Shown here piece after piece: positions 1 through 64,000 of a stretch of DNA of 64,000 bases (the first letter of the stretch is position 1; the number at the start of each line of letters is the position of its first letter). Position numbers and translations under genes: made by a program. The stretch covers positions 114,138 through 178,137 of the forward strand of contig JAENRP010000055.1 in assembly GCA_024741835.1 (NCBI GenBank). Direction: 5' to 3'. The notes under the pieces were generated by a model, which was given only the letters and a program-made list of their open reading frames with translations, was not told where the DNA came from and did not search any database. The DNA comes from Diplocarpon mali. Its lineage: Eukaryota > Ascomycota > Leotiomycetes > Helotiales > Drepanopezizaceae.

Positions 1-2079
1 GGGGGGCATCAAGCGAAATTATGTAGTTGAAAGAAATCCTATAGGTGAGGGAGCGGGAGGAGATTGGTGCGGCGATCTAGAGCTGTTTAAAGATATGTTA
101 ATCAAGCATGAAAGAGGGAAAGGTAGAAATGATGGAAACGTGAGAATCAAGCATGCTTATAAGAACGAGAGAATTTGTGTTTTCTCATGATATATCATTT
201 CGAGTCTTGTGACTTCCTAATCTTGAAAACGGGCGGGCGGAGATCACTTAGTATGATTGATCTCAGTTGACGTCAAAGAGAAATAAAAGCAACAAGAAAA
301 CCATGACGTATTACTTGTAGTTTGTAGCTTTTCTGGTTTCCGTAAATCGTGAGCCAAGTCTACTTCAATCCTTTTACATAGGAAAAAATGGAATGGATAT
401 ATTGTATGGGGCAACGCGCTGTTTGCAGTAAATATGAAAGCGGGAGGGGCTTGATAACGTGAAAAAGCAAGGCAAAGTAGAATTAAACAAAATAAGAAGT
501 CGGACTTAAAATATTGCATAACTAGGGGTTACAGCTAAATAAATCATTGAAAGTTGAAAAACTACTAGCTGTTCACTAAAAAGTCTATTCCCTTCGCTAT
601 TCCGAAAGACGAATCATTCGTTGAGCAAACAGAGGAGGGCGTTCTGGCCGACTCACGGCAGACTTGTGCATTTATGAATTAAAGTTTCGATATCTGCTAT
701 GGGCTTGTCTTTACCACGTGTATTATCTTGTCAACTTGCTCTGGAAAAGGGGAGCCGAGATCTGTGTAGGGGATAGTAGTCACTGGTGCACTGGTTATCT
801 CGTACCCTACGTCAATAACAAGGGCCTAGGAACTCAAACTCCAATACCTTGTAATTCTTTCAATTTTCAATAATAATAGTTAGGAAAAAAACTTGGCATG
901 AAACTTAACCCATGTATATTCTGCCCAGTTAGCTATTGATTTCTAAGAATTCATGTTGTATTATAGTTGACTTGTAAGGAAGGTCAGATACCAATAAAGG
1001 GTGAGGGTAACCCGCTGCGTCATAGTTGAAAACAGGCTTCTACGGGTACAGAATCTCAGAAGTATAAGATGAGCGTTTCTGAAAGCCAAAAGTCAGGCAA
1101 AAATGACTGCTCCTAGGCGTTAGCTACAAGTTCTTTCTCGCCGTGGTTCTCTCATCGGCGTAGCAGTTCTTGGGCCATTAGAAAGCCTTGCTAATTTGCC
1201 ATCAGGCTATAGTCGGTTTAACGTGCTCAAACTCTTTCTGACTTGCCTCGAATGGGTCTCAAGCCAGCGTAATTGATGAGAATACCGCCTGTCTAGCCTT
1301 GTGCCGGGCTACAAGACCGAGCAGGAGAGCGTATGTGATACAATAACAGGGTTTCTTTAGGATCTTGATACCACGAAGAGCGCGCACGACTCCCTATTAT
1401 CATTTATTATGCAGCATGCGATATTCACTTGCTGTAACGTCAAGACGTATGTACCAACTCAACCTGTGGATGCACTGTCACTTAGTAACATTGGCTAGCT
1501 GCATGATAGCCAGCGCATAGCCAGATTCAGCCCAATCCAAGTTACAAGGCATAGAAAATCTCGTCGAGAGGATAAAGGCGTAGGGAATTGAGAATGTCAA
1601 AGTCAAAGGGAGGTGCCAAGTAAAACGAGAAATCCAAGAGATCGTCAGATCGAATTTCAAGGACATATGCATGCCATGGCTAGATTCAAATTCAGATTTT
1701 GAGCTCGCAACTATGCAGAAACGATGACAACAGATATCTGAGGCGAAAACATTTAGATCAACCCACCACGAACCGTCTGAGACTTTGCAGAAGCAGGTGT
1801 GCAAGACTGCGATAGGCTGATCCAGCCTCATCAGAGGGAAGAAACCCCGGAAGAAGCCTTGGCCGACTCGAGACGCCAGAGTATACAGACAAATACATTC
1901 TCTGACCCTGGGGTGTTCTTCGTAGCTCAATGGGCAGTCGAGTAAGAATCTATTCCATTGTTGTCCTTAGCAGACCCTTCTGTCGTAGAATCGCAGTCCA
2001 TGCCATGATTACCCACGCCTCTTACCAACACCACAACGCCGTCCCATCGTAATCTGCGATACACCATCATCTCGTTCGC
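1..2079. other. gene-free left edge
   Basis: I see no supportable gene here. The stretch is AT-rich with frequent stops on both strands. The only longer open frames (150 codons on the minus strand at 1478-1930, and a 91-codon minus frame at 244-519 with a hydrophobic N-terminus) have no recognisable motif and no convincing exon structure. Confidence 0.6.
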
Positions 2080-2551
2080 TCATTTGAGGGTAAACTTCTG
2101 CCCGGCAATCACAGGCGCAGCAGAGGTGGATTTCGACTCCGACTTTCCACAAATTGCACATGCTGCTTCCCATCAGTATTTTTTCGGCAGACTTTCAAGA
2201 CATCTCCTACAGTTCGCCTTGTATGCGCACTTGTGGCAATACGTCCTTCCCTGATCAACTTTGGTCTTGCACGTTGAACAAGAACTGGAATATATAGCAT
2301 AAGGGTTCCTCGCGGCTTTAGATAACAGTTTACTCTGCGATGCAATCAGCATATCGAAGCTGGTATCTACTTGCACGGCAAATGCTCACCTTTCCTATGC
2401 CATTCTGGCCCAAGGTCGCTGAGGTCTTGGTCTTGTCGCCGCTCTTGGACGAGGCCGCGGGAGACCCATAGTAGATTTCACTCTTCTTCTTGACGCCCGG
2501 CGTTGCGAGTGTCGTGGACTTGGCAATCTTGGTACATTTTGCGCAGACCAT
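2080..2551 (-). CDS. CRIPT-like cysteine-rich zinc protein
   Basis: Three exons (2551-2390, 2334-2211, 2162-2080) joined across introns 2335-2389 and 2163-2210 give 122 residues. The protein opens MVCAKC and contains the hallmark stretches TTLATPGVKKKSE and TSATLGQNGIGK. Paired CxxC motifs (CAKC, CSTC, CHKC, CAIC) follow, and it ends AGQKFTLK. This order is that of the CRIPT family (human CRIPT 101 aa), a small zinc-binding protein first known as a PDZ-binding partner of PSD-95 and also tied to the minor spliceosome; the fungal role is not well defined. The start is the ATG directly before VCAKC; an upstream in-frame extension looks like 5' leader. The introns begin GTGAGC and GTAGGA. The gene is head-to-head with the flippase gene. 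All metal-binding cysteines are present, so it looks functional. Confidence 0.9.
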
Positions 2552-3036
2552 CTTCGAATGTTCGGCGATGTTGATAAGTAGCGGAGGCTGCTGCATGTGG
2601 TTAGAGATGAGGCTGAGACTACTATCGTTGACAGTGGCTGTGGGGCTAAAATTAAACCCCATTAACCGTACGTGAGGATGGTGAAGGGGAGACAACAATG
2701 AAAGGACCACCAACGATTCCCCGTCCACACTCGATTATCTTGATCTGACCCAGTAAATGGCGCTCGTATTCCTCCACCAAAAACACTCGCACTCGCCTCG
2801 ATCGAATAGCCAGCCGCTGCCCTCCCGCCAGACCTGACGATTGCCTCGAGCTTCGTACCGCGTGTCATACCTCTGCAGCGAGCGGACTCCTACAGCTTAC
2901 CATCACCAGCAAGAATACCCAGGACGCAACGATCAACGCAGAAGCTTCAACAGCTACCTCTCAGCCCGACAAGTCCTGGGTGCATGTGCGAGAGCCTGCG
3001 CCATCTTGCCTGCGACAACCTTAGCTGTTCTCCAGC
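2552..3036. promoter_or_regulatory. divergent promoter, CRIPT / Drs2-type flippase
   Basis: The 485 bp between the two start codons must hold the promoters of both the minus-strand CRIPT gene and the plus-strand flippase. I could not pick out a clear TATA box, which fits housekeeping genes. Co-regulation is an inference from the geometry only. Confidence 0.5.
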
Positions 3037-6000
3037 ATGGCTGGGCAGCCCCCGAACCATAGGGACGACCTCCTCCTCGATCTGCACGATGAGCAGCCCA
3101 TCTACAACGACGGCCAGCGGCCTCCTCTGAACGACGATGACATGCTGCGGGCGTACAATGTGGATCACGAGGAGACGATCTCCCGACCTTCAATATCCTA
3201 CGATGACTTTGTCGGGGCTGGAGAGGGGCTGCAGTCCTCGAGACAGCTGCAAGGTGGCCCAGTGACGGTAGGGAGAGGGCCGTATGCTTCGGATCCGACG
3301 AACAGGACGTACAGCCAGACCTCGGGGTTGGAGAACTACCAGCGTTACGCGGACGATCTCGACGACTTCCCAGACGACGGGCAGTCGCTGTACTATCAGC
3401 ACGGCGGAGCCATACCCGGGGACGGAGCAGGTATGCAATTGGGAGGGAATCCCAAGAATCGCAGCAGTGTACTCAGTATGGGCGGCGATCTGGTGGGCAA
3501 AGCGAAGAGCATGTTAGGGATGGCCCCCGGCTACTCGGAGATGGACCTCCCCTTGACGGAATCTGGAGGGAGAGCAGGACTGGACGCTTCAGATCCAGGC
3601 ACGCCGAAGCATGCAGGGAAGAAGTTCGGCGCGAGCAAGTTCAAATTTGGGTTCGGGAGAGGAAAAGCAGATCCATCTACGCTGGGTCCGCGGATAGTCC
3701 ATCTTAACAACCCCCCGGCGAACAGGCTGAACAAATACGTAGACAACCATATCTCTACGGCCAAGTACAATGTTGCGACCTTCCTACCGAAATTCCTCTA
3801 CGAACAGTTTTCCAAATTTGCCAACGTCTTCTTCTTGTTTACAGCAGCGCTGCAGCAGATACCCGACATCTCGCCTACGAATAAGTACACAACCATCGGA
3901 CCTCTGATTCTTGTGCTGCTGGTCTCCGCCGGTAAGGAGCTGATTGAAGATCACAAGAGGAAGAACTCGGACAACCAGCTGAACAACTCGAAAGCAAAGG
4001 TGCTGAGGGGGAACCAGTTCGAGGAGACCAGGTGGATCAACGTTGCCGTGGGAGACTTGATACGTGTAGAGTCAGAAGAGCCATTCCCGGCCGACATTGT
4101 TCTGCTCGCCAGCTCCGAGCCCGAGGGCCTTTGCTATATCGAGACGGCCAACCTTGACGGAGAGACCAACCTCAAGATCAAACAAGCCATCCCTGAGACT
4201 TCGGTCATGGTTAGCCTTAGCGACCTGAGCAGGCTCGGTGGCAAGCTGCGCTCAGAGCAGCCGAATAGCAGCCTCTACACCTATGAAGCTACCCTGACAC
4301 TGGCAGCGGGGGGAGGCGAGAAGGAGTTACCCCTTCAGCCCGACCAGCTCCTCTTGAGAGGAGCGACGCTGCGAAACACGCCCTGGATCCACGGCATCGT
4401 CGTGTTTACGGGTCACGAGAGCAAGCTTATGCGCAATGCCACATCCACCCCGATCAAGAGAACGGCCGTCGAGAGACAGCTGAACATGCTCGTCCTTCTG
4501 CTCGTCGGTATACTCGTCGCGCTCAGCTTGGTAAGTTCGGCCGGTGACTTGATCATCCGCGCCTTCAAGGGAAAGGAGCTGGCTTATCTTGGCTATGCTG
4601 CGTCGACGTCTGCTCTGACCAGGTTCAAACAATTCTCGTCCGATATCCTCACATACTGGGTCCTCTACTCTGCCCTGGTTCCCATCTCCCTCTTCGTCAC
4701 GCTCGAGATCGTCAAGTACTGGCACGCCATCCTCATCAATGACGACCTGGACATGTACTACGACAAGTCGGACACCCCTGCGGTGTGCCGGACCTCCAGC
4801 TTGGTCGAGGAGCTGGGAATGGTCGAGTACATATTCTCTGACAAGACGGGAACATTGACCTGTAACCAGATGGAGTTCAAGGAGTGCTCGATTGGCGGCG
4901 TCCAGTATGCCACCGAGGTCTCTGACGACCGCCGGCCCACCTTCCAAGGCGGCGTCGAGGTCGGGGTGCACGACTTCACCCGGTTGAAAGAAAATCTCGA
5001 GTCCCACGAGTCAGCCCTCGCCATACACCACTTCCTCTGTCTGTTGTCGACATGCCACACCGTCATACCTGAGAAGAATGACGAGAAGGGAGGCGAGATC
5101 AGGTACCAGGCCGCCTCGCCAGATGAGGGTGCGCTGGTCGAAGGCGCCGTGCTGATGGGTTACCAATTCACGGCACGAAAGCCGCGATCCGTCCAGATAA
5201 CGGTCAAGGGGGAGGAGTTTGAGTACGAGCTACTGGCGGTATGCGAGTTCAACTCGACGAGGAAGCGGATGTCTGCCATCTTCCGCTGTCCTGATGGCCA
5301 GATCAGGATCTACTGCAAGGGAGCTGACACGGTCATCCTCGAGCGTCTAGGACCCGATAACCCGCACACCGAGCTGACCCTGCAGCACCTGGAAGAATAT
5401 GCTTCCGAGGGCCTGCGGACCCTTTGCCTGGCGATGCGCGAGATCTCCGACCGGGAGTTCCAGGAATGGTGGAAGGTGTTTGAGAAGGCGCAGACCACCG
5501 TGGGTGGAAACCGCGCCGATGAGCTCGACAAAGCTGCGGAGCTGCTGGAGAAGGACTTTTATCTCCTCGGCGCCACGGCTATCGAGGATCGCCTCCAGGA
5601 CGGTGTCCCCGAGACCATCCACACCCTCCAAGAAGCCGGGATCAAGGTCTGGGTCCTGACGGGGGACCGGCAGGAGACCGCCATCAACATTGGCATGAGC
5701 TGCAAACTCATCAGCGAAGACATGACGCTCTTGATCGTCAACGAAGAGAACGCCGCGATGACCCGCGACAACATCCAGAAGAAGCTCGACGCCATACGGA
5801 CCCAAGGCGACGGCACCATCTCCATCGACACGCTCGCCCTGGTCATTGACGGTAAGTCGTTGACGTATGCCCTGGAGAAGGAGCTCGAGAAGAATTTCCT
5901 GGACCTTGCCGTGATGTGCAAGGCAGTCATCTGCTGTCGCGTGTCGCCGCTCCAGAAAGCCTTGGTCGTCAAGCTTGTGAAGAGGCACCTCAAGGCCATT

Positions 6001-7230
6001 CTCCTTGCCATCGGCGACGGTGCCAACGACGTATCCATGATCCAAGCAGCGCACATCGGCGTCGGTATCAGTGGCATGGAAGGCTTGCAGGCAGCCCGGA
6101 GTGCAGACGTGGCCATCGGGCAGTTTAGGTATCTCCGCAAGCTGCTCCTGGTGCACGGCGCCTGGAGCTATCAGCGAGTCTGCAAAGTCATCCTGTACTC
6201 TTTCTACAAGAACATTACCCTGTACATGACTCAATTTTGGGCAAGTAGGCACCCGATTGTCGGTACTCCGCGACTAACGTGTGCCAGTACTCTTTCCAAA
6301 ACGCCTTTTCCGGCGAGGTCATCTACGAGTCATGGACCCTATCTTTCTACAACGTCTTCTTCACCTTCTTCCCGCCCCTCGCCATGGGCATCTTCGATCA
6401 GTTCATCTCGGCGAGACTGCTGGATCGGTACCCGCAACTATACCAGCTCGGCCAGAAGAACACCTTTTTCAAGATGCACTCATTCTTCGCGTGGGTCGGA
6501 AATGGATTCTACCACTCCCTCCTCCTGTACATTGCCTCCGAGCTGATCTGGTGGCTTGATCTTCCACAGGGCGACGGGAAGACTGCTGGCCACTGGGTCT
6601 GGGGTACAGCTCTGTACACTGCCGTGCTGGCCACCGTGCTGGGCAAGGCAGGACTAGTCACCAACATCTGGACCAAATACCACGTCATCGCGATTCCCGG
6701 CAGTATGATCATCTGGATGGTGTTTGTTGCAGTCTACGCTACGGTTGCTCCCTTGCTGGGATTCTCTACGGAGTACGAAGGTGTGGTCCCGAGACTCTTC
6801 ACGAGCCCAATCTTCTGGCTCCAAGGACTGGTACTGCCTGTCCTCTGTCTCGCCAGGGACTTCGCCTGGAAGTAGTGAGTCAGCCGTCGAAAAAATTCGA
6901 TTACTACTAACACACACAGCGCAAAACGCATGTACTACCCCCAAACCTACCATCACATCCAAGAGATCCAGAAATACAACATCCAAGATTACAGGCCCAG
7001 GTACGTGCTGTGTCCTGTCCGCACACGACAAAGGCTAACCTCGAAACAGGATGGAGCAGTTCCAGAAAGCAATCCGCAAAGTGCGCCAGGTGCAGCGCAT
7101 GCGTAAGCAGCGCGGCTACGCCTTCTCGCAAGCCGACGAGTCCCAGACTCGCGTGCTGCAAGCGTACGACACGACGCGCGAACGTGGCCGCCATGGAGAG
7201 ATGGCGAGTTCGCGTCCGGAGGGCAGGTGA
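3037..7230 (+). CDS. P4-type ATPase, phospholipid flippase (Drs2/DnfA class)
   Basis: Four exons (3037-6240, 6288-6874, 6920-7000, 7050-7230) encode about 1350 residues, the usual Drs2 length. The long hydrophilic N-terminus (to about residue 230) leads into the P4 core: DGET actuator loop near 374, PISLFVTLE of TM4 (the P4-specific PISL), the phosphorylation motif DKTGTLT with the aspartate near 602, KGAD nucleotide-binding loop, and GDGANDV hinge near 994. Six C-terminal membrane helices are followed by a basic tail. Enzymes of this class move phosphatidylserine and phosphatidylethanolamine to the cytosolic leaflet of the trans-Golgi and secretory vesicles, with a Cdc50 partner, and support hyphal tip growth. 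Intron 1 (6241-6287) starts with GC rather than GT. Introns 2 and 3 (6875-6919, 7001-7049) are GT-AG. Drs2 subclass rather than Dnf1/2 is judged from length and overall resemblance. Confidence 0.95.
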
Positions 7231-8673
7231 AGCTGGGACTGTATGGTAATAGGGTACACGGAGCTTAAAATGCCACTTTGATCAACTGCATGGCCTTGGA
7301 ATTGGGATTCGGGTGCACCATGGATGGGATACATGTCGTGAAAGGGTGTTTAGGGAGTAGACTGGACCTGTGTGTGTGTGTGTGTCTTTTTGGCGCCTGG
7401 TCGCGAGATGTAGTGATGTTCTGAGAATGTCGCTGGCGCTTAGGAGTAGGTGGTGTAATAGCATGAGCTTCTGACTGATGGGTGTGTTTTCTCTTGTGAA
7501 TTCATGAGGTGCTGCATGGGGGTGATGGATGGTTACTGCTTCCCGGGTCTTCCTTGCACTGGTCTGGTATTGAGAGATGCTTGGTGGGCGTTGACTCCAG
7601 ACGTCCAGTCCCCTCTTTCATGCGATTCTATCTTCTGACGGGGTATCGGTCTGTTTCTGTCTCGACATCAGCATCAGTGGTGGGCAGTGGGTTGACGCCA
7701 TGTTGACGGCGTGCTCTCTCTCGGCTTGCTGTATGGAGAGTAAGCTCTGCTCTGTGAAGGACTGACGGCATCTTGAACTGCGAAACTCGTGGACTCGTGG
7801 TTTGTTGTCCTCGAATGACTACATGTCAAGGACTGCAGTCCGAACTGCTGCATCGACCTCGTGCTCGCACCAGATCAGCCATGCAACTCTCGTACCTGCA
7901 GCCGCCTCTTCTTATGCGTCGGCCTGGTGAGTTGCACATCTCTCGAGTCATCCTGCAGCGATCTGACCGCATCAACCATCTCTACCTCACCCTCCAGCCA
8001 CAGCTGTTCAGCAGCCAGTCACGTGGCCGGCACAGACAGTTTCAGTCCTGCGACGTGAGTTTGTTTCGCCTCCAGAAACAATGGCCTCACGATAGTGCAA
8101 AGCTCTGCGATGGGCTCGAGTGTCGATGTTCTCTGATCCTCCAGCTGGCTGGGTCCCCAACTGCAGCATTGCGCCAACTCAGCGTCTCGGAAACAAAACA
8201 GAAGGGTTCCCCAGATCACCATCAAATACCAAGCCTCACAAGACCTGCTGGCCAGCACCAAGATGTTTCGCCGAATCTTGTCTCGCGCGACTGCGCCTGT
8301 GCCTGTGTGGCCAAGCATCGGCGGAGGGCAGAAGCATTGACCGGCGCCTCTTGGCTGTCGCGAAACCCTCTCTCGGACTTCGTGTCGTCGTCGAGCTGTT
8401 GCGCTGCCGGCTGGTGTTTTCGGAATTGGCACGACTCGGATGCTGCTCTTGGGGACTGTCCTTTGCTCAGAGCACTCCTGGCCGTGGCGTTGGCAGCTCT
8501 TCTATAAAGGCAGACCCTTCTCCCCAGAAGCCGTCCTCCTCTAGCGGGACTCCTTCTAATACTTGTTCCACCCGTTATTTCAGAAAGCTAGACTTTCCCA
8601 ACTTGCCTTGACTTCTCACTCTCTTCGTCGCTTAATACGTTAATCTCTCACTTGCTTCCCTCGAAGTGCAACC
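7231..8673. other. intergenic region with promoter of the next gene
   Basis: No gene is supported. There is a short TG dinucleotide run at about 7371-7384. The open frames between 7509 and 8611 overlap each other in several frames, lack motifs and end just upstream of a TATA box, so they look like GC-rich chance frames in a promoter region. Confidence 0.5.
8503..8508 (+). promoter_or_regulatory. TATA box of the secreted acidic protein gene
   Basis: TATAAA within the context CTATAAAGG lies about 165 bp before the ATG at 8674. The CT-rich leader that follows is typical of well-expressed fungal secreted-protein genes. Confidence 0.6.
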
Positions 8674-9420
8674 ATGCTCTACCCGTCAGCTTACATCGCC
8701 CTCTTTGCGGCCACCACCGTCCTCTCCCTCCCCCTGAACATCAACCTGGGCGCCTACTCTCCCGCGCTGGTAGTCGGTGATGGTGCCATCGGATTTGAAG
8801 GTGCCAATGCCCAGAACCAGGTCGCCAACCTCATGAACACCCTGCAAGGAGCCGCTGCGAATGGCGGCGGCATGACCAACGGCAAACCTGCCGCCGCCCC
8901 AGCTGTAAGTCACCTCCCCCCTCCCCCCCCCCAAGACGATGCGTCGGGGTAGTGCTGACAGGTATCTCAGGGCGCTGCTCCACCCGAAGCCTCTGGGCCT
9001 GCGGCAGCTATGCCAGCAGCCCCCGCTGGCGAGGCCGCCGCCGCCGCCGCGCTCCCACAAGGGATGGGTAAGGTCGTCAGCACCACCACGCTCAGTGCCC
9101 GCGAGTCGGCCGCCGAGGACGACGCCGAGGAGGAAGAAGAAGAAGAAGACGAGGAGGAGGAGGACTTCCAGAAGCGTGGTCTTACCAACGAGAAGAGAGG
9201 TGTGTAAAGTCCCCGCTCCCAGCAGCTTGCAGAGACTAAAGCTTACGTACCTCTTGTGCAAAGGGACTTGGCTGGATTCAATGCTGCGCTGAGCTTCTCT
9301 TTGAACGCCGTGAAGTCCGGGCCCGAAGTGCAGCTTGGGACTGGCTCGCTCGGGGCCGGGGTGGGCGTCTCGCAGAAGGCTGGAGGGGGTGCGACGTCGT
9401 CGCCCGGAGCCGCTCATTGA
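8674..9420 (+). CDS. secreted protein with acidic run and conserved DLAGFNAAL tail
   Basis: Three exons (8674-8904, 8971-9203, 9264-9420) give 206 residues. A signal peptide (MLYPSAYIALFAATTVLSLP) is followed by an Ala/Pro-rich segment, an almost pure Glu/Asp run near residues 125-140, two Lys-Arg dipeptides (QKR, EKR), and a tail beginning DLAGFNAALSFSLNAVKSGP with LGTGSLGAGVGV after it. A tail of this kind recurs in fungal secreted proteins of unknown function, as far as I recall. Intron 1 starts GTAAGT and intron 2 GTAAAG with an ACTAAA branch-like site. Stopping at the in-frame TAA inside intron 2 would lose the tail, so the three-exon model is preferred. The Lys-Arg pairs are candidate Kex2 cleavage sites just before the tail. 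Confidence 0.85.
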
Positions 9421-12400
9421 CTGCTGTGGCTGTAATGGGCTCGTGAGGCGGGATCTGTCTTTCTTGGTGCAGATTGTTCTCAACCATGAATATATCAATA
9501 CACGGACATGCTTTCTTCCACCTGGTCTTTTTCCACTGCGCTAAGATGTGCGGAGACTTAGAACCTGAGTATTGGAAGACTGCAAATGTTTCACAAGTGT
9601 TTTAATACAGTTCAGCTCTGATCTTCTTGGGAGGATCTGACCACCTAGATAGCTACTATATGGAGTATATTTCATTTACTACCAAACAGATCAGAGAGCA
9701 AGTCTGAGCATGCTTGACCATCTCAGGGGCTTGTTTACTTTTGTTGTACTTTGTGTAAACCCTTATACGCGACGACAGGAGATTATCTCGCGATCTGCAT
9801 ATTGAACCCAGGAGAAGTACGGGAAATAACTCCTTGCCCCAGGACTCGTTGCTGCCCTCAATTGCCGCTGCGGTCGAAAATCCATACACACGTGACCCTC
9901 CCGATGTGATTTCGAGATATCAAATTCTCGCTCCCCGGAAAATCCTCTCTCCTCTTCAACCGCGACAGACTTCACACAACAGCGCAGAGTGCGCGCCGGC
10001 TCTGGCTATCTTCTGGTATGTACTCTCTATGCCCTGATTCTATCTCTGCGCAAGACATCGAACCCGACCGACCCCACCAGAAAATGCGAATCTCCGAGCT
10101 ACCCCGCGAGGACGGCTTGTATCACTATTTGAAGGCCTTTCTGTGGTGTGCCGAGCATAGAGCGAGCTCCGCTGCAGCTCTGCGAGCGGTTCGAGACCGT
10201 GATCTCGCGATTCTATCGGCGCGTTGTCGATGACGAAGCTTGGTCGTTGTTGCAGCTATCCAAAGCAAGCCGACGATGGTCAGATGGCGACTCCCTGAAC
10301 TGTTCGTGCGACGCCACATATACCACGAGCTTTGCTAAATGGATGAGCTGGTTTGGAGACATCTAACTCGCACTTCCACTGATCTAATATCGAATGTGCC
10401 AGCTGCTCGTCGCCGCGGCCAGCCAGAACAGACCTACCAGACCACATCCACGCCCGAGACCTCGAATCCAAGACCTTGCTACGATGCGTAAAACTACAGC
10501 TATGCGAGCCATACGATACTCGTTTTTCTCATTTCGTTGTCGTCCTGGCTTCTAACCAAGTTCAGCCATCACTTTTTTCGTTGCCTGTACAACACTTGAA
10601 CGTTATATATTCTTCACTTTTCTGTTTTTTTTTGTTTTTTTTTTTTGCCTCTACTAGAGTCTCATGAGACCCAGCATCGAGATCCACGACTCCCACACAG
10701 TCCTTAGTCATATGGTTGACTTTCTGCTCATATAATATCCTATGCTGTGTAGAGCCCCTGCTTGTCGGGGTCGCTCTGCGACGATACCGATTCTAGTCAA
10801 TCGCTAGGGTTTCTTATCCACTAGGTCAAGGTTGCCCTTGGGATATGAATACATTATCGAACCTTCTTGTCCTTTGGATGGTAGTAGCCGCTTGTCGGGG
10901 TACTCTCGATATGATATCTTGAGGGACAAAACACCGTATTGACCTCGCATCATTTTTCGGATCATGGTCTCACGTTATGAAGGCCAGAATCGTTGTCTGC
11001 CACATCTCTACCGGCGCTCCGTGTCTCTGTGTTTTAGGCCTGAGGATCGAGGTCCTGTTCCGAGGTACATTCTATCCCAAATCGTTGTCTACACGCAGTA
11101 CTATTGAACCTCGTTCCTCCAAACGCGCATGGATTATTCTGCCCTTTTCGGGCGCTGTTTGACGTACAGCCTAACCTGCTCCGGCTGGCATACTCACCCT
11201 AGGCCGTCATCGCTGTCATAAATTACATATTTCTGATGAGTATACTTTCTTCGTTCTCTATGACCTATCCTCTCGCCAAGTTACCTCTCTATTGTGACGG
11301 CGAGAGCAAGGCACAGGTCGATAGAGTCGACGGGATCAATGCTCAACAATCTTTTAAAATTCTTAAGTAAAGAGCGAAGGGTATAAGAGAAGCCGGCCTA
11401 TTATACAAATGGGTCGCTTTTCTCTACTAGTCGCAAGTTGATCCCAAATCTGCAAAGCCCTTCAGAACTAGTCAAAACACCTAAGCGCATCGCACCTCTC
11501 CCCAACGTGACACCACTCCTTTCGAAGCTGATACTTTCTCATGCGTCGCGTCAACCATTTCTAGGTATTGAGGAGAAGCGCCTTCTGGATCTTGGACCCG
11601 CTCGATCCAGGAACCTTACTACAACTCCCTGAGCCGGTCCTTCAATTAACAACTCCTCTGGCAGCTAGGCAGGCGTGATCAACGAAATTGAAGTTGCCGG
11701 AGCTCGAGGCATCTAGATATCCCAGTAAGACGACCCGCTCTTGCGAGCCACGAAAGATTCTATGATGGGAACTAGCACTGCATAGCAGACCATAATTCAG
11801 GTGCTGGTTTTCTAGGTACCGATGACTTGAAGGCTTCGATGTACGTGGAGAGTGACACCTTCATGGAAGGCACAGTCAGAGGTCGGTTCTCGGAACACTC
11901 GTTTGACGAGCATACAAAAAAGAAGCAACCTAGTCACGGGGCTCGACGAGATGGAATCGAGCTTGATCTGACAAAGGAGCGGGCGATGGTTTTTGACTCT
12001 GATATAGACGGGGTCTTGACATAGAGCTTGAAGTAGCCTCTACCTGCAATCTCACCCCGGTCCCAAGCTTTCCAGCTCGAAAATGCGGAAGATACGATAG
12101 AGGAGTAGATAGTGGCCTCTCTCACACTTTAAGAGCCTGCTATACGAAGGTACCAGTTTATATTCCCTTCTTAGTTTTTGAATGCATTCTCATTCATTGG
12201 TCTCCCTTGATCACCTTCTTACTACAATTTTAGAAAATTCTTAGCAGGTAATACTGTTGAGCAACAAAGCTCTTCGTGGTGTTACATAGGCCGCTTGCCA
12301 TTTAAATCAACTTACTTCATATATATCATCCTCTAACTTAGCAAGTCTACGTACCCCTTAAGATGCACCTGAGACAGCATGCTCACACCTATAGGCTCTT

Positions 12401-12435
12401 GGTCGTAAGTCAATGCTACTACTACTAGTTCGCTC
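9421..12435. other. AT-rich gene-free region
   Basis: No intact gene is supported. There are T-rich runs near 10610-10650. A coding-looking frame at 11827-12024 (TFMEGTVRGRFSEHS, then a charged stretch) may belong to the decayed gene that follows, but it has no recognisable domain. Confidence 0.45.
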
Positions 12436-13851
12436 TAAACCGCAACCATAAAAGTCCACAATAGACGAGCAGGCTTTTCGTCTGAGGTTTGAAAGTGTGG
12501 CTGATGGTAGGGACGAGCTTCAGAGGATCTACCAGGACTCTCTAGTAGACTTTGAGATTCAGGGCCTCATGGATCGCGGCAAGTCGCCAGCAATCGACGA
12601 TACCGATATCGAAGATGGGCACATGACGCCCCCTCGAGCGTCTACGTTTCACGTCCTGGTCGCAACAAGTCCGCCTACGCAGGCTTCGCACCAAGCCCTT
12701 CCTCCTGTTGGCCCGTAAAAGACTTGTCATGATAGGCTCGTTGCAGCACACGCTGCATCAGTCGACTCGCTGATCCGAGCTGCTCTTGACCTGCCTAGTA
12801 TGCCGTACCATGTATGGGTCAAGAAAAAGAAGGACGACACCCAGGTTGGGAGCAATGATGTCACCTGCGCCCTTGATCTGATGATGTTTGGTACTGATGA
12901 ATCGGTCTTGAAGCACTTCGTGTGAGGAGACCTTGCTCGGGCTGAGTCCGAGGATCCAACAGTGCACTTTGCACTGTTTAGTCCTCAAACTGAAAATTAG
13001 CGGCCCAGTACTTACTCCCAGCATCTCTTCGACGACAAGGGCGTTTCTCCGACAGATGAGGCTCTTCTCGAGGCCTTGGAAGACATCGACCCATACACTG
13101 AAGGCCTCGGTAACGTATCCAAGATGTTAAGCGGCCTTAACCACAGTATCAGCACCGCCATCTACATTCCTCAAACAGACCGGCAGAGGCAGCGATCTGA
13201 TAGCGGGGAGCGGAGGTATGGAACATCTTGAGCAGCCACTTGTGGAGTTAGGGTTCGCCACGTGGCCGACCAATAGGCTCCCCCAGCACAAAGAGCACCA
13301 AAGCTCCGGCTACCTGATGAACCTGGTGGAGGCGGTCCTGCGGGTGAGGCTATCGGGGCAGGCATCGTAGGTAGCAGTTATTCTCGCTGCACATCTTGCA
13401 GGTCTCGCATGCCATGTTCGCCGAGGTCCTCCTCACATGCATCGGGCTTGGGCACACCGCCAGTGGAGGCTTCTCATGTCAACAGGCCGGAATCAGTCAT
13501 TCTGTGGCTGATGATGGCGTCTTTAATGGGTATTATGCGAGGATGCAGCATTCGCTCTACAAGAAAACGATCTTTCAGGAACGAATGGAAAAGCAAGTAG
13601 AATATTTGCGTAATGTGGCTGCCGTCCATGAGGATATAATCATGACGGTGGACACATTCAGAGAGCTGGGCGATCAGCTGGAAGAGCAGTTCTCCCGGCT
13701 GCACGCTGTTCCTACGGAGATGCAAGAGCTCGCGGAAGAGGAGGCCAAAACAATGACGCTGATCAGCAACCTGGAGGCTCTGATGGACTTGGGAGACGAG
13801 GAGTGGTCCGAGGATGAAGAGGGAGAGTTCTCATTTAGTTGCTAGCTTATC
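12436..13851 (+). pseudogene. decayed protein-coding gene of unknown function
   Basis: One frame reads with coding-like composition from about 12440 to 13228. It is broken by TAA at 12716, TGA at 12923 and TAG at 12998, and ends at TGA 13229. Each stop is one C-to-T change from CAA, CGA or CAG. A second open segment (13396-13845) encodes a charged, probably coiled-coil C-terminus (QVEYLRNVAAVHEDI, then LEEQFSRLH) ending in an acidic tail. It is preceded by a possible intron 3' end (CTTGCAG at 13396-13402). I do not recognise the family. The pattern of stops is what repeat-induced point mutation or simple C deamination would leave. The two parts may be exons of one gene or separate remnants. 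Confidence 0.4.
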
Positions 13852-13935
13852 TAATTTCTCGTAGCATGCAATAGGCAGGCTTCAGATAACAACTTGCGAC
13901 CCCTGCGTGCATATAAGTGAAAAGAATACCGGTAC
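13852..13935. other. short spacer between two decayed genes
   Basis: Only 3' flanking sequence of the two convergent remnants; nothing else is visible. Confidence 0.3.
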
Positions 13936-14578
13936 TTAACGACAAAGAAATCCTATGTGATATTCTGATTGAGAAATGACAATCGAATGATACTCGTAAA
14001 TACACTCGACCACTCGTCGCCAGCTAGCCCTTGCAAACAGGTCCGCAGGTAGGCAAGAGATCCAGAGGTACCACATGGCATACAGCCAGGGTGAAGGCGG
14101 CTGCTCTACCAGATTATCACTAAGCTCCGTGGTTGTGATGACCCGCTTCAGTCCAAAGCTCTCAGACATGCTGCTGAGCCCAACCAGTGTTTCCATATCC
14201 CGACCTCCAAGTTGGCCGGATTGCGTGCGGCTGTGGTAAGGACTCGGGAGTATGGTCTGCATCTGATTGTCAGCCAGGTGTCGCGAGCAGTAGAATAAAC
14301 CTCACAAACTGGTCAGGAAGTAGTAGAGACTCCAGACCAGGCAATTGAGAAAGCCCAAAGAGGCCATTAATCATGCGTATCTTGTTTTGGCAGTTCATAT
14401 CAACAACTAGAGCTTGGAAATCAGGGGCATAGCGAGGCCGGTTTTTGTTCTCCAGCCGAAAGGCCCTTGACTACCAATCGGCTAAGAACTGTATCTCTAG
14501 CTTGTCTTCCCGGGATGATAGATTCGAGAACCAGCTAAAGATCCGGATACACCAGCCCCTCGGTAAATGAATACCCAT
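13936..14578 (-). pseudogene. broken gene, unknown family
   Basis: Read on the minus strand, an ATG at 14578 opens a frame (MGIHLPRGWCIRIFSWFSNL) that stays coding-like through FLAD-W, a TAG stop at about 14472, and on through LPGLESLLLPDQF. A well-formed 43-bp intron follows (14263-14305, GTGAGG, GCTGAC, AATCAG) and joins it in phase to a 108-codon second exon (from MQTILPSPYHSRT to GFLCR). Length and style recall the C-terminal part of fungal F-box-like proteins, but no diagnostic motif is visible. The single in-frame TAG (CAG to TAG) suggests inactivation. Alternatively a short second intron removes it. Confidence 0.35.
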
Positions 14579-14810
14579 TCACGGAAAGGCAGGCACAGCT
14601 CTTTGTTTACTTTTCCTCGGCTGGATCTCTCAATGCCGATGTTGACCCGCCTGATCACGAGACCGGCGCTGGAACCCTGTCACCATGACGCACCTGCGGC
14701 CGCACCTCACCGACTCTTCCTGGACACATCGGCGAAAACTTCGTGAGAGATAGCCCCGACCAGCATCGCCACCTCTTGACCTAGAGCCCTGGGAATCCCA
14801 GCAACGCAAC

Positions 14811-15316
14811 ATGCCGCTCGAAGCCTCTTCTGCGTCAGCTCCTGACGTCGAGGCTCTCCTCAGATCGAGCGCCACCGCTGCCAAACCGTGCTTCGTCGTT
14901 GTCTACGCGTCGCTCGGAGCAGACGGTATGAGCTGGTGCGGCGACTGCCGCGACGCAGAGCCGTTCGTCACCAGGAAGTTCGCAGACAGCGAGGACGTGG
15001 TCCGGATTGTGTACGCGGGACAGCGAGACGAGTGAGTCCAGCAGCAACATGCTTTCGCGAGATCGCAAGGTGGCCAGAGTGCTGAGCCAGGAGCCCAGGT
15101 GGAGGAGCGCGGACAACCAGTGGCGGCAAGCCCCCTTCTCCGTCAGATACCTGCCAACGCTCGTGAAGGTCACTGGGGATGGGGTAAGTCCACGCTGCAG
15201 GTACTTGAGGCGATTCTGACGCAGCATAGAGGTGGGAGCAGCTTGTGGAAGCCGATGTTTCCAACCAGGAGAAGCTAGATGCTTTCGTTGGCGGTGCGCA
15301 GAAGGGGGACCTGTGA
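14811..15316 (+). CDS. TXNDC17/DUF953-like thioredoxin-fold protein
   Basis: Three exons (14811-15031, 15099-15183, 15230-15316) give 130 residues. The N-terminal half carries the redox motif MSWCGDC (cysteines near residues 43 and 46), where TXNDC17 proteins have WCPDC, followed by RDAEP. Exon 2 supplies the cis-proline segment YLPTLVKV and exon 3 the closing helix (WEQLVEADV, LDAFVGG). The family reduces protein disulfides in the cytosol in animals; its fungal role is little studied. Intron 1 (15032-15098) starts GTGAGT. Intron 2 (15184-15229) is only 46 bp but has CTGAC and CATAG. This is the only intact gene inside a 10-kb stretch of decayed sequence. Confidence 0.85.
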
Positions 15317-15856
15317 GGCTATTGAGACTGTGAGGCCTACTCTGTTCGCAAGTCTCTGCTTTCCACAGGCCAGACCAGTGGCAGTCTGGCTCCAGGAACG
15401 AGAGCCAAAGGCTCAGGCTTATGATCCGTTGGCCTTGATATCCAACGATTCATTACGGAACTTTCGCTGGATTTCTCTTTCCACGTGGTACATGTTTGGA
15501 ATAGAGACCTATTGCATGGATCCCAGCCGTCCCGAATCCGATCAGCGTCTCTGACACACTATTCTGGCTCGGATTTCTACTATTCCGCAGGTTTGTCTCT
15601 TCTCAAGGGTCACATCTACATCAATATCTCGGTATAAGTAGCTCCAGGGGCTCTTCAGGTGCGTATGAAAATGCTAGTCGTGATGGGCTGGGACTCTACA
15701 GGCTCCGGTTCCGAAACAACAGAGAAGTTCTAGGTGCGAGAAGCATGATAGCTGTGAGGATCGCTGGCTACGAGTTAACAATGCGTAGAGATGTGGGATC
15801 TGCAAGAAAGACCCTTGCAACTCCAAGAGCCCTCTTCTAAATCCGAGACTGCATCA
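15317..15856. other. spacer
   Basis: No gene is supported. The segment separates the 3' ends of the thioredoxin-like gene (plus) and the AAA+ pseudogene (minus). Confidence 0.4.
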
Positions 15857-18800
15857 TCACCCAAGCTGTGAATCAGAGGCGTGATGACTCCCACCTGCGT
15901 GCGTAAGCCATCGATCCCCCGGGACAAAGACGCCCACCTCCCTCGACTTGACCGGTGCTTGCTCCTCCGCCCTCTTCCTTTTGTCCTCATGGATCCTGTT
16001 CTCCAGCTCTCTCTGCACCCTCTCCTTCTCTGCTCGGGCCTCGAGGTTCACGAACTCCGAGCCTCCTTACGCCTCCTCGACGACTCCAGAGCTGCGGCTT
16101 CGCTCTGGGCCGCCAATCTTCTAATACCAGCAGCGTCTTCCTCGGCCCTCTTCTCGGCTGCTTCTGCGGCCCGCATTGCTTCTCCGCGCTGCAATATCCT
16201 GCTCCTGGTTCTTGGCAGCCAGCGCGGCGGGCACCTTTTCTTCCTCAAGCTGGGCCCGGATTGCGTCGCAGACGCCTAGATCCAGGCCGTGCCCCCTCGG
16301 CGACAGGTCGACTAGAGAAGCAGATGGAGCGCCAGGTGGAGTGTCGTCACTCTCTGGTTGAGGTGTCCCGGCACTTGCTGGTGTGCCGGTAGCAGGGCGC
16401 GGTGGCCGGGCAGGAGGACGGGACTGAGAAGCGTCGCCAGAGGGAGGCACCGGTCCTCGTCGCCGGCCCGTATTTCGAGCCAGTTTACCCGCCAACGCAT
16501 GCTCTGCGCGGCGAAAAGCTTCAGCCGGAGACAGCGTGAGCGTCGATTTAGCAGCAAATACATGCCTAAGCATAGATTTGCCAAGGTCTGCGCATCTCTC
16601 GCGTTTCCCCACGACGGTGTCCCTGACATCGGCTCGATCAAGTCATGAAGAGACTGGTAAGCATCAGGGTCTTGCAATCCCGGAAACAAGATGTGACCCT
16701 CTTGAAGCTTTTCGTCCAGCAGCTAGACAGTGTCCCAGAGTCAGCGCCGGGAGAAGAACTTGTCTGCAAGACGACCTGGTCGTACCCAGCAAGGACGATG
16801 ATCATTTTTCCCGCATATTTTGGCTTGGTGGCAAGACCAACTATCTCGTTGATGGCCTCTGAAGCAAAATGTCCCTCTCCGAGCCTGTGAGCCTTGTCGA
16901 AAGACAGCCCTTCCCCTAGCCCCTTTTCTAGCTGCTGAAGAGTTTGGGGCTCAGTTCGTCCGGTATACCTACCGATCAAGCCCGTTACTGGACTTTCGAC
17001 GACCTCGACGTGCGAGAGCGATCCGAGATCACAGTAAACCTGCCCAGACTCTCGTGCGGTCGTTGTCTTTCGGTACCAGGAGTGCCTTTGAATATGAATT
17101 TCATCGGGATCTGCAGTCGAGGATCAAGTCCGGGGGCCTGCATTCCTCGTGCTACTCGAAGAAAGCCATCCAGCTCTTCGGTATTGCCACCACATCCGAT
17201 GACCCCCTTGAAAAACCGATGCAAGTTCGTCCCTACACTGGACGCACGATCGTAGCCCAGGTCAAAGTCTACTGGCTTAAACTGAGAGTCGACTTAACGG
17301 TCTGGCGCAGGGAGCGCGGATTATCGAACTCGATAGTTGCGCTTAGCCTTTCAGATCAGGCTCTCGACTTCGCCGCCACTACCGAAATCCAGACCGTTGC
17401 GAGCTCTCGCCACTTCATTGGCAACCGAGGTGGCTTCGTTGCTGGCTTCCAGCCTTTGTGAATCTCTATCTTCATCTCGAGAGCCTTCTGCAGCTCCGCG
17501 TCGCTCAAGTCGCCACAGCGGAAAGCGTTCGCCAGTTGGGATCGTCGGGCGAGGCCATGGTTGACGTTTTGAAACATACCTATCAACCGTCTTTATACCC
17601 ACGGAGCAGGACATAGCGAATCTCCCCGAGGATACTTCGAACTTCGGCCACCACCGTATCAATGACTCGTAAGTAGTATCAGCGACAGGAAGAAAGGCAG
17701 GAAATTTTATGCGCAGCGATTGTGAAGATGTCTGTGTTTTTACCCGAGCCTGGGCCAGTAGCTGGGTAGGGAGTGTATGCCTCATCGATGATCAAGAATT
17801 TCCAGCCGTCGTAGCCAAGATAGCCTCTGTGTCTGCCTCGCTTGCGCTGATGACATTACCAACGAAGTCAGATTGGCTCTTTACAAAAACTGATACTCTA
17901 TTAGCACGGAGACACTGGAGCTGATGATAGGCAGAAAACTACCTTCATTATTGCTCAGGAGTCCAACATCCGCAAAGATTTGTCCGTGTATTTTGGCGAC
18001 ACTATTCGTGCCAGTACCGGGAGATCCGAGGAAGACGCGATTCAATGATACCCCAATGATAGGGTTCTCCTGAAATCCTCGGCGGGAGTTCCTGGTGAGG
18101 TCTACTGGAAAACCGAGACATGCTCTCCCACCGACTTGAGCCCGTCCAGGTCTTGGAGATCCGCCCAGGCGTCGCAAGTCTCCATGGCCTTTGAGGGATC
18201 GAGACCGATGAGATCTTCCTTGTTCAGTATATAGCCATCAGCGGCCGCGGCTCCCTCTGCGTTCCCTTATAAGGCGATCTCATCTTGTCGCTCCCTCATG
18301 CGAGCGAAAGTGTCTTCGAGAGCCCGGGCGTTGCCAAACCCTTCTCAACCCCGGCCTCTTCCCCGACTGTGATTGCAACCTTCGTATAGAGTCCCTCTGG
18401 TCGGCCTTCGATCTCCATGGTTCCCTTGGTGGATTTGTTGATATTGTGCTGCAGCATCTTCAGAAGCTCCGCATCAATGTAATCCTCGAAATGTAGGGTC
18501 TGGGGCATCCTGGAAGGCAGGCCGGGCTTATGCTCACAGAACTTTTCCATCTGCGTGCGATCTCCGGCAAAAACGAAGGCTACGTGCCCTACCAGGGTTT
18601 CGATCTCAGTGAGCAGGAAATCTAGCAGCCGTCTTTCCGCCGTGGTTGTGGGTTGCGGCAAACGGATATGCTTCGTCGATACGGTAAACGCCACGTCTAA
18701 GACTTTTGGGGTGCTTTTGAACCTCGCCGATGCCACCATGGGCGAGGCATGATCCTGTGGTCTCCACGAAGCCGCCGCCGAAGAGCACTTGCAGCGACAT

Positions 18801-20228
18801 CAGGATTTTGGCGGGACACCTTGCCACTGTGGTTTATCCTGTTCTTTGTTAGTAGTGTCCTCTTTGTTGAATATGTACCCACCTGTCCTAGGAATTTCGA
18901 GGTGCACGAGCCCGAGCCGCTCCTATTGCGATCGGTGCCATGCCGGATGGAAGTTTCGACTTTTGCTTTGATCAGCAGTATCTGTGACTTGACCTCTTCC
19001 AGCTCAGCCATCTCGATGACAGCATCAATGGCCGGGTTCACGGCGTTTTCCTGGCTCTTCTGTCTCTGCCATTCCATCTTCGAGCCTGTCTTGCTGTGGC
19101 CGACCACTCGCTTGGTCTTTTCCCAGGTTTTATCGTGGGCCTGTGAGCTAGATGTGGGGGTGCGGACAGGTGCAGGAAGGGGACTCGTCTGAGATGGACT
19201 CACTGGTGCAGCGGTTGACTTCTCCCTGTCGCCGCTGGCAGTGGCCCCGGGTATGCTCGTGGTTTTGGGGTCTCTGCTTAGTCGTGTTGATCTGGGCCCA
19301 ATGTGATGGCTGGAGATTCACGCCAGGTTGCTCCAGAAGCGTGAGTGGCCGAGCCAGGGCAGTCGAAGTGCCCCCAAGACAGACCATTTGATCGCCTGGA
19401 ACCCTAATCTCCATCAAGTCCTCTAGGAATTCACCCAGTGCATGGTCTGTGAAGCAGACGACGCGGATGGCTTGGTTCGTTGTATCATGCGGGGTCTTGA
19501 CGGCTAGAGCTTCGCCCGGTGGAATTCTTGCCAGTGCCAGGGCGCCCTCGAATCAGGCTAACGGCGGGAGAAGAACAGGCACGCATCGACCTCATCTGAG
19601 CATCATCCGGTACAATGCTTGTGCGGGTACCGGACAAGCTTTTGAGATCCTCACCCTCTGGACTCTTCAGATCGTGCAGGATATCCAGAGGCTTGAAACT
19701 TGGATCTCCAAGTGGTTTCCCATCCTACCAGTAGAGCAAGTGTTCCGCAAGTGGATAACTCTTTAATATCCTGGAGACGCGGGAGAAAGGGCTCGCACGC
19801 AAAACGGCCGAGTCCAGCTGGACCAGCTTGATATTTGACCCGGATTGAAGCTCGACCAGGGCGGGCGACAGCGTCTCGCCGTCTCTAAGTTGAACTGTGA
19901 GGATGACAGGTGCGGCTGCAAGCTCGTCTTCGATTCGAATGACTGAGGGAAAGGCTACTGGCACATCATTGATGGAGAGACAAGCCATACTGCCTTGCCG
20001 GAGGATCTGACGATTCTTGATGAGATAGGCTTCTCGCTTCTGGCGATCCAGCTCCTGGAGACCGGGCAGTACGTCCTTGCACGAGGGTCTGATGGCCCGT
20101 GGATGCCGCTTCCTCTCAAAACCAAGCTCCAGCCCGTGGAACGAAAGGTCTGCCATCGTAACTCCTTTGTGACGACGGCTCGCAGAACCAACCGGGATCC
20201 TCATCTCTTCTCCAATTCCACCCCGCAT
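15857..20228 (-). pseudogene. decayed triple-AAA+ (CbxX/CfxQ, SpoVK-like) ATPase
   Basis: Fragments in one order on the minus strand match the large fungal AAA+ proteins with three CbxX/CfxQ-type modules. Module 1: linker MEWQRQKSQENAVNPAIDAV and AELEEVKSQ near 19.0 kb, then GFVETTGSCLA, YRIDEAY and LPSRMPQTLHFEDY down to 18.3 kb. Module 2: SLNRVFLGSPGTGT near 18.0 kb and the NVNHGLARR region near 17.5 kb. Module 3: IPMKFIFKGTPGT near 17.1 kb and AHRLGEGHFASEAINEIVG to IIVLAGYD near 16.8 kb. The tail (15857-16051) keeps an Arg/Glu helix and AGGSHHASD. The modules lie in different frames with many stops. All three Walker A motifs are damaged: absent in module 1, GTGTN in module 2, GTERQ in module 3. 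19725-20228 is probably the N-terminal part. Confidence 0.8.
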
Positions 20229-21214
20229 GCTGTTCCGGTCAGCATTTTCGTGGTATGATGACTGACGTGCGGTAGGTATCCTGATGATATACGAGGCTTG
20301 TAGGATATCATGCGCGAAGAACTCACCAGCCGAACCTGTCGATAGTAGATATCAGCTCGGCTTACGCTTGGAAGCAGGCTTGCGCGCCACTATACTTTCG
20401 CCCCGGCGAGTTCCAAAGGCGTTGGCGCGGCGTCCTCGGCCCCGCTTATCTTCTAGCGAATGTCAACAGCGTAAGCAGCAGGTAGCTGCAACCTCGTCGT
20501 TTTCGTATCGCTGCCTCGGCCACCAAGCCGAGATAGGATGTCGTCAACACAGTAGGCCGTGGGATATCCTCTCCGAATATGACGGGGTTTGCCCAAGAAC
20601 TTCCGCCTCCCTTTCTCGTCAGCGGGATGTTTGTTTTGTAGAGGAAGAATGAAGGATTGGAAAGGCTGTGGTTTGTGATACTCGCTGCTACGGACCTGGA
20701 ATGGGACAACGCGCGACTATATACGGTTTTCTCCGTGGACAGCTGTTTAGACGAGGCGAGAGGCGAGCAGGGTCGAGGGGATGGATGGGGGGGGTCGAGC
20801 TCGCGAAAGCTCATGTCGGAAATCCTACTTTTGAGATTGTGGGGTAGGGGTAAGAGACTTAGGGGTGGGATAGCAGAGGGATAAGGTCTAGTCGTAGTGG
20901 CGTGACCTTGATACTGACGCGGTTTGGAATAAACGCTTAGTATATGGAGAGCGCTAGGGAGTATATGAAATCTGATTTACATATCAACTACTCCTACCTA
21001 CGTTGCTCTTTTTATGTAATTAGTTAATCTCTACAACTTGGCTCAGTTGCTCTTCTGATATTTCGAGGTTGAAGACCAAGATACCGTAGTCACGTCACAT
21101 GGCCCTTATACCGAGCTATTTTATGATAAATACTAAGTATATAGACTAACGCCGGGTTCCCTGTGATGCCTGTTTTACATATTAATTCTCACCTAGTCCG
21201 CCCCGATTGTCCAT
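20229..21214. other. intergenic region
   Basis: No gene is supported. Open frames at 20284-20884 lack motifs. The right part (20900-21190) is AT-rich. Confidence 0.45.
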
Positions 21215-22849
21215 TTAATCAATCTCCATGGCATAGCTGAGCTGCTCTTCCAATGTTTCGAGTTTCAAGATCAGGATACCAACCTCATAAGGCCTCATAC
21301 CCATCGTGTGAAGAAGCCTGCCGTTCAAGATCCATTCCGATGCTCCGTACAACACCTCCACTGAGGTGGCAATTGCGGGCAGCACAAACGAGACCAGCGT
21401 ACTAATATCGCGATTTTCGCTAGCAAACGCAACCAACATCTTCCCGTCTACAATCCAGGCACTCACGTCTACTTTCGGCTGTCCTAAGACGGACGGCTTG
21501 ACCGCGTTCGCCCCGAACAGAAAGCCCCTGACAGCCTCGCTCTGGAAGACCTGCCCCAGCTTCCCGCTCCTGACGTTAATATCCGGTTTGCTCGGGTACA
21601 GCCAGTACGTCAGCCCCTTGGCGTTGTGGTTCACCGCCAACACCATCATGTTCTCGACCTCGTCGGCGGTCGGCACGTTACTCCAGTACGGATTGTCGGC
21701 GAATGCCTGGATGACCGCCCACGTCGGCTTGCTTCCTTGGCCTTGGATGTTGTCCTGGTAGCTTTGGAGGTCGTCGAGGCGGGTCGCTACGTCGGTGAGC
21801 TTCCCTACGCAATTGTCGCAACCGCAATCGCCGTACGTGGTGTTGCAGGGCGTTTCCCAGTGGGAGCACCACGTGGGGTTGATGCCGACCGGGTAGGCAT
21901 CTTCGTAAATGATGTCGGCGCCGGAGCTGTACTCGGCGTAGTGGTAGTTCTGGCAGTTCAGGGCTAGCGATACGGGGTGGTATGGGTCGAGCTCGCGAAG
22001 CTGCTTGTAGGCGCGCGACGTTGAATCGAGTGGATAGCTCCATCCGTCGGGTTCGTCGGCTGTTCGCCGAGTTAGTCATCGCAGCTGGTGGTCTCGCCGG
22101 GCCTTACCTGTATACCACATCAGCAGCGTGGTTCGATTCTTCCACTGCTCAACCTGCTGAGACAACCGAGCAGGATTCTGGAAAGCAAAGCGGAACTCGT
22201 ACACATTGAAGAGGTTGAGCTCGTCCATCTTATCCCAGTACTGAGCGAACTCGGCAACGGGGTAGGTCTGGTCTGGCAAGCCTTGGTCGGGGACGATGCT
22301 GAGAGTGTTGAACCCTTCGGAAGCATAGGCCTGGAGGTTATGGAAGCTGATGTCCGAGGGGGTGAGATGTTTCCCATCGCCGTAGCCTCCATTGGGGAAT
22401 ATGCTGTACCACCCCGACCACTGGTTGCGTGCGTTCTGAACATACAGGCCCCCGAACAGGTTGTCAATCTTGACGGCACTTCCGAAATCGCGCGAGGGCA
22501 GGACGTAGAGCTCGGTGGAAGCCGCGTAGGTCTGCTGGCCATCAGGAGAGGCGCCGCGTATCGAGACTGCATATGGTTGGAGGCGTGGTGGGAAGGACGA
22601 GAGCGAGAAACCGACTATATTGGCCGACGAGTTGACTGGAACGGAGCTGGATGCCAGGAGCGCACCAGACTCGTCGCTGAAGATGTCGAATTTCAGCTTG
22701 GTCAAGGGCTCTGAGCCAGATGTCCGGTCTTTTGGGGGCGCGTATGGCTGGCCAAAGTAATGAGAGAGGGTAGCATCGACAATGAATTCTCCCGACTGGT
22801 CACTCTCCAGGAAGATCGAGTAGCGGGGCTGCACCTTGAGGTAGAGCAT
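21215..22849 (-). CDS. glycoside-hydrolase-like protein
   Basis: Two exons (22849-22108 and 22059-21215; intron 22060-22107 with GTAAGG, GACTAAC and ACAG) give 528 residues. The first half has beta-sandwich character (VQPRYSIFLESDQSGEF, FVQ-like LFGGLYVQNARNQWSG). The second half resembles a TIM-barrel hydrolase, with LLMWYTADEPDGWSY over the splice junction, ADIIYEDAYP, a cysteine cluster CNTTYGDCGCDNC, and GLTYWLYPS near the end. The acidic residues in TADEPD and IYEDAYP are candidate catalytic positions. I recall such proteins annotated in fungi as glycoside hydrolase catalytic-core proteins; the substrate is unknown. The first ATG (22849) gives no signal peptide. The sequence upstream (TLEASFNFQCGE) looks like coding for a missing N-terminus in another frame, so the start may be frameshifted or the gene truncated. 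Confidence 0.7.
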
Positions 22850-22936
22850 CGCAGACTCTCTCCGCACTGGAAATTGAAACTGGCCTCCAGGGTCAACGGC
22901 AGCATTCCTGGACGAACATCAGCACGACTCCCGCGA

Positions 22937-22944
22937 CTTATATA
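22937..22944 (-). promoter_or_regulatory. TATA box of the glycoside-hydrolase-like gene
   Basis: TATATAAG on the minus strand lies 88 bp before the chosen ATG. This supports transcription starting close to the present start codon and leaves no room for a long secreted leader. Confidence 0.5.
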
Positions 22945-25900
22945 AGATTGTGCACCGACTGCTTCATGTATGCCTTTCCGCACCAAGTCTCGACACCCGC
23001 CGCGGGAGGGTTAAATGCTGTAGCTCGAGAGATCGAGAGGAGAATCGACAGTCCCGCCGAGCAGAGGGATTGTAGCCGCATCCTGGCCCGTATCTGCAAG
23101 ATCTCCTTCGAGGGCAGAGAGGCGACGGCGGGGGAGATTCGACGACGCAGAAACCGACTGGTGAGTGCTCCTGACCCTCGAGCTGCTCGTCCCCATTATA
23201 TAGTCGATTCGCGCCATCAGGTCCAGGTCCAGGTCCGATATACAAGAATATCCCGCTCGCATCCTGGTGGCGCGAGGCATGGCTTTCCCATGATGGTGGT
23301 GAGTCAGGAGAATCCCGACAGTGAGGTGGTTATTCTAAAAATGCCAGGCCCAGTCTCGAACCCAAGTGGGAGAAGAAATTCGTATAATTGGTCCCACGTG
23401 ACCAGCTCCCGAGAATCCTGCCGCCTCTCGAAGATAGTCACGTGATCAACAAAGTAGCCTATCTTCGTTCCAAGGCCTTACCACGTTGACTTGGTAGATG
23501 TCAAGAATGAAGGTCCTTGGATCAAGTCGCCCGGTCTACTCGTGCTTCTCTCCCTTTTTTTCGTGCCTCTTGAGTCGCTGTGTAGAATGCCGCCTGCAAG
23601 TCCTCTTTGGCCGAACATCATCATCTGATCTACATAGCGCCCAAGGAAGCACAATAGTCATCTATAATCAGCAAACGACATTTGAACACAGCAGAGCCAC
23701 ACGGGCAGTTGGATACGTAAGAGTAATTCTTGCTATTGTTGAATCTGACCCAACTCCGCTACACGAATCTCCCGATTAGAGTCTTCAGAGGCATATTTAG
23801 AATGGTCTCGTCCTGGTCTGGCGGTTCCTGCAGGATTTCCTATCCGGATCCGCAACCACATGTACAGGACTAATGCGACGTTGACGACAACTTCAGGGCT
23901 CATCCGCCCGCGACACATAAGCTTCTTCGGAGTCTGATGGAACCTCGTCGGGTTACATATCTCTCTTGACGGATTTCAGTTGGTTTGTCGCGAGTCTGTC
24001 TACAACACGAGGCGGGGTAGCCTCGCCATACTGTGACGATCTGTATAGCTGAGCGCCTCTGCGGGTGACAGTCTTCCCAAACATGGCGCAAGATTGAGAT
24101 GAATGCTCCCCAGACGCGGCGGCTTTCCTTCACTCATCTATGCTCATGCCATCAATCACGCTGCGCGCTTCACGTGATCTGCACGTGACTCTTGCTCGAA
24201 TAAAGGCCCCTCAATTTCCCTTCCGCAAGCTTCTGGCAATCATCGCAATGAACTTTGTGTCTTGGATGAAAACGGTTTTGACAAAATCCAAACCAATATT
24301 CAAGACTTGTTCCTGCCAGCCAGCCGGTTGAGAAGCCTTCAAGCAACCAGCGTCCTGAGCACCGAAAGGCAACTGTACTTAGCTCAAGGAGGGTTGAGCT
24401 GAAACGAACGAACTGTAGATACTACGTTGGCGGGGTGTAATAGATTCAGGTAATGTTCGGACGATTCTGGTTTGTCGTTCTTGGGTGATGTATACTCTTC
24501 ATCCAGCGATTACAGTATCGGAGTGTGAGTAAGGGACAGTAGAAAGTTGGAGATAAGCCAGGTTGAATAAGTGGGGAGCAAGTCACTTTAGTAGCTACTG
24601 CAGTAAGATTGAAACTACCAAGGAGCTTCACTTGAACTAGCCTCTAGAGGGCTTGTATTTACAGTGTATTTTATATTTACTATTTCAATTCCAAAAAGGG
24701 CCTGATGTTATTGAAATTCAAAGTGGAAAGTTCATCGTGCTATATGTTAGCTAATCCAACCTTATCACTACGCTTTTACGGCTCTTATTCATATACACCC
24801 TCTGGCAAGAGATATCTCTTACTGGTTTTTTTTAGAAAAAATAAACAAAAGAGCTGCTTCGATAATCAAATTATACAAATACTTACATATACTTACCTTT
24901 CAATACGCTACTAATGAGTCACTTAGGTAACAGAGAACAGTGAGTAGATGAATTTTAGACAATAGATTTGAGGAGCAAAAGGCACGTAATGATAGCTTGA
25001 CGTTCCCATAGCGAAATGATTTTACCTTGAAGGCTTAGAAGTTAACTGTCATCAATGTGACTATCCAAGTACGTACGTAATAGATAGATCATATGTTTGG
25101 TATTCTCTGGTAAAAATCAAGACAATCCAAACAAAACTTTACATCAGCTTCATATCCTTGAATCTATTATGCTCATTACAAAGAGAGATTGCTGGTGATT
25201 ATCTAGTTTTGCTTCAAATGTAGACTTTGCTGCAAGAATGCATTTCATATGTTTGTCACATGACTTAGGACAGTGCCAAGGAGGCACTTACCTTAAATAG
25301 CTCTTAGTTAGAGAGCTCTCTTAGACCTTAAGACAACTAACTATCGTCGTATGCAACTCATAATTTCTCGTGCACTCTTCTAGTTTACTATTACGTTCAC
25401 TATCAGAGCATCTCCTTACCAAAGATTTGACTTCTGAACAAGAGGAACAGGGAGATACTAATTTCATAGCATTAAACTAGCTATGTTGAGCCGGGCTGAT
25501 AGACTAATAGCAGGCGCAATTCAGTTAACAAAGCAGTCAATTATCAGGTATTAAATTTAGCCAAGACCAACTGCAGTTAGTTCAGTTCTTGGCCAAGATG
25601 GGAATCATTTCACTGCACAGGATACTAATCGCACATACGTTCAACTTGCAATCGCTTGTTTGAGCATGGCTTTTAAAATCGATTTTGATAAGTTATTGCC
25701 TTGTATCTGCTAATATTCACTGCTGTATCGTTTGATCGGCGGGATCACTACCGTGCACATCCTTAGCGGTATGAAAATAGTTTTCAGATTGCACTAGAAT
25801 ATTCAGAGTTGACCTCGCAACTTGGGGCCCTCAACGCCTTACGCTTTTGACCGCGTCCAGTCAGAGGTTTTAAAGAGAGTATTTACAGATATCATAGCGG

Positions 25901-25967
25901 CTATAAGCAATCACACGTGCGACGTGTTTTGACAAGGAAAAAAAAAAAAACCAAGAAAAGGAAATGC
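22945..25967. other. gene-free, increasingly AT-rich region
   Basis: No gene is supported. 22945-23600 is moderately GC-rich with overlapping frames and no motif. From about 24360 to 25950 the sequence is AT-rich with dense stops on both strands. Confidence 0.5.
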
Positions 25968-27665
25968 TCAGATACCAAGCTTGAAGCCTCCCCAGCTCAG
26001 CTTGCTGAAGACCTGCAGCGGATCGTAGGCGGCGCGGATCTCCTTCATCCTCTGCAGGTTCTCCTTCGGTAAGCCGGCAAACCCGTCCTGGAACTCCCCG
26101 GCGTCGCCCATGTACATGAAATCGTGTGCCAGGCCGGCATCTTCGTTCTCCTTGTGCCAGTAGTCCATGAATTCCCGCGCCCATTCGGTCATACGGGAGT
26201 CGTCGGCCTGGTTCTGCCAGCTGGTGGAGAGCTGCCAGACTAGAATCGGCGTTAGGATGAGGTCAAAGTTTGATTAGGAAGGGGGAACGCACTCATCAGA
26301 TCCTGGTTGTCGTCCAATCCCCAAGTGTTGCCCATGCCGTTTTCCTTGGCAACCGTCATGCTGCTTTTTGAGACGATGTTGAGGACAAAAGTCGGAGCGA
26401 GACCCTCGACATCTTCGACATCCTTCACCGCCAGCTTCCAAGCTTCGAAGATCTTGTTCAGCTGGGGTTTGTCGAGGAGCATTGTCTTGTGAGCAAACTG
26501 AACACTGCTTCTCGTTAGCATTCGAAGTGAAGTGGCCCGGGCGAGTCTTACCGGAACATCTGGTTCGGGGTTTCTTTGTCACTGTGCCAGTCGATCGGAG
26601 CCATGACCTTGTTGATTGCAAAGCTTGACTTGATCGCCGAGTAATGGGCGAATCGCGACGGTGGGGATTCCGTGCCCTCTTGGACGCCGAGAACCAACGC
26701 CGAGAACTTTTTAGTCGTTACGTTGTACGCGGCGGTGACCACAGACCCTGCGGCGATGTCTGGCGTGTTGCTGATGGTCATGTCGACCGTCGCGTTGATC
26801 CAGGCCGGGATCTCGGGTTCTTCAAACCTCTGCATGGTTGTGCTGATCTGCGGGATGGGGTATGCCTTCATGGTGAACTTTGTGACGATGCCATAGTTGC
26901 TGGCTCCGCCCTTCAGTGCCCAGAAGAGCTTGGGATGCGATTTGGCGCTGGCGACAACCTGGGTTCCGTTTCCTAGAACGACGTCGTAGCTGAGGACCTG
27001 GTCCATGGTGAAACCATACTTGTTGATCAGGTAGTGGAAACCTCCGAGCAAGGTCAGACCCGAGGCGCCGATAGTCTTGAGACGGCCCCCTATCGTGTAC
27101 AGGCCGTGGGGTGCGAGAGCTTCGTAGACGTCGACCCACCTGGCGCCCGGGCCGAATTCTATACTCGAACTATCGTTGGCGACCTTGGTGTTGACCATCT
27201 TGTAGAGCGCCAGCGTCACGCCGCCATCTATGCTGTTGGACCCAGGGTACTATCACAGTGTCAGGGACGGGCCGTCTGGGGGAGAATTCGATTGCTACAT
27301 ACGTTCATGTGCCCTCCTGCCCGGATGGCAAACTGGGCCCCGCAAGATGTGAGTATTCTGACTGCTGCTGCGACCTGAGCCGCCGTCTCGGGGACAAAGA
27401 CACACGCGGGGGCGAGGTTGGATCGCCTGTCCCAGTAGTCGGTGCACTCAGCCGTGTAATTCTCGGACTCTGGAGTAACGAGCATGCTGTTATACGCCGA
27501 ATTGAGCTGGTTGCAGGCGCAGGACGCGCCGACGGCGAGATCAGCAACTGTGAGGGATGTCGGAATGGAGGCATTTTGCGCCTTGTGAACTTCCCGTGTC
27601 TGGCTGTACTCAGCGGAGGAGGCCGCGACCATGAAAACACCAGCAAGGAGGGCTTTGGAGAGCAT
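25968..27665 (-). CDS. secreted FAD-dependent oxidase, berberine-bridge-enzyme type
   Basis: Four exons (27665-27303, 27249-26552, 26504-26293, 26239-25968) give 514 residues. A signal peptide (MLSKALLAGVFMVAASSAEY) precedes a PCMH-type FAD domain: PACVFVPETAAQVAAAVRIL, then IRAGGH, whose histidine is the expected 8-alpha flavin attachment site. SSSIEFGPGARW, LGGF and ALKGGASNYGIVTKFTM follow. The C-terminal BBE segment reads MYMGDAGEFQDG and AAYDPLQVFSKLSWGGFKL. The cysteine that makes a second flavin bond in many relatives is not seen (GRLKTIGAS in that region), suggesting single covalent attachment. Such oxidases act on sugars, alkaloids or secondary metabolites outside the cell; no biosynthetic cluster surrounds this one. 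All introns (27250-27302, 26505-26551, 26240-26292) are 47-53 bp GT-AG. Confidence 0.92.
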
Positions 27666-28063
27666 CTTGGAGTGATGTCAAGCGAATGTGAAAGGGGTGC
27701 AGCAGCCATGATGAGGGAGGGTAGGCCGGTTGATATAGTCGGCCGAGTTGAGGGTGAAGGTGAAGACGATGGTGACGGTGACGATGATCTGGGAGAAGGA
27801 GGCATAGCCTTGGAAAGCCAGCGTTAGAGCTTGAGTGTTGTCGTCGAACTGTCCGGGATTGATGCGAGATCAGCACCAGGTTCTCCATGCGAATTCTTCC
27901 AAACTTCGGCGCATGAAAATGAGGGATGTCGTGGTTGGGAAGACAGGAGACAGGAGACAAGGGAGTAGAGACAGTGCTTGCACGTGACATTTATCTATCA
28001 GCCGCATCAGCATCAGCGTCCGCATCTCTCCGCCCAAGTACGTGCGAGTATCAGCGCGGCTCG
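27666..28063. other. upstream region of the FAD oxidase gene
   Basis: No additional gene is supported. A minus-strand TATA-like element is not obvious. Confidence 0.35.
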
Positions 28064-28220
28064 ATGGCGCAGTCAGACCTTGAGGCTATTCGCACGCTCG
28101 TAGCTCTCCGAGGTACGTCTATCTCGCTCCCTGATCTCTCCATGTCAATTCCATTCTTCTTTGCCAGCGCCAGAAATCAAATCTGATGGTCATCTCGTCT
28201 TGTCACGTCACTGCTCGTAA
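28064..28220 (+). pseudogene. possible gene fragment (first exons only)
   Basis: An ATG at 28064 opens MAQSDLEAIRTLVALRG, which looks like a genuine conserved N-terminus. A 55-bp candidate intron (28113-28167, GTACGT to GCCAG) joins it to APEIKSDGHLVLSRH and then a TAA at 28218. The remaining sequence shows no continuation. It could be a 33-residue micro-protein, but a truncated gene is more likely. I cannot name the family. Confidence 0.25.
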
Positions 28221-30905
28221 TCGCCCTTCGCACTCGGGTTCGGCCTTTGGAGCTCGGCCAGCACGTACCCGCCCTAGAAGACGAGTCAAGAGTCCTCTCC
28301 ATGTCGGCAAGATCGAGATTGAAGCAGGAAGCTTGTATCAAGTCGTGTAGCTTATATTATTTGCCGAACCAGCATTCTGGGCTGGGCCCTTGCGTCTCTT
28401 TGGGGGTGGGGGGGATGGGAGCTGCGAGCAGACAATAGCTACTCGCCCTGGCACCTATGAAGATCGGAACACGTGGAAAGCTGTCGTCCCGCGTGAATGG
28501 GATTTTTATATTTCTGATGTTATTTGGAGGTGTGGGTAGTAGCCGGCTCACCAACTATCTTGCTCGAGGCTCTATCGATAAAGTTCTCTTATTTGCCTTC
28601 TTTCAAGTACGGTAACATAAATCATGCGCAGGACTGCGCTGGAAAGCAATGAGTTCTGACCACTCATCTAGGTGAGCCGCAACAAGTCGAGTCTCTACAA
28701 GTTCAAGGGCCAACCGAATTGTGACTGCGATGAAGTTGGGGCAAGTTTCCCTCTTTTTGGTGGCGGACGTTATTTTATGCTTTTAGCTACTTGGCATTCG
28801 GAGTTTATACTTTAAATCACGACTCCCTCCAATCGGATGCTGAATTGCACTAAAACTGGGTCGGGACTGGAGGCTATATAAATAAGCTTATATAGGGGAT
28901 GCAGCAACCATAGCAACTTGCACGATATAGAGCCCCTGTTTTTCCATGGAAGCTCTACGGAGCGCCAGCTAGTCACGCATCGTGGAAGTAGATTCTTGCG
29001 GATGTTTTAAAGTGTATCTCAAAGCTAATGGCTCTCAAAGACTAATAAGTGGGTTGACGATCCACGTGTCCGGGGAAGAAGAAGAGAAGAAGAAAAGAAT
29101 ATTCGGCGAGTCAGCCTCTCATCTCAGCCCTTAATGCAGATATTATCTATTATTGAGATCCAAAACATGCTCAGCTGGTATGGATCACACGAGAACACAG
29201 CAATGCAGACGGTTTCATCTATTCTCACCCGATCTTTCGGGTATATGCGGTCGATTCCATGTCCGCGACGCCTGTCAGAATGAGGCGGCCAAGACACTGG
29301 GATGCGAACTAGCTATTGCCGGGAGACGAGTCGGATAAAGTGCAGAGTAATCAAAGCTTCCATCTCGATTGTTTGCTTGCGGTGTGTTGTTACTTGGCCA
29401 TATGTACCATCTCTTTCCCCTCCGCAGTTCTCGTTTGAAGTAGAGCTGTAGCTGGGGATTCCAGGAACTGGCTGGGAATCGACGTGCCGGAGGAACTCGG
29501 ACGCAGAGGGGAAGAGTCAGACTAGAGCCCTCGTCAACGATCTGGGAGGCTTACTGCTCGCACTGATTTTGGCCGCGAAGAGTGTGAGATGCCATTGTTT
29601 TGAGGGCTAGCTGTAAGGGTCTAGTTCCAGCTGTTTCGTATTACAGTTCAAAGTCGGCTGGAAAAATGCTTAGTACTAGGAGCAAAAAGCTCGAGGAAGC
29701 TCGAGAAAAATTGCTAGTCTCAAACGCAACAGGAGGCGCCTTCATCCAGATTGGCCATACGCGTCTATTTGTCAACACAAGAAGCATAGCTAGTCAATCT
29801 GAGAGGGTAGAGCCTGACGCGGATTGCGGCGGTTTGAGTCTCGGGAGGCGGGAAACAGTGGAGCAACACACGGGTCCTAATACAAAACGCGGGTTAAATG
29901 AGGTTAAAAGATGATCCACAGCATTCGAGCTTGGCAAGGCTACATCTGAGTAACTTAAGGTTTCGAATGTCTAGTTGAAGTTTGACTTTAGATTTCGGGC
30001 TGAATGTCTTTATACTGTGGTGCAGGGATGAAGTGTTGCCTCTCGTCTTTGGCAAAGACCTATCACGAACTAGACTTAGTGGTAATAATTCAGTTACAAG
30101 TTTGTACTAACCATTCCCTATCTATAAGTACATATATTTTACAGTTCAGTAAACTGGTCCTCAGTTTTACTAACAACTCTATGATGCTTTAGTATGCTCC
30201 TGATTGGTTTTATAAGCTTACTTGTCCTTGATATTCAATTCTGCTATGGATAACGCAGAACACTACATGGAGATTAGTTGAATTGTTACTTGACTAGGCT
30301 TAGACTACTCCTCCCTTGTTGACTAGGGACAACACTTAACAGCTGTACCTCGGTAGTCACCATAACAAGGGTATATCATCGGTTAAAATCAAGCCTAGTA
30401 GACCTGCAGCGCTGCTGTGCTAGACTATTCCAATCAGGTTGTTCTAGAATGACTAACCGGCTTTTTTACATGTATAATGTTGAAAATTTTTGTTAAAATT
30501 GTCTTTATGTCACAGACCCCAAAACAACATAATAGCTTACTTCCAGGGAGAGTTGAAGTGGTTCACGACCGCTCCGCCTACTAGCAAAACGCTCGATGTG
30601 ATCAAACTAAGAGCCACCATCGGCGAGAGAGGCGTGTCCTGGAATCGAGAACCCGAGGCGACTCTTTTTGTCTAGGCACCTTCTGGAGAACGTACTCGCC
30701 CGAGGCCTGGAGGGAATAACTGTCGACTGAGGTACGGGTTAGTTAAACTCTTGTCTGAGGAATCGGGAACCAAGGGTACATCGGGTGGATAGTGAAGATA
30801 CACAGAGCTTTTGACTGGTTTCTATTTGTGTATAAAAATACAGTACAGCGTTTCCCGTTCGTGCTACATGGTTTAGAACTAATACAGCACGTGAAAAGGG
30901 AAAAA

Positions 30906-30980
30906 ATGTGGGTTGGAATGTTTATATATGCTTTCACGTGGAAATGTGGGTTGGAATGTTTACATATGCTTTCACGTGGT
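30906..30980 (+). repeat. 38-bp tandem duplication
   Basis: Two adjacent copies of a unit beginning ATGTGGGTTGGAATGTTTA and ending ATGCTTTCACGTGG. They differ mainly at TATA versus CATA inside the unit, a TpA/CpA difference. Confidence 0.8.
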
Positions 30981-31689
30981 TTTGTCACACCTGCGACCTG
31001 CTATGCCGAGTATCTCTAATTATTCAATCTTGGCTCTGTTTGAACGCCAGGGCTCAGTACAAGGTCTGGGTTCTACTCATCGCAGGCCAAACAGACGCAA
31101 TATTATTTTTATTTCCAGGGGCCTTATGGTAATATTGCAAAGCTGGAGCGTATTTTTATGATTTTATTTGGCCTGCGATTCGCGGTAATCTTGATATCAT
31201 TTCACTTTGGCCTCACGACTTCGGAGTCTATCAAGGTCCGGAGAATGGACAACGGCTCGTGGACGAGGGAGAATAGCTGACGGTTGAAGTACGGAGCAGA
31301 GCTATCATGGTCAAATGTCAACCTGTCTTCTTAGTATCGGATCTTCTTTATCGCGCATCAAGTGTAACAGAAAACTCGACTTCATTTACCGCTGTCTCGA
31401 GATGCCCTCTAGGACTATTCTAGGCTCTTGATCATCCGGCAATCTTCAGATTCCCAGGGCTAACACGGTGTCGGTTTACAGGTACCCAGGGACTCCCTTG
31501 ACACGATTTCGGGCTTCCCGGACGAAGTCAATTAGAGAACAAGTTGTCAAGCCTCAGTTAGACAGAAGTTGAATCACGCTTCTCCAAGGTCAACCCCGCT
31601 TGTTGTCACTGTCTTCCATGAATTTCAATCGTAGACCGATCAGCTTCCCTGTTACCGATATAACCGTCAGTGGCGTACGGTGGTCGCAT

Positions 31690-31910
31690 AAGATCGGGAG
31701 CCAAGCTTTCAAACCACTCTCAAACATGGCTGCCAAGGGGGAGGCGACGACTCAACACCTGTCCGCGGTGTCTCGTCCGAACCTATAGATTCTGTAGAAG
31801 TGTTTGCAGAGCCAGGATTGAGTCCTCTCGACTGCGAAATACCAACCCCCAAGTTGGACCAAGCTGTTACTCTTCAGAAGCTTTACTTAAAAACCTCTGC
31901 TAAATCTGGT
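31690..31910 (+). repeat. dispersed repeat, copy A
   Basis: This segment aligns by eye with 42900-43090: shared blocks include GCGGTGTCTC, AGATTCT, and GATT-AGTCCTCTC, at similar spacing. Translated, both give an Arg-rich block GRRRL followed by RCLVR or RCLLR. It is probably a relic of a mobile element's coding region; the element type is not recognised. Confidence 0.5.
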
Positions 31911-33882
31911 AAATACCCTTGATTTTGCCTTTTGGAATGTATTCTCTGATTATATAAATATGTAGCTACGTTAAACAAAAGGCTTAATAGTTGATCGGGT
32001 GAATAAGATAATCGAAGTATACAAGGAAGAGGGGGACGAAAGACATATTTGAAAGACTTCGCCTTGGCTTTAAAAGCTCACGGTCAATAAGAAGGGTTAA
32101 TTAGAAGGACGCTTGATATAATCAACTAAACAGCCGCGATGATTAACGAGGCTTTGTCTTGGAACAAGGAGCCCAGGCGCCTCCTTACGAAACACTTGTC
32201 CGAGAACCGAGAGAATAGCCATCAACTACGGTAGCAGGCGGACTCTTATCTAAGGAATCAGGATCTCCTGTAAGTATGCTAGGCTAAATAACAACCCTAC
32301 AGAGTCGACTAGTTCTCCTATTCCTCCGACTCTAGCGTTTGCTGCTTATCATTCACAGCTAACAACTCACATTTCATATCGAGCGAGGAAAAAGCCCTCC
32401 CCTTTCTTTTGAACAAGTCCCTGTTCAGCTTCAAGCTGGAGGCATTTCAAAAACGATCCTCAACCGAGTAGCAGGCCCTCCAAAACGCAACTACGGAACA
32501 GTAGTATACTGTCACCGCAGAAGCACCGCAGAAGCCGACGATTGAAAGTCTACAAGATCCATCACACGATTCAACATCGCGTCCAACCTCCGAGTCACAA
32601 GTGTAAAACCGGCTAGCCTCTATATCACCAAGTCGATAGACTCCTAGGCGTACAGGTAGTCCTTCTCACCACGTATCAGATACTCACCGAGCTGTATCAA
32701 CAATCAACCCTTTTTTTTTTTTGACCAACGTGCTATGTTTGTTCTGGAGATATGTAGCACTGTAGGACCTCCCGTCTTCCCCAGGCTAAGGAAGGCACCT
32801 ATTGCGCAGGGAAAAAGAGTCCGAGGTTCGCAAGGATACCGCGGATGTGTGTTGAGTCTTCGTCCCCCGTCGGCAAAGATTTAAAACTTTGACTCGCTAT
32901 ATCAAACCTGTCGCAATCTCAACAGCTCTCCTCCAAGTCGCTATGATGATATATACGATTAGTATGCCAAATTGGCCAACAGGCTTACATGGAGCAAATA
33001 ATGGCTGGGGTTTATTTCATCCGGCCAGGGTAGAACGCCTTGGGGTCTAAAACCACACCGGGAAAGGGGCAGAAACAGCTGCGCCAGCTGGGATGCTGCC
33101 GTGTTTCTGCGAAGAGTAGGTCGACAATGGTAAATATTCAAACCCACACGAGTCTTCATTACTTGGGTTCATACCATTCACGGATCAATACCTTGGTTCA
33201 GATCCCCTCCATTCTCCCAACCACCGTGACTCGGTAGGGCCGACGTGAAAAGGTTGACTCCCACCTCCACGTTCTCTCACATGCGCCAGATTCTCAACAA
33301 CAGCTAACCTAGAATTCTAGAACTCTAGAACTCCACCTAGCTAGCCGACTACTTTCTGTAGTCTATTTCACCTTTTCCCATCTATTCATCTATTCATCTA
33401 TCCATCGACGTCTTCATCTGCTTATTTGTCCATCTATGGATCCAAATCCAGGAGACATCTGATACACCAACACCGATGCAACTAACCCTGCCCAGTCTTA
33501 TGCAAAGTACCGATATATCTACGCCGTTACCGTCCCCTTCACCCGGCAGAACGTTAGTCTGCCGCCGATGCAATCATCAAGATGCTAAAGATGCTAAGAA
33601 AGAACCCCCGTTGTATGCCGATACAAGAATGCAAAGAAGGACATGCCGCCAATCGAGGCGGGATCAGCCACCGCAAATCGAAACGAAGAAGAGTGAGATG
33701 CGAAGGTGACGTCAAATGGAATCACCAGACGGTGACGCCCTCCAAAGGTAGCTCATGTTTGTGCCTGGACTTGATGCCCCAGCCCCTTGTCCACCTCGCC
33801 GTAGGTCCAGATCCCGATCCCGATCCTGCTCCCAAATCGATCCGAGAGACGACGAGGAGCATGACGAGTGGCACCCCAGATA

Positions 33883-35142
33883 CTACTGCCCCGAGAAGGG
33901 CGTCACGAGGTCGATGCTCTTCGGCCGATGTCCAAAGCCACTCGGACCCGTCCTCGGCGGCAACGGCCGATCCATGCCCATACCGCCGATACTGCCGAAC
34001 CCACCCCCTCCGCCGTACGCCGCTCCCTGGCTCTTCCCATAGGCGTACAAGTCCTCCCTGCTCCGGCCCGCACCATAACTCTGGCCGCAGTTCTTGGTGT
34101 ACGAGTTCCCGGGAGTGGCACTGGGCGTCGGCGCCGCCGTCTTGCTGCCCGTGAACCGGGACGGCATGTAATCCCACACGCCCGACCCGCTGCGGGAGAT
34201 GGAGTGAGGCGGGGACACGGGCGCCGCGTCCGTCGAGCTCGATCGGGATGATTTCGGGAGAGCGGTGGCGAGGGAGCGGAGAGACGCGAGGGCGCTGGAA
34301 GATGTGTCGTCTTCCCGCTCTAGGTCTTGCTCCCCCTCTCGATCTGGATCTGGGTCCTGGGATTGGGACGGGGAGCCGCAATGGTCATGGCTCTGTGGAT
34401 AGGGATCCGAGTGGAAGTACGACCGCGGTCGGCTCTGGGTCGGCGAGAAGGGCGGGATGATGTCGGGCCCTTCGTCGTAGGTCAGCGCGGAGTAGGGCCG
34501 CGGGTAGGGTGCCACGGGGGAAGGGGAGGCGTAGAAAGAGGTCGGGCGCGCGGTGGGGGCTTGATCGTGAATGCGACAGCTGAGACTGGTTAGATGGATG
34601 ACCGTGGGGATTGCGAGGAGAGGGGGGGGGGACGAACGACTCGGAACAGTAGAGGCAGGTGTTGCTGGCGGGTGAGAATTGTTTCTCGCATGTCATGCTG
34701 GAGAACGAATTCGTCAGTTCTCGTCTAACCGTGTATCCCCTCGCCCCTCTTTGCCTCGGTATTCCGATTTTATGTGATGCGATACTCCCCTCGTCTGGAT
34801 CCGAGCAGAGCAAGGCCGACGGGACCAACACCGGTCGGGTCTCGCAGCCGTACGGTACTGCGCAGGGAAGACGTACCAATACTGCAGAAAGCTCTCCCCG
34901 CTGCCGACATCCTCCTCACGCTCTCTCCTCGCACTCTTGCCGGCCTGCGTCTGCGTCTGCCCGGTATTCCTCCTCGGCATCGCCGGCCGCGTATGGGTGT
35001 GCGACTTCTTCTCCGACACCACGAATTCCTTGCCCGACTTGCGGCGCGTGTGGTGTTTCTTCTCGGTGCCGCGCGGGGAGAGGGGAGGGGGGGAGGTCGC
35101 GAGGGGATGAGTCCGGACTGGTGGGGGGCGGGATTGCGCCAT
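33883..35142 (-). CDS. Ecl1-type life-span regulatory factor, zinc-binding
   Basis: Three exons (35142-34877, 34697-34638, 34579-33883) give 340 residues. Exon 1 encodes a basic N-terminus (HTRRKSGKEFVVSEKKSHT, then RRNTG). The two splice joins create the short cysteine module: C-MTC, then SPASNTCLYCSESCRIHD, matching the Ecl1/Ecl2/Ecl3 family signature (CxxC ... LYCSxxC ... D). In fission yeast, Ecl1-family proteins extend chronological life span and bind zinc. Here the module sits at about residues 89-112, followed by a long Ser/Pro/Gly-rich disordered tail beginning RPTSFYASPSP. Intron 1 (34698-34876) starts GTACGT and is 179 bp. Intron 2 (34580-34637) starts GTTCGT, has CTAAC and ends CTCAG; it contains a run of ten C's that otherwise looks like a frameshift. 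The start was chosen at MAQSRPPPVRTHPL. Confidence 0.75.
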
Positions 35143-35230
35143 GCTGGACTGGCTGTTATCGGGATATTGGAATCGAGCTGGTTGGCGGACGAATGGAGCG
35201 AGGGCTGGAGGGTTGAAGGGGTTTCTGGGT

Positions 35231-35334
35231 GTTGTGTGTAGGGTGTGGTGTGTAGGGTGTGGTGTGTAGGGTGTGGTGTGTAGGGTGTGGTGTGTAGGGT
35301 GTTGTGTGTAGGGTGTTGTGTGTAGGGTGTGGTG
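35231..35334. repeat. 14-bp tandem repeat (GTGTGTAGGGTGTG)
   Basis: Seven TGTAGGGTGT cores at exact 14-bp spacing, lying 90-190 bp upstream of the Ecl1-type gene's start codon. The TAGGG core recalls telomere repeats, but the 14-bp period and internal position argue for an ordinary minisatellite. Confidence 0.85.
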
Positions 35335-36235
35335 TATATGTGGGTATGAGGATGTGAAGGCGCGGGGGACGTCTCCGCGACGGTCTGATGACACGTAGAT
35401 GTCGGAGATGAGGAGGTGGAGGTGGAGGTAGAGGTGGAGGTGAAGTGATAGATGAGAAGTGACGAGAAATTGCTCTCGGTACGGTACGAGCAGATAAGGA
35501 TGCTTGGTACGAGCAGATAAGAGGTCGAAGAGGTCCCGTCGCTAAGGCCTCGTTTTCGCTCGGCTGGAGAGCGATAAGGATAAGGAACAGGATACGGATA
35601 AGGATACGGATAAGGATGGGATGTGAGGTGAGGGTGGCCGGAGTGTTGTGACGAGGGCTCTTGGAGAAGGTTGCGGCGATCAGTCCGGTCGCGAGATTGA
35701 TCGCACGGCGGCGGGGTGGGTGAAGATATAACGAATGAATCGAGGGACGATTGGATCGATGAAAGATGACGATGCTCAGGCCGTCCGAGGAGACCACCTG
35801 GCCCTCTCACAAGGTTTGCGGTGGTGACCTTGAGGGTGACCTTGGGGGTTGACCTTGGGGGTTGACCTTGAGGGTTGTATTATCGAGACTGGGCCCGTGG
35901 CGCAGATGGTCGACCGTACCGGTGAGCGAGACCTGATGGTCCTGGCAAGGATTTCCCTGGCTTCTCTCTCTCTGCTCTGCTCTGCTCTGCTCTGCTTTGC
36001 TGAGCTTGGATTTTTGAATTCGTCTCTGATTGTGGTTGGCACCGTCGNCGGGGGGGGGGGAGGTCGGACGAGTTCAAGCGGTGGATGCAGGTTTCGTGAG
36101 TAGTGTGTTTCGATTGAAGCAACGGTGAGCCAGAATGCCTGCCAACCCGTGCGGCAATCCTTTCCCGACGATACTTTGGACGCAAAGCCAATGCAAGATC
36201 CGGGGTGCTTCTCGCAGAGTCGGATTCGCGGAATC
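35335..36235. other. repeat-rich intergenic DNA
   Basis: No gene is supported. It holds short direct repeats of GACCTTGAGGGT type at 35825-35875, repeated GATAAGGATAC-like units at 35570-35610, CTCTG repeats at 35970-36000, and one undetermined base at 36048 next to a G-run. Confidence 0.5.
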
Positions 36236-36345
36236 GAAGAGAGAGGGGAGGAGAGGGGAGGAGAGGGGGGAGAGAGGGGAGGAGAGAGAGGGGAGAGGAG
36301 AGAAGAGAGAGGGAAGAAGAGATCCGAGAGAAGAGATTCGCAATC
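36236..36345. repeat. GA-rich low-complexity tract
   Basis: A purine-only tract built from GAGAGGGGAG-type units. It generates artificial Arg/Glu-rich open frames on the plus strand and Ser/Leu/Pro-rich ones on the minus strand. Confidence 0.8.
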
Positions 36346-36796
36346 TAAAGAGGAGAGCTTGGGAGACGGTTATCTTGCTCGTTGTTGTCGCTGTCGCGGC
36401 CAAGCAGCCTGTCTTCCGTCCCAAGACAAGAAAAGAAGTCTGACTGGGTGTGCTTTGCATTGGCTGGATGGCGTGCTCAGGGTCCAGGTGAAGTCAAAAG
36501 GTCCAGGTCGGATGGCCAGCCCCAGCAAATCTTGGGTCGCCCGTCATCTCCGCCGGACGTCCTGGGCTCGAGAAGGATGCGCGGGGAGCCCAGGCCTGGT
36601 GATAAGGAAGCAATCAACACGGGGATCTCGACGGCGTGCCGGGCCGTGAGCGGTGATGAGATCCGTCCAACGAGTCGCGTCGTGGCTGGCATCACGACGA
36701 AGCGTCGCCTGCTTACGGTAGAGACGAGCCGCGGGGGGATGTTGATCTACAGATATCCTAGGGAGTCTTTGGGCAGATGGGCAGAGGCGTATTATT

Positions 36797-37024
36797 TCTG
36801 TATTATGTCTGTATTATGTCTGTATTATGTCTGTATTATGTCTGTATTATGTCTGTATTATGTCTATATTATGTCTGTATTATGTCTGTATTATGTCTGT
36901 ATTATGTCTGTATTATGTCTGTATTATGTCTGTATTATGTCTGTATTATATCTGTATTATGTCTGAATTATGTCTGTATTATGTCTGTATTATATCTGTA
37001 TTATGTCTGTATTACGTCTGTATT
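36797..37024. repeat. 11-bp tandem repeat (TCTGTATTATG)
   Basis: About 21 head-to-tail copies with a few single-base variants (TCTATATTATG, TCTGAATTATG, TCTGTATTATA). Eleven is not a multiple of three, so three units make an 11-residue repeat that stays open in several frames. These are not genes. Confidence 0.9.
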
Positions 37025-37152
37025 CGTTGGAAGGGTAAAGACGAGCCCCCGTCTCGACTTGTAGATTGACTGTACTTGTCCTCCGCAAAATGCCGCAGCC
37101 ACGACGACGACTCTGGACTCTGGAGTCCGGGTCAACCTCCAAGGTCTACATT

Positions 37153-37296
37153 AGAGCCAGTGTCAAAGTCAACCTCAGAGCCAGTGTCAAAGTCAACCTC
37201 AGAGCCAGTGTCAAAGTCAACCTCAGAGCCAGTGTCAAAGTCAACATCAGAGCCAGTATCAAAGTCAACCTCACAGCCAGGATCAAAGTCAACCAT
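37153..37296. repeat. 24-bp tandem repeat (six copies)
   Basis: Six units of AGAGCCAGTGTCAAAGTCAA plus four bases, starting at 37153 and repeating every 24 bp. The last two copies diverge. The unit is a multiple of three and open on both strands (VNLRASVK on plus, EVDFDTGS on minus), so a repeat protein cannot be excluded, but there are no flanking coding signals. Confidence 0.9.
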
Positions 37297-40281
37297 CCTC
37301 GTACGTAGAGGGTGTGGGTGGGGGGCGTACGTTTCGTGCTCCCCAGCCTCGAGGCTTCTAGACTTCGGCGGTCTCTCCGCATTCATTCCATCTCGCCCCG
37401 GGTTGCGCCTCGACGTTGCATGGCATGGTGTTGCGGATGATGGCATGGGCCAACTCACATCCCATCCCCTTTATCGTAGCGTAGCACCTCACATCCATCC
37501 CCTTCATCCCGTCCCATCACTTCACCTCCTCCATCACATCGTATTCCGAGGACACCCATCCCATGCCTCCATCAATCGTATTCCGAGCACACCCCATCCC
37601 ATGCCTCCATCACATCACATCACATCCGCCCCAGCCGGATGACATCCGCCGCCAGCCAAAAGCCCCCCCACCCCCACCTCAAACATTAAGTCAGTCGAGA
37701 GACCATCCTGTGCCCGCTTCTCACAGGACAGGAATGTATTCGTCGAAAACTTCCGGGCCAATGGTCTCGGGATATGCGAGCGTAGGAGACTCTGTCTGCT
37801 GCAGCCACCGGGGCCTCCTCAGCTGGCCCCCTTGCCCACCCCCTTGCCCCCCCCCCAGCAGCCCCAGCACCCCCAGCACCCCCACCGACCAGGAGGCAAC
37901 GCAACGCAACGCAACGCAGGCTCAGGCGCAGGCTCAGGAGCCGACACATCTGTGGCGGAGACGGCTGTCATCGGCTTCTGATGCTGCTCTGCCCCGTCCA
38001 TCTCGTCTGCCGGGTGTGCAGGTGGGCTGGCCAGTCCCGAAAAGCGCCGCGGATGACTTGCGACGTCGATATCGCCAGGGAGCTCGGGTAGTCATGCGGC
38101 GGGGGAGAATCGCACTCCGAAGCCGACGCAGGACAAGACACCCGGGCCCCAAAGAAGAAGAAGAAGAAGTAGAAGAAGAAGAAGAAGAAAGAAAAAAAAA
38201 AAAAAAAAAAGTCAAATCCCTCGGGATACCTTCTGCTCTCCCTCAAGCGGCGGCGAGGCACGTTGCTTTCCGTCGGCCAATCCACACACCGCATTCTCCC
38301 CTCGGACGCGCCGCTTGCTTCTCGGCCGAGGCCGTCCGCGGTGCCAGAGTCATGACACGACATTCCTCGAGCCGAAGCGAGGCGGCAACGTCAACAAGCA
38401 GAGAAAGGGGGGTTCGGGTAAACCATCGCACCACCTCTCGCTTCTCACCGCTGTCGGGGATGGGGACGGGGACGGGGACGCGCGAGGTGACAGCTGCGTG
38501 GCTAGAGGGGGTTTCGGTTGGACGGGTGTGAGTATATAAGAGCGCGTTTCAGCACCACCTGAGTTGCGATGGGTTGGGAGCGCCCTCGCTCGATCCGGTT
38601 CCAGCCGCAGCCTCATCCCCCCGCTCGAGCGTCGAGATTTCTCCATCCTGGCCAGGATACGTCCAACGAAGTCTTGTTTGTTGTCGAGCCGCGCTCTCCC
38701 TCTCGACCTGGTGGCCATCTTGACCAGCACACCTCGCTCTCTTATCTGACCCTTTCACCGCCGTCACTTGAGAGCGGCGACGGTGCCGACGGATAAACAT
38801 CCAACTCCCATTCTCCACCGTCCCCATCCCCTCTCTTCAGCGCTGCGGGAATCTCTCCCCATACACCGTGGGACTCGCAACCGGGAGCGAGAGAGAGGCA
38901 CGCGAAGTCATCGCCTGCCGCCTCCTGCACCCTCCCCCTGCGGCGTCGCGCGGTTCGCATAGCGCCTGGTGCTGATGCGTGCGTGGGTTGTTTTTTCTCT
39001 CGCTGTCGGCTTACGATTCGTGGTGCAGCGGCCGAGGCCATGGCGGAGTCTGTCCTCGGAACATTGGTTTGCAGTTCTCTCGCCTTTTTCCCCTCGGTCT
39101 CTGAGCTGCGGGACAAGAGCGGAGATGGGTTCTTGCGTGGGATTCTGGCTGGCTTGGCGCTCTGGCAAGTATCATCGCGACTATCAGGCGAGTGCATTGG
39201 CCAGCTCGGGAAAATAGGGGCAGAGAAGAGATCGAAGCACGTCTCGGCTCGCGCATTCGAGCAAGCTGGATCTACACCTGTCATCTGCAAACTCTATTGC
39301 GCAAAATTGGTTTTTTTCCCTAGCTTATTCTTCAAGTGCGGTTCGTCTTACCATGCATTAAACTGTATCCCACAGTGTTTAGCCCACAAGCACTATTACC
39401 TTCTTCAGCGCCTTTGCCATGGGTGCAAAAGCACAGCCTTGAATTTCCAATCAGCAGAAGCACTCGTTGACCCAAGCGAGTTGGTTGCCACTTTCACGTA
39501 GAGTTCCTGAAAGACAACAAGAAACCATCCGCTGACGTGAAGGTCCGGGGCGAAAGTGCTCCTGTAGCAAAGCCGTGGCGCCCGAATCTACTCGTGTGTG
39601 AGGGGTTCGGCGCATCTTATTCGGAACATAGACTTTCTATATGCTCGCGGCTGGGGGCTGGCAGGAAGTCGTCGTTTCGCGATCTGCACTTGGCTTTCTC
39701 CAGTACAGGAATGTGTTGCATTGTGTTTACTCTGGGTCTGTTACGGGCTGGGTGGAATGGCAGAGTTGCTGAACGCCAGCAGAGCTGAGGCAGAGCGTTT
39801 CCTCGGCTGCGCGCACATGTCGATACGCTTCAGTCCGAGTGGCTTGTGTCAACGAAATCAAGCCATGTTCTTCCTGGCCGCGAGAGTCACGCGTCTTCAC
39901 CGTGTCGGTGATCACACAACTCACAACACACGCAATGAAAGCATACTTGCAGAGGTTTGGCGCACTTGACGCTTCAGACTTGCAGAGGTTTGGCGCACTT
40001 GACGCTTTAGACACTTTGAAAGCACCAGTCACCAGTGGCCGAGGACCCGGTGCGAAGAAGCTTTAGACACTTTGAAAGCACCAGTCACCAGTGGCATCCG
40101 AGGACCCGGTGCGAAGAAGTTGAAATGTCATGATTCTCAAGCCTACTACAGCTCGCGTACAGAGGGTTCCCAAGATTCTGCCGAAACCGACCCCCGAGAG
40201 CGCCAGACGAGTTGAGAGAGCTGGCGCGCTCCTAACGAACGAGCCCGTCGGCCAGGCCGAGAATGCCAGTCCGTCTTTTCC
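37297..40281. other. low-complexity intergenic DNA
   Basis: No gene is supported. There are CCATCCCATGCCTCCATCAC-like units at 37490-37630, a C-rich tract at 37840-37885, and GAAGAA plus poly-A near 38150-38210. A 322-codon frame (37563-38531) runs through these repeats and is dismissed as artefact. Confidence 0.5.
39945..40119 (+). repeat. nested tandem duplications
   Basis: Two adjacent duplications. A 33-bp unit starting ACTTGCAGAGGTTTGGCGCA occurs at 39945 and 39978. A unit of about 57-60 bp starting CTTTAGACACTTTGAAAGCA occurs at 40004 and 40061. The copies are nearly identical, so the duplications are recent. Confidence 0.85.
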
Positions 40282-40605
40282 TTACGCGACGCAGCAGCCG
40301 CACTGGATGGAGTTGTCAGCCGTGCAATCCAGCGACGGATACGTGGAAAACCTACATCCCACCCGTTGGATTTGATGATGCAGCTATTGGTGCCTTTCAG
40401 TAGAGGCTGCGGGCATTGGAAGGCCGCAGCCGCGGTTTCGCACTCGCTCTGCGAATTCTGCCAGAGGAACGTCAGCAAGTCGCCATACGAAGGGGAGTCG
40501 AGCTTGGAGGCGACGTACGCATGCACCGGTGTAGCGCGAGCATTGTGCGGCTGCTCCGGCAGCGAGGGAGTAGATGAGCGCGATGGTGAAGTAGACTGAA
40601 CGCAT
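40282..40605 (-). CDS. small secreted eight-cysteine protein
   Basis: Three small exons (40605-40519, 40457-40356, 40302-40282) give 69 residues, all in phase. The signal peptide MRSVYFTIALIYSLAAGAAA precedes a mature part of about 49 residues with eight cysteines at positions 22, 29, 35, 44, 55, 64, 66 and 67 (C-x6-C-x5-C-x8-C-x10-C-x8-C-x-CC), ending CGCCVA. Intron 1 (40458-40518) is GTACGT, GCTGAC, GGCAG. Intron 2 (40303-40355) is GTAGGT, GCTGAC, TCCAG. A TATA box stands 113 bp upstream. Without intron 1 the locus looks frameshifted. Size and cysteine density are those of fungal effector-like or defence-related secreted peptides; no named family is recognised, and the spacing is not that of hydrophobins. 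Confidence 0.7.
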
Positions 40606-40717
40606 GGTTGCGAGAGTGATTTGCGATGGGATCAAAGTGCTGGTGTTGAGTTGGGAAGTCGAGTATGGCTTTGGAGTGAGATGTTGTGTTGAGCAGCTGT
40701 CGAGCGAGCTGAGTCGG

Positions 40718-40725
40718 TATTTATA
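40718..40725 (-). promoter_or_regulatory. TATA box of the eight-cysteine protein gene
   Basis: TATAAATA on the minus strand, 113 bp before the ATG at 40605, a usual core-promoter distance. It supports the gene being transcribed. Confidence 0.55.
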
Positions 40726-41672
40726 TTCGCAGCTTCTACGGATAAGTCGGCATTGGACTACAAGGTTTCCGGGTATTGTTACATCTGCTTGATGGCTACC
40801 TCGTGTTCTTCCCTGTCTTCCTACCGTGGCATCACCCGCTTTTCGCTTTATTAATAAACTGGAGTAGGGGGAAGTTTGGAGATCAGCCGGCGCTGGGTCG
40901 GGGTGGTTTCCAGAACCATGCCACTCTCTTTCATCGGGGTTTTATTTCGATCTACATGATTCATAGTAGACAGGATTACAGGTGTCCCGAAGCACTCTCG
41001 TGATGGTAAGATACTCCACCCTACCCACGTCCTTGGTCGCAGGCTCACCTGGAGTCCTCGAGACTCTTTTCCGGACGGGGTTTCAGTGCGTTGGCAAGCT
41101 CGAATCCGCCTTGCTACGAAGCTCTGAGGTTCGTATGATGTTCCCTGCTTGGTATGTGACAATGTAAAGTTAACTTCATTCGTATATGCCCGAAAGATCA
41201 CCGCCTATTAATAGTCCATGCGGATGCCCATGTCCAGGAGGCACCGGGTGATGCTGCTTTATTGCCTTCCCTTGATATTCCGTATACGCACCTGGAGTTG
41301 AACCACCGTCGCGCCTCTCCGTAGCACTTCACCACTTACTTCCCCAGTATCGCAGGGTCTTGGTCTGCGTAGCGCTCTTGGTGCAAGCCAGCCCAGCGGC
41401 GACTTGGTGCGAAGATCTTCCTGATTTCTCGCACCAAAAGCGGCGGGTTAGTACCGCGTTCGTGTTAGGTAATGCCTCTCGAGGAAGTTCTAGAATACGA
41501 GTAGATGATCTTCTGGGCACAGTTGTGCCGGTGATCCCCAGCCCTGCGGCTGCGGGGTTGACCCGCTTGAAGGGCAGCACGGCCACCCCCTATGGGAGGC
41601 CAACTGAATGAAACAATACGCGTAGCAACATGATACAGCCGCTCAGCGCACTCCAATCCTTGGCCGCATATA
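40726..41672. other. intergenic region
   Basis: No gene is supported; open frames on both strands are short and motif-free. Confidence 0.45.
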
Positions 41673-41802
41673 CCGGAGTCCGACGTCAATACTGGGGCGA
41701 GCATTAAACGCGTAAATATGTCAGACATACTGCTATGCCGGAGTCCGACGTCCATACCAGGGCGAGCATTAAACGCGTAAATATGTCAGACATACTGCTA
41801 TG
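41673..41802. repeat. exact-spacing 65-bp tandem duplication
   Basis: Two abutting 65-bp copies (41673-41737, 41738-41802), starting CCGGAGTCCGACGT and ending GACATACTGCTATG. They differ at only about three positions near base 15-24. Confidence 0.9.
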
Positions 41803-42135
41803 GCGTTATTCCCACAGGGCTAGACGCCTGAAAGTAAACATTCACAGGTGCTTGAGTTAAGCAGATTATCGAATCTAGAGGTGTATGCATTCAAGAAGCC
41901 ATGAAGCAAGCAGACGAGTACGGGAACACTCGTCAGCTGATATAACAGCTAGCCTGAAGTGTTGTATCGAACAGCTGCACAACCCTCTCCGATGCTCGAA
42001 TCCTTACGACTCAGACCATACCTGCTTTTGCACACTCCTTGCTCCGCCCCCCTACAGATGAGGATTGAGTAATTAACTTTGGGCTGTGTTACATCGAGGT
42101 CTCTAATTGCTAAATCAAGAATGCCAAGGTTAACA

Positions 42136-42755
42136 TAACCTTACGTATATAGAGATGCTGAGAGGATAATTAGAGTAGCATAACCTTACGTATATAGGAT
42201 GCTGAGAGGATAATCAGAGCAGTATAACCTTACGTATATAGAGATGTTAAGAGGATAATTAGAGTAGTATAACCTTACGTATATAGAGATGCTAAGAGGA
42301 TAATCAGAGCAGTATAACCTTACGTATATAGGATGCTGAGAGGATAATTAGAGTAGTATAACCTTACGTATATAGGATGCTAAGAGGATAATTAGAGTAG
42401 CATAACCTTACGTATATAGAGATGCTGAGAGGATAATTAGAGTAGCATAACCTTACGTATATAGAGATGCTAAGAGGATAATTAGAGTAGCATAACCTTA
42501 CGTATACAGGATGCTAAGAGGATAATTAGAGTAGCATAACCTTACGTATATAGAGATGCTAAGAGGATAATCAGAGCAGTATAACCTTACGTATATAGAG
42601 ATGCTAAGAGGATAATTAGAGTAGCATAACCTTACGTATATAGGATGCTGAGAGGATAATTAGAGTAGTATAACCTTACGTATATAGGATGCTAAGAGGA
42701 TAATCAGACTAGCATAACCTTACGTATACAGGATGCTGAGAGCATAATCAGAGCA
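42136..42755. repeat. 44/45-bp minisatellite, 14 units
   Basis: Fourteen head-to-tail units beginning TAACCTTACGTATATAG, each followed by GATGCTGAGAGGATAAT and an AGAG-AG end. Units are 45 bp (TATAGAGATGC) or 44 bp or less (TATAGGATGC, two bases missing plus slight variants). Most differences are CpA/TpA or TpG/TpA: TCAGA/TTAGA, GCAG/GTAG, GCAT/GTAT, TACAG/TATAG, CTGAG/CTAAG. No open frame crosses it. Confidence 0.95.
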
Positions 42756-42879
42756 AACAAGTGCCCGCACTACATCTGTACAGCGCTATGATCTTCAAGA
42801 GAGGCCCTAAGGCCAAACGGAGATATAAAAACTCATTTTAATTAATAAACATCTCGGTCTATCCTTAAACTATTTCGAC

Positions 42880-43110
42880 CTACTTTGACTTGAACACTTG
42901 CATGAAACTTTCTCCTAGGGGAAGACGGCGACTTACTCCCTCTGTGCGGTGTCTCCTACGAGCCTGCGGATTCTTTAGATCCTCTCAAGAGCGTTCGCAA
43001 AGCCGAGATTCAGTCCTCTCATCGGCGAAACAATCACACCCCAAGTCGAATAAAGCTAGAACTTTTCGGAAGCCTCGAAACGAAAATCAATTCTATTACC
43101 CCTTCTACAC
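42880..43110 (+). repeat. dispersed repeat, copy B
   Basis: Diverged counterpart of 31690-31910. The frame at 42890-43147 gives SPRGRRRLTPSVRCLLR, then a Ser/Arg/Gln-rich stretch, against PRGRRRLNTCPRCLVR in copy A. It lies directly downstream of the 45-bp minisatellite. Confidence 0.5.
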
Positions 43111-44270
43111 ATACCTCTCACTTTCGACCTCGACTTACGTACTTTAGAAGTATCTAAACATCCAGCCACAACTAGAGGAAGGACTTAGTATACATAGCGA
43201 GGAAATGCTCTCATAGCAGTCTAGAAGAGTGCACGAGGCGGTTCGAGGTGATGATCGTTGGTGGTCTTGATGTTCTAACGGAGAGTTCTCGAAAATCGAG
43301 AACATCCAAGGACCTAGGTTGTTCGGCCTTGGCGCCTTGGCAATGAATCATGTGACTAACATGTGACACGCATCCACCCGCAACAGAATAGGATATAAAA
43401 AGAGAACGTGCAAGTTATAGTATATAAGGCAAAGGAAAAGAGAAACGGGAAAAGGATATATTTAAGCTTTAAAGCTCGGTAAGGACTATAATTATAAGCC
43501 GGTGCTAACTAGTAAGACGTTAAATATTATTAAGTAAATAGTCATACGAGTAAGAAAGGCTTATTCAAAATGAGGAACCTAAGGTGACCTTGTCTAAGTA
43601 CCTCTCTAAGAATATACTTCCCTAAGACTTAAAGAGAATAATTATCAACTGATGTATAAGTTAGACTCTTCTCTTTCGATTCAAGGTCCTTATAATGTAA
43701 TATATCAAATACTAAACTTAAGGACTTACACTACTTTCGCTTTATGCTTAATGGGGCTAAAGTATTTTCGGCTCATGCTGTATAGTCCAAAATAGTATAT
43801 TATCTTGAAATAAAAAATTCCTTTTACAGATATAGTCACTTACTACTGACGTTGACTGCGATTAAGGCCGCATGCTTTCACAAATTTTCTATATCATTCT
43901 ACTAGCTGAGTGATCTAACTATTAGCTTCATTGAGATTGTGAATAAGCTCCTATTACTAGAAAATTTGAAGGGATCGAGAGGAAATCAACCTAAGACGAA
44001 GTTTAGGCAGAAGAACCCACAAAATTGCTTAACGTAATAAGTCTTGAGAATCTACTTCAGAAAATCGACTGTTCTGCTGCATTTGACTGTGTGTTGCGGA
44101 GGTATACTAACACCGCACAAGTACCAGTCTTCTGGTGCTCCAAGAGGCATACGGTCAATTATGATTCGTCTATGGCGTCAGTGTAAACCGTTAGCCACCA
44201 CTCCATACTGCCACCATGCCAGACCGTAGCCCCCTTCTCCCCCATACCCTCAACACCCACGTATCCCATC
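43111..44270. other. AT-rich gene-free region
   Basis: No gene is supported. A perfect 8-bp inverted repeat with a 3-base loop (GTTCTCGA / TCGAGAAC) is at 43285-43303; its meaning is unknown. Confidence 0.5.
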
Positions 44271-44801
44271 CTAATTGCAAGTAACAACCTTGTACTCTAC
44301 AGTATCGTTGCCAGTCTTCCAGACCTTAGGCTTAAAATCAAGGTACACGAGCTGTAATGTCATCAGCATCTGCCGCCACGATTCCCAACTCGGACCACAA
44401 GTCGACCCAGCTTACCTCTCCTTTCTCCGGAGTCCACTCCCCATCTGTATCCCGATAGTATACAATCTCTCCGCTAGCAGCATCCTTGACCTCCGCAGTA
44501 GTATGGCTGACGGTTCCCTCGGTGCTCCATTCGATCTGGTAGCAGGTGGCTTTGGTAACGAGGAAAGGCTTGCTGCAGCGCTGGTTTCCGTCTTTATCAA
44601 TGCACTTCTCGACGGCGAAGTCGAGTATCTTGCCAGAGGAGACCTCGTCGCCTTCTATTGACGAGATCGTAGTATCAGCGAAAGGACATGAAGAGGGAAG
44701 GACTCTGTTAACAGCGGAGGAGAGGAATTACTCATGGATTTCATGCAGCCAGTGGCAAAAAGGCCGGCAGTGAGGATCTGTTGTGCAGATGGGATGAACA
44801 T
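44271..44801 (-). CDS. small secreted protein, unknown function
   Basis: Three exons (44801-44732, 44654-44416, 44351-44271) give 129 residues. The N-terminus MFIPSAQQILTAGLFATG is signal-peptide-like. The mature part (FAVEKCIDKDGNQRCSKPF, KATCYQIEWS, then EIVYYRDTDGEW and VYLDFKPKVW) ends EYKVVTCN. Cysteines beyond the leader are few (four), suggesting two disulfides in a compact beta-rich domain. Intron 1 (44655-44731) starts GTAATT and ends CAATAG; intron 2 (44352-44415) starts GTAAGC and ends TTACAG. Both keep phase exactly. A minus-strand TATAAAGC sits at 44835-44842. The family is not recognised; an effector-like or defence role is only a guess. Confidence 0.7.
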
Positions 44802-46681
44802 CTTGTTGTTTGTACTCGCGAAAAGTGTTGGTTTGCTTTATATGATTCCTGGTCAAGAGGGGTGGAAATCACAGAGATGTTGATTATCGAAGTAAGTTCT
44901 GTTCAATCTGGGTACGAACTAGGAGTGGCAAGGCGCCAGCAAACAAGCGTAGAGAGGGGATGACGCTGTGGCTTCGAGTGGTAGCGGCAATTGAGACCAT
45001 GACGAGCAGGTCTAGCCACGTGATTCCAGCCAAACTGGCGAGTAAAGCGCACTCGCGCTGCACACTCAAACAGGAGATCAAGAAGCTCTGAATTGGAACA
45101 GCAAGATCTCCATTTATTCATCTAGCGGAGGCTCTAGAGAGTCCAGAAGCATTGTGTTGCAGCCTTGTACAATGTCCATATGGCGGTGTTTATGGCTTGC
45201 AGCCTTTGCAGTAGTCAATATTTACCTCGCGAAACCTCGCTTGACTACCCCTTTTGCCTCCTGCTGTTCATAGATCGGAAGCGGCAGTAATTGCGATAGG
45301 GATGAGTAACACACAAGGTGGTAAAAGCACATATTTGAATATTTTCCATTGATCTTCTTTCTAGCGCCCTTTCTTGCCGCTTAAATTTCCAACAGTACCG
45401 CCTATAACCCGGCAATTGACGGCTGGTCATGACTGCAAGCAATTGGCAATCAGTCAGTCTAGAAAAAGCTAACGTCCTGCCTCAAATCCCCTTCGATTCT
45501 CTAGCTCCATTTGTATTCATAAATCTCAAAAAGATCATCGTATCCTATTTTGTCCCATCTCCCGACCAGGAGGTGCGTCTTAAAGTTACAGAAGCAGATA
45601 CTGTATTCCGGACTGAGACTACCAATATCGCTTGATTGGATATCCATATTCTATGCCTCAGAATTATATTCGAAAGTTTGAGTGATGCTAAGATATAGAA
45701 CAATCATCGCCCTTGAGTAAAGCTCTTGGGTGATACCTTTTGCGGTCCATAGCTGTGAAGGGTTTCTACGAAAGGGGTTTATGATTGGTGTAGAAAATGG
45801 CAGAGGGGCGAACAAAGGAGAGGTCCCGAGGCTATATACACGCATAGCGACGGCCACTTTGCGTTACATAAGTCACGCAACTTTATCGAGCGAAACGACT
45901 GCGAGTTTTAGAACGCCCCTCAAGAGATAACACGGACCGAGTACCAGGACCCGTACGTGCAATACAATGGAGAAGAACGTGTAAAAAAAAGGGTTAGCAT
46001 CTCCAGATATCTAATCACTCTTCGCCCGAGCTTGAATTGGCTAGACGGCCTTTGTCACCTGATAATATCGAGATGCGACCATGCACTCAACATACCCTTT
46101 GACTATCATGGGTCCTCGGAATAATATCAACCAGGCAACGAGATGCAACAGAAGAGTGAGAACATGTAGTACATTTTCCAGGAGAAGACCTCCGCTAGTT
46201 ATGTAATTAGGGCTAACTCTTGTTGGCGTTAGTGCCGGCTAGACTTCATGAGTGGTGTGTCTCCTCATTGTGTGCAACTAAAATGCAAACAAGATCCCAC
46301 CTCTACTACGCCGGCTTGAGGAGGTCCTCGTCTTCATCAATGGTCTCATTCCATCTCCCATCTCGTTTTTCGCAGCGATTCTCTATACATCACGCATAGA
46401 GAATGCCTCTTCCCCCTTTTTCCGCGCCGTTCGTTGCCTTGAGGTCGAATCCCGTCATCAGACGGTAGTTTCCATTTGGTGTATAGACTAGTAGTCTGAA
46501 TAGCGAAAAGACGTTGATCTCTGGGACCGCTTGATGCCATTCTGAGTATGGTTCATTGTCAAGCGCTGCCTGCCCACCATGCCTATCAGATCCCTTTCTC
46601 CCAATTTACTTCCACTTCCACCAACCACTTCCTGTCTCTTTGCTATCCCTCGAACCCTACATATGGCGGGGTAAACAAAAG
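44802..46681. other. intergenic region, upstream of the siderophore transporter
   Basis: No gene is supported. It includes the promoters of the divergent secreted-protein gene and of the MFS transporter. A GATA-type site (ACCTGATAA) is at 46056-46064. Confidence 0.45.
46056..46064 (+). promoter_or_regulatory. candidate GATA-factor site
   Basis: ACCTGATAA differs by one base from ATCTGATAA, the form of the iron-responsive GATA repressor site (SreA/SRE) known in Aspergillus and Neurospora siderophore genes. It lies about 620 bp before the transporter's ATG. Single GATA cores are common by chance, so this is weak. Confidence 0.25.
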
Positions 46682-48751
46682 ATGGAGTCCGACAGAGCTG
46701 GGCATATGGAGGATGTTCCCCTGGGGGAACTTGGAGAAGGGAGAAAGGATACCGGAACGTCTGTTGGCAGTGGAGGTACTCCTGATGGCAGAGGAGCGAA
46801 AAGGCCCAGCGACATCGATGTCGAAGCGAGCTCGGGCAACAGGAATGGCAGCATTGGTGCCGATACAGCTCCCCAGAATGCCCAGGCTGGGGTCAGAAAC
46901 ATCGAAGCAATTGCCACGACCTGGACAGCCTGGGGTCTTGTCATTGCATATGCGAGGTTCGCAGCTCTCATCTCGTGGGTAGGCTATTGCTCACATTGAT
47001 AGTCTCTTCCTCACGGCGTTCACGGTGTCTCTGGAAGGCCAGGTGGTCCAGTCCTTGTCGGTCTTTGCTACCAGCTCCTTCCAAGCCCATTCCCTGATCT
47101 CGACCGTCTACGTGGTTCAAGGAGTTGTCAACGGTGATATGTCTCATTCCCAGCGAGAGACCATCGAGCACCTCTAACGGGCCGGCAGCTGTGATCAAAC
47201 CACCCATGGCCAAAGTCGCCGATGTGTTCGGTCGTCTCGAAGCCTTCTCCTTCAGCGTCCTGCTCTACATTATCGGCTACGTACAAATGGCAGCCTCTCA
47301 CAACGTTGAGACCTACGCCGCCGCTCAGATCTTCTACTCGGCAGGGAACACCGGCTTGCAGGTCCTACAACAAGTCTTCATCGCCGATACGTCTGATCTC
47401 CTCAACCGCGCCCTCTGGTCGAGCCTGCCAGATATCCCGTTCCTGATCACAGTCTGGGTTGGCCCTCTCGTCGGGGATGATCTCCTGAGGACTACATCCT
47501 GGAGATGGGGGTACGGCATGTGGTGTGTCCTTCTACCGCTCACGTTCGTGCCTCTCGCCTTGACATTGTCTGTCAACAACAGAAAGGCGAAGAGGCTCGG
47601 ATTGACGACCGAGCCGCAACTCCGGAGGATGGGCTTCATGCAAGCTTCCCAGTATCTCTGGGTCGAACTCGATATTGGAGGGATTGTCCTGCTCAGCGCT
47701 GCATTTGCTCTGATCCTGATCCCCCTTACCATCGCACCCAAGCAGTCGAATGGATGGAGCAGTGGTGATATCATAGCCATGATCGTGGCCGGAGCTGTCT
47801 GCCTGATTGCATTCCTGGCTTGGGAGGCCGTCACGAAGCTTGTACCATACCCGTTGGTTCCTCCCTACCTGTTCAAGACCGGGACTTTTAGTGCAGGATG
47901 TGGGGTGGGATTCTTCTATTTCAGTATGATGACCTGTCCCGTCTACCTTCACGACGACCTTCAAACCGCGTACTGACTCGACTGACCCAGTGGCATTCTA
48001 CCTTTCTGTGCAGCCATACTTCTACTCATACCTCCTCGTCGTCCAGCACGTCTCCATCCCAGCCGCCAGCCACATCACCCAAACCTTCTCCTTCACCTCC
48101 ACCGTCGCCTCGATCGCCGTCTCCTTCCTGATCAAATACACCAAGTTCTACAAACCGTACGTCGTAGCAGGCGTCTGCATCTACATCCTGGGTCTCGGCC
48201 TCATGATCAAGTACCGCTCCGAGGGCGTCTCAACCGGCGCTCTCGTCGGCACCCAGATCGCCGTGGGTATCGGCGGAGGCATGCTCAACGTCTCGGCCCA
48301 GCTCGGCGTCCAAGCCAGCACAGACCACCGGCACGTCGCCGTCGCCACCGCCGTGTACCTGACCTGCGTCGAGCTCGGCGGTGCCGTCGGATCCGCCGTC
48401 TCCGGAGCAGTCTGGGGCCGCAACATCCCGCGGAAGTTGGCGCTGTATCTGCCCGCGTCTGCAGCGGGCCGGGCGTCGGACATCTACAACGACATCACAG
48501 TCGCGACTTCGTACGCGGCCGGGACGCCCGAGCGCGCGGCCATCGACCGGGCGTACAACGAGACGATGCGCATCCTGCTGATCATCGCGGTTGGTGTCGC
48601 GGTGCCGCTCCTCTTCTTCAGCGCGATGATGAGTAGCTACAGGTTGGATGAGCTGAAGCAGAATGTGAAGGGGAGGGTCGTTGGTGATGCTGTTCGGGAT
48701 GGCCAGGGAGTGGAGGCCGTGAGAGAGGAAGAGATGGGAAGACGGAGATGA
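46682..48751 (+). CDS. siderophore-iron transporter, MFS (SIT/ARN family)
   Basis: Four exons (46682-46956, 47003-47133, 47189-47923, 47991-48751) give 633 residues. A hydrophilic N-terminus of about 80 residues leads into the SIT signature GVRNIEAIATTWTAWGLVIAYA, LEGQVVQSLSVFATSSFQAH, VYVVQGVVNAVIKPPMAKVA, and YAAAQIFYSAGNTGLQVLQQ, with about 14 membrane helices predicted from hydrophobicity. The C-terminal half contains VSIPAASHITQTFSF and a loop of about 60 residues before the last helix, typical of the family. These proton symporters take up ferric siderophores across the plasma membrane. Introns are 46957-47002, 47134-47188 and 47924-47990, all GT-AG and in phase. No siderophore synthase gene is next to it. 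The substrate cannot be told from sequence. Confidence 0.93.
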
Positions 48752-50394
48752 GGCTCTGCAGGTGGCTGCAGTGGCCCCGGGTGAAGACGTGCGAAGCTGG
48801 GACTGGCTCTCCTATCATGGCGTCCTGAAGATACATTTCGATACCGGCGTTGCATGGAAGGCGTTGGGACTGGGCCACAGTGCGTGGTACGGGGTCAGCA
48901 CTGGAGATATTCACATATGATATATTGCTCGACCTTTGCCTCCGGCCATCCGATGTAGCGTGCTTGTGATTGTGATGTGTGTTTGAGTTTTCGCTCGGTA
49001 GAAATTCGTACTTCAACCAACTGTAACTTGAAAACTCCACCACATATTTGCAACAAAAGACTTGGTTCTGCCCGGGGTCTCTGTATTCGGCTCTCCAAGT
49101 TCTATTCTGCTCTCTACTCGAGAGCCGTGAAATTTATATCTTGATCTTGCGTCCGGATGGCGACTTTCGAAGAGCGATAGTCCGCAGCGCGCAACCGGCC
49201 TTGGGTGCTGGTTGGGGAGGCGGCAGGATTATTGCCGCAGACATGGTGGTAGACAAGCTTCATCGGCGCTGATTCGCGGCGCCAGTCTTCAGGCGAATCT
49301 TGGATCGCAGAGGGAGCACTTTCATGCATAGTTGGCTGCTAAAGCTTAAGTGACTCGTACGGAGTATTGAAATGTCTTTTCAAGTTCGGAAAGGAGAAGC
49401 TTTTTTTTGTTTTTGTTTTTGTTCTTGTTTTGCTTCAGAGTTTGGATAGCGAGAGCCTTTTTGGATTGGTTAGGTTCCTTGACAGTGGCTGAAATTTACA
49501 CATGCATTGCAGGAATTATCATACACATGTATTGCAGGAATTATCATTCGTCATGGCATGAGACGTTAGAGCTGGCGATACGGCTCATCAAGGGCAGTCG
49601 GTTTGGGAAAGTCATCGGCTCTCGGTAGCAAAGCGTAAGCTGCGTATTCTGGCAGCCATTTCCGAACTTGTCCGATGCTGGCTCAGTAGAACTCAGAGAT
49701 CCGTAACTTCGCAGTCTCCTTGGGTTCGGCGGACGCCATAGTGTCTGGGTCTTTTCATTGGGTAGGATTTTTGAAATTCTCTCTTGCCCTGTTCGATGTT
49801 TGACTCTGAGACGGGTTGAGTTGCATGCTGATCCTCCGGCCTCTCCAATGCAAATTACATGGCCGGGGCTTCGCATGTACCATCCTCTTGTATTTCCGTT
49901 GCGACTGGTTGAGCGGAAGAGGTTATGCTGAATCAGTAACACGATGTCCGGCCTTTGGCTGACCTGATCTGATTGATTCAAGGGTCAACGCTGGACCTTC
50001 CGAGGTAAAGCTGGGCCATGGTTCTCTGTAGACACCGCGGCATAACACAAAGCGGTGGCTCCAATTCTTCGGCTGTAACCTGATAGTCGGTATCGCTCGA
50101 GGCGAATAATATTTGTTTCCTTGCTCCGCAGACTTCAGTCATGATACGCTCGGGGGCTGAGGAGGGGAGACCTTGAGTATTCTCCGTGTGCCGAACCAGC
50201 GGGATGTTTGGCAGGCTGGGACACCGAAATGAAAGGATCTGAGCCCGGAACGCGTAAGCAGCACCCAGCTCCACGCCATGGGAAAATATCTCCATCGCTT
50301 GCCATGGTAGAAGCACCCGACGTCCTCAACAGCCCGGGGGAACTTCGCAATCGTCCCAATCCCTCGAGCCTCAACTGCCAGGTATGACCTGTCG
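48752..50394. other. intergenic region
   Basis: No gene is supported. There is a TTTTTGT-type low-complexity run at 49400-49430. The minus-strand frames at 49544-50441 have no motif and no consistent exon joins. Confidence 0.45.
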
Positions 50395-51102
50395 CTATTC
50401 CAAAACATGAACGCCCCTCTCGACCTCTGCCCCCTCCCCAAGCAGCTTCACTCTTCTCTTTCTCGCTCTCCTAATCTCGATCTCAAGCGCCCTCATCCTG
50501 GCATCCACAGTCAGTAGCCGCGGCACCAGATCCAGCAGCCCCCTCGTTTGGGCCTGTGTCTCGCGCAGCGCATTCGGGACCGCCAAACCAAACATGCGGA
50601 GAGGATCCGGGACGTAGCTCCTGTCTTGTTTTCCCCCATCCCCATGCTCCGCAGCGCTCACGCGTGGGGTTTCTGCGTCCTCGCTGACGTCTGCGGGGTG
50701 TTTTACCTCGAAACAGTGTATTCCATTATCGGGGGTGATGCGGCATACACGCGCCGGCAGCATTGCGCGCTCATCGTAGAAATCCTGGCCGTATCGGACG
50801 CCTCGCTCGGCGTGGAAGTTGGCGCGGGCGAGGGAGAGGTAGATCTAGTTCTTGCCAATTAGCTATACGCAATGATTGCATAGCCAGATCAAATACCGCT
50901 ACGATGGTGCACATGTCTGTGAATATATATACGTCTGATGGGAGGGGCGCTGGAGAGGGTCGAGCAGGAGGAGAAAGGGCCATACCGAGGCCTGGGCAGC
51001 GCTGAGCTGTGCCCGGATGGTTGTGTAGGTGTCGAGCAGGAAGAGATATGTGGTGAGCAGGTCGTCGATTTCACCTGAGAGGGCGAGAGCTTGAGAGGCC
51101 AT
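50395..51102 (-). CDS. V-ATPase assembly factor Vma22/CCDC115-like
   Basis: Two exons (51102-50986 and 50844-50395; intron 50845-50985, GTATGG to ACTAG) give 188 residues. The N-terminal helix EIDDLLTTYLFLLDTYTTIR and the following LSLARANFHAERGVRYGQDF, YDER match the conserved core of the Vma22/CCDC115 family. A variable acidic linker and a second conserved block follow (DPLRMFGLAVPNALRETQAQ), then a basic coiled-coil C-terminus. In yeast, Vma22 works with Vma12 and Vma21 in the ER to assemble the membrane sector of the vacuolar proton pump. The intron is 141 bp. The start is the ATG before ASQALALSGEIDD; upstream in-frame sequence is low-complexity leader. Confidence 0.8.
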
Positions 51103-52862
51103 TGTCTTGGGGGAGAGGGTGGCGGGTAGAGAAAGAGAGGGATTCGAAGTAGAGCGAGAAGAAAAGAAGAGGGGAAAAACGATTTTCGTGGGGCCTGGTG
51201 AGAGCAGGTAGAAATAAGTATTCCACCCGCTTTACTGTGTGCTGTGTCGTGAGGTTGACGTGATGCGAGAAATACTCCAGGTAGCACTGCAAAACTCCCC
51301 AGCCATTACGCTGCTTTAGCCCCATCTGTCCCGGAGACTTCTCGATGGATTCAGACTGAGCAGAGGGTCAAGCTTGACTTGATGGCCGCGTGCGATGATC
51401 GTTGCCCGGTGGAATGAATAACGAGGCCTCCACTCGACCGAGGATCTTTGTCTTTGATCATTCAATGACTGGTTTAATTGTCCAACTACCCATTTGCCCT
51501 ATCCATTTGCCCTATCCATTTGCCCTACCCATTTGCCCTATCCATTTGCCCATCTATCCATCTATCCATCTGCCCTATCCATCTATCCATCTATCCATCT
51601 ATCCATCTATCCATCTATCCATCTATCCATCTATCCATCTGCCCTATCGATCTGCCCATCTTCCCATTTACTGGGCTTTTCTATTCATTCACCGACGCTG
51701 CTTTGCCGTGCCATGCCCTGCTGCGTGCGATGTACTGTGCGGTGATGTGGGATGCTGTGCGTGTAGCTATATATACCATATGTACCATATATACACGTAT
51801 ATAACACCATCTATATATCTTTTGCTTGACGACAGACCTACTCGCCTCCACCTCCTCTTTCACCTGGCAATGCGGGAGTTCCAATGTCAGCTCGAGAGTT
51901 CTGCATTACAGCAGTACTAAGGAAAACTTACCGGAGGTCTGGTTTGGCCTCAACAATAGGCCTTTCACTACTTTGCGGTGATATTTATCATCAGAGCTTC
52001 CCCCGACTGCCGTCTCCCAGACTCAGTTCAAGCATCGGGCTCTTCCATTTCACATATTCTCGAATATATGCAATCCCGTACCCCCTTACCCCATGGTAGC
52101 TGCGGTCATCTGTCTACCGCCTCCAAAACTCGGGTAAGTCTGGTTCAATCCAGTCCCCGGAGCTGGAGATTCTAGATGGTCTGATCCAGATCACCCCCGA
52201 GATTAAGATAAGATATTCCCCAAACATCCCGGCCCTTCTGAATCACGACTTGTCGGATCCTCAACACTGCCAGGAAACACAACATTTGTCGACCCAGGCC
52301 CCGCGGCGCACACGCATTCTCCCACGCAGTTTTCACGTCCGGCTAGGAAGCAAAAATCGTCCTCGAATTTTCGGCCTCCATTGCTCTTCAACTCTGCACT
52401 CGCTCGCACTCTGCCCCGTCACGCTCCCTCTCCTTTGCCTAGCTCGCTGTCCCCCCTCCCTCTCCCCTCCCCCTCCCCATCCACCTCATCATCATTATCC
52501 CTCCTCGTCCTCACCGTCATCCTCCTCCTCCTCCGCCGCCGCCGCATCTTTACCGGTATTCACACGGCCACTCGATCCCGATCTAGGCCTCGTGCTGCTG
52601 TTGGGTCGCAGTCCCAACCGGGGGGAGAAAAAAAAAAAAAGGTCAGCCCAGCCATCGGAATACCCGACCTAGGCCTGCACCTTGAATCGCTCTCACCAAT
52701 ATTCAATCTTCCTCCCCCTTGCGACAACCCGCAAGCCCCTCAGCACCGCGACTCCACGAGTCTTCGAGCGTAGCAGCGACGACGGCCAGTCCTTACCGAC
52801 GAGGGTAGCGGACCGTTTCGTATCTATTCGGAAATCGCAGAGGAAGGCTAGCCAGCGTAACG
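51103..52862. other. intergenic region with tetranucleotide-type repeats
   Basis: No gene is supported. It contains the TCTATCCA tract listed separately, TATA/CATA-rich sequence at 51760-51820, and the CT-rich 5' leader region of cdc42 (52400-52860) with a poly-A run near 52627. Confidence 0.45.
51486..51665. repeat. TTTGCCCTATCCA and ATCTATCC tandem repeats
   Basis: First about five copies of a 13-bp ATTTGCCCTATCC-type unit, then about a dozen copies of 8-bp ATCTATCC, then ATCTGCCC variants. The 8-bp unit seems to have arisen from the longer one. Confidence 0.85.
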
Positions 52863-53729
<867 letters not shown>

Positions 53730-55231
53730 AAACGCCCCCAGATACCCCTTGGAGCCTGGTGATACCGCGCCAGCTTTGCCCGTTTTTTGATCTTCCGACG
53801 TTAGGCAGAGCAGGGGTCGGGCATCTCCCCCTCTCCCTCTGCCTCTTCTCTGCCTCTTCTCTTCCTCTTCTCCTTCATTTTTAATTGTATGATGGCCACA
53901 GAGCGGAGTGGAGCGGAATGGGGGCTTTAAACATTCAGGGCATCTATCTGCTTCTATGTTGGGTCCTGGTCATTCCCGGCACTTGCCTGTGCTTTTCTAC
54001 CCAAGGAACCGTGACAGAGGACGGCAAGAAAGAAAAGGGGGGNNNNNNNNNNNNNNNNNNNGGGAGACGAATCGATATTTCTTCCAAGGCCGGGCTGGAG
54101 TATGCCGTGCTGGCTTCTAATCTTTGCCCGTCTCGCTCTCTGCTACTCTCCCGCCAACCTGCCGCGCGTGGGTGCTGGCGCTGGTGCAGCGTGCATGTTT
54201 CTCTCTCTCTCTCTCTCAAGCATTTATCGAGGTTTCTATTATGCGGCGGTGTTTTGGTGTAAACTTGACTTGCAAATACAGAGGACATTTTTTCTTCCTT
54301 TTCTTCTTCTTCTCCCTCCTACTCCATTTCCTTTTGTTCCCCCCTCCCCCCACCCCACCCCCTTCCTCCTTACCTTCATTTTCCCACCTTGCCTATGTGG
54401 ATTTGTTGAGTTTATTTATCTGCAGGCGGTATAAGTATATGGCGAGAGACTCGGGCTTGGCAGGTTTGGTTTGTGGTAATGGTCCTGGGACAGGATGCGA
54501 GGCGAGCCAGTGGCCCGAAACAGGTCGGTGTCGCGGGAGTGGCTTCACTTCGCTTGCGTTACTCTATGTTGGAAGAGCGAGGTTGCTAGAGATACTGAGG
54601 GGAGTAGGTAGGTATCAACACCCATCTGCTGCATGACTATCTTGAAGACCGAGGCGGGAGAGCGGGGCCGTAGCCGTGACGAAGTAGCGAGGTTACGATT
54701 CATCGGCCTATTGACATCTATGGGTTGCAGTTTCAAGAGGGTAGACAGCATAGTGAAGCATCAGAACCGCCGTCTGATAGAAGTCAATGTTTATATTACT
54801 GATCATAAGGATGCTAATGATGCTAATGATGCTAATGATCATGCCAATACTACTGATCACAATGATGCTAATGATCACGCCATGTGAATTCTATCGTTAA
54901 ACAGTCCATAGAGCAAGTTGGCGAGTCCGTGTAATACGGTTGAAGCGAAGCGGGACAACAAGCGCAGAGATCAAGAGCTCGGAGGCAGGTCGTGTAAACG
55001 GTAGCGCGCCCTACGTGGGGTACTTGGCTAGCTGCTTCGGTACTAGTACAGCAACACCAGTCTAGCTGATTACATAACGTGCACCTTTTCCCTCGTCGCC
55101 AGGCAGATGGGAGAGGAAATCCATCCAACCCTCCCATCCCATTCCGCCCAACGCGATTTCGGATTCGGACGTTACCATCTACTATTCAGATCAGATCAAG
55201 ATTCACGTCATCTGAGATCTGATATCCAGAG
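53730..55231. other. intergenic region with an assembly gap
   Basis: No gene is supported. It holds CTCTTC repeats at 53830-53880, an unsequenced gap at 54043-54061 flanked by G-runs, CT-rich sequence at 54195-54390, and GATGCTAAT repeats at 54808-54865. Confidence 0.45.
54043..54061. other. assembly gap (19 N)
   Basis: Nineteen undetermined bases inside a G-run. Gap size is probably nominal. Confidence 0.95.

Positions 55232-55267
<36 letters not shown>
55232..55267. repeat. GA dinucleotide microsatellite
   Basis: About 17 GA units ending three bases before the ATG at 55270, so it lies in the 5' leader or core promoter of the ureohydrolase gene. Confidence 0.9.
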
Positions 55268-55269
<2 letters not shown>

Positions 55270-55270
<1 letters not shown>

Positions 55271-57274
55271 TGAGGATCCAGCAGCGCTGGCCAGTGGTGA
55301 TGGCTGCCCTGGGGGCTGCCAATGCATATACTGACGCGAGGGGAGATGGAATTGCACTTGAACCTGGGGCAGCAGAAGGAGGAGGAGAAGAGGTGCCGTT
55401 GCATCGGAGGGTGTTTGTGGCGGATTCTACAGAGGAGTTGGAGAGGAAGTGGGGCTTTGAGGTTTGTCTTCTCGTCTCTTCCTCTTCCTCTTCCTCTTTT
55501 CTCTTCTCTCTGTACGCTCTTTCTATCTCTCTGTCGGGCGTGTGTGCTGTATCTGTGTTATTTTTGTTCGTTTTTCACGTATTCTCTACTTCTTTTGTGG
55601 CTGCGATCTGGGCGGAAATGGGCCGTTTCTTGCCTTTGATCGACATGCACTTCACTCGTTCCTTGGAGGAAGAGGCGCTGGGTGCCCATCCCGCGGAAGC
55701 GTACAAGTGTACACCGTGTATTTGGTATGCCATGTGTAATGTTAAAGTAACTAAAGATAAGTTGTTTTTTACGATGTTTGTGCTGCGAGGCGGAGCAATC
55801 TCTGAGCTAGGTAGTGCGCGAGTTGAAGCTGCTCTGTCTGCTAGATTGGAAATCAGATTTAGAGGTGCTTCCATGTGACTGGTTCCACTCGTACATTCTA
55901 CGTTCTGAAGGACCACCTTCACACGGCGAGTTCATTTCTTGGATCTTCAAAGTTACCTATCCTGTGGAATCCTAGCCAGATACTCGAGATGCAGGATGCG
56001 AGCAAGTGCTCCACGTCGTACCTGATGTGCTTATACAGCACCAATGCTTCCCTGAGCCGCTCATACATGTCAAGAACCACGCCTGCAGTCTGAGTGTAAC
56101 ACCGAGTAATGTTCTCATCACAGTGGGGCTTCAACGGCGTCAACTCGTTCGCACATCTCGAGCACGTAAAGTGTCTTACGAGACCAGAAAGGCCGTTCGA
56201 CATAGCCATCGTTGGCGTACCGTTTGATACTGCCGTCAGCTATAGACCCGGTACGGTGGATGATGGATGCTGGCAGGCTGGTCCCGAGGGGATGGAGACA
56301 AGAGAGTAGGCTGACGAGAAATAGGAGCCCGCTTCGGCCCTCGTGCGATTCGCGCTGCCTCCTCCCGCCAGACGTCCTTCCGCGGCTTCAACTCCCGGGC
56401 TTCCATGAATCCCTATACCTCCTGGGCCACGATCCTCGACTGCGGTGACATTCCCGTCACTCCGATGGACAACGCCGTAGCCCTCGCGCAAATGACATCC
56501 GCCTACCTGGAGCTCGGGCACCGCGCTCCCCTCTCCTCTACGCTCTCTCACCCCAGGATCATCTCCCTCGGGGGCGACCACAGTCTCGCGCTCGCCGCCC
56601 TCCGCGGTCTTCACAACGTGTACGGCGGCCCAGTCGCCGTGCTGCATTTCGACGCCCACCTCGACACCTGGCACCCCGCCAAGTACCCGAGTCCCTGGCC
56701 CAGCAAGCAGTCCGAGTTCAACCACGGCAGCATGTTCTGGATCGCCTCGAACGAAGGCCTCATCCGCAATGGGTCGTCTGTGCACGCCGGGTTGAGAACG
56801 CGACTGAGTGGGGATGACTGGGCTGATTACGAAGACGATACCCACCAAGGTTTCCTCCGCATCTCCTCGGACGACCTGGACGACCTGGGCACCGCGGGTA
56901 TCATCTCGGCCATCCTTGCCCGCATGGGCACCACCACGCCCGTCTACCTCTCGGTCGACATCGACGTGCTGGACCCGGGCCTTGCGCCCGGAACCGGGAC
57001 CCCCGAGGCCGGCGGCTGGACGAGCCGGGAGCTGATCAAGATCTTGCGGGGCATCGAGGGGCTGAACGTCGTCGGGGCGGATGTTGTGGAGGTTGCGCCG
57101 GCGTACGATGGCGCCGGGGAGCAGACGGCGCTGGCGGGCGCGCAGGTGGCGTACGAGATTCTGACGAGCGTCGTGAAGAGGGGGCTCGCAGACATGGGGA
57201 GGGCGAGTGAGGTGGCGATCAAGGATGGGACGGGGAGCAGGGGGACGGGGGAAAGGGTTCGAGATGAGTTGTGA
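55270..57274 (+). CDS. arginase/agmatinase-family ureohydrolase, secretory, ends RDEL
   Basis: Three exons (55270-55461, 56124-56250, 56325-57274) give 422 residues. An N-terminal signal-like helix (WPVVMAALGAANAYTDA) precedes about 45 variable residues. The catalytic part starts WGFNGVNSFAHLEHVKC and runs through GVPFDTAVSYRPGARFGPRA, GGDHS (Asp191, His192), FDAHLDTW (Asp216, His218, Asp220), HGSMFW, and SVDIDVLDPGLAPGTGTPE (Asp318, Asp320). These are the binuclear manganese ligands of the ureohydrolase fold; the SYRPG and DPGLAPGTGTPEAGG style is that of agmatinases and fungal relatives rather than arginase itself. It hydrolyses a guanidino substrate to urea. The last four residues are RDEL, resembling an ER-retention signal. 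Intron 1 (55462-56123) is unusually long at 662 bp; intron 2 (56251-56324) is normal. Confidence 0.88.
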
Positions 57275-57400
57275 TTTGGGGCGAAGGGAAAGGGTTAGAG
57301 ATGAGTTGTGATTTGGGGCGAAGGGAAAGGGTTAGAGATGAGTTGTGATTTAGGGCGACGGGGGAAAGGTTAGAGATGAGTTGTGATTTGGGGCGACGAG
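57252..57400 (+). repeat. 37-bp tandem repeat overlapping the ureohydrolase stop codon
   Basis: Four copies start at 57252, 57289, 57326 and 57365. Each contains GAGATGAGTTGTGATTT, which in the first copy encodes the C-terminal RDEL and stop of the ureohydrolase. The later copies lie in the 3' region. Confidence 0.9.
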
Positions 57401-57920
57401 CGGAGCGCCGCAGTATTGAAATGGAAGAACCGGTTGTTACATGGGAATTGAATTTGGCACACAGTATGATGGGGGCTGCGCGGGCGGACTCGAGATGCGG
57501 CCATTGCCGACCGGCCACGAGACGCGAGAGTGACGAAGAGTATCTCCCGGACCTGGGCCGCCGCCGGTTCTCTACACCTCTCGTTCCGCACCGAGACTCC
57601 TCGCTCCGGTGAGGCTCGGAACGAATCACGATGGAGCATTCCTCCCCGCTCATCCACGACCAGCACGGATAGAGATGTATATAAATCAATATCAATATCA
57701 ATATCTACCTATCTACATATCTACCTAACTACCTACCCACCTACCCAGGTATATATCTCACCCCTAGCGCAGCCACCCTACCACGTGACCCATCCCAGCC
57801 CAGCCCAAGCCTTCTCGCTTCGCCGTCCCCACCACGCCCGGCCCGCATCGAATCCCGATCCCACGTCGAGCCTGCGCAGACATAAATGCTTATTTCACCT
57901 CCTGACACCACACACTTCCA
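57401..57920. other. intergenic region
   Basis: No gene is supported. There are short ATCAATATCA and CTACCTA-type repeats at 57684-57750. Confidence 0.45.
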
Positions 57921-58072
57921 CCCTCGGTCGTCTAGTTGGTTTATGGCGTCCGGCTGTAATGGTACAGTCTCACCGGAATGTCGCGCGTACGTGGCCCGCC
58001 CTTCTTCTCCATGAAGAGTTTCTCTCAGACGGCTGCTAACAGCTGTACCAGGTTCGACTCGCGCCTGAGGGA
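57921..58072 (+). tRNA. tRNA-Tyr (anticodon GTA) with two introns
   Basis: A complete 75-nt tRNA is assembled from 57921-57959, 57972-57986 and 58052-58072. The acceptor stem CCCTCGG/CTGAGGG (57921-57927 with 58065-58071, one G-U pair) is followed by discriminator A 58072. D-stem GTC/GGC surrounds an AGTTGG-containing loop. Anticodon stem TCCGG/CCGGA has loop CTGTAA plus A, anticodon GTA at 57956-57958. The first intron (57960-57971, 12 nt) is the usual tRNA-Tyr intron after position 37; its TACAG can pair with CTGTA of the anticodon loop. The second, 57987-58051, splits the T-arm: without it GCGC joins G-TTCGACT-CGCGC, a perfect 5-bp T-stem and canonical loop. Box A is at 57928-57939 and box B at 58051-58061. 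A Pol III T-run follows. Confidence 0.85.
57987..58051 (+). other. GT-AG spliceosomal-type intron inside the tRNA-Tyr T-arm
   Basis: The 65-bp insert starts GTACGT, contains TGCTAAC (58034-58040) with the candidate branch adenosine 12 nt before the end, and ends TACCAG. These match the introns of protein genes in the same window in donor, branch and length. It splits the 5' strand of the T-stem between its fourth and fifth bases. No tRNA endonuclease-type structure is expected at this position. Confidence 0.75.
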
Positions 58073-58078
58073 ACATTG

Positions 58079-58084
58079 TTTTTT
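58079..58084 (+). terminator. Pol III terminator of tRNA-Tyr
   Basis: Six consecutive T's begin seven bases after the tRNA discriminator base, the usual Pol III stop signal. It supports the downstream end of the tRNA gene lying at 58072 rather than before the T-arm insert. Confidence 0.8.
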
Positions 58085-58922
58085 ATTCTTTTCTTTTCGG
58101 CTGGGTTGTTTAGGGTTTTCGTTCGGTGTGTGTGCTGCGCCAGGGACGGCGTCTCGGGGGTTTGGGGCGGCAGGGAGGGGGTTGGTCTTTGATGGTTCCC
58201 GGGTTTCCTTCTTTTGCTCTGCTTTTGCTCTGTTTTTGTCTGTTTTTCTCCTATTTTCTTTTTTCTGTTTCTTTTTTCCGCAGAGGCGCTTTGCCGCTTA
58301 GCGGCTGGAGTTGCGAGGGTCCGCAGCGCAAACTCCGAGCAGACTTGACGTCTTGGCGACCTGAATTGAATTCCTTGTCTACGCCGTCGCGACCCGGCCT
58401 GTCGATTCACCAGCCAGCGGGTGTGTTCTTTGATACTTGGCTATATCCCCCATCCTTTGCTCTTTTCCTTTGCTTTCTCGGGCCATCTGATGTTCCCCGG
58501 TCGAGCAGCGCTGCACTTCATTCAATTCCGGCAGCCTGGGGGATAAACACCTAGGAAATCAATGGTAGACTGGAGGCTGCTAGTGGGAGATCCCAGCAGC
58601 TCCCAGATGTGCACACACACACACACACCTACAGGTTCAGGTTTCAAAGCTTTCCTGGTTTTGGTACATCCACAGTAGGAGAGGCGTGAAGCCGCGGCTC
58701 CCTCTGCTTCAGAATCCGCATCGTAAATTGTCGTCATGGTGAGAACCTCGCTATTACAGGGCAGACAGAGCGACACCACATCTCCGAGGTCCAGACCATC
58801 TAAGCTCAAATCCCTCCCGTCCCGACCTCGTCCCCGCAACGCCTCCCTCCCGTCTCTTCCCTCCCTTCTCCCGGAAGCGAAACGCAGCCGAGCTGCTCGT
58901 ACCAAAGACACAAAGCTCCGCT
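58085..58922. other. intergenic region
   Basis: No gene is supported. It is T-rich at 58085-58290 and has a short CA dinucleotide run at 58613-58627. Confidence 0.45.
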
Positions 58923-61889
58923 CTAATACTCAAAATCATCATCCACAGCCGGTCCTTTGCTCTTCGTCACACTCTCCTGTTTGCGATACATCTCAACCAC
59001 CTGCCGACTCCCCGTCGCCTCATCCGGCTTCTTATCGTCCCTGACCTTGATAAACCTCGGAAATCTCAGGCTGATCCCCTTCTCCCCGCCCCCATCCAGT
59101 CCCTCCCTCCATCCGGCCTTGTACCTAGGACTGAGCGTCAAGTCAGCCGTCTTGACCTCCCATACGTACTTCGGCTCGAACCAGACGTCGGGCTGGTGTG
59201 TGTTGCCGGTCGAGTGCGAGTAGAAGGGCTTGGGCCGGTCGATGATCAGGGGGGAGAGCTCGGCGTGGAGGGTTTCGAGGACGGCCTCGGAGAATCCGGT
59301 GCCGATATTGCAGATGGTTTCGTAGCTCTCCGAGGTACGGTTGAAGCAGGCGAGGAGGAAGGCACCGTAGACCGATGTTCGTTTCCCTTTGCCGTGGTAG
59401 GCGCCCAAGACGACGAGGTCGAGTGAGTCGCCGATGCCAGAGAGGTAGTCTTTTTTGATCTGCATCATTTTAGCTTGTGGACTGGGCCAGGCGCTGGTTC
59501 AGGCTGGGTGCCACGTACCTTGAGCCAGTTCCTACTGCGTTTGCTGGGCTCGTAGCCGCTCTCTGCACCGTCCAGCATCTTGACCATGAGGCCTTCACAG
59601 GAAGCTTTCATGCTCTCGTCGAGGAAGGTTTGGATTTCTTCGATCTCTTGCCCGTCCATGCTGCTCGCAAACGCGAATTCTCCCTCCACAGGCACGCAGG
59701 ATCCGTGGAGAAGCTCGCGACGCTCACGGAGAGATCTGCCAACCACGGCCTCACCGTTCAAGAAGAGAAGATCAAATGCAAACACGCAAACCTTGACTTT
59801 CACGTCTTCAATCTTGACGTCCTTCTTCTTGCGGGTCATCAGTTGTTGGAAAGGGAGGACCTTCTTCTCGACCATGTCCCAGGCCACAGTCTCACAGTCC
59901 ATGACAAAGCTCTTTGTGTGTGGCTTTACCCAAGTATTGAGCTTAGCGAGGATATCCGGGTACTTCTTGGAAAGATCCTCGGAGTTGCGCGAGAAGATAG
60001 CGGCCAATCCCCCGTGTGCTGTTTTGGTCACAGCTTCGGCTGGGCCGCGATACTGATGCGGAGAGTCCTTGGCGACGTAGTGGATTTGAGCTCTCTCACC
60101 ATCGTACTTGTATTCACAAGTAAAGGTTTGATTCTCGAAGCGGTCGAGCACTTCTGTGATGGCTTTCGTGGGCTTTGCCAACATGGGCTTCAGGGGCACA
60201 CCTGGTTGAAGCTTGCACTTATCACGAAGGTTGAAGATACCATGCTCCAACATTGCTGGGATAATGACATCATAACTGGGGAGTTCACTGCGAGGGTCAG
60301 CACGGGTGAGGCCATCGAATTTGAGATTTCACCTGTGAACGGCTTTGAGAACCGACTCTCCTTTGGCCAATTGCTCTGTGCTTGGGAACATGTCGGATCC
60401 TTTGGCTTCGGTCTCGTGGCATACCATAGCTTGGGCAAGCGACACAAGCACAGTCTTCTCAGCAAGACCAAGGCGTAGCTTTCCCTCGAGAAATCGTACA
60501 ATGAACTTTGCCTCACTCGCTCCACCCTTATCCTTGGTGATGTCAACTTTCCCAGACTTCGAAACATCAGCTGCGGCGAGTAACTTTCCGATCAGGTCAA
60601 CCTTTCGACCCTGAGCTCCATTGCCCGAAGTAGTCGCAACATCCATCAGACCTTTATGGACAGCTCGGACTGTCAACGGCTTCGGCTTGAACATAACTGG
60701 CTGATTTGCTCTGCTTTTGACTGCAACCAAACCTAAATCGCCAATCTCTCTCTGATCTTGCTTGATCTGTGCCAGATTGCGCCCCGTAGTGGCGCCAATA
60801 GCTTTCATGATCAGTGATTCGCCGATGCCAAGCTCAATCCCAGCATAATCGGCAGCCAGTTTGTTGATCATGAGAAGGACGGTTGGCAGCATGTCATCGG
60901 GGGTCAATCTGAGCACTTGTCGGAGGAACAGAGAGCAGTGTGCGGCTATGATCAACCGCTTGGAAGTCATCTCAATCAGAGAGAAAGTCGTGCAGAGCGC
61001 CGCATATGGCACTGGCTCTCCCGGCTTCCAGTCTGGATATGGATCCTTCGTCTTGGCCTTCAGTGTAGTCTGGATCTTTTCACGGGCCTTTGCTGCAACC
61101 TCTGGCTTCTCATCTTCCTCGTCATCTTCCTCGATTTCCGAGGCTGATGATGCATCGGAAGCTCTCCTCTTCGTAGGAGAGCTAACTTCTTCGACTTCTT
61201 CATCCTTGTCTTCCACCTCCTGGGCCGCCTCTTTGGATTTCTTGTGTGGTAGAGGCATGCTCTTTTTCGAAGTTGCCTTTCCATTTGTTTTGCTCCTGGG
61301 CTCTGCTTTTGAACTGATCGACGCCGGCTCGTCATCCACCTCAGCTTTGATCATGCGGCGAGGTCGCTTTAGAATCGGCTCGTCGTCATCTTCCTCCTCA
61401 ATAACCTCTTTTTTGAATGTCTTTCTGTTATCCGATTTGGTCTCTACCGGGGAAAAGGATCTTGATCGCTTCCTCGTCTCTGTTGACTCCAGGTCAGCAG
61501 TAGCACTCTTAGCGAAGCAACTGCCACGTACCATTTATAGGCTTTACACTTTCTCTTGCATCTGCTGCCGGCTCTGCCTTGATTTTCTTGTTGGCCTCTT
61601 CGACGACTTTAGGCTTGAATCCCACAGTATATGCGTCATCTTCATCCTTCATTTCGGTATTCCCGTTCTCCTTCGCTGCGCTAGAACTTGGAGGGGTGCT
61701 TGTAGCTCTGCTACCAAAAGCGAGCTTGGACTGCTTCGACGGCGCCTTAGTACCATTGGGATTCCCAAAAAACTTCCTGTTCAGCAAATATATCAGCAAG
61801 ATTCCATAGCAATACAACGTTCTCACACACCCCAAGGTAGTCTGGGAATCTCGAACATACCCCAGCGTTGACTGCTTGGGAGGCATCAT
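58923..61889 (-). CDS. cdc9: DNA ligase I (ATP-dependent, Cdc9)
   Basis: Five exons (61889-61861, 61776-61532, 61479-60333, 60287-59519, 59459-58923) give about 908 residues. The N-terminus carries a PCNA-interacting box, QSTLGKFF, completed across intron 1, and a disordered acidic/basic region to about residue 220. The N-terminal DNA-binding domain follows (YAALCTTFSLIEMTSKR, LAADYAGIELGIGES, ATTGRNLAQIKQD). The adenylation domain has the active-site lysine in EYKYDGERAQIH (about residue 534), VMDCETVAWD, and EGLMVKML. The OB-fold part opens LKIKKDYLSGIGDSLDLVVL and ends in an acidic tail. It joins Okazaki fragments and seals repair nicks in the nucleus. Introns (61777-61860, 61480-61531, 60288-60332, 59460-59518) are GT-AG. 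Two adjacent ATGs (61889, 61886) compete as start. The in-frame sequence upstream is basic and hydrophobic without an ATG. Confidence 0.95.
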
Positions 61890-62400
61890 GAATCTTTTAA
61901 AAGCCTGTTTCCGTGTAAATATAGTCCTGAACAGACTTAGAGAAGCCACAATTGATGGCCGCTGAGCGGGTGAGTTGTAGAGCCAAGTTCATCGGATGAT
62001 GTGGTGAAGAGTATTCTCTGTTGGATGGAGGCAATAGTTGAACCAGATTTGTCGGCTTGAGTCAATATCTGGACTGCACTCTTAAGCAGACGAGTTGCTT
62101 CAGGTTCAAGATCAGATTTAAAATGTCGAGTGCCGAGTGACAAGGATTGGAGAATTAAGCAGCGCGTTGTAAGAAAGTAAACAACCTAAGATGGTGATGG
62201 TCGCCTTACCCTCTTGTCGCGTCGACGCGTCCTTCCGTGTGAATTAGCTTTGGTGGATATAATTTGCCGAGTTTCGGATATTTACACACAGTATGAAGAG
62301 GGGTTATGACTCAAAGCGGTGAGCCCTCAGATTACCCCCCCCCCCCACCGAAAAAAGTTCCCAAGTGCCATTGACCATCAACACCGACAGATTCGCCAAT
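61890..62400. promoter_or_regulatory. divergent promoter, DNA ligase I / AsnRS
   Basis: 511 bp separate the two start codons. The interval includes the ACGCGT site and a C-run just before the AsnRS ATG (62334-62347). Confidence 0.6.
62225..62230. promoter_or_regulatory. MCB-type cell-cycle box ACGCGT
   Basis: The palindrome ACGCGT, within TCGCGTCGACGCGTCC, is the MluI cell-cycle box bound by MBF in yeasts, where CDC9 itself is an MBF target. It lies 336 bp upstream of the ligase start and 171 bp upstream of AsnRS. Whether this fungus uses it is inferred. Confidence 0.45.
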
Positions 62401-64000
62401 ATGGCAGACCTTGCAACAAGAGTCAAGATGGATACGATCTACGTCGACACAGACACCGGCGCCGATGACCAGACAGCGACTGGCGATGAATCGAAACCAT
62501 ACAAATCTCTGGCCTTCGCCTACATTCAACACGCTGGGACTGAGGGTGGGAAATACCTATCGCGCGCGTCTGTGACAGGACCTGTGTCTGCAGATGGGGA
62601 TCCAGAAGAGCGACTTGTTTGGAAGGAACCTGCAAAGGCCGCTGTCAAGAAGGCTCAAGGCGCATTGGATGCACACAAGAAGAAGCTCCTGAGACAGCAA
62701 CAAGCTTCCGCCCAAGAGGAAGAGAAGGAGAAGGCACGTCTCAAGACTCTGGAAGATGCAAAGAAGATTGTTATCGCCGAAGACTCGAGTCTGCCAAAGG
62801 CTCTCAAGATCAAGATTGGCGACAAGAATATCGAGTTGGGTGAGGGTGAGATCAAGGGAACTCGGGTCAAGGTTTCTGGGCGGATACATAGACTACGACA
62901 GCAAAAACAAGCAACGTTCATCACCCTGATCGATGGCTACGGACATCTTCAATGTGTGCTTTCTGGCGTCTTGACGAAAACATACGATGCTCTTACGTTC
63001 GCCCAAGGCACTTCCCTAACCCTCTTTGGTGAGATGCGAAAGGTCCCGGCCGGCCAGACTGCACCGGACGGCCGAGAACTGCATGTCGATTACTTCAAGG
63101 TCATGGGAGCGAGTCCTTCTGATGCGGATGCAATCACCAACAGAGTCTCGGCTGCACAAGACCAGTGGGAATCGTCAATGCTGGACAACCGTCACCTGGT
63201 GCTCCGAGGAGACACTGCATCATCCGTCATGAAGGTCCGATCTGCTGTGGAGTGGGCATTTGCCAAGGCATACAAAGAGTTACGCTTCACCAAGATCAGT
63301 CCTCCAGCTTTCGTCCAAACACAAGTCGAGGGTGGATCCACACTCTTCGAACTGGATTACTATGGCGAGAAGACCTATATGACTCAATCCTCTCAACTCT
63401 ACCTCGAGACTGGTCTCCCCAGTCTTGGAAATGTCTACTGTGTCGAGAAGTCGTTCCGCGCGGAGAAGTCATTGACCCGTCGGCATCTGTCTGAGTATAC
63501 CCACGTCGAGGCCGAGCTTGACTTCATCGATTTTGAAGATCTGCTCGATCACTTGGAGGAGATGATCAGCCGAGTCATCACCACAATCTTGGACGATGAG
63601 GTGATCGCTGGTTATATCAAAGAGCTCAACCCGGACTTCAGTCCTCCCTCAAGACCATTCAAGAGAATGAGATACTCGGATGCTATCGACTGGCTCAACG
63701 CCCAAGACCCTCCGATTCTCAACGAAGAGGGCAACCCCCATGTCTTCGGGGATGACATTGCCGAGGCTGCCGAGCGAAGAATGACCGACATCATCAACCT
63801 CCCAATCCTCCTCACCCACTTCCCGGTCGAGATCAAGGCCTTCTACATGAAGAAGGATCCGCAAGACCTTCGGGTTACGGAGAGTGTGGATGTGCTGATG
63901 CCAGGTGTCGGAGAGATTGTCGGAGGCTCGATGAGAATGGAGGGCTACCAGGAGTTGATGGATGCGTACGAGAGAGAGGGTATCTCGCCGAAGGAGTACT
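62401..64000 (+). CDS. asparaginyl-tRNA synthetase, cytosolic (3' end outside window)
   Basis: An uninterrupted frame from ATG 62401 runs 533 codons to the window end. The eukaryote-specific N-terminal extension (MADLATRVKMDTIYVDT) has a Lys/Glu-rich helix (KARLKTLEDAKKI). The anticodon-binding OB fold follows (GTRVKVSGRIHRLRQQKQAT, FITLIDGYGHLQCVLSG), then the class II core: VMKVRSAVEW, FTKISPPAFVQTQVEGGSTLF, MTQSSQLYLET and motif 2 CVEKSFRAEKSLTRRHLSEY, with HVEAELDF. The serine-rich SSQLYLE and absence of aspartate-type features point to AsnRS rather than AspRS. It charges tRNA-Asn in the cytosol. Motif 3 lies beyond position 64000. A second in-frame ATG at 62428 could give a slightly shorter protein. 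No intron is needed in the visible part. Confidence 0.93.
   Translation, partial: MADLATRVKMDTIYVDTDTGADDQTATGDESKPYKSLAFAYIQHAGTEGGKYLSRASVTGPVSADGDPEERLVWKEPAKAAVKKAQGALDAHKKKLLRQQQASAQEEEKEKARLKTLEDAKKIVIAEDSSLPKALKIKIGDKNIELGEGEIKGTRVKVSGRIHRLRQQKQATFITLIDGYGHLQCVLSGVLTKTYDALTFAQGTSLTLFGEMRKVPAGQTAPDGRELHVDYFKVMGASPSDADAITNRVSAAQDQWESSMLDNRHLVLRGDTASSVMKVRSAVEWAFAKAYKELRFTKISPPAFVQTQVEGGSTLFELDYYGEKTYMTQSSQLYLETGLPSLGNVYCVEKSFRAEKSLTRRHLSEYTHVEAELDFIDFEDLLDHLEEMISRVITTILDDEVIAGYIKELNPDFSPPSRPFKRMRYSDAIDWLNAQDPPILNEEGNPHVFGDDIAEAAERRMTDIINLPILLTHFPVEIKAFYMKKDPQDLRVTESVDVLMPGVGEIVGGSMRMEGYQELMDAYEREGISPKEY

Follow-up and report, generated by a model that had tools for sequence, protein, structure and literature searches.

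The 64-kb stretch of Diplocarpon mali DNA analyzed here (referred to as the window) contains a nuclear tRNA-Tyr(GUA) gene that is interrupted by two introns of different kinds (Table 1). The 12-nt intron, already indicated by the first-pass annotation and confirmed at this length by ARAGORN, lies at the canonical position 37/38, which is not the case for the insert in the T-arm (nt 52/53). The same annotation had described the T-arm insert as starting with GTACGT, ending with CAG, and containing TGCTAAC, whose branch A sits 12 nt before the end, all of which is borne out by the sequence. Its further claim, that excision of the insert restores a tRNA-Tyr, held as well. Joining of the flanking exons regained the T-stem GCGCG/CGCGC, the acceptor stem CCCTCGG/CTGAGGG (with one G-U pair) and A73, and ARAGORN called a tRNA-Tyr(gta) with a 12-nt intron for the joined gene, whereas no call was made when the insert was kept. 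In the unedited window, ARAGORN detected no tRNA and Rfam nothing at the gathering score. The observation of an interrupted tRNA-Tyr gene is thereby confirmed. A degenerate CTAC/CTAT repeat tract (57700-57760) is located upstream of this gene.

Table 1 Coordinates of the window tRNA-Tyr gene and its parts, the mRNA introns placed in the window, and interrupted small RNA genes elsewhere in the genome
Feature	Location	Strand	Details
Nuclear tRNA-Tyr(GUA) gene, two introns of different kinds	57921..58072	+	ARAGORN Tyr(gta) once 57986/58052 joined; C1-G72, A73
Exon 1: acceptor 5' strand, D-arm, anticodon arm to A37	57921..57959	+	
Canonical anticodon-loop intron, tRNA endonuclease type	57960..57971	+	12 nt, TGGTACAGTCTC; ARAGORN intron length 12
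Exon 2: nt 38, anticodon stem 3' strand, variable loop, T-stem GCGC	57972..57986	+	
Spliceosome-type intron in T-arm, between nt 52 and 53	57987..58051	+	65 nt; site shared by L032, L033 and L081
Donor GTACGT	57987..57992	+	
TCTCTCAGAC block, directly 5' of branch site	58021..58030	+	Kept in 4/4 Tyr genes; C52 deviates at one base
Branch site GCTAAC (within TGCTAAC, 58034-58040)	58035..58040	+	Branch A 58039, 12 nt after it; in predicted-hairpin loop
Acceptor CAG	58049..58051	+	
Exon 3: G53, T-loop, T-stem 3' strand, acceptor 3' strand, A73	58052..58072	+	
B-box-like GGTTCGACTCG	58051..58061	+	From sequence; first G is the intron's last base
T6 run, Pol III terminator-like	58079..58084	+	
Window mRNA intron	53126-53208		Donor GTGAGT, branch TCTAAC; second-ranked model used
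Window mRNA intron	53588-53663		Donor GTGCGG, branch GCTAAC
Window mRNA intron	56251-56324		Donor GTACGG, branch GCTGAC
Window mRNA intron	6872-7049		Donor GTAGTG, branch GCTAAC
Window mRNA intron	52883-53005		Donor GTGCGT, branch GCTAAT; placed by eye
Elongator tRNA-Met	L034:301-452 (C234)		49-nt insert in variable loop, GTAAGA...ACTGAC...TAG; anticodon intron too
tRNA-Lys(UUU)	L058:128-280 (C77)		65-nt insert at nt 8/9, upstream of A-box, GTAAGT...TCTAAT...TAG
tRNA-Ala(AGC)	L059 (C75)	-	50-nt insert in D-loop, GTACTT...GCTAAT...AAG
U6 snRNA gene L053	C67:136807-136959		51-nt spliceosomal-type intron

The resemblance of the T-arm insert to the mRNA introns of the window, which the first-pass annotation had pointed out, holds for the five introns that could be placed. 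Intron placement was tried on six gaps in protein-coding genes, and the intron at 52883-53005 was added by eye. Two gaps were dropped as intron examples, the first one of the flippase gene because only implausible models were obtained, and the first one of the agmatinase gene because it spans 662 nt and has no clear branch site. The distance from the branch site to the intron end was 10-15 nt in the five introns (counted by eye). The window flippase shares 100% identity over 92% of the query with a Diplocarpon coronariae protein, and the agmatinase 91% identity with a protein of D. rosae; the window thus belongs to D. coronariae or a fungus very close to it.

The genome assembly from which the window originates (49.37 Mb, 676 contigs) was searched for further tRNA-Tyr genes. 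A similarity search with window positions 57911-58082 as query retrieved three loci on three contigs, namely the window gene and two others (referred to as C52 and C36). A pattern consisting of the D-arm and the GTA anticodon found the same three loci and one additional match (L052), which was not tRNA-like by eye. All three Tyr loci carry a T-arm insert at the identical site, with lengths of 65 nt (window), 80 nt (C52) and 59 nt (C36). The first-pass annotation had considered the case that uninterrupted tRNA-Tyr genes elsewhere supply all mature tRNA. A pattern of the joined T-arm and acceptor stem (29 bases, up to three mismatches) had no match in this genome, and the only exception to the interrupted state of the Tyr genes is a weak one. 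This is a locus in the C108:53597 region (L076), which ARAGORN labelled Tyr(gta), with an anticodon-loop intron of 79 nt and no T-arm insert, and which scored 33.2 bits against RF00005, above the gathering score of 29. The window gene, C52, C36 and a fourth homologue described below (L081) all have C1-G72, a mark of fungal tRNA-Tyr, and A73. In contrast, inspection of L076 by eye showed G1-C72, G73, a mismatch in the acceptor and a strained anticodon stem, and its anticodon can be read as GUA or UGU. We regard it as a weak rival Tyr gene.

The fourth homologue was found when the Tyr D-arm pattern was run against prokaryote genome contigs, where it was the only match. It resides on NYXK01000105.1, a contig filed as part of a deltaproteobacterial MAG. 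Its tRNA and, by eye, the neighboring reading frames suggest that this contig is mis-binned fungal DNA; by eye, a repetitive peptide precursor with KR spacing is encoded on it as well. Outside the tRNA gene, no DNA match between this contig and the window was found. Two scans of viral contigs yielded no match, and the two matches of further viral-contig scanning (L082 and L083) were chance matches. L081 has a 92-nt insert at the shared T-arm site with GTAAGT...GCTAAC...CAG. The GTA anticodon, C1-G72, A73, a canonical intron and intact arms after joining were found together in the window gene, C36 and L081. The canonical introns measured 12 nt in the window gene and C36, 15 nt in L081 and 13 nt in C52 (the latter with a shifted join) according to ARAGORN.

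Across the six pairs of Tyr genes, 68-75 of 75 exon positions were identical, whereas the T-arm inserts had only 30-48 matches over 73-93 alignment columns. For L081 versus C36, 75/75 exon positions and 34/93 insert columns were identical. The inserts diverge while donor, branch site and acceptor are kept. Positions 58021-58046 of the window comprise the TCTCTCAGAC block and a predicted hairpin whose loop holds the branch site, and both recur in L081 and, with changes, in C52; C36 has the block without the hairpin. Pairing of this block with the 3' strand of the acceptor stem is possible and is not claimed here, as minimum-energy folds do not use such pairing. Two pairs of the anticodon stem are changed on both sides in the window gene relative to the other three Tyr genes, as selection on the fold would produce; the same count of paired changes was reached in 29 of 500 shuffles (four sequences).

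These data bear on the possibility that the inserts are non-functional, that the interrupted genes are pseudogenes, and that tRNA-Tyr is supplied by a missing or unrecognized gene such as L076. Some observations are compatible with this explanation. When C52 is joined at GT-AG, A53-C61 replaces G53-C61 and ARAGORN rejects the gene, while it accepts a join one base later, which is not GT-AG. We tend to read C52 as a decaying copy, but its structure could also be a hint against GT-AG cutting at this locus. L076 is called as a Tyr gene above the Rfam threshold, and our tRNA lists are not exhaustive, as Phe, Val and Ile loci were missed. Against these points, the exons of the three own-genome loci and L081 are intact rather than decaying, the window copy has the two compensatory pair changes, and runs of T follow the interrupted genes (at least four T no more than 16 nt from the gene end in six of seven genes, and at +54 in the Ala gene described below). 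Moreover, a gene with similar exons should have surfaced in the similarity search, and L076 differs from the four Tyr genes in the features listed above. The first-pass annotation had also raised the case of orthologous loci that are dead pseudogenes; instead, L081 combines exons equal to those of C36 with a GT-AG insert of its own. Taken together, we consider the pseudogene explanation improbable.

The first-pass annotation had further suggested looking for other tRNA genes with GT-AG inserts, and these exist for elongator tRNA-Met, tRNA-Lys(UUU) and tRNA-Ala(AGC), at three sites other than that in the Tyr genes (Table 1). They were initially noticed as odd or partial tRNA matches and not through a search for GT-AG. 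ARAGORN assigned the expected isotype to each of the three genes after joining. Uncut, the Met gene was still called Met (with a single 71-nt intron), the Ala gene was called Phe, and the Lys gene was not called. The Ala gene may be dispensable, considering its AAG end, the weak donor GTACTT, the distant T run and two paralogues (L023 and L024) that have the same flanking exons by eye and no 50-nt insert. Because the Lys insert is located upstream of the A-box, Pol III might start within it. An additional Lys-like tRNA body with the anticodon CTT (L060; C13, minus strand) had no fully matching upstream acceptor strand within the stretch examined, and a pseudogene or a gene with a more distant exon are the candidate readings. 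Three Phe genes contain the canonical intron only. The first-pass annotation had remarked that mRNA-type introns are known in Pol III-transcribed U6 genes of fission yeast; the U6 snRNA gene of this genome carries one of 51 nt.

The interrupted tRNA genes counted here are a minimum, because the RF00005 searches missed known loci: the search of the own genome was incomplete (63 of 2443 candidates scored) and overlooked the Phe genes, Val L071 and Ile L075. DNA queries with fungal Phe and Asp tRNAs found nothing in this genome, a result that means little because Phe genes exist. A Gly pattern had no match in the same genome, and the pattern matches L061-L064, L067, L069 and L070 were not tRNA-like by eye.

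Splice signals were compared across the seven inserts with settable borders (four Tyr, Met, Lys and Ala; L060 was left out), which range from 49 to 92 nt. All seven have GT-AG ends and an NCTNAY motif with the branch A 11-12 nt from the end. The accessible part of PMC5832005 gives GTRWGT, RCTRAY and YAG as intron signals and 6-36 nt as the branch distance. RCTRAY was found in five of the seven inserts, the Lys branch TCTAAT being outside this motif as is GCTCAC of C52. Donors similar to GTRWGT (at least three of the four variable positions) occurred in six of seven, the exception being Ala with GTACTT. ARAGORN accepted six of the seven joined genes, all except C52. For the window insert, GT/AG at the join that restores the tRNA, the branch distance and the donor all agree with a U2-type intron.

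Intron signals could also have arisen by luck in an unrelated insert, or through an assembly artifact. In 20,000 base shuffles with three boundary slides allowed, GT-AG plus the branch motif appeared in 0.36% of the shuffled window inserts, and a good donor in addition in 0.025%. Per insert, the chance of GT-AG plus branch was 0.0004-0.006 (0.04-0.6% of shuffles), and one case alone would be weak evidence. The pattern recurs, however, in seven inserts at four tRNA sites with a nearly constant branch distance, and the Tyr copies are spread over three contigs and the separate record of L081. The number of independent insert sites is four, because the four Tyr inserts share ancestry. Chance or artifact is already contradicted by this recurrence at independent sites, and we assign it only a minute probability.

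A third alternative is an ectopic tRNA intron like those of archaea, nucleomorphs and Cyanidioschyzon merolae, which the tRNA splicing endonuclease would excise at a bulge-helix-bulge (BHB) fold, with a coincidental GT-AG appearance. Such a fold has a 4-bp central helix flanked by two bulges of 3 nt at the splice sites. Introns in the D- and T-arm do exist in some algal nuclear or nucleomorph tRNAs (PMC4090602, accessible part), the interrupted Tyr genes already have an endonuclease-type intron, and a join shifted by one base from GT-AG gives C52 a better fold. Endonuclease cutting is at odds, though, with the persistence of donor, branch site and acceptor in otherwise diverging inserts. It also contrasts with the frequency of GT-AG, found in 7/7 inserts versus 1/32 anticodon-loop introns called by ARAGORN (seven slides allowed; the control list comprises distinct tRNAs, with some borders and isotype labels being wrong). 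The sole GT-AG case among these controls was the 10-nt intron of L016, obtained by a slide. Anticodon-loop introns were present in 32 of 45 distinct ARAGORN-called genes, with the interrupted ones left out. Finally, a complete BHB central helix of four pairs was not seen in the seven inserts at any of seven slides, in a test run without a positive control. Two joins preserve the tRNA, and at these 0 and 1 of 4 pairs were formed in the window gene, 1 and 2 in C36, 3 and 3 in C52, and 2 and 2 in L081. We therefore give this explanation little credence. Group I and group II introns have a conserved catalytic core and are far longer than 65 nt. A self-splicing intron of these groups was rejected based on the insert lengths of 49-92 nt and because the Rfam scans of the window and nine loci contained no intron family.

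Judged by its sequence features, the T-arm insert is very probably a U2-type spliceosomal intron with GT-AG ends that interrupts a tRNA gene transcribed by Pol III, and the first-pass interpretation of a spliceosomal intron in tRNA-Tyr is supported. It also appears likely that spliceosomal introns have entered the nuclear tRNA genes of a helotialean lineage (T-arm of Tyr, variable loop of Met, nt 8/9 of Lys, D-loop of Ala), that every working Tyr gene has one, and that the spliceosome is by now indispensable for tRNA processing, working on the same precursor as the tRNA endonuclease. Since the three clear Tyr genes all carry the intron, decoding of Tyr would depend on the spliceosome, a claim that applies to the genes found, as the assembly may miss genes.

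From these gene structures we infer transcription, splicing, the order of the steps and the use of the mature tRNA as follows. Pol III would produce a precursor of roughly 160-165 nt that ends in the T run. The intron's final G doubles, in the window gene, C36 and L081, as the first G of an element (58051..58061 in the window) that we take to be B-box-like, based on the B-box consensus, so that this promoter element would stay intact. In the nucleus, the spliceosome would remove the T-arm intron and thereby restore the T-arm, and with it the fold on which trimming of the ends and export depend. Splicing would precede these two steps, because they need an intact T-arm. The 12-nt anticodon-loop intron would be removed separately by the tRNA endonuclease and ligase.

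In teaching, the splicing of tRNA and that of mRNA are treated as two separate systems. If our interpretation is correct, a natural tRNA all of whose genes require both would link translation directly to the spliceosome, and the cell may need its mRNA splicing machine for a basic part of translation, tRNA-Tyr. Such genes would also illustrate the entry of introns into Pol III genes and would explain why standard gene finders can miss these tRNAs, as ARAGORN and Rfam did with the window gene.

The first-pass annotation knew of no established spliceosomal intron in a nuclear tRNA, and we found no report of one in the accessible parts of open-licence PMC papers. For D. coronariae, the cause of apple blotch, the accessible sources list assemblies of 50.3 Mb (NL1, with 136 tRNA genes by tRNAscan-SE; PMC7864672), 51.2 Mb (DC1_JKI; PMC11527701, a nearly complete assembly of 21 contigs) and 54.5 Mb (YL1). 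The accessible parts of PMC7864672, PMC3484023 and PMC11678538 make no mention of T-arm introns, and the word tRNA is absent from the main text of PMC11527701.

Among known systems, the introns of fungal U6 snRNA and U3 snoRNA genes resemble the inserts described here in having GT-AG and RCTRAY within small structured RNA genes, and among small structured RNAs, frequent interruption by an intron is stated to be known for U3 and U6 only (PMC5832005, accessible part). They differ in that the host here is a tRNA, which also needs the tRNA endonuclease, and in that several isotypes and sites are affected. The ectopic introns of nucleomorphs and Cyanidioschyzon merolae are similar in being extra introns in the D- or T-arm, and some tRNA genes of these systems contain two or three introns; apart from these exceptions, D- and T-arm inserts in eukaryotic tRNA genes have mostly been taken as pseudogenes (PMC4090602, accessible part). 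For archaea, a search for non-canonical introns is described in the accessible part of PMC8450103. The C. merolae introns are linked to BHB folds and the tRNA endonuclease, whereas the inserts studied here have the GT-branch-AG arrangement with no 4-bp BHB helix seen. The canonical tRNA-Tyr intron at 37/38 is present in the three own-genome Tyr genes and L081, and the T-arm insert differs from it in position and, presumably, in mechanism. In lichen fungi, spliceosomal introns occur in rRNA genes; these are comparable as mRNA-type introns in genes for structural RNAs and differ in that the host is a Pol I-transcribed rRNA and not a tRNA. One parallel in a tRNA is artificial: Koehrer, Vogel and Domdey (EMBO J, 1990) reportedly placed a pre-mRNA intron in a yeast tRNA gene, where it was spliced by the pre-mRNA pathway. 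That tRNA was engineered, whereas the case in the window would be a natural one.
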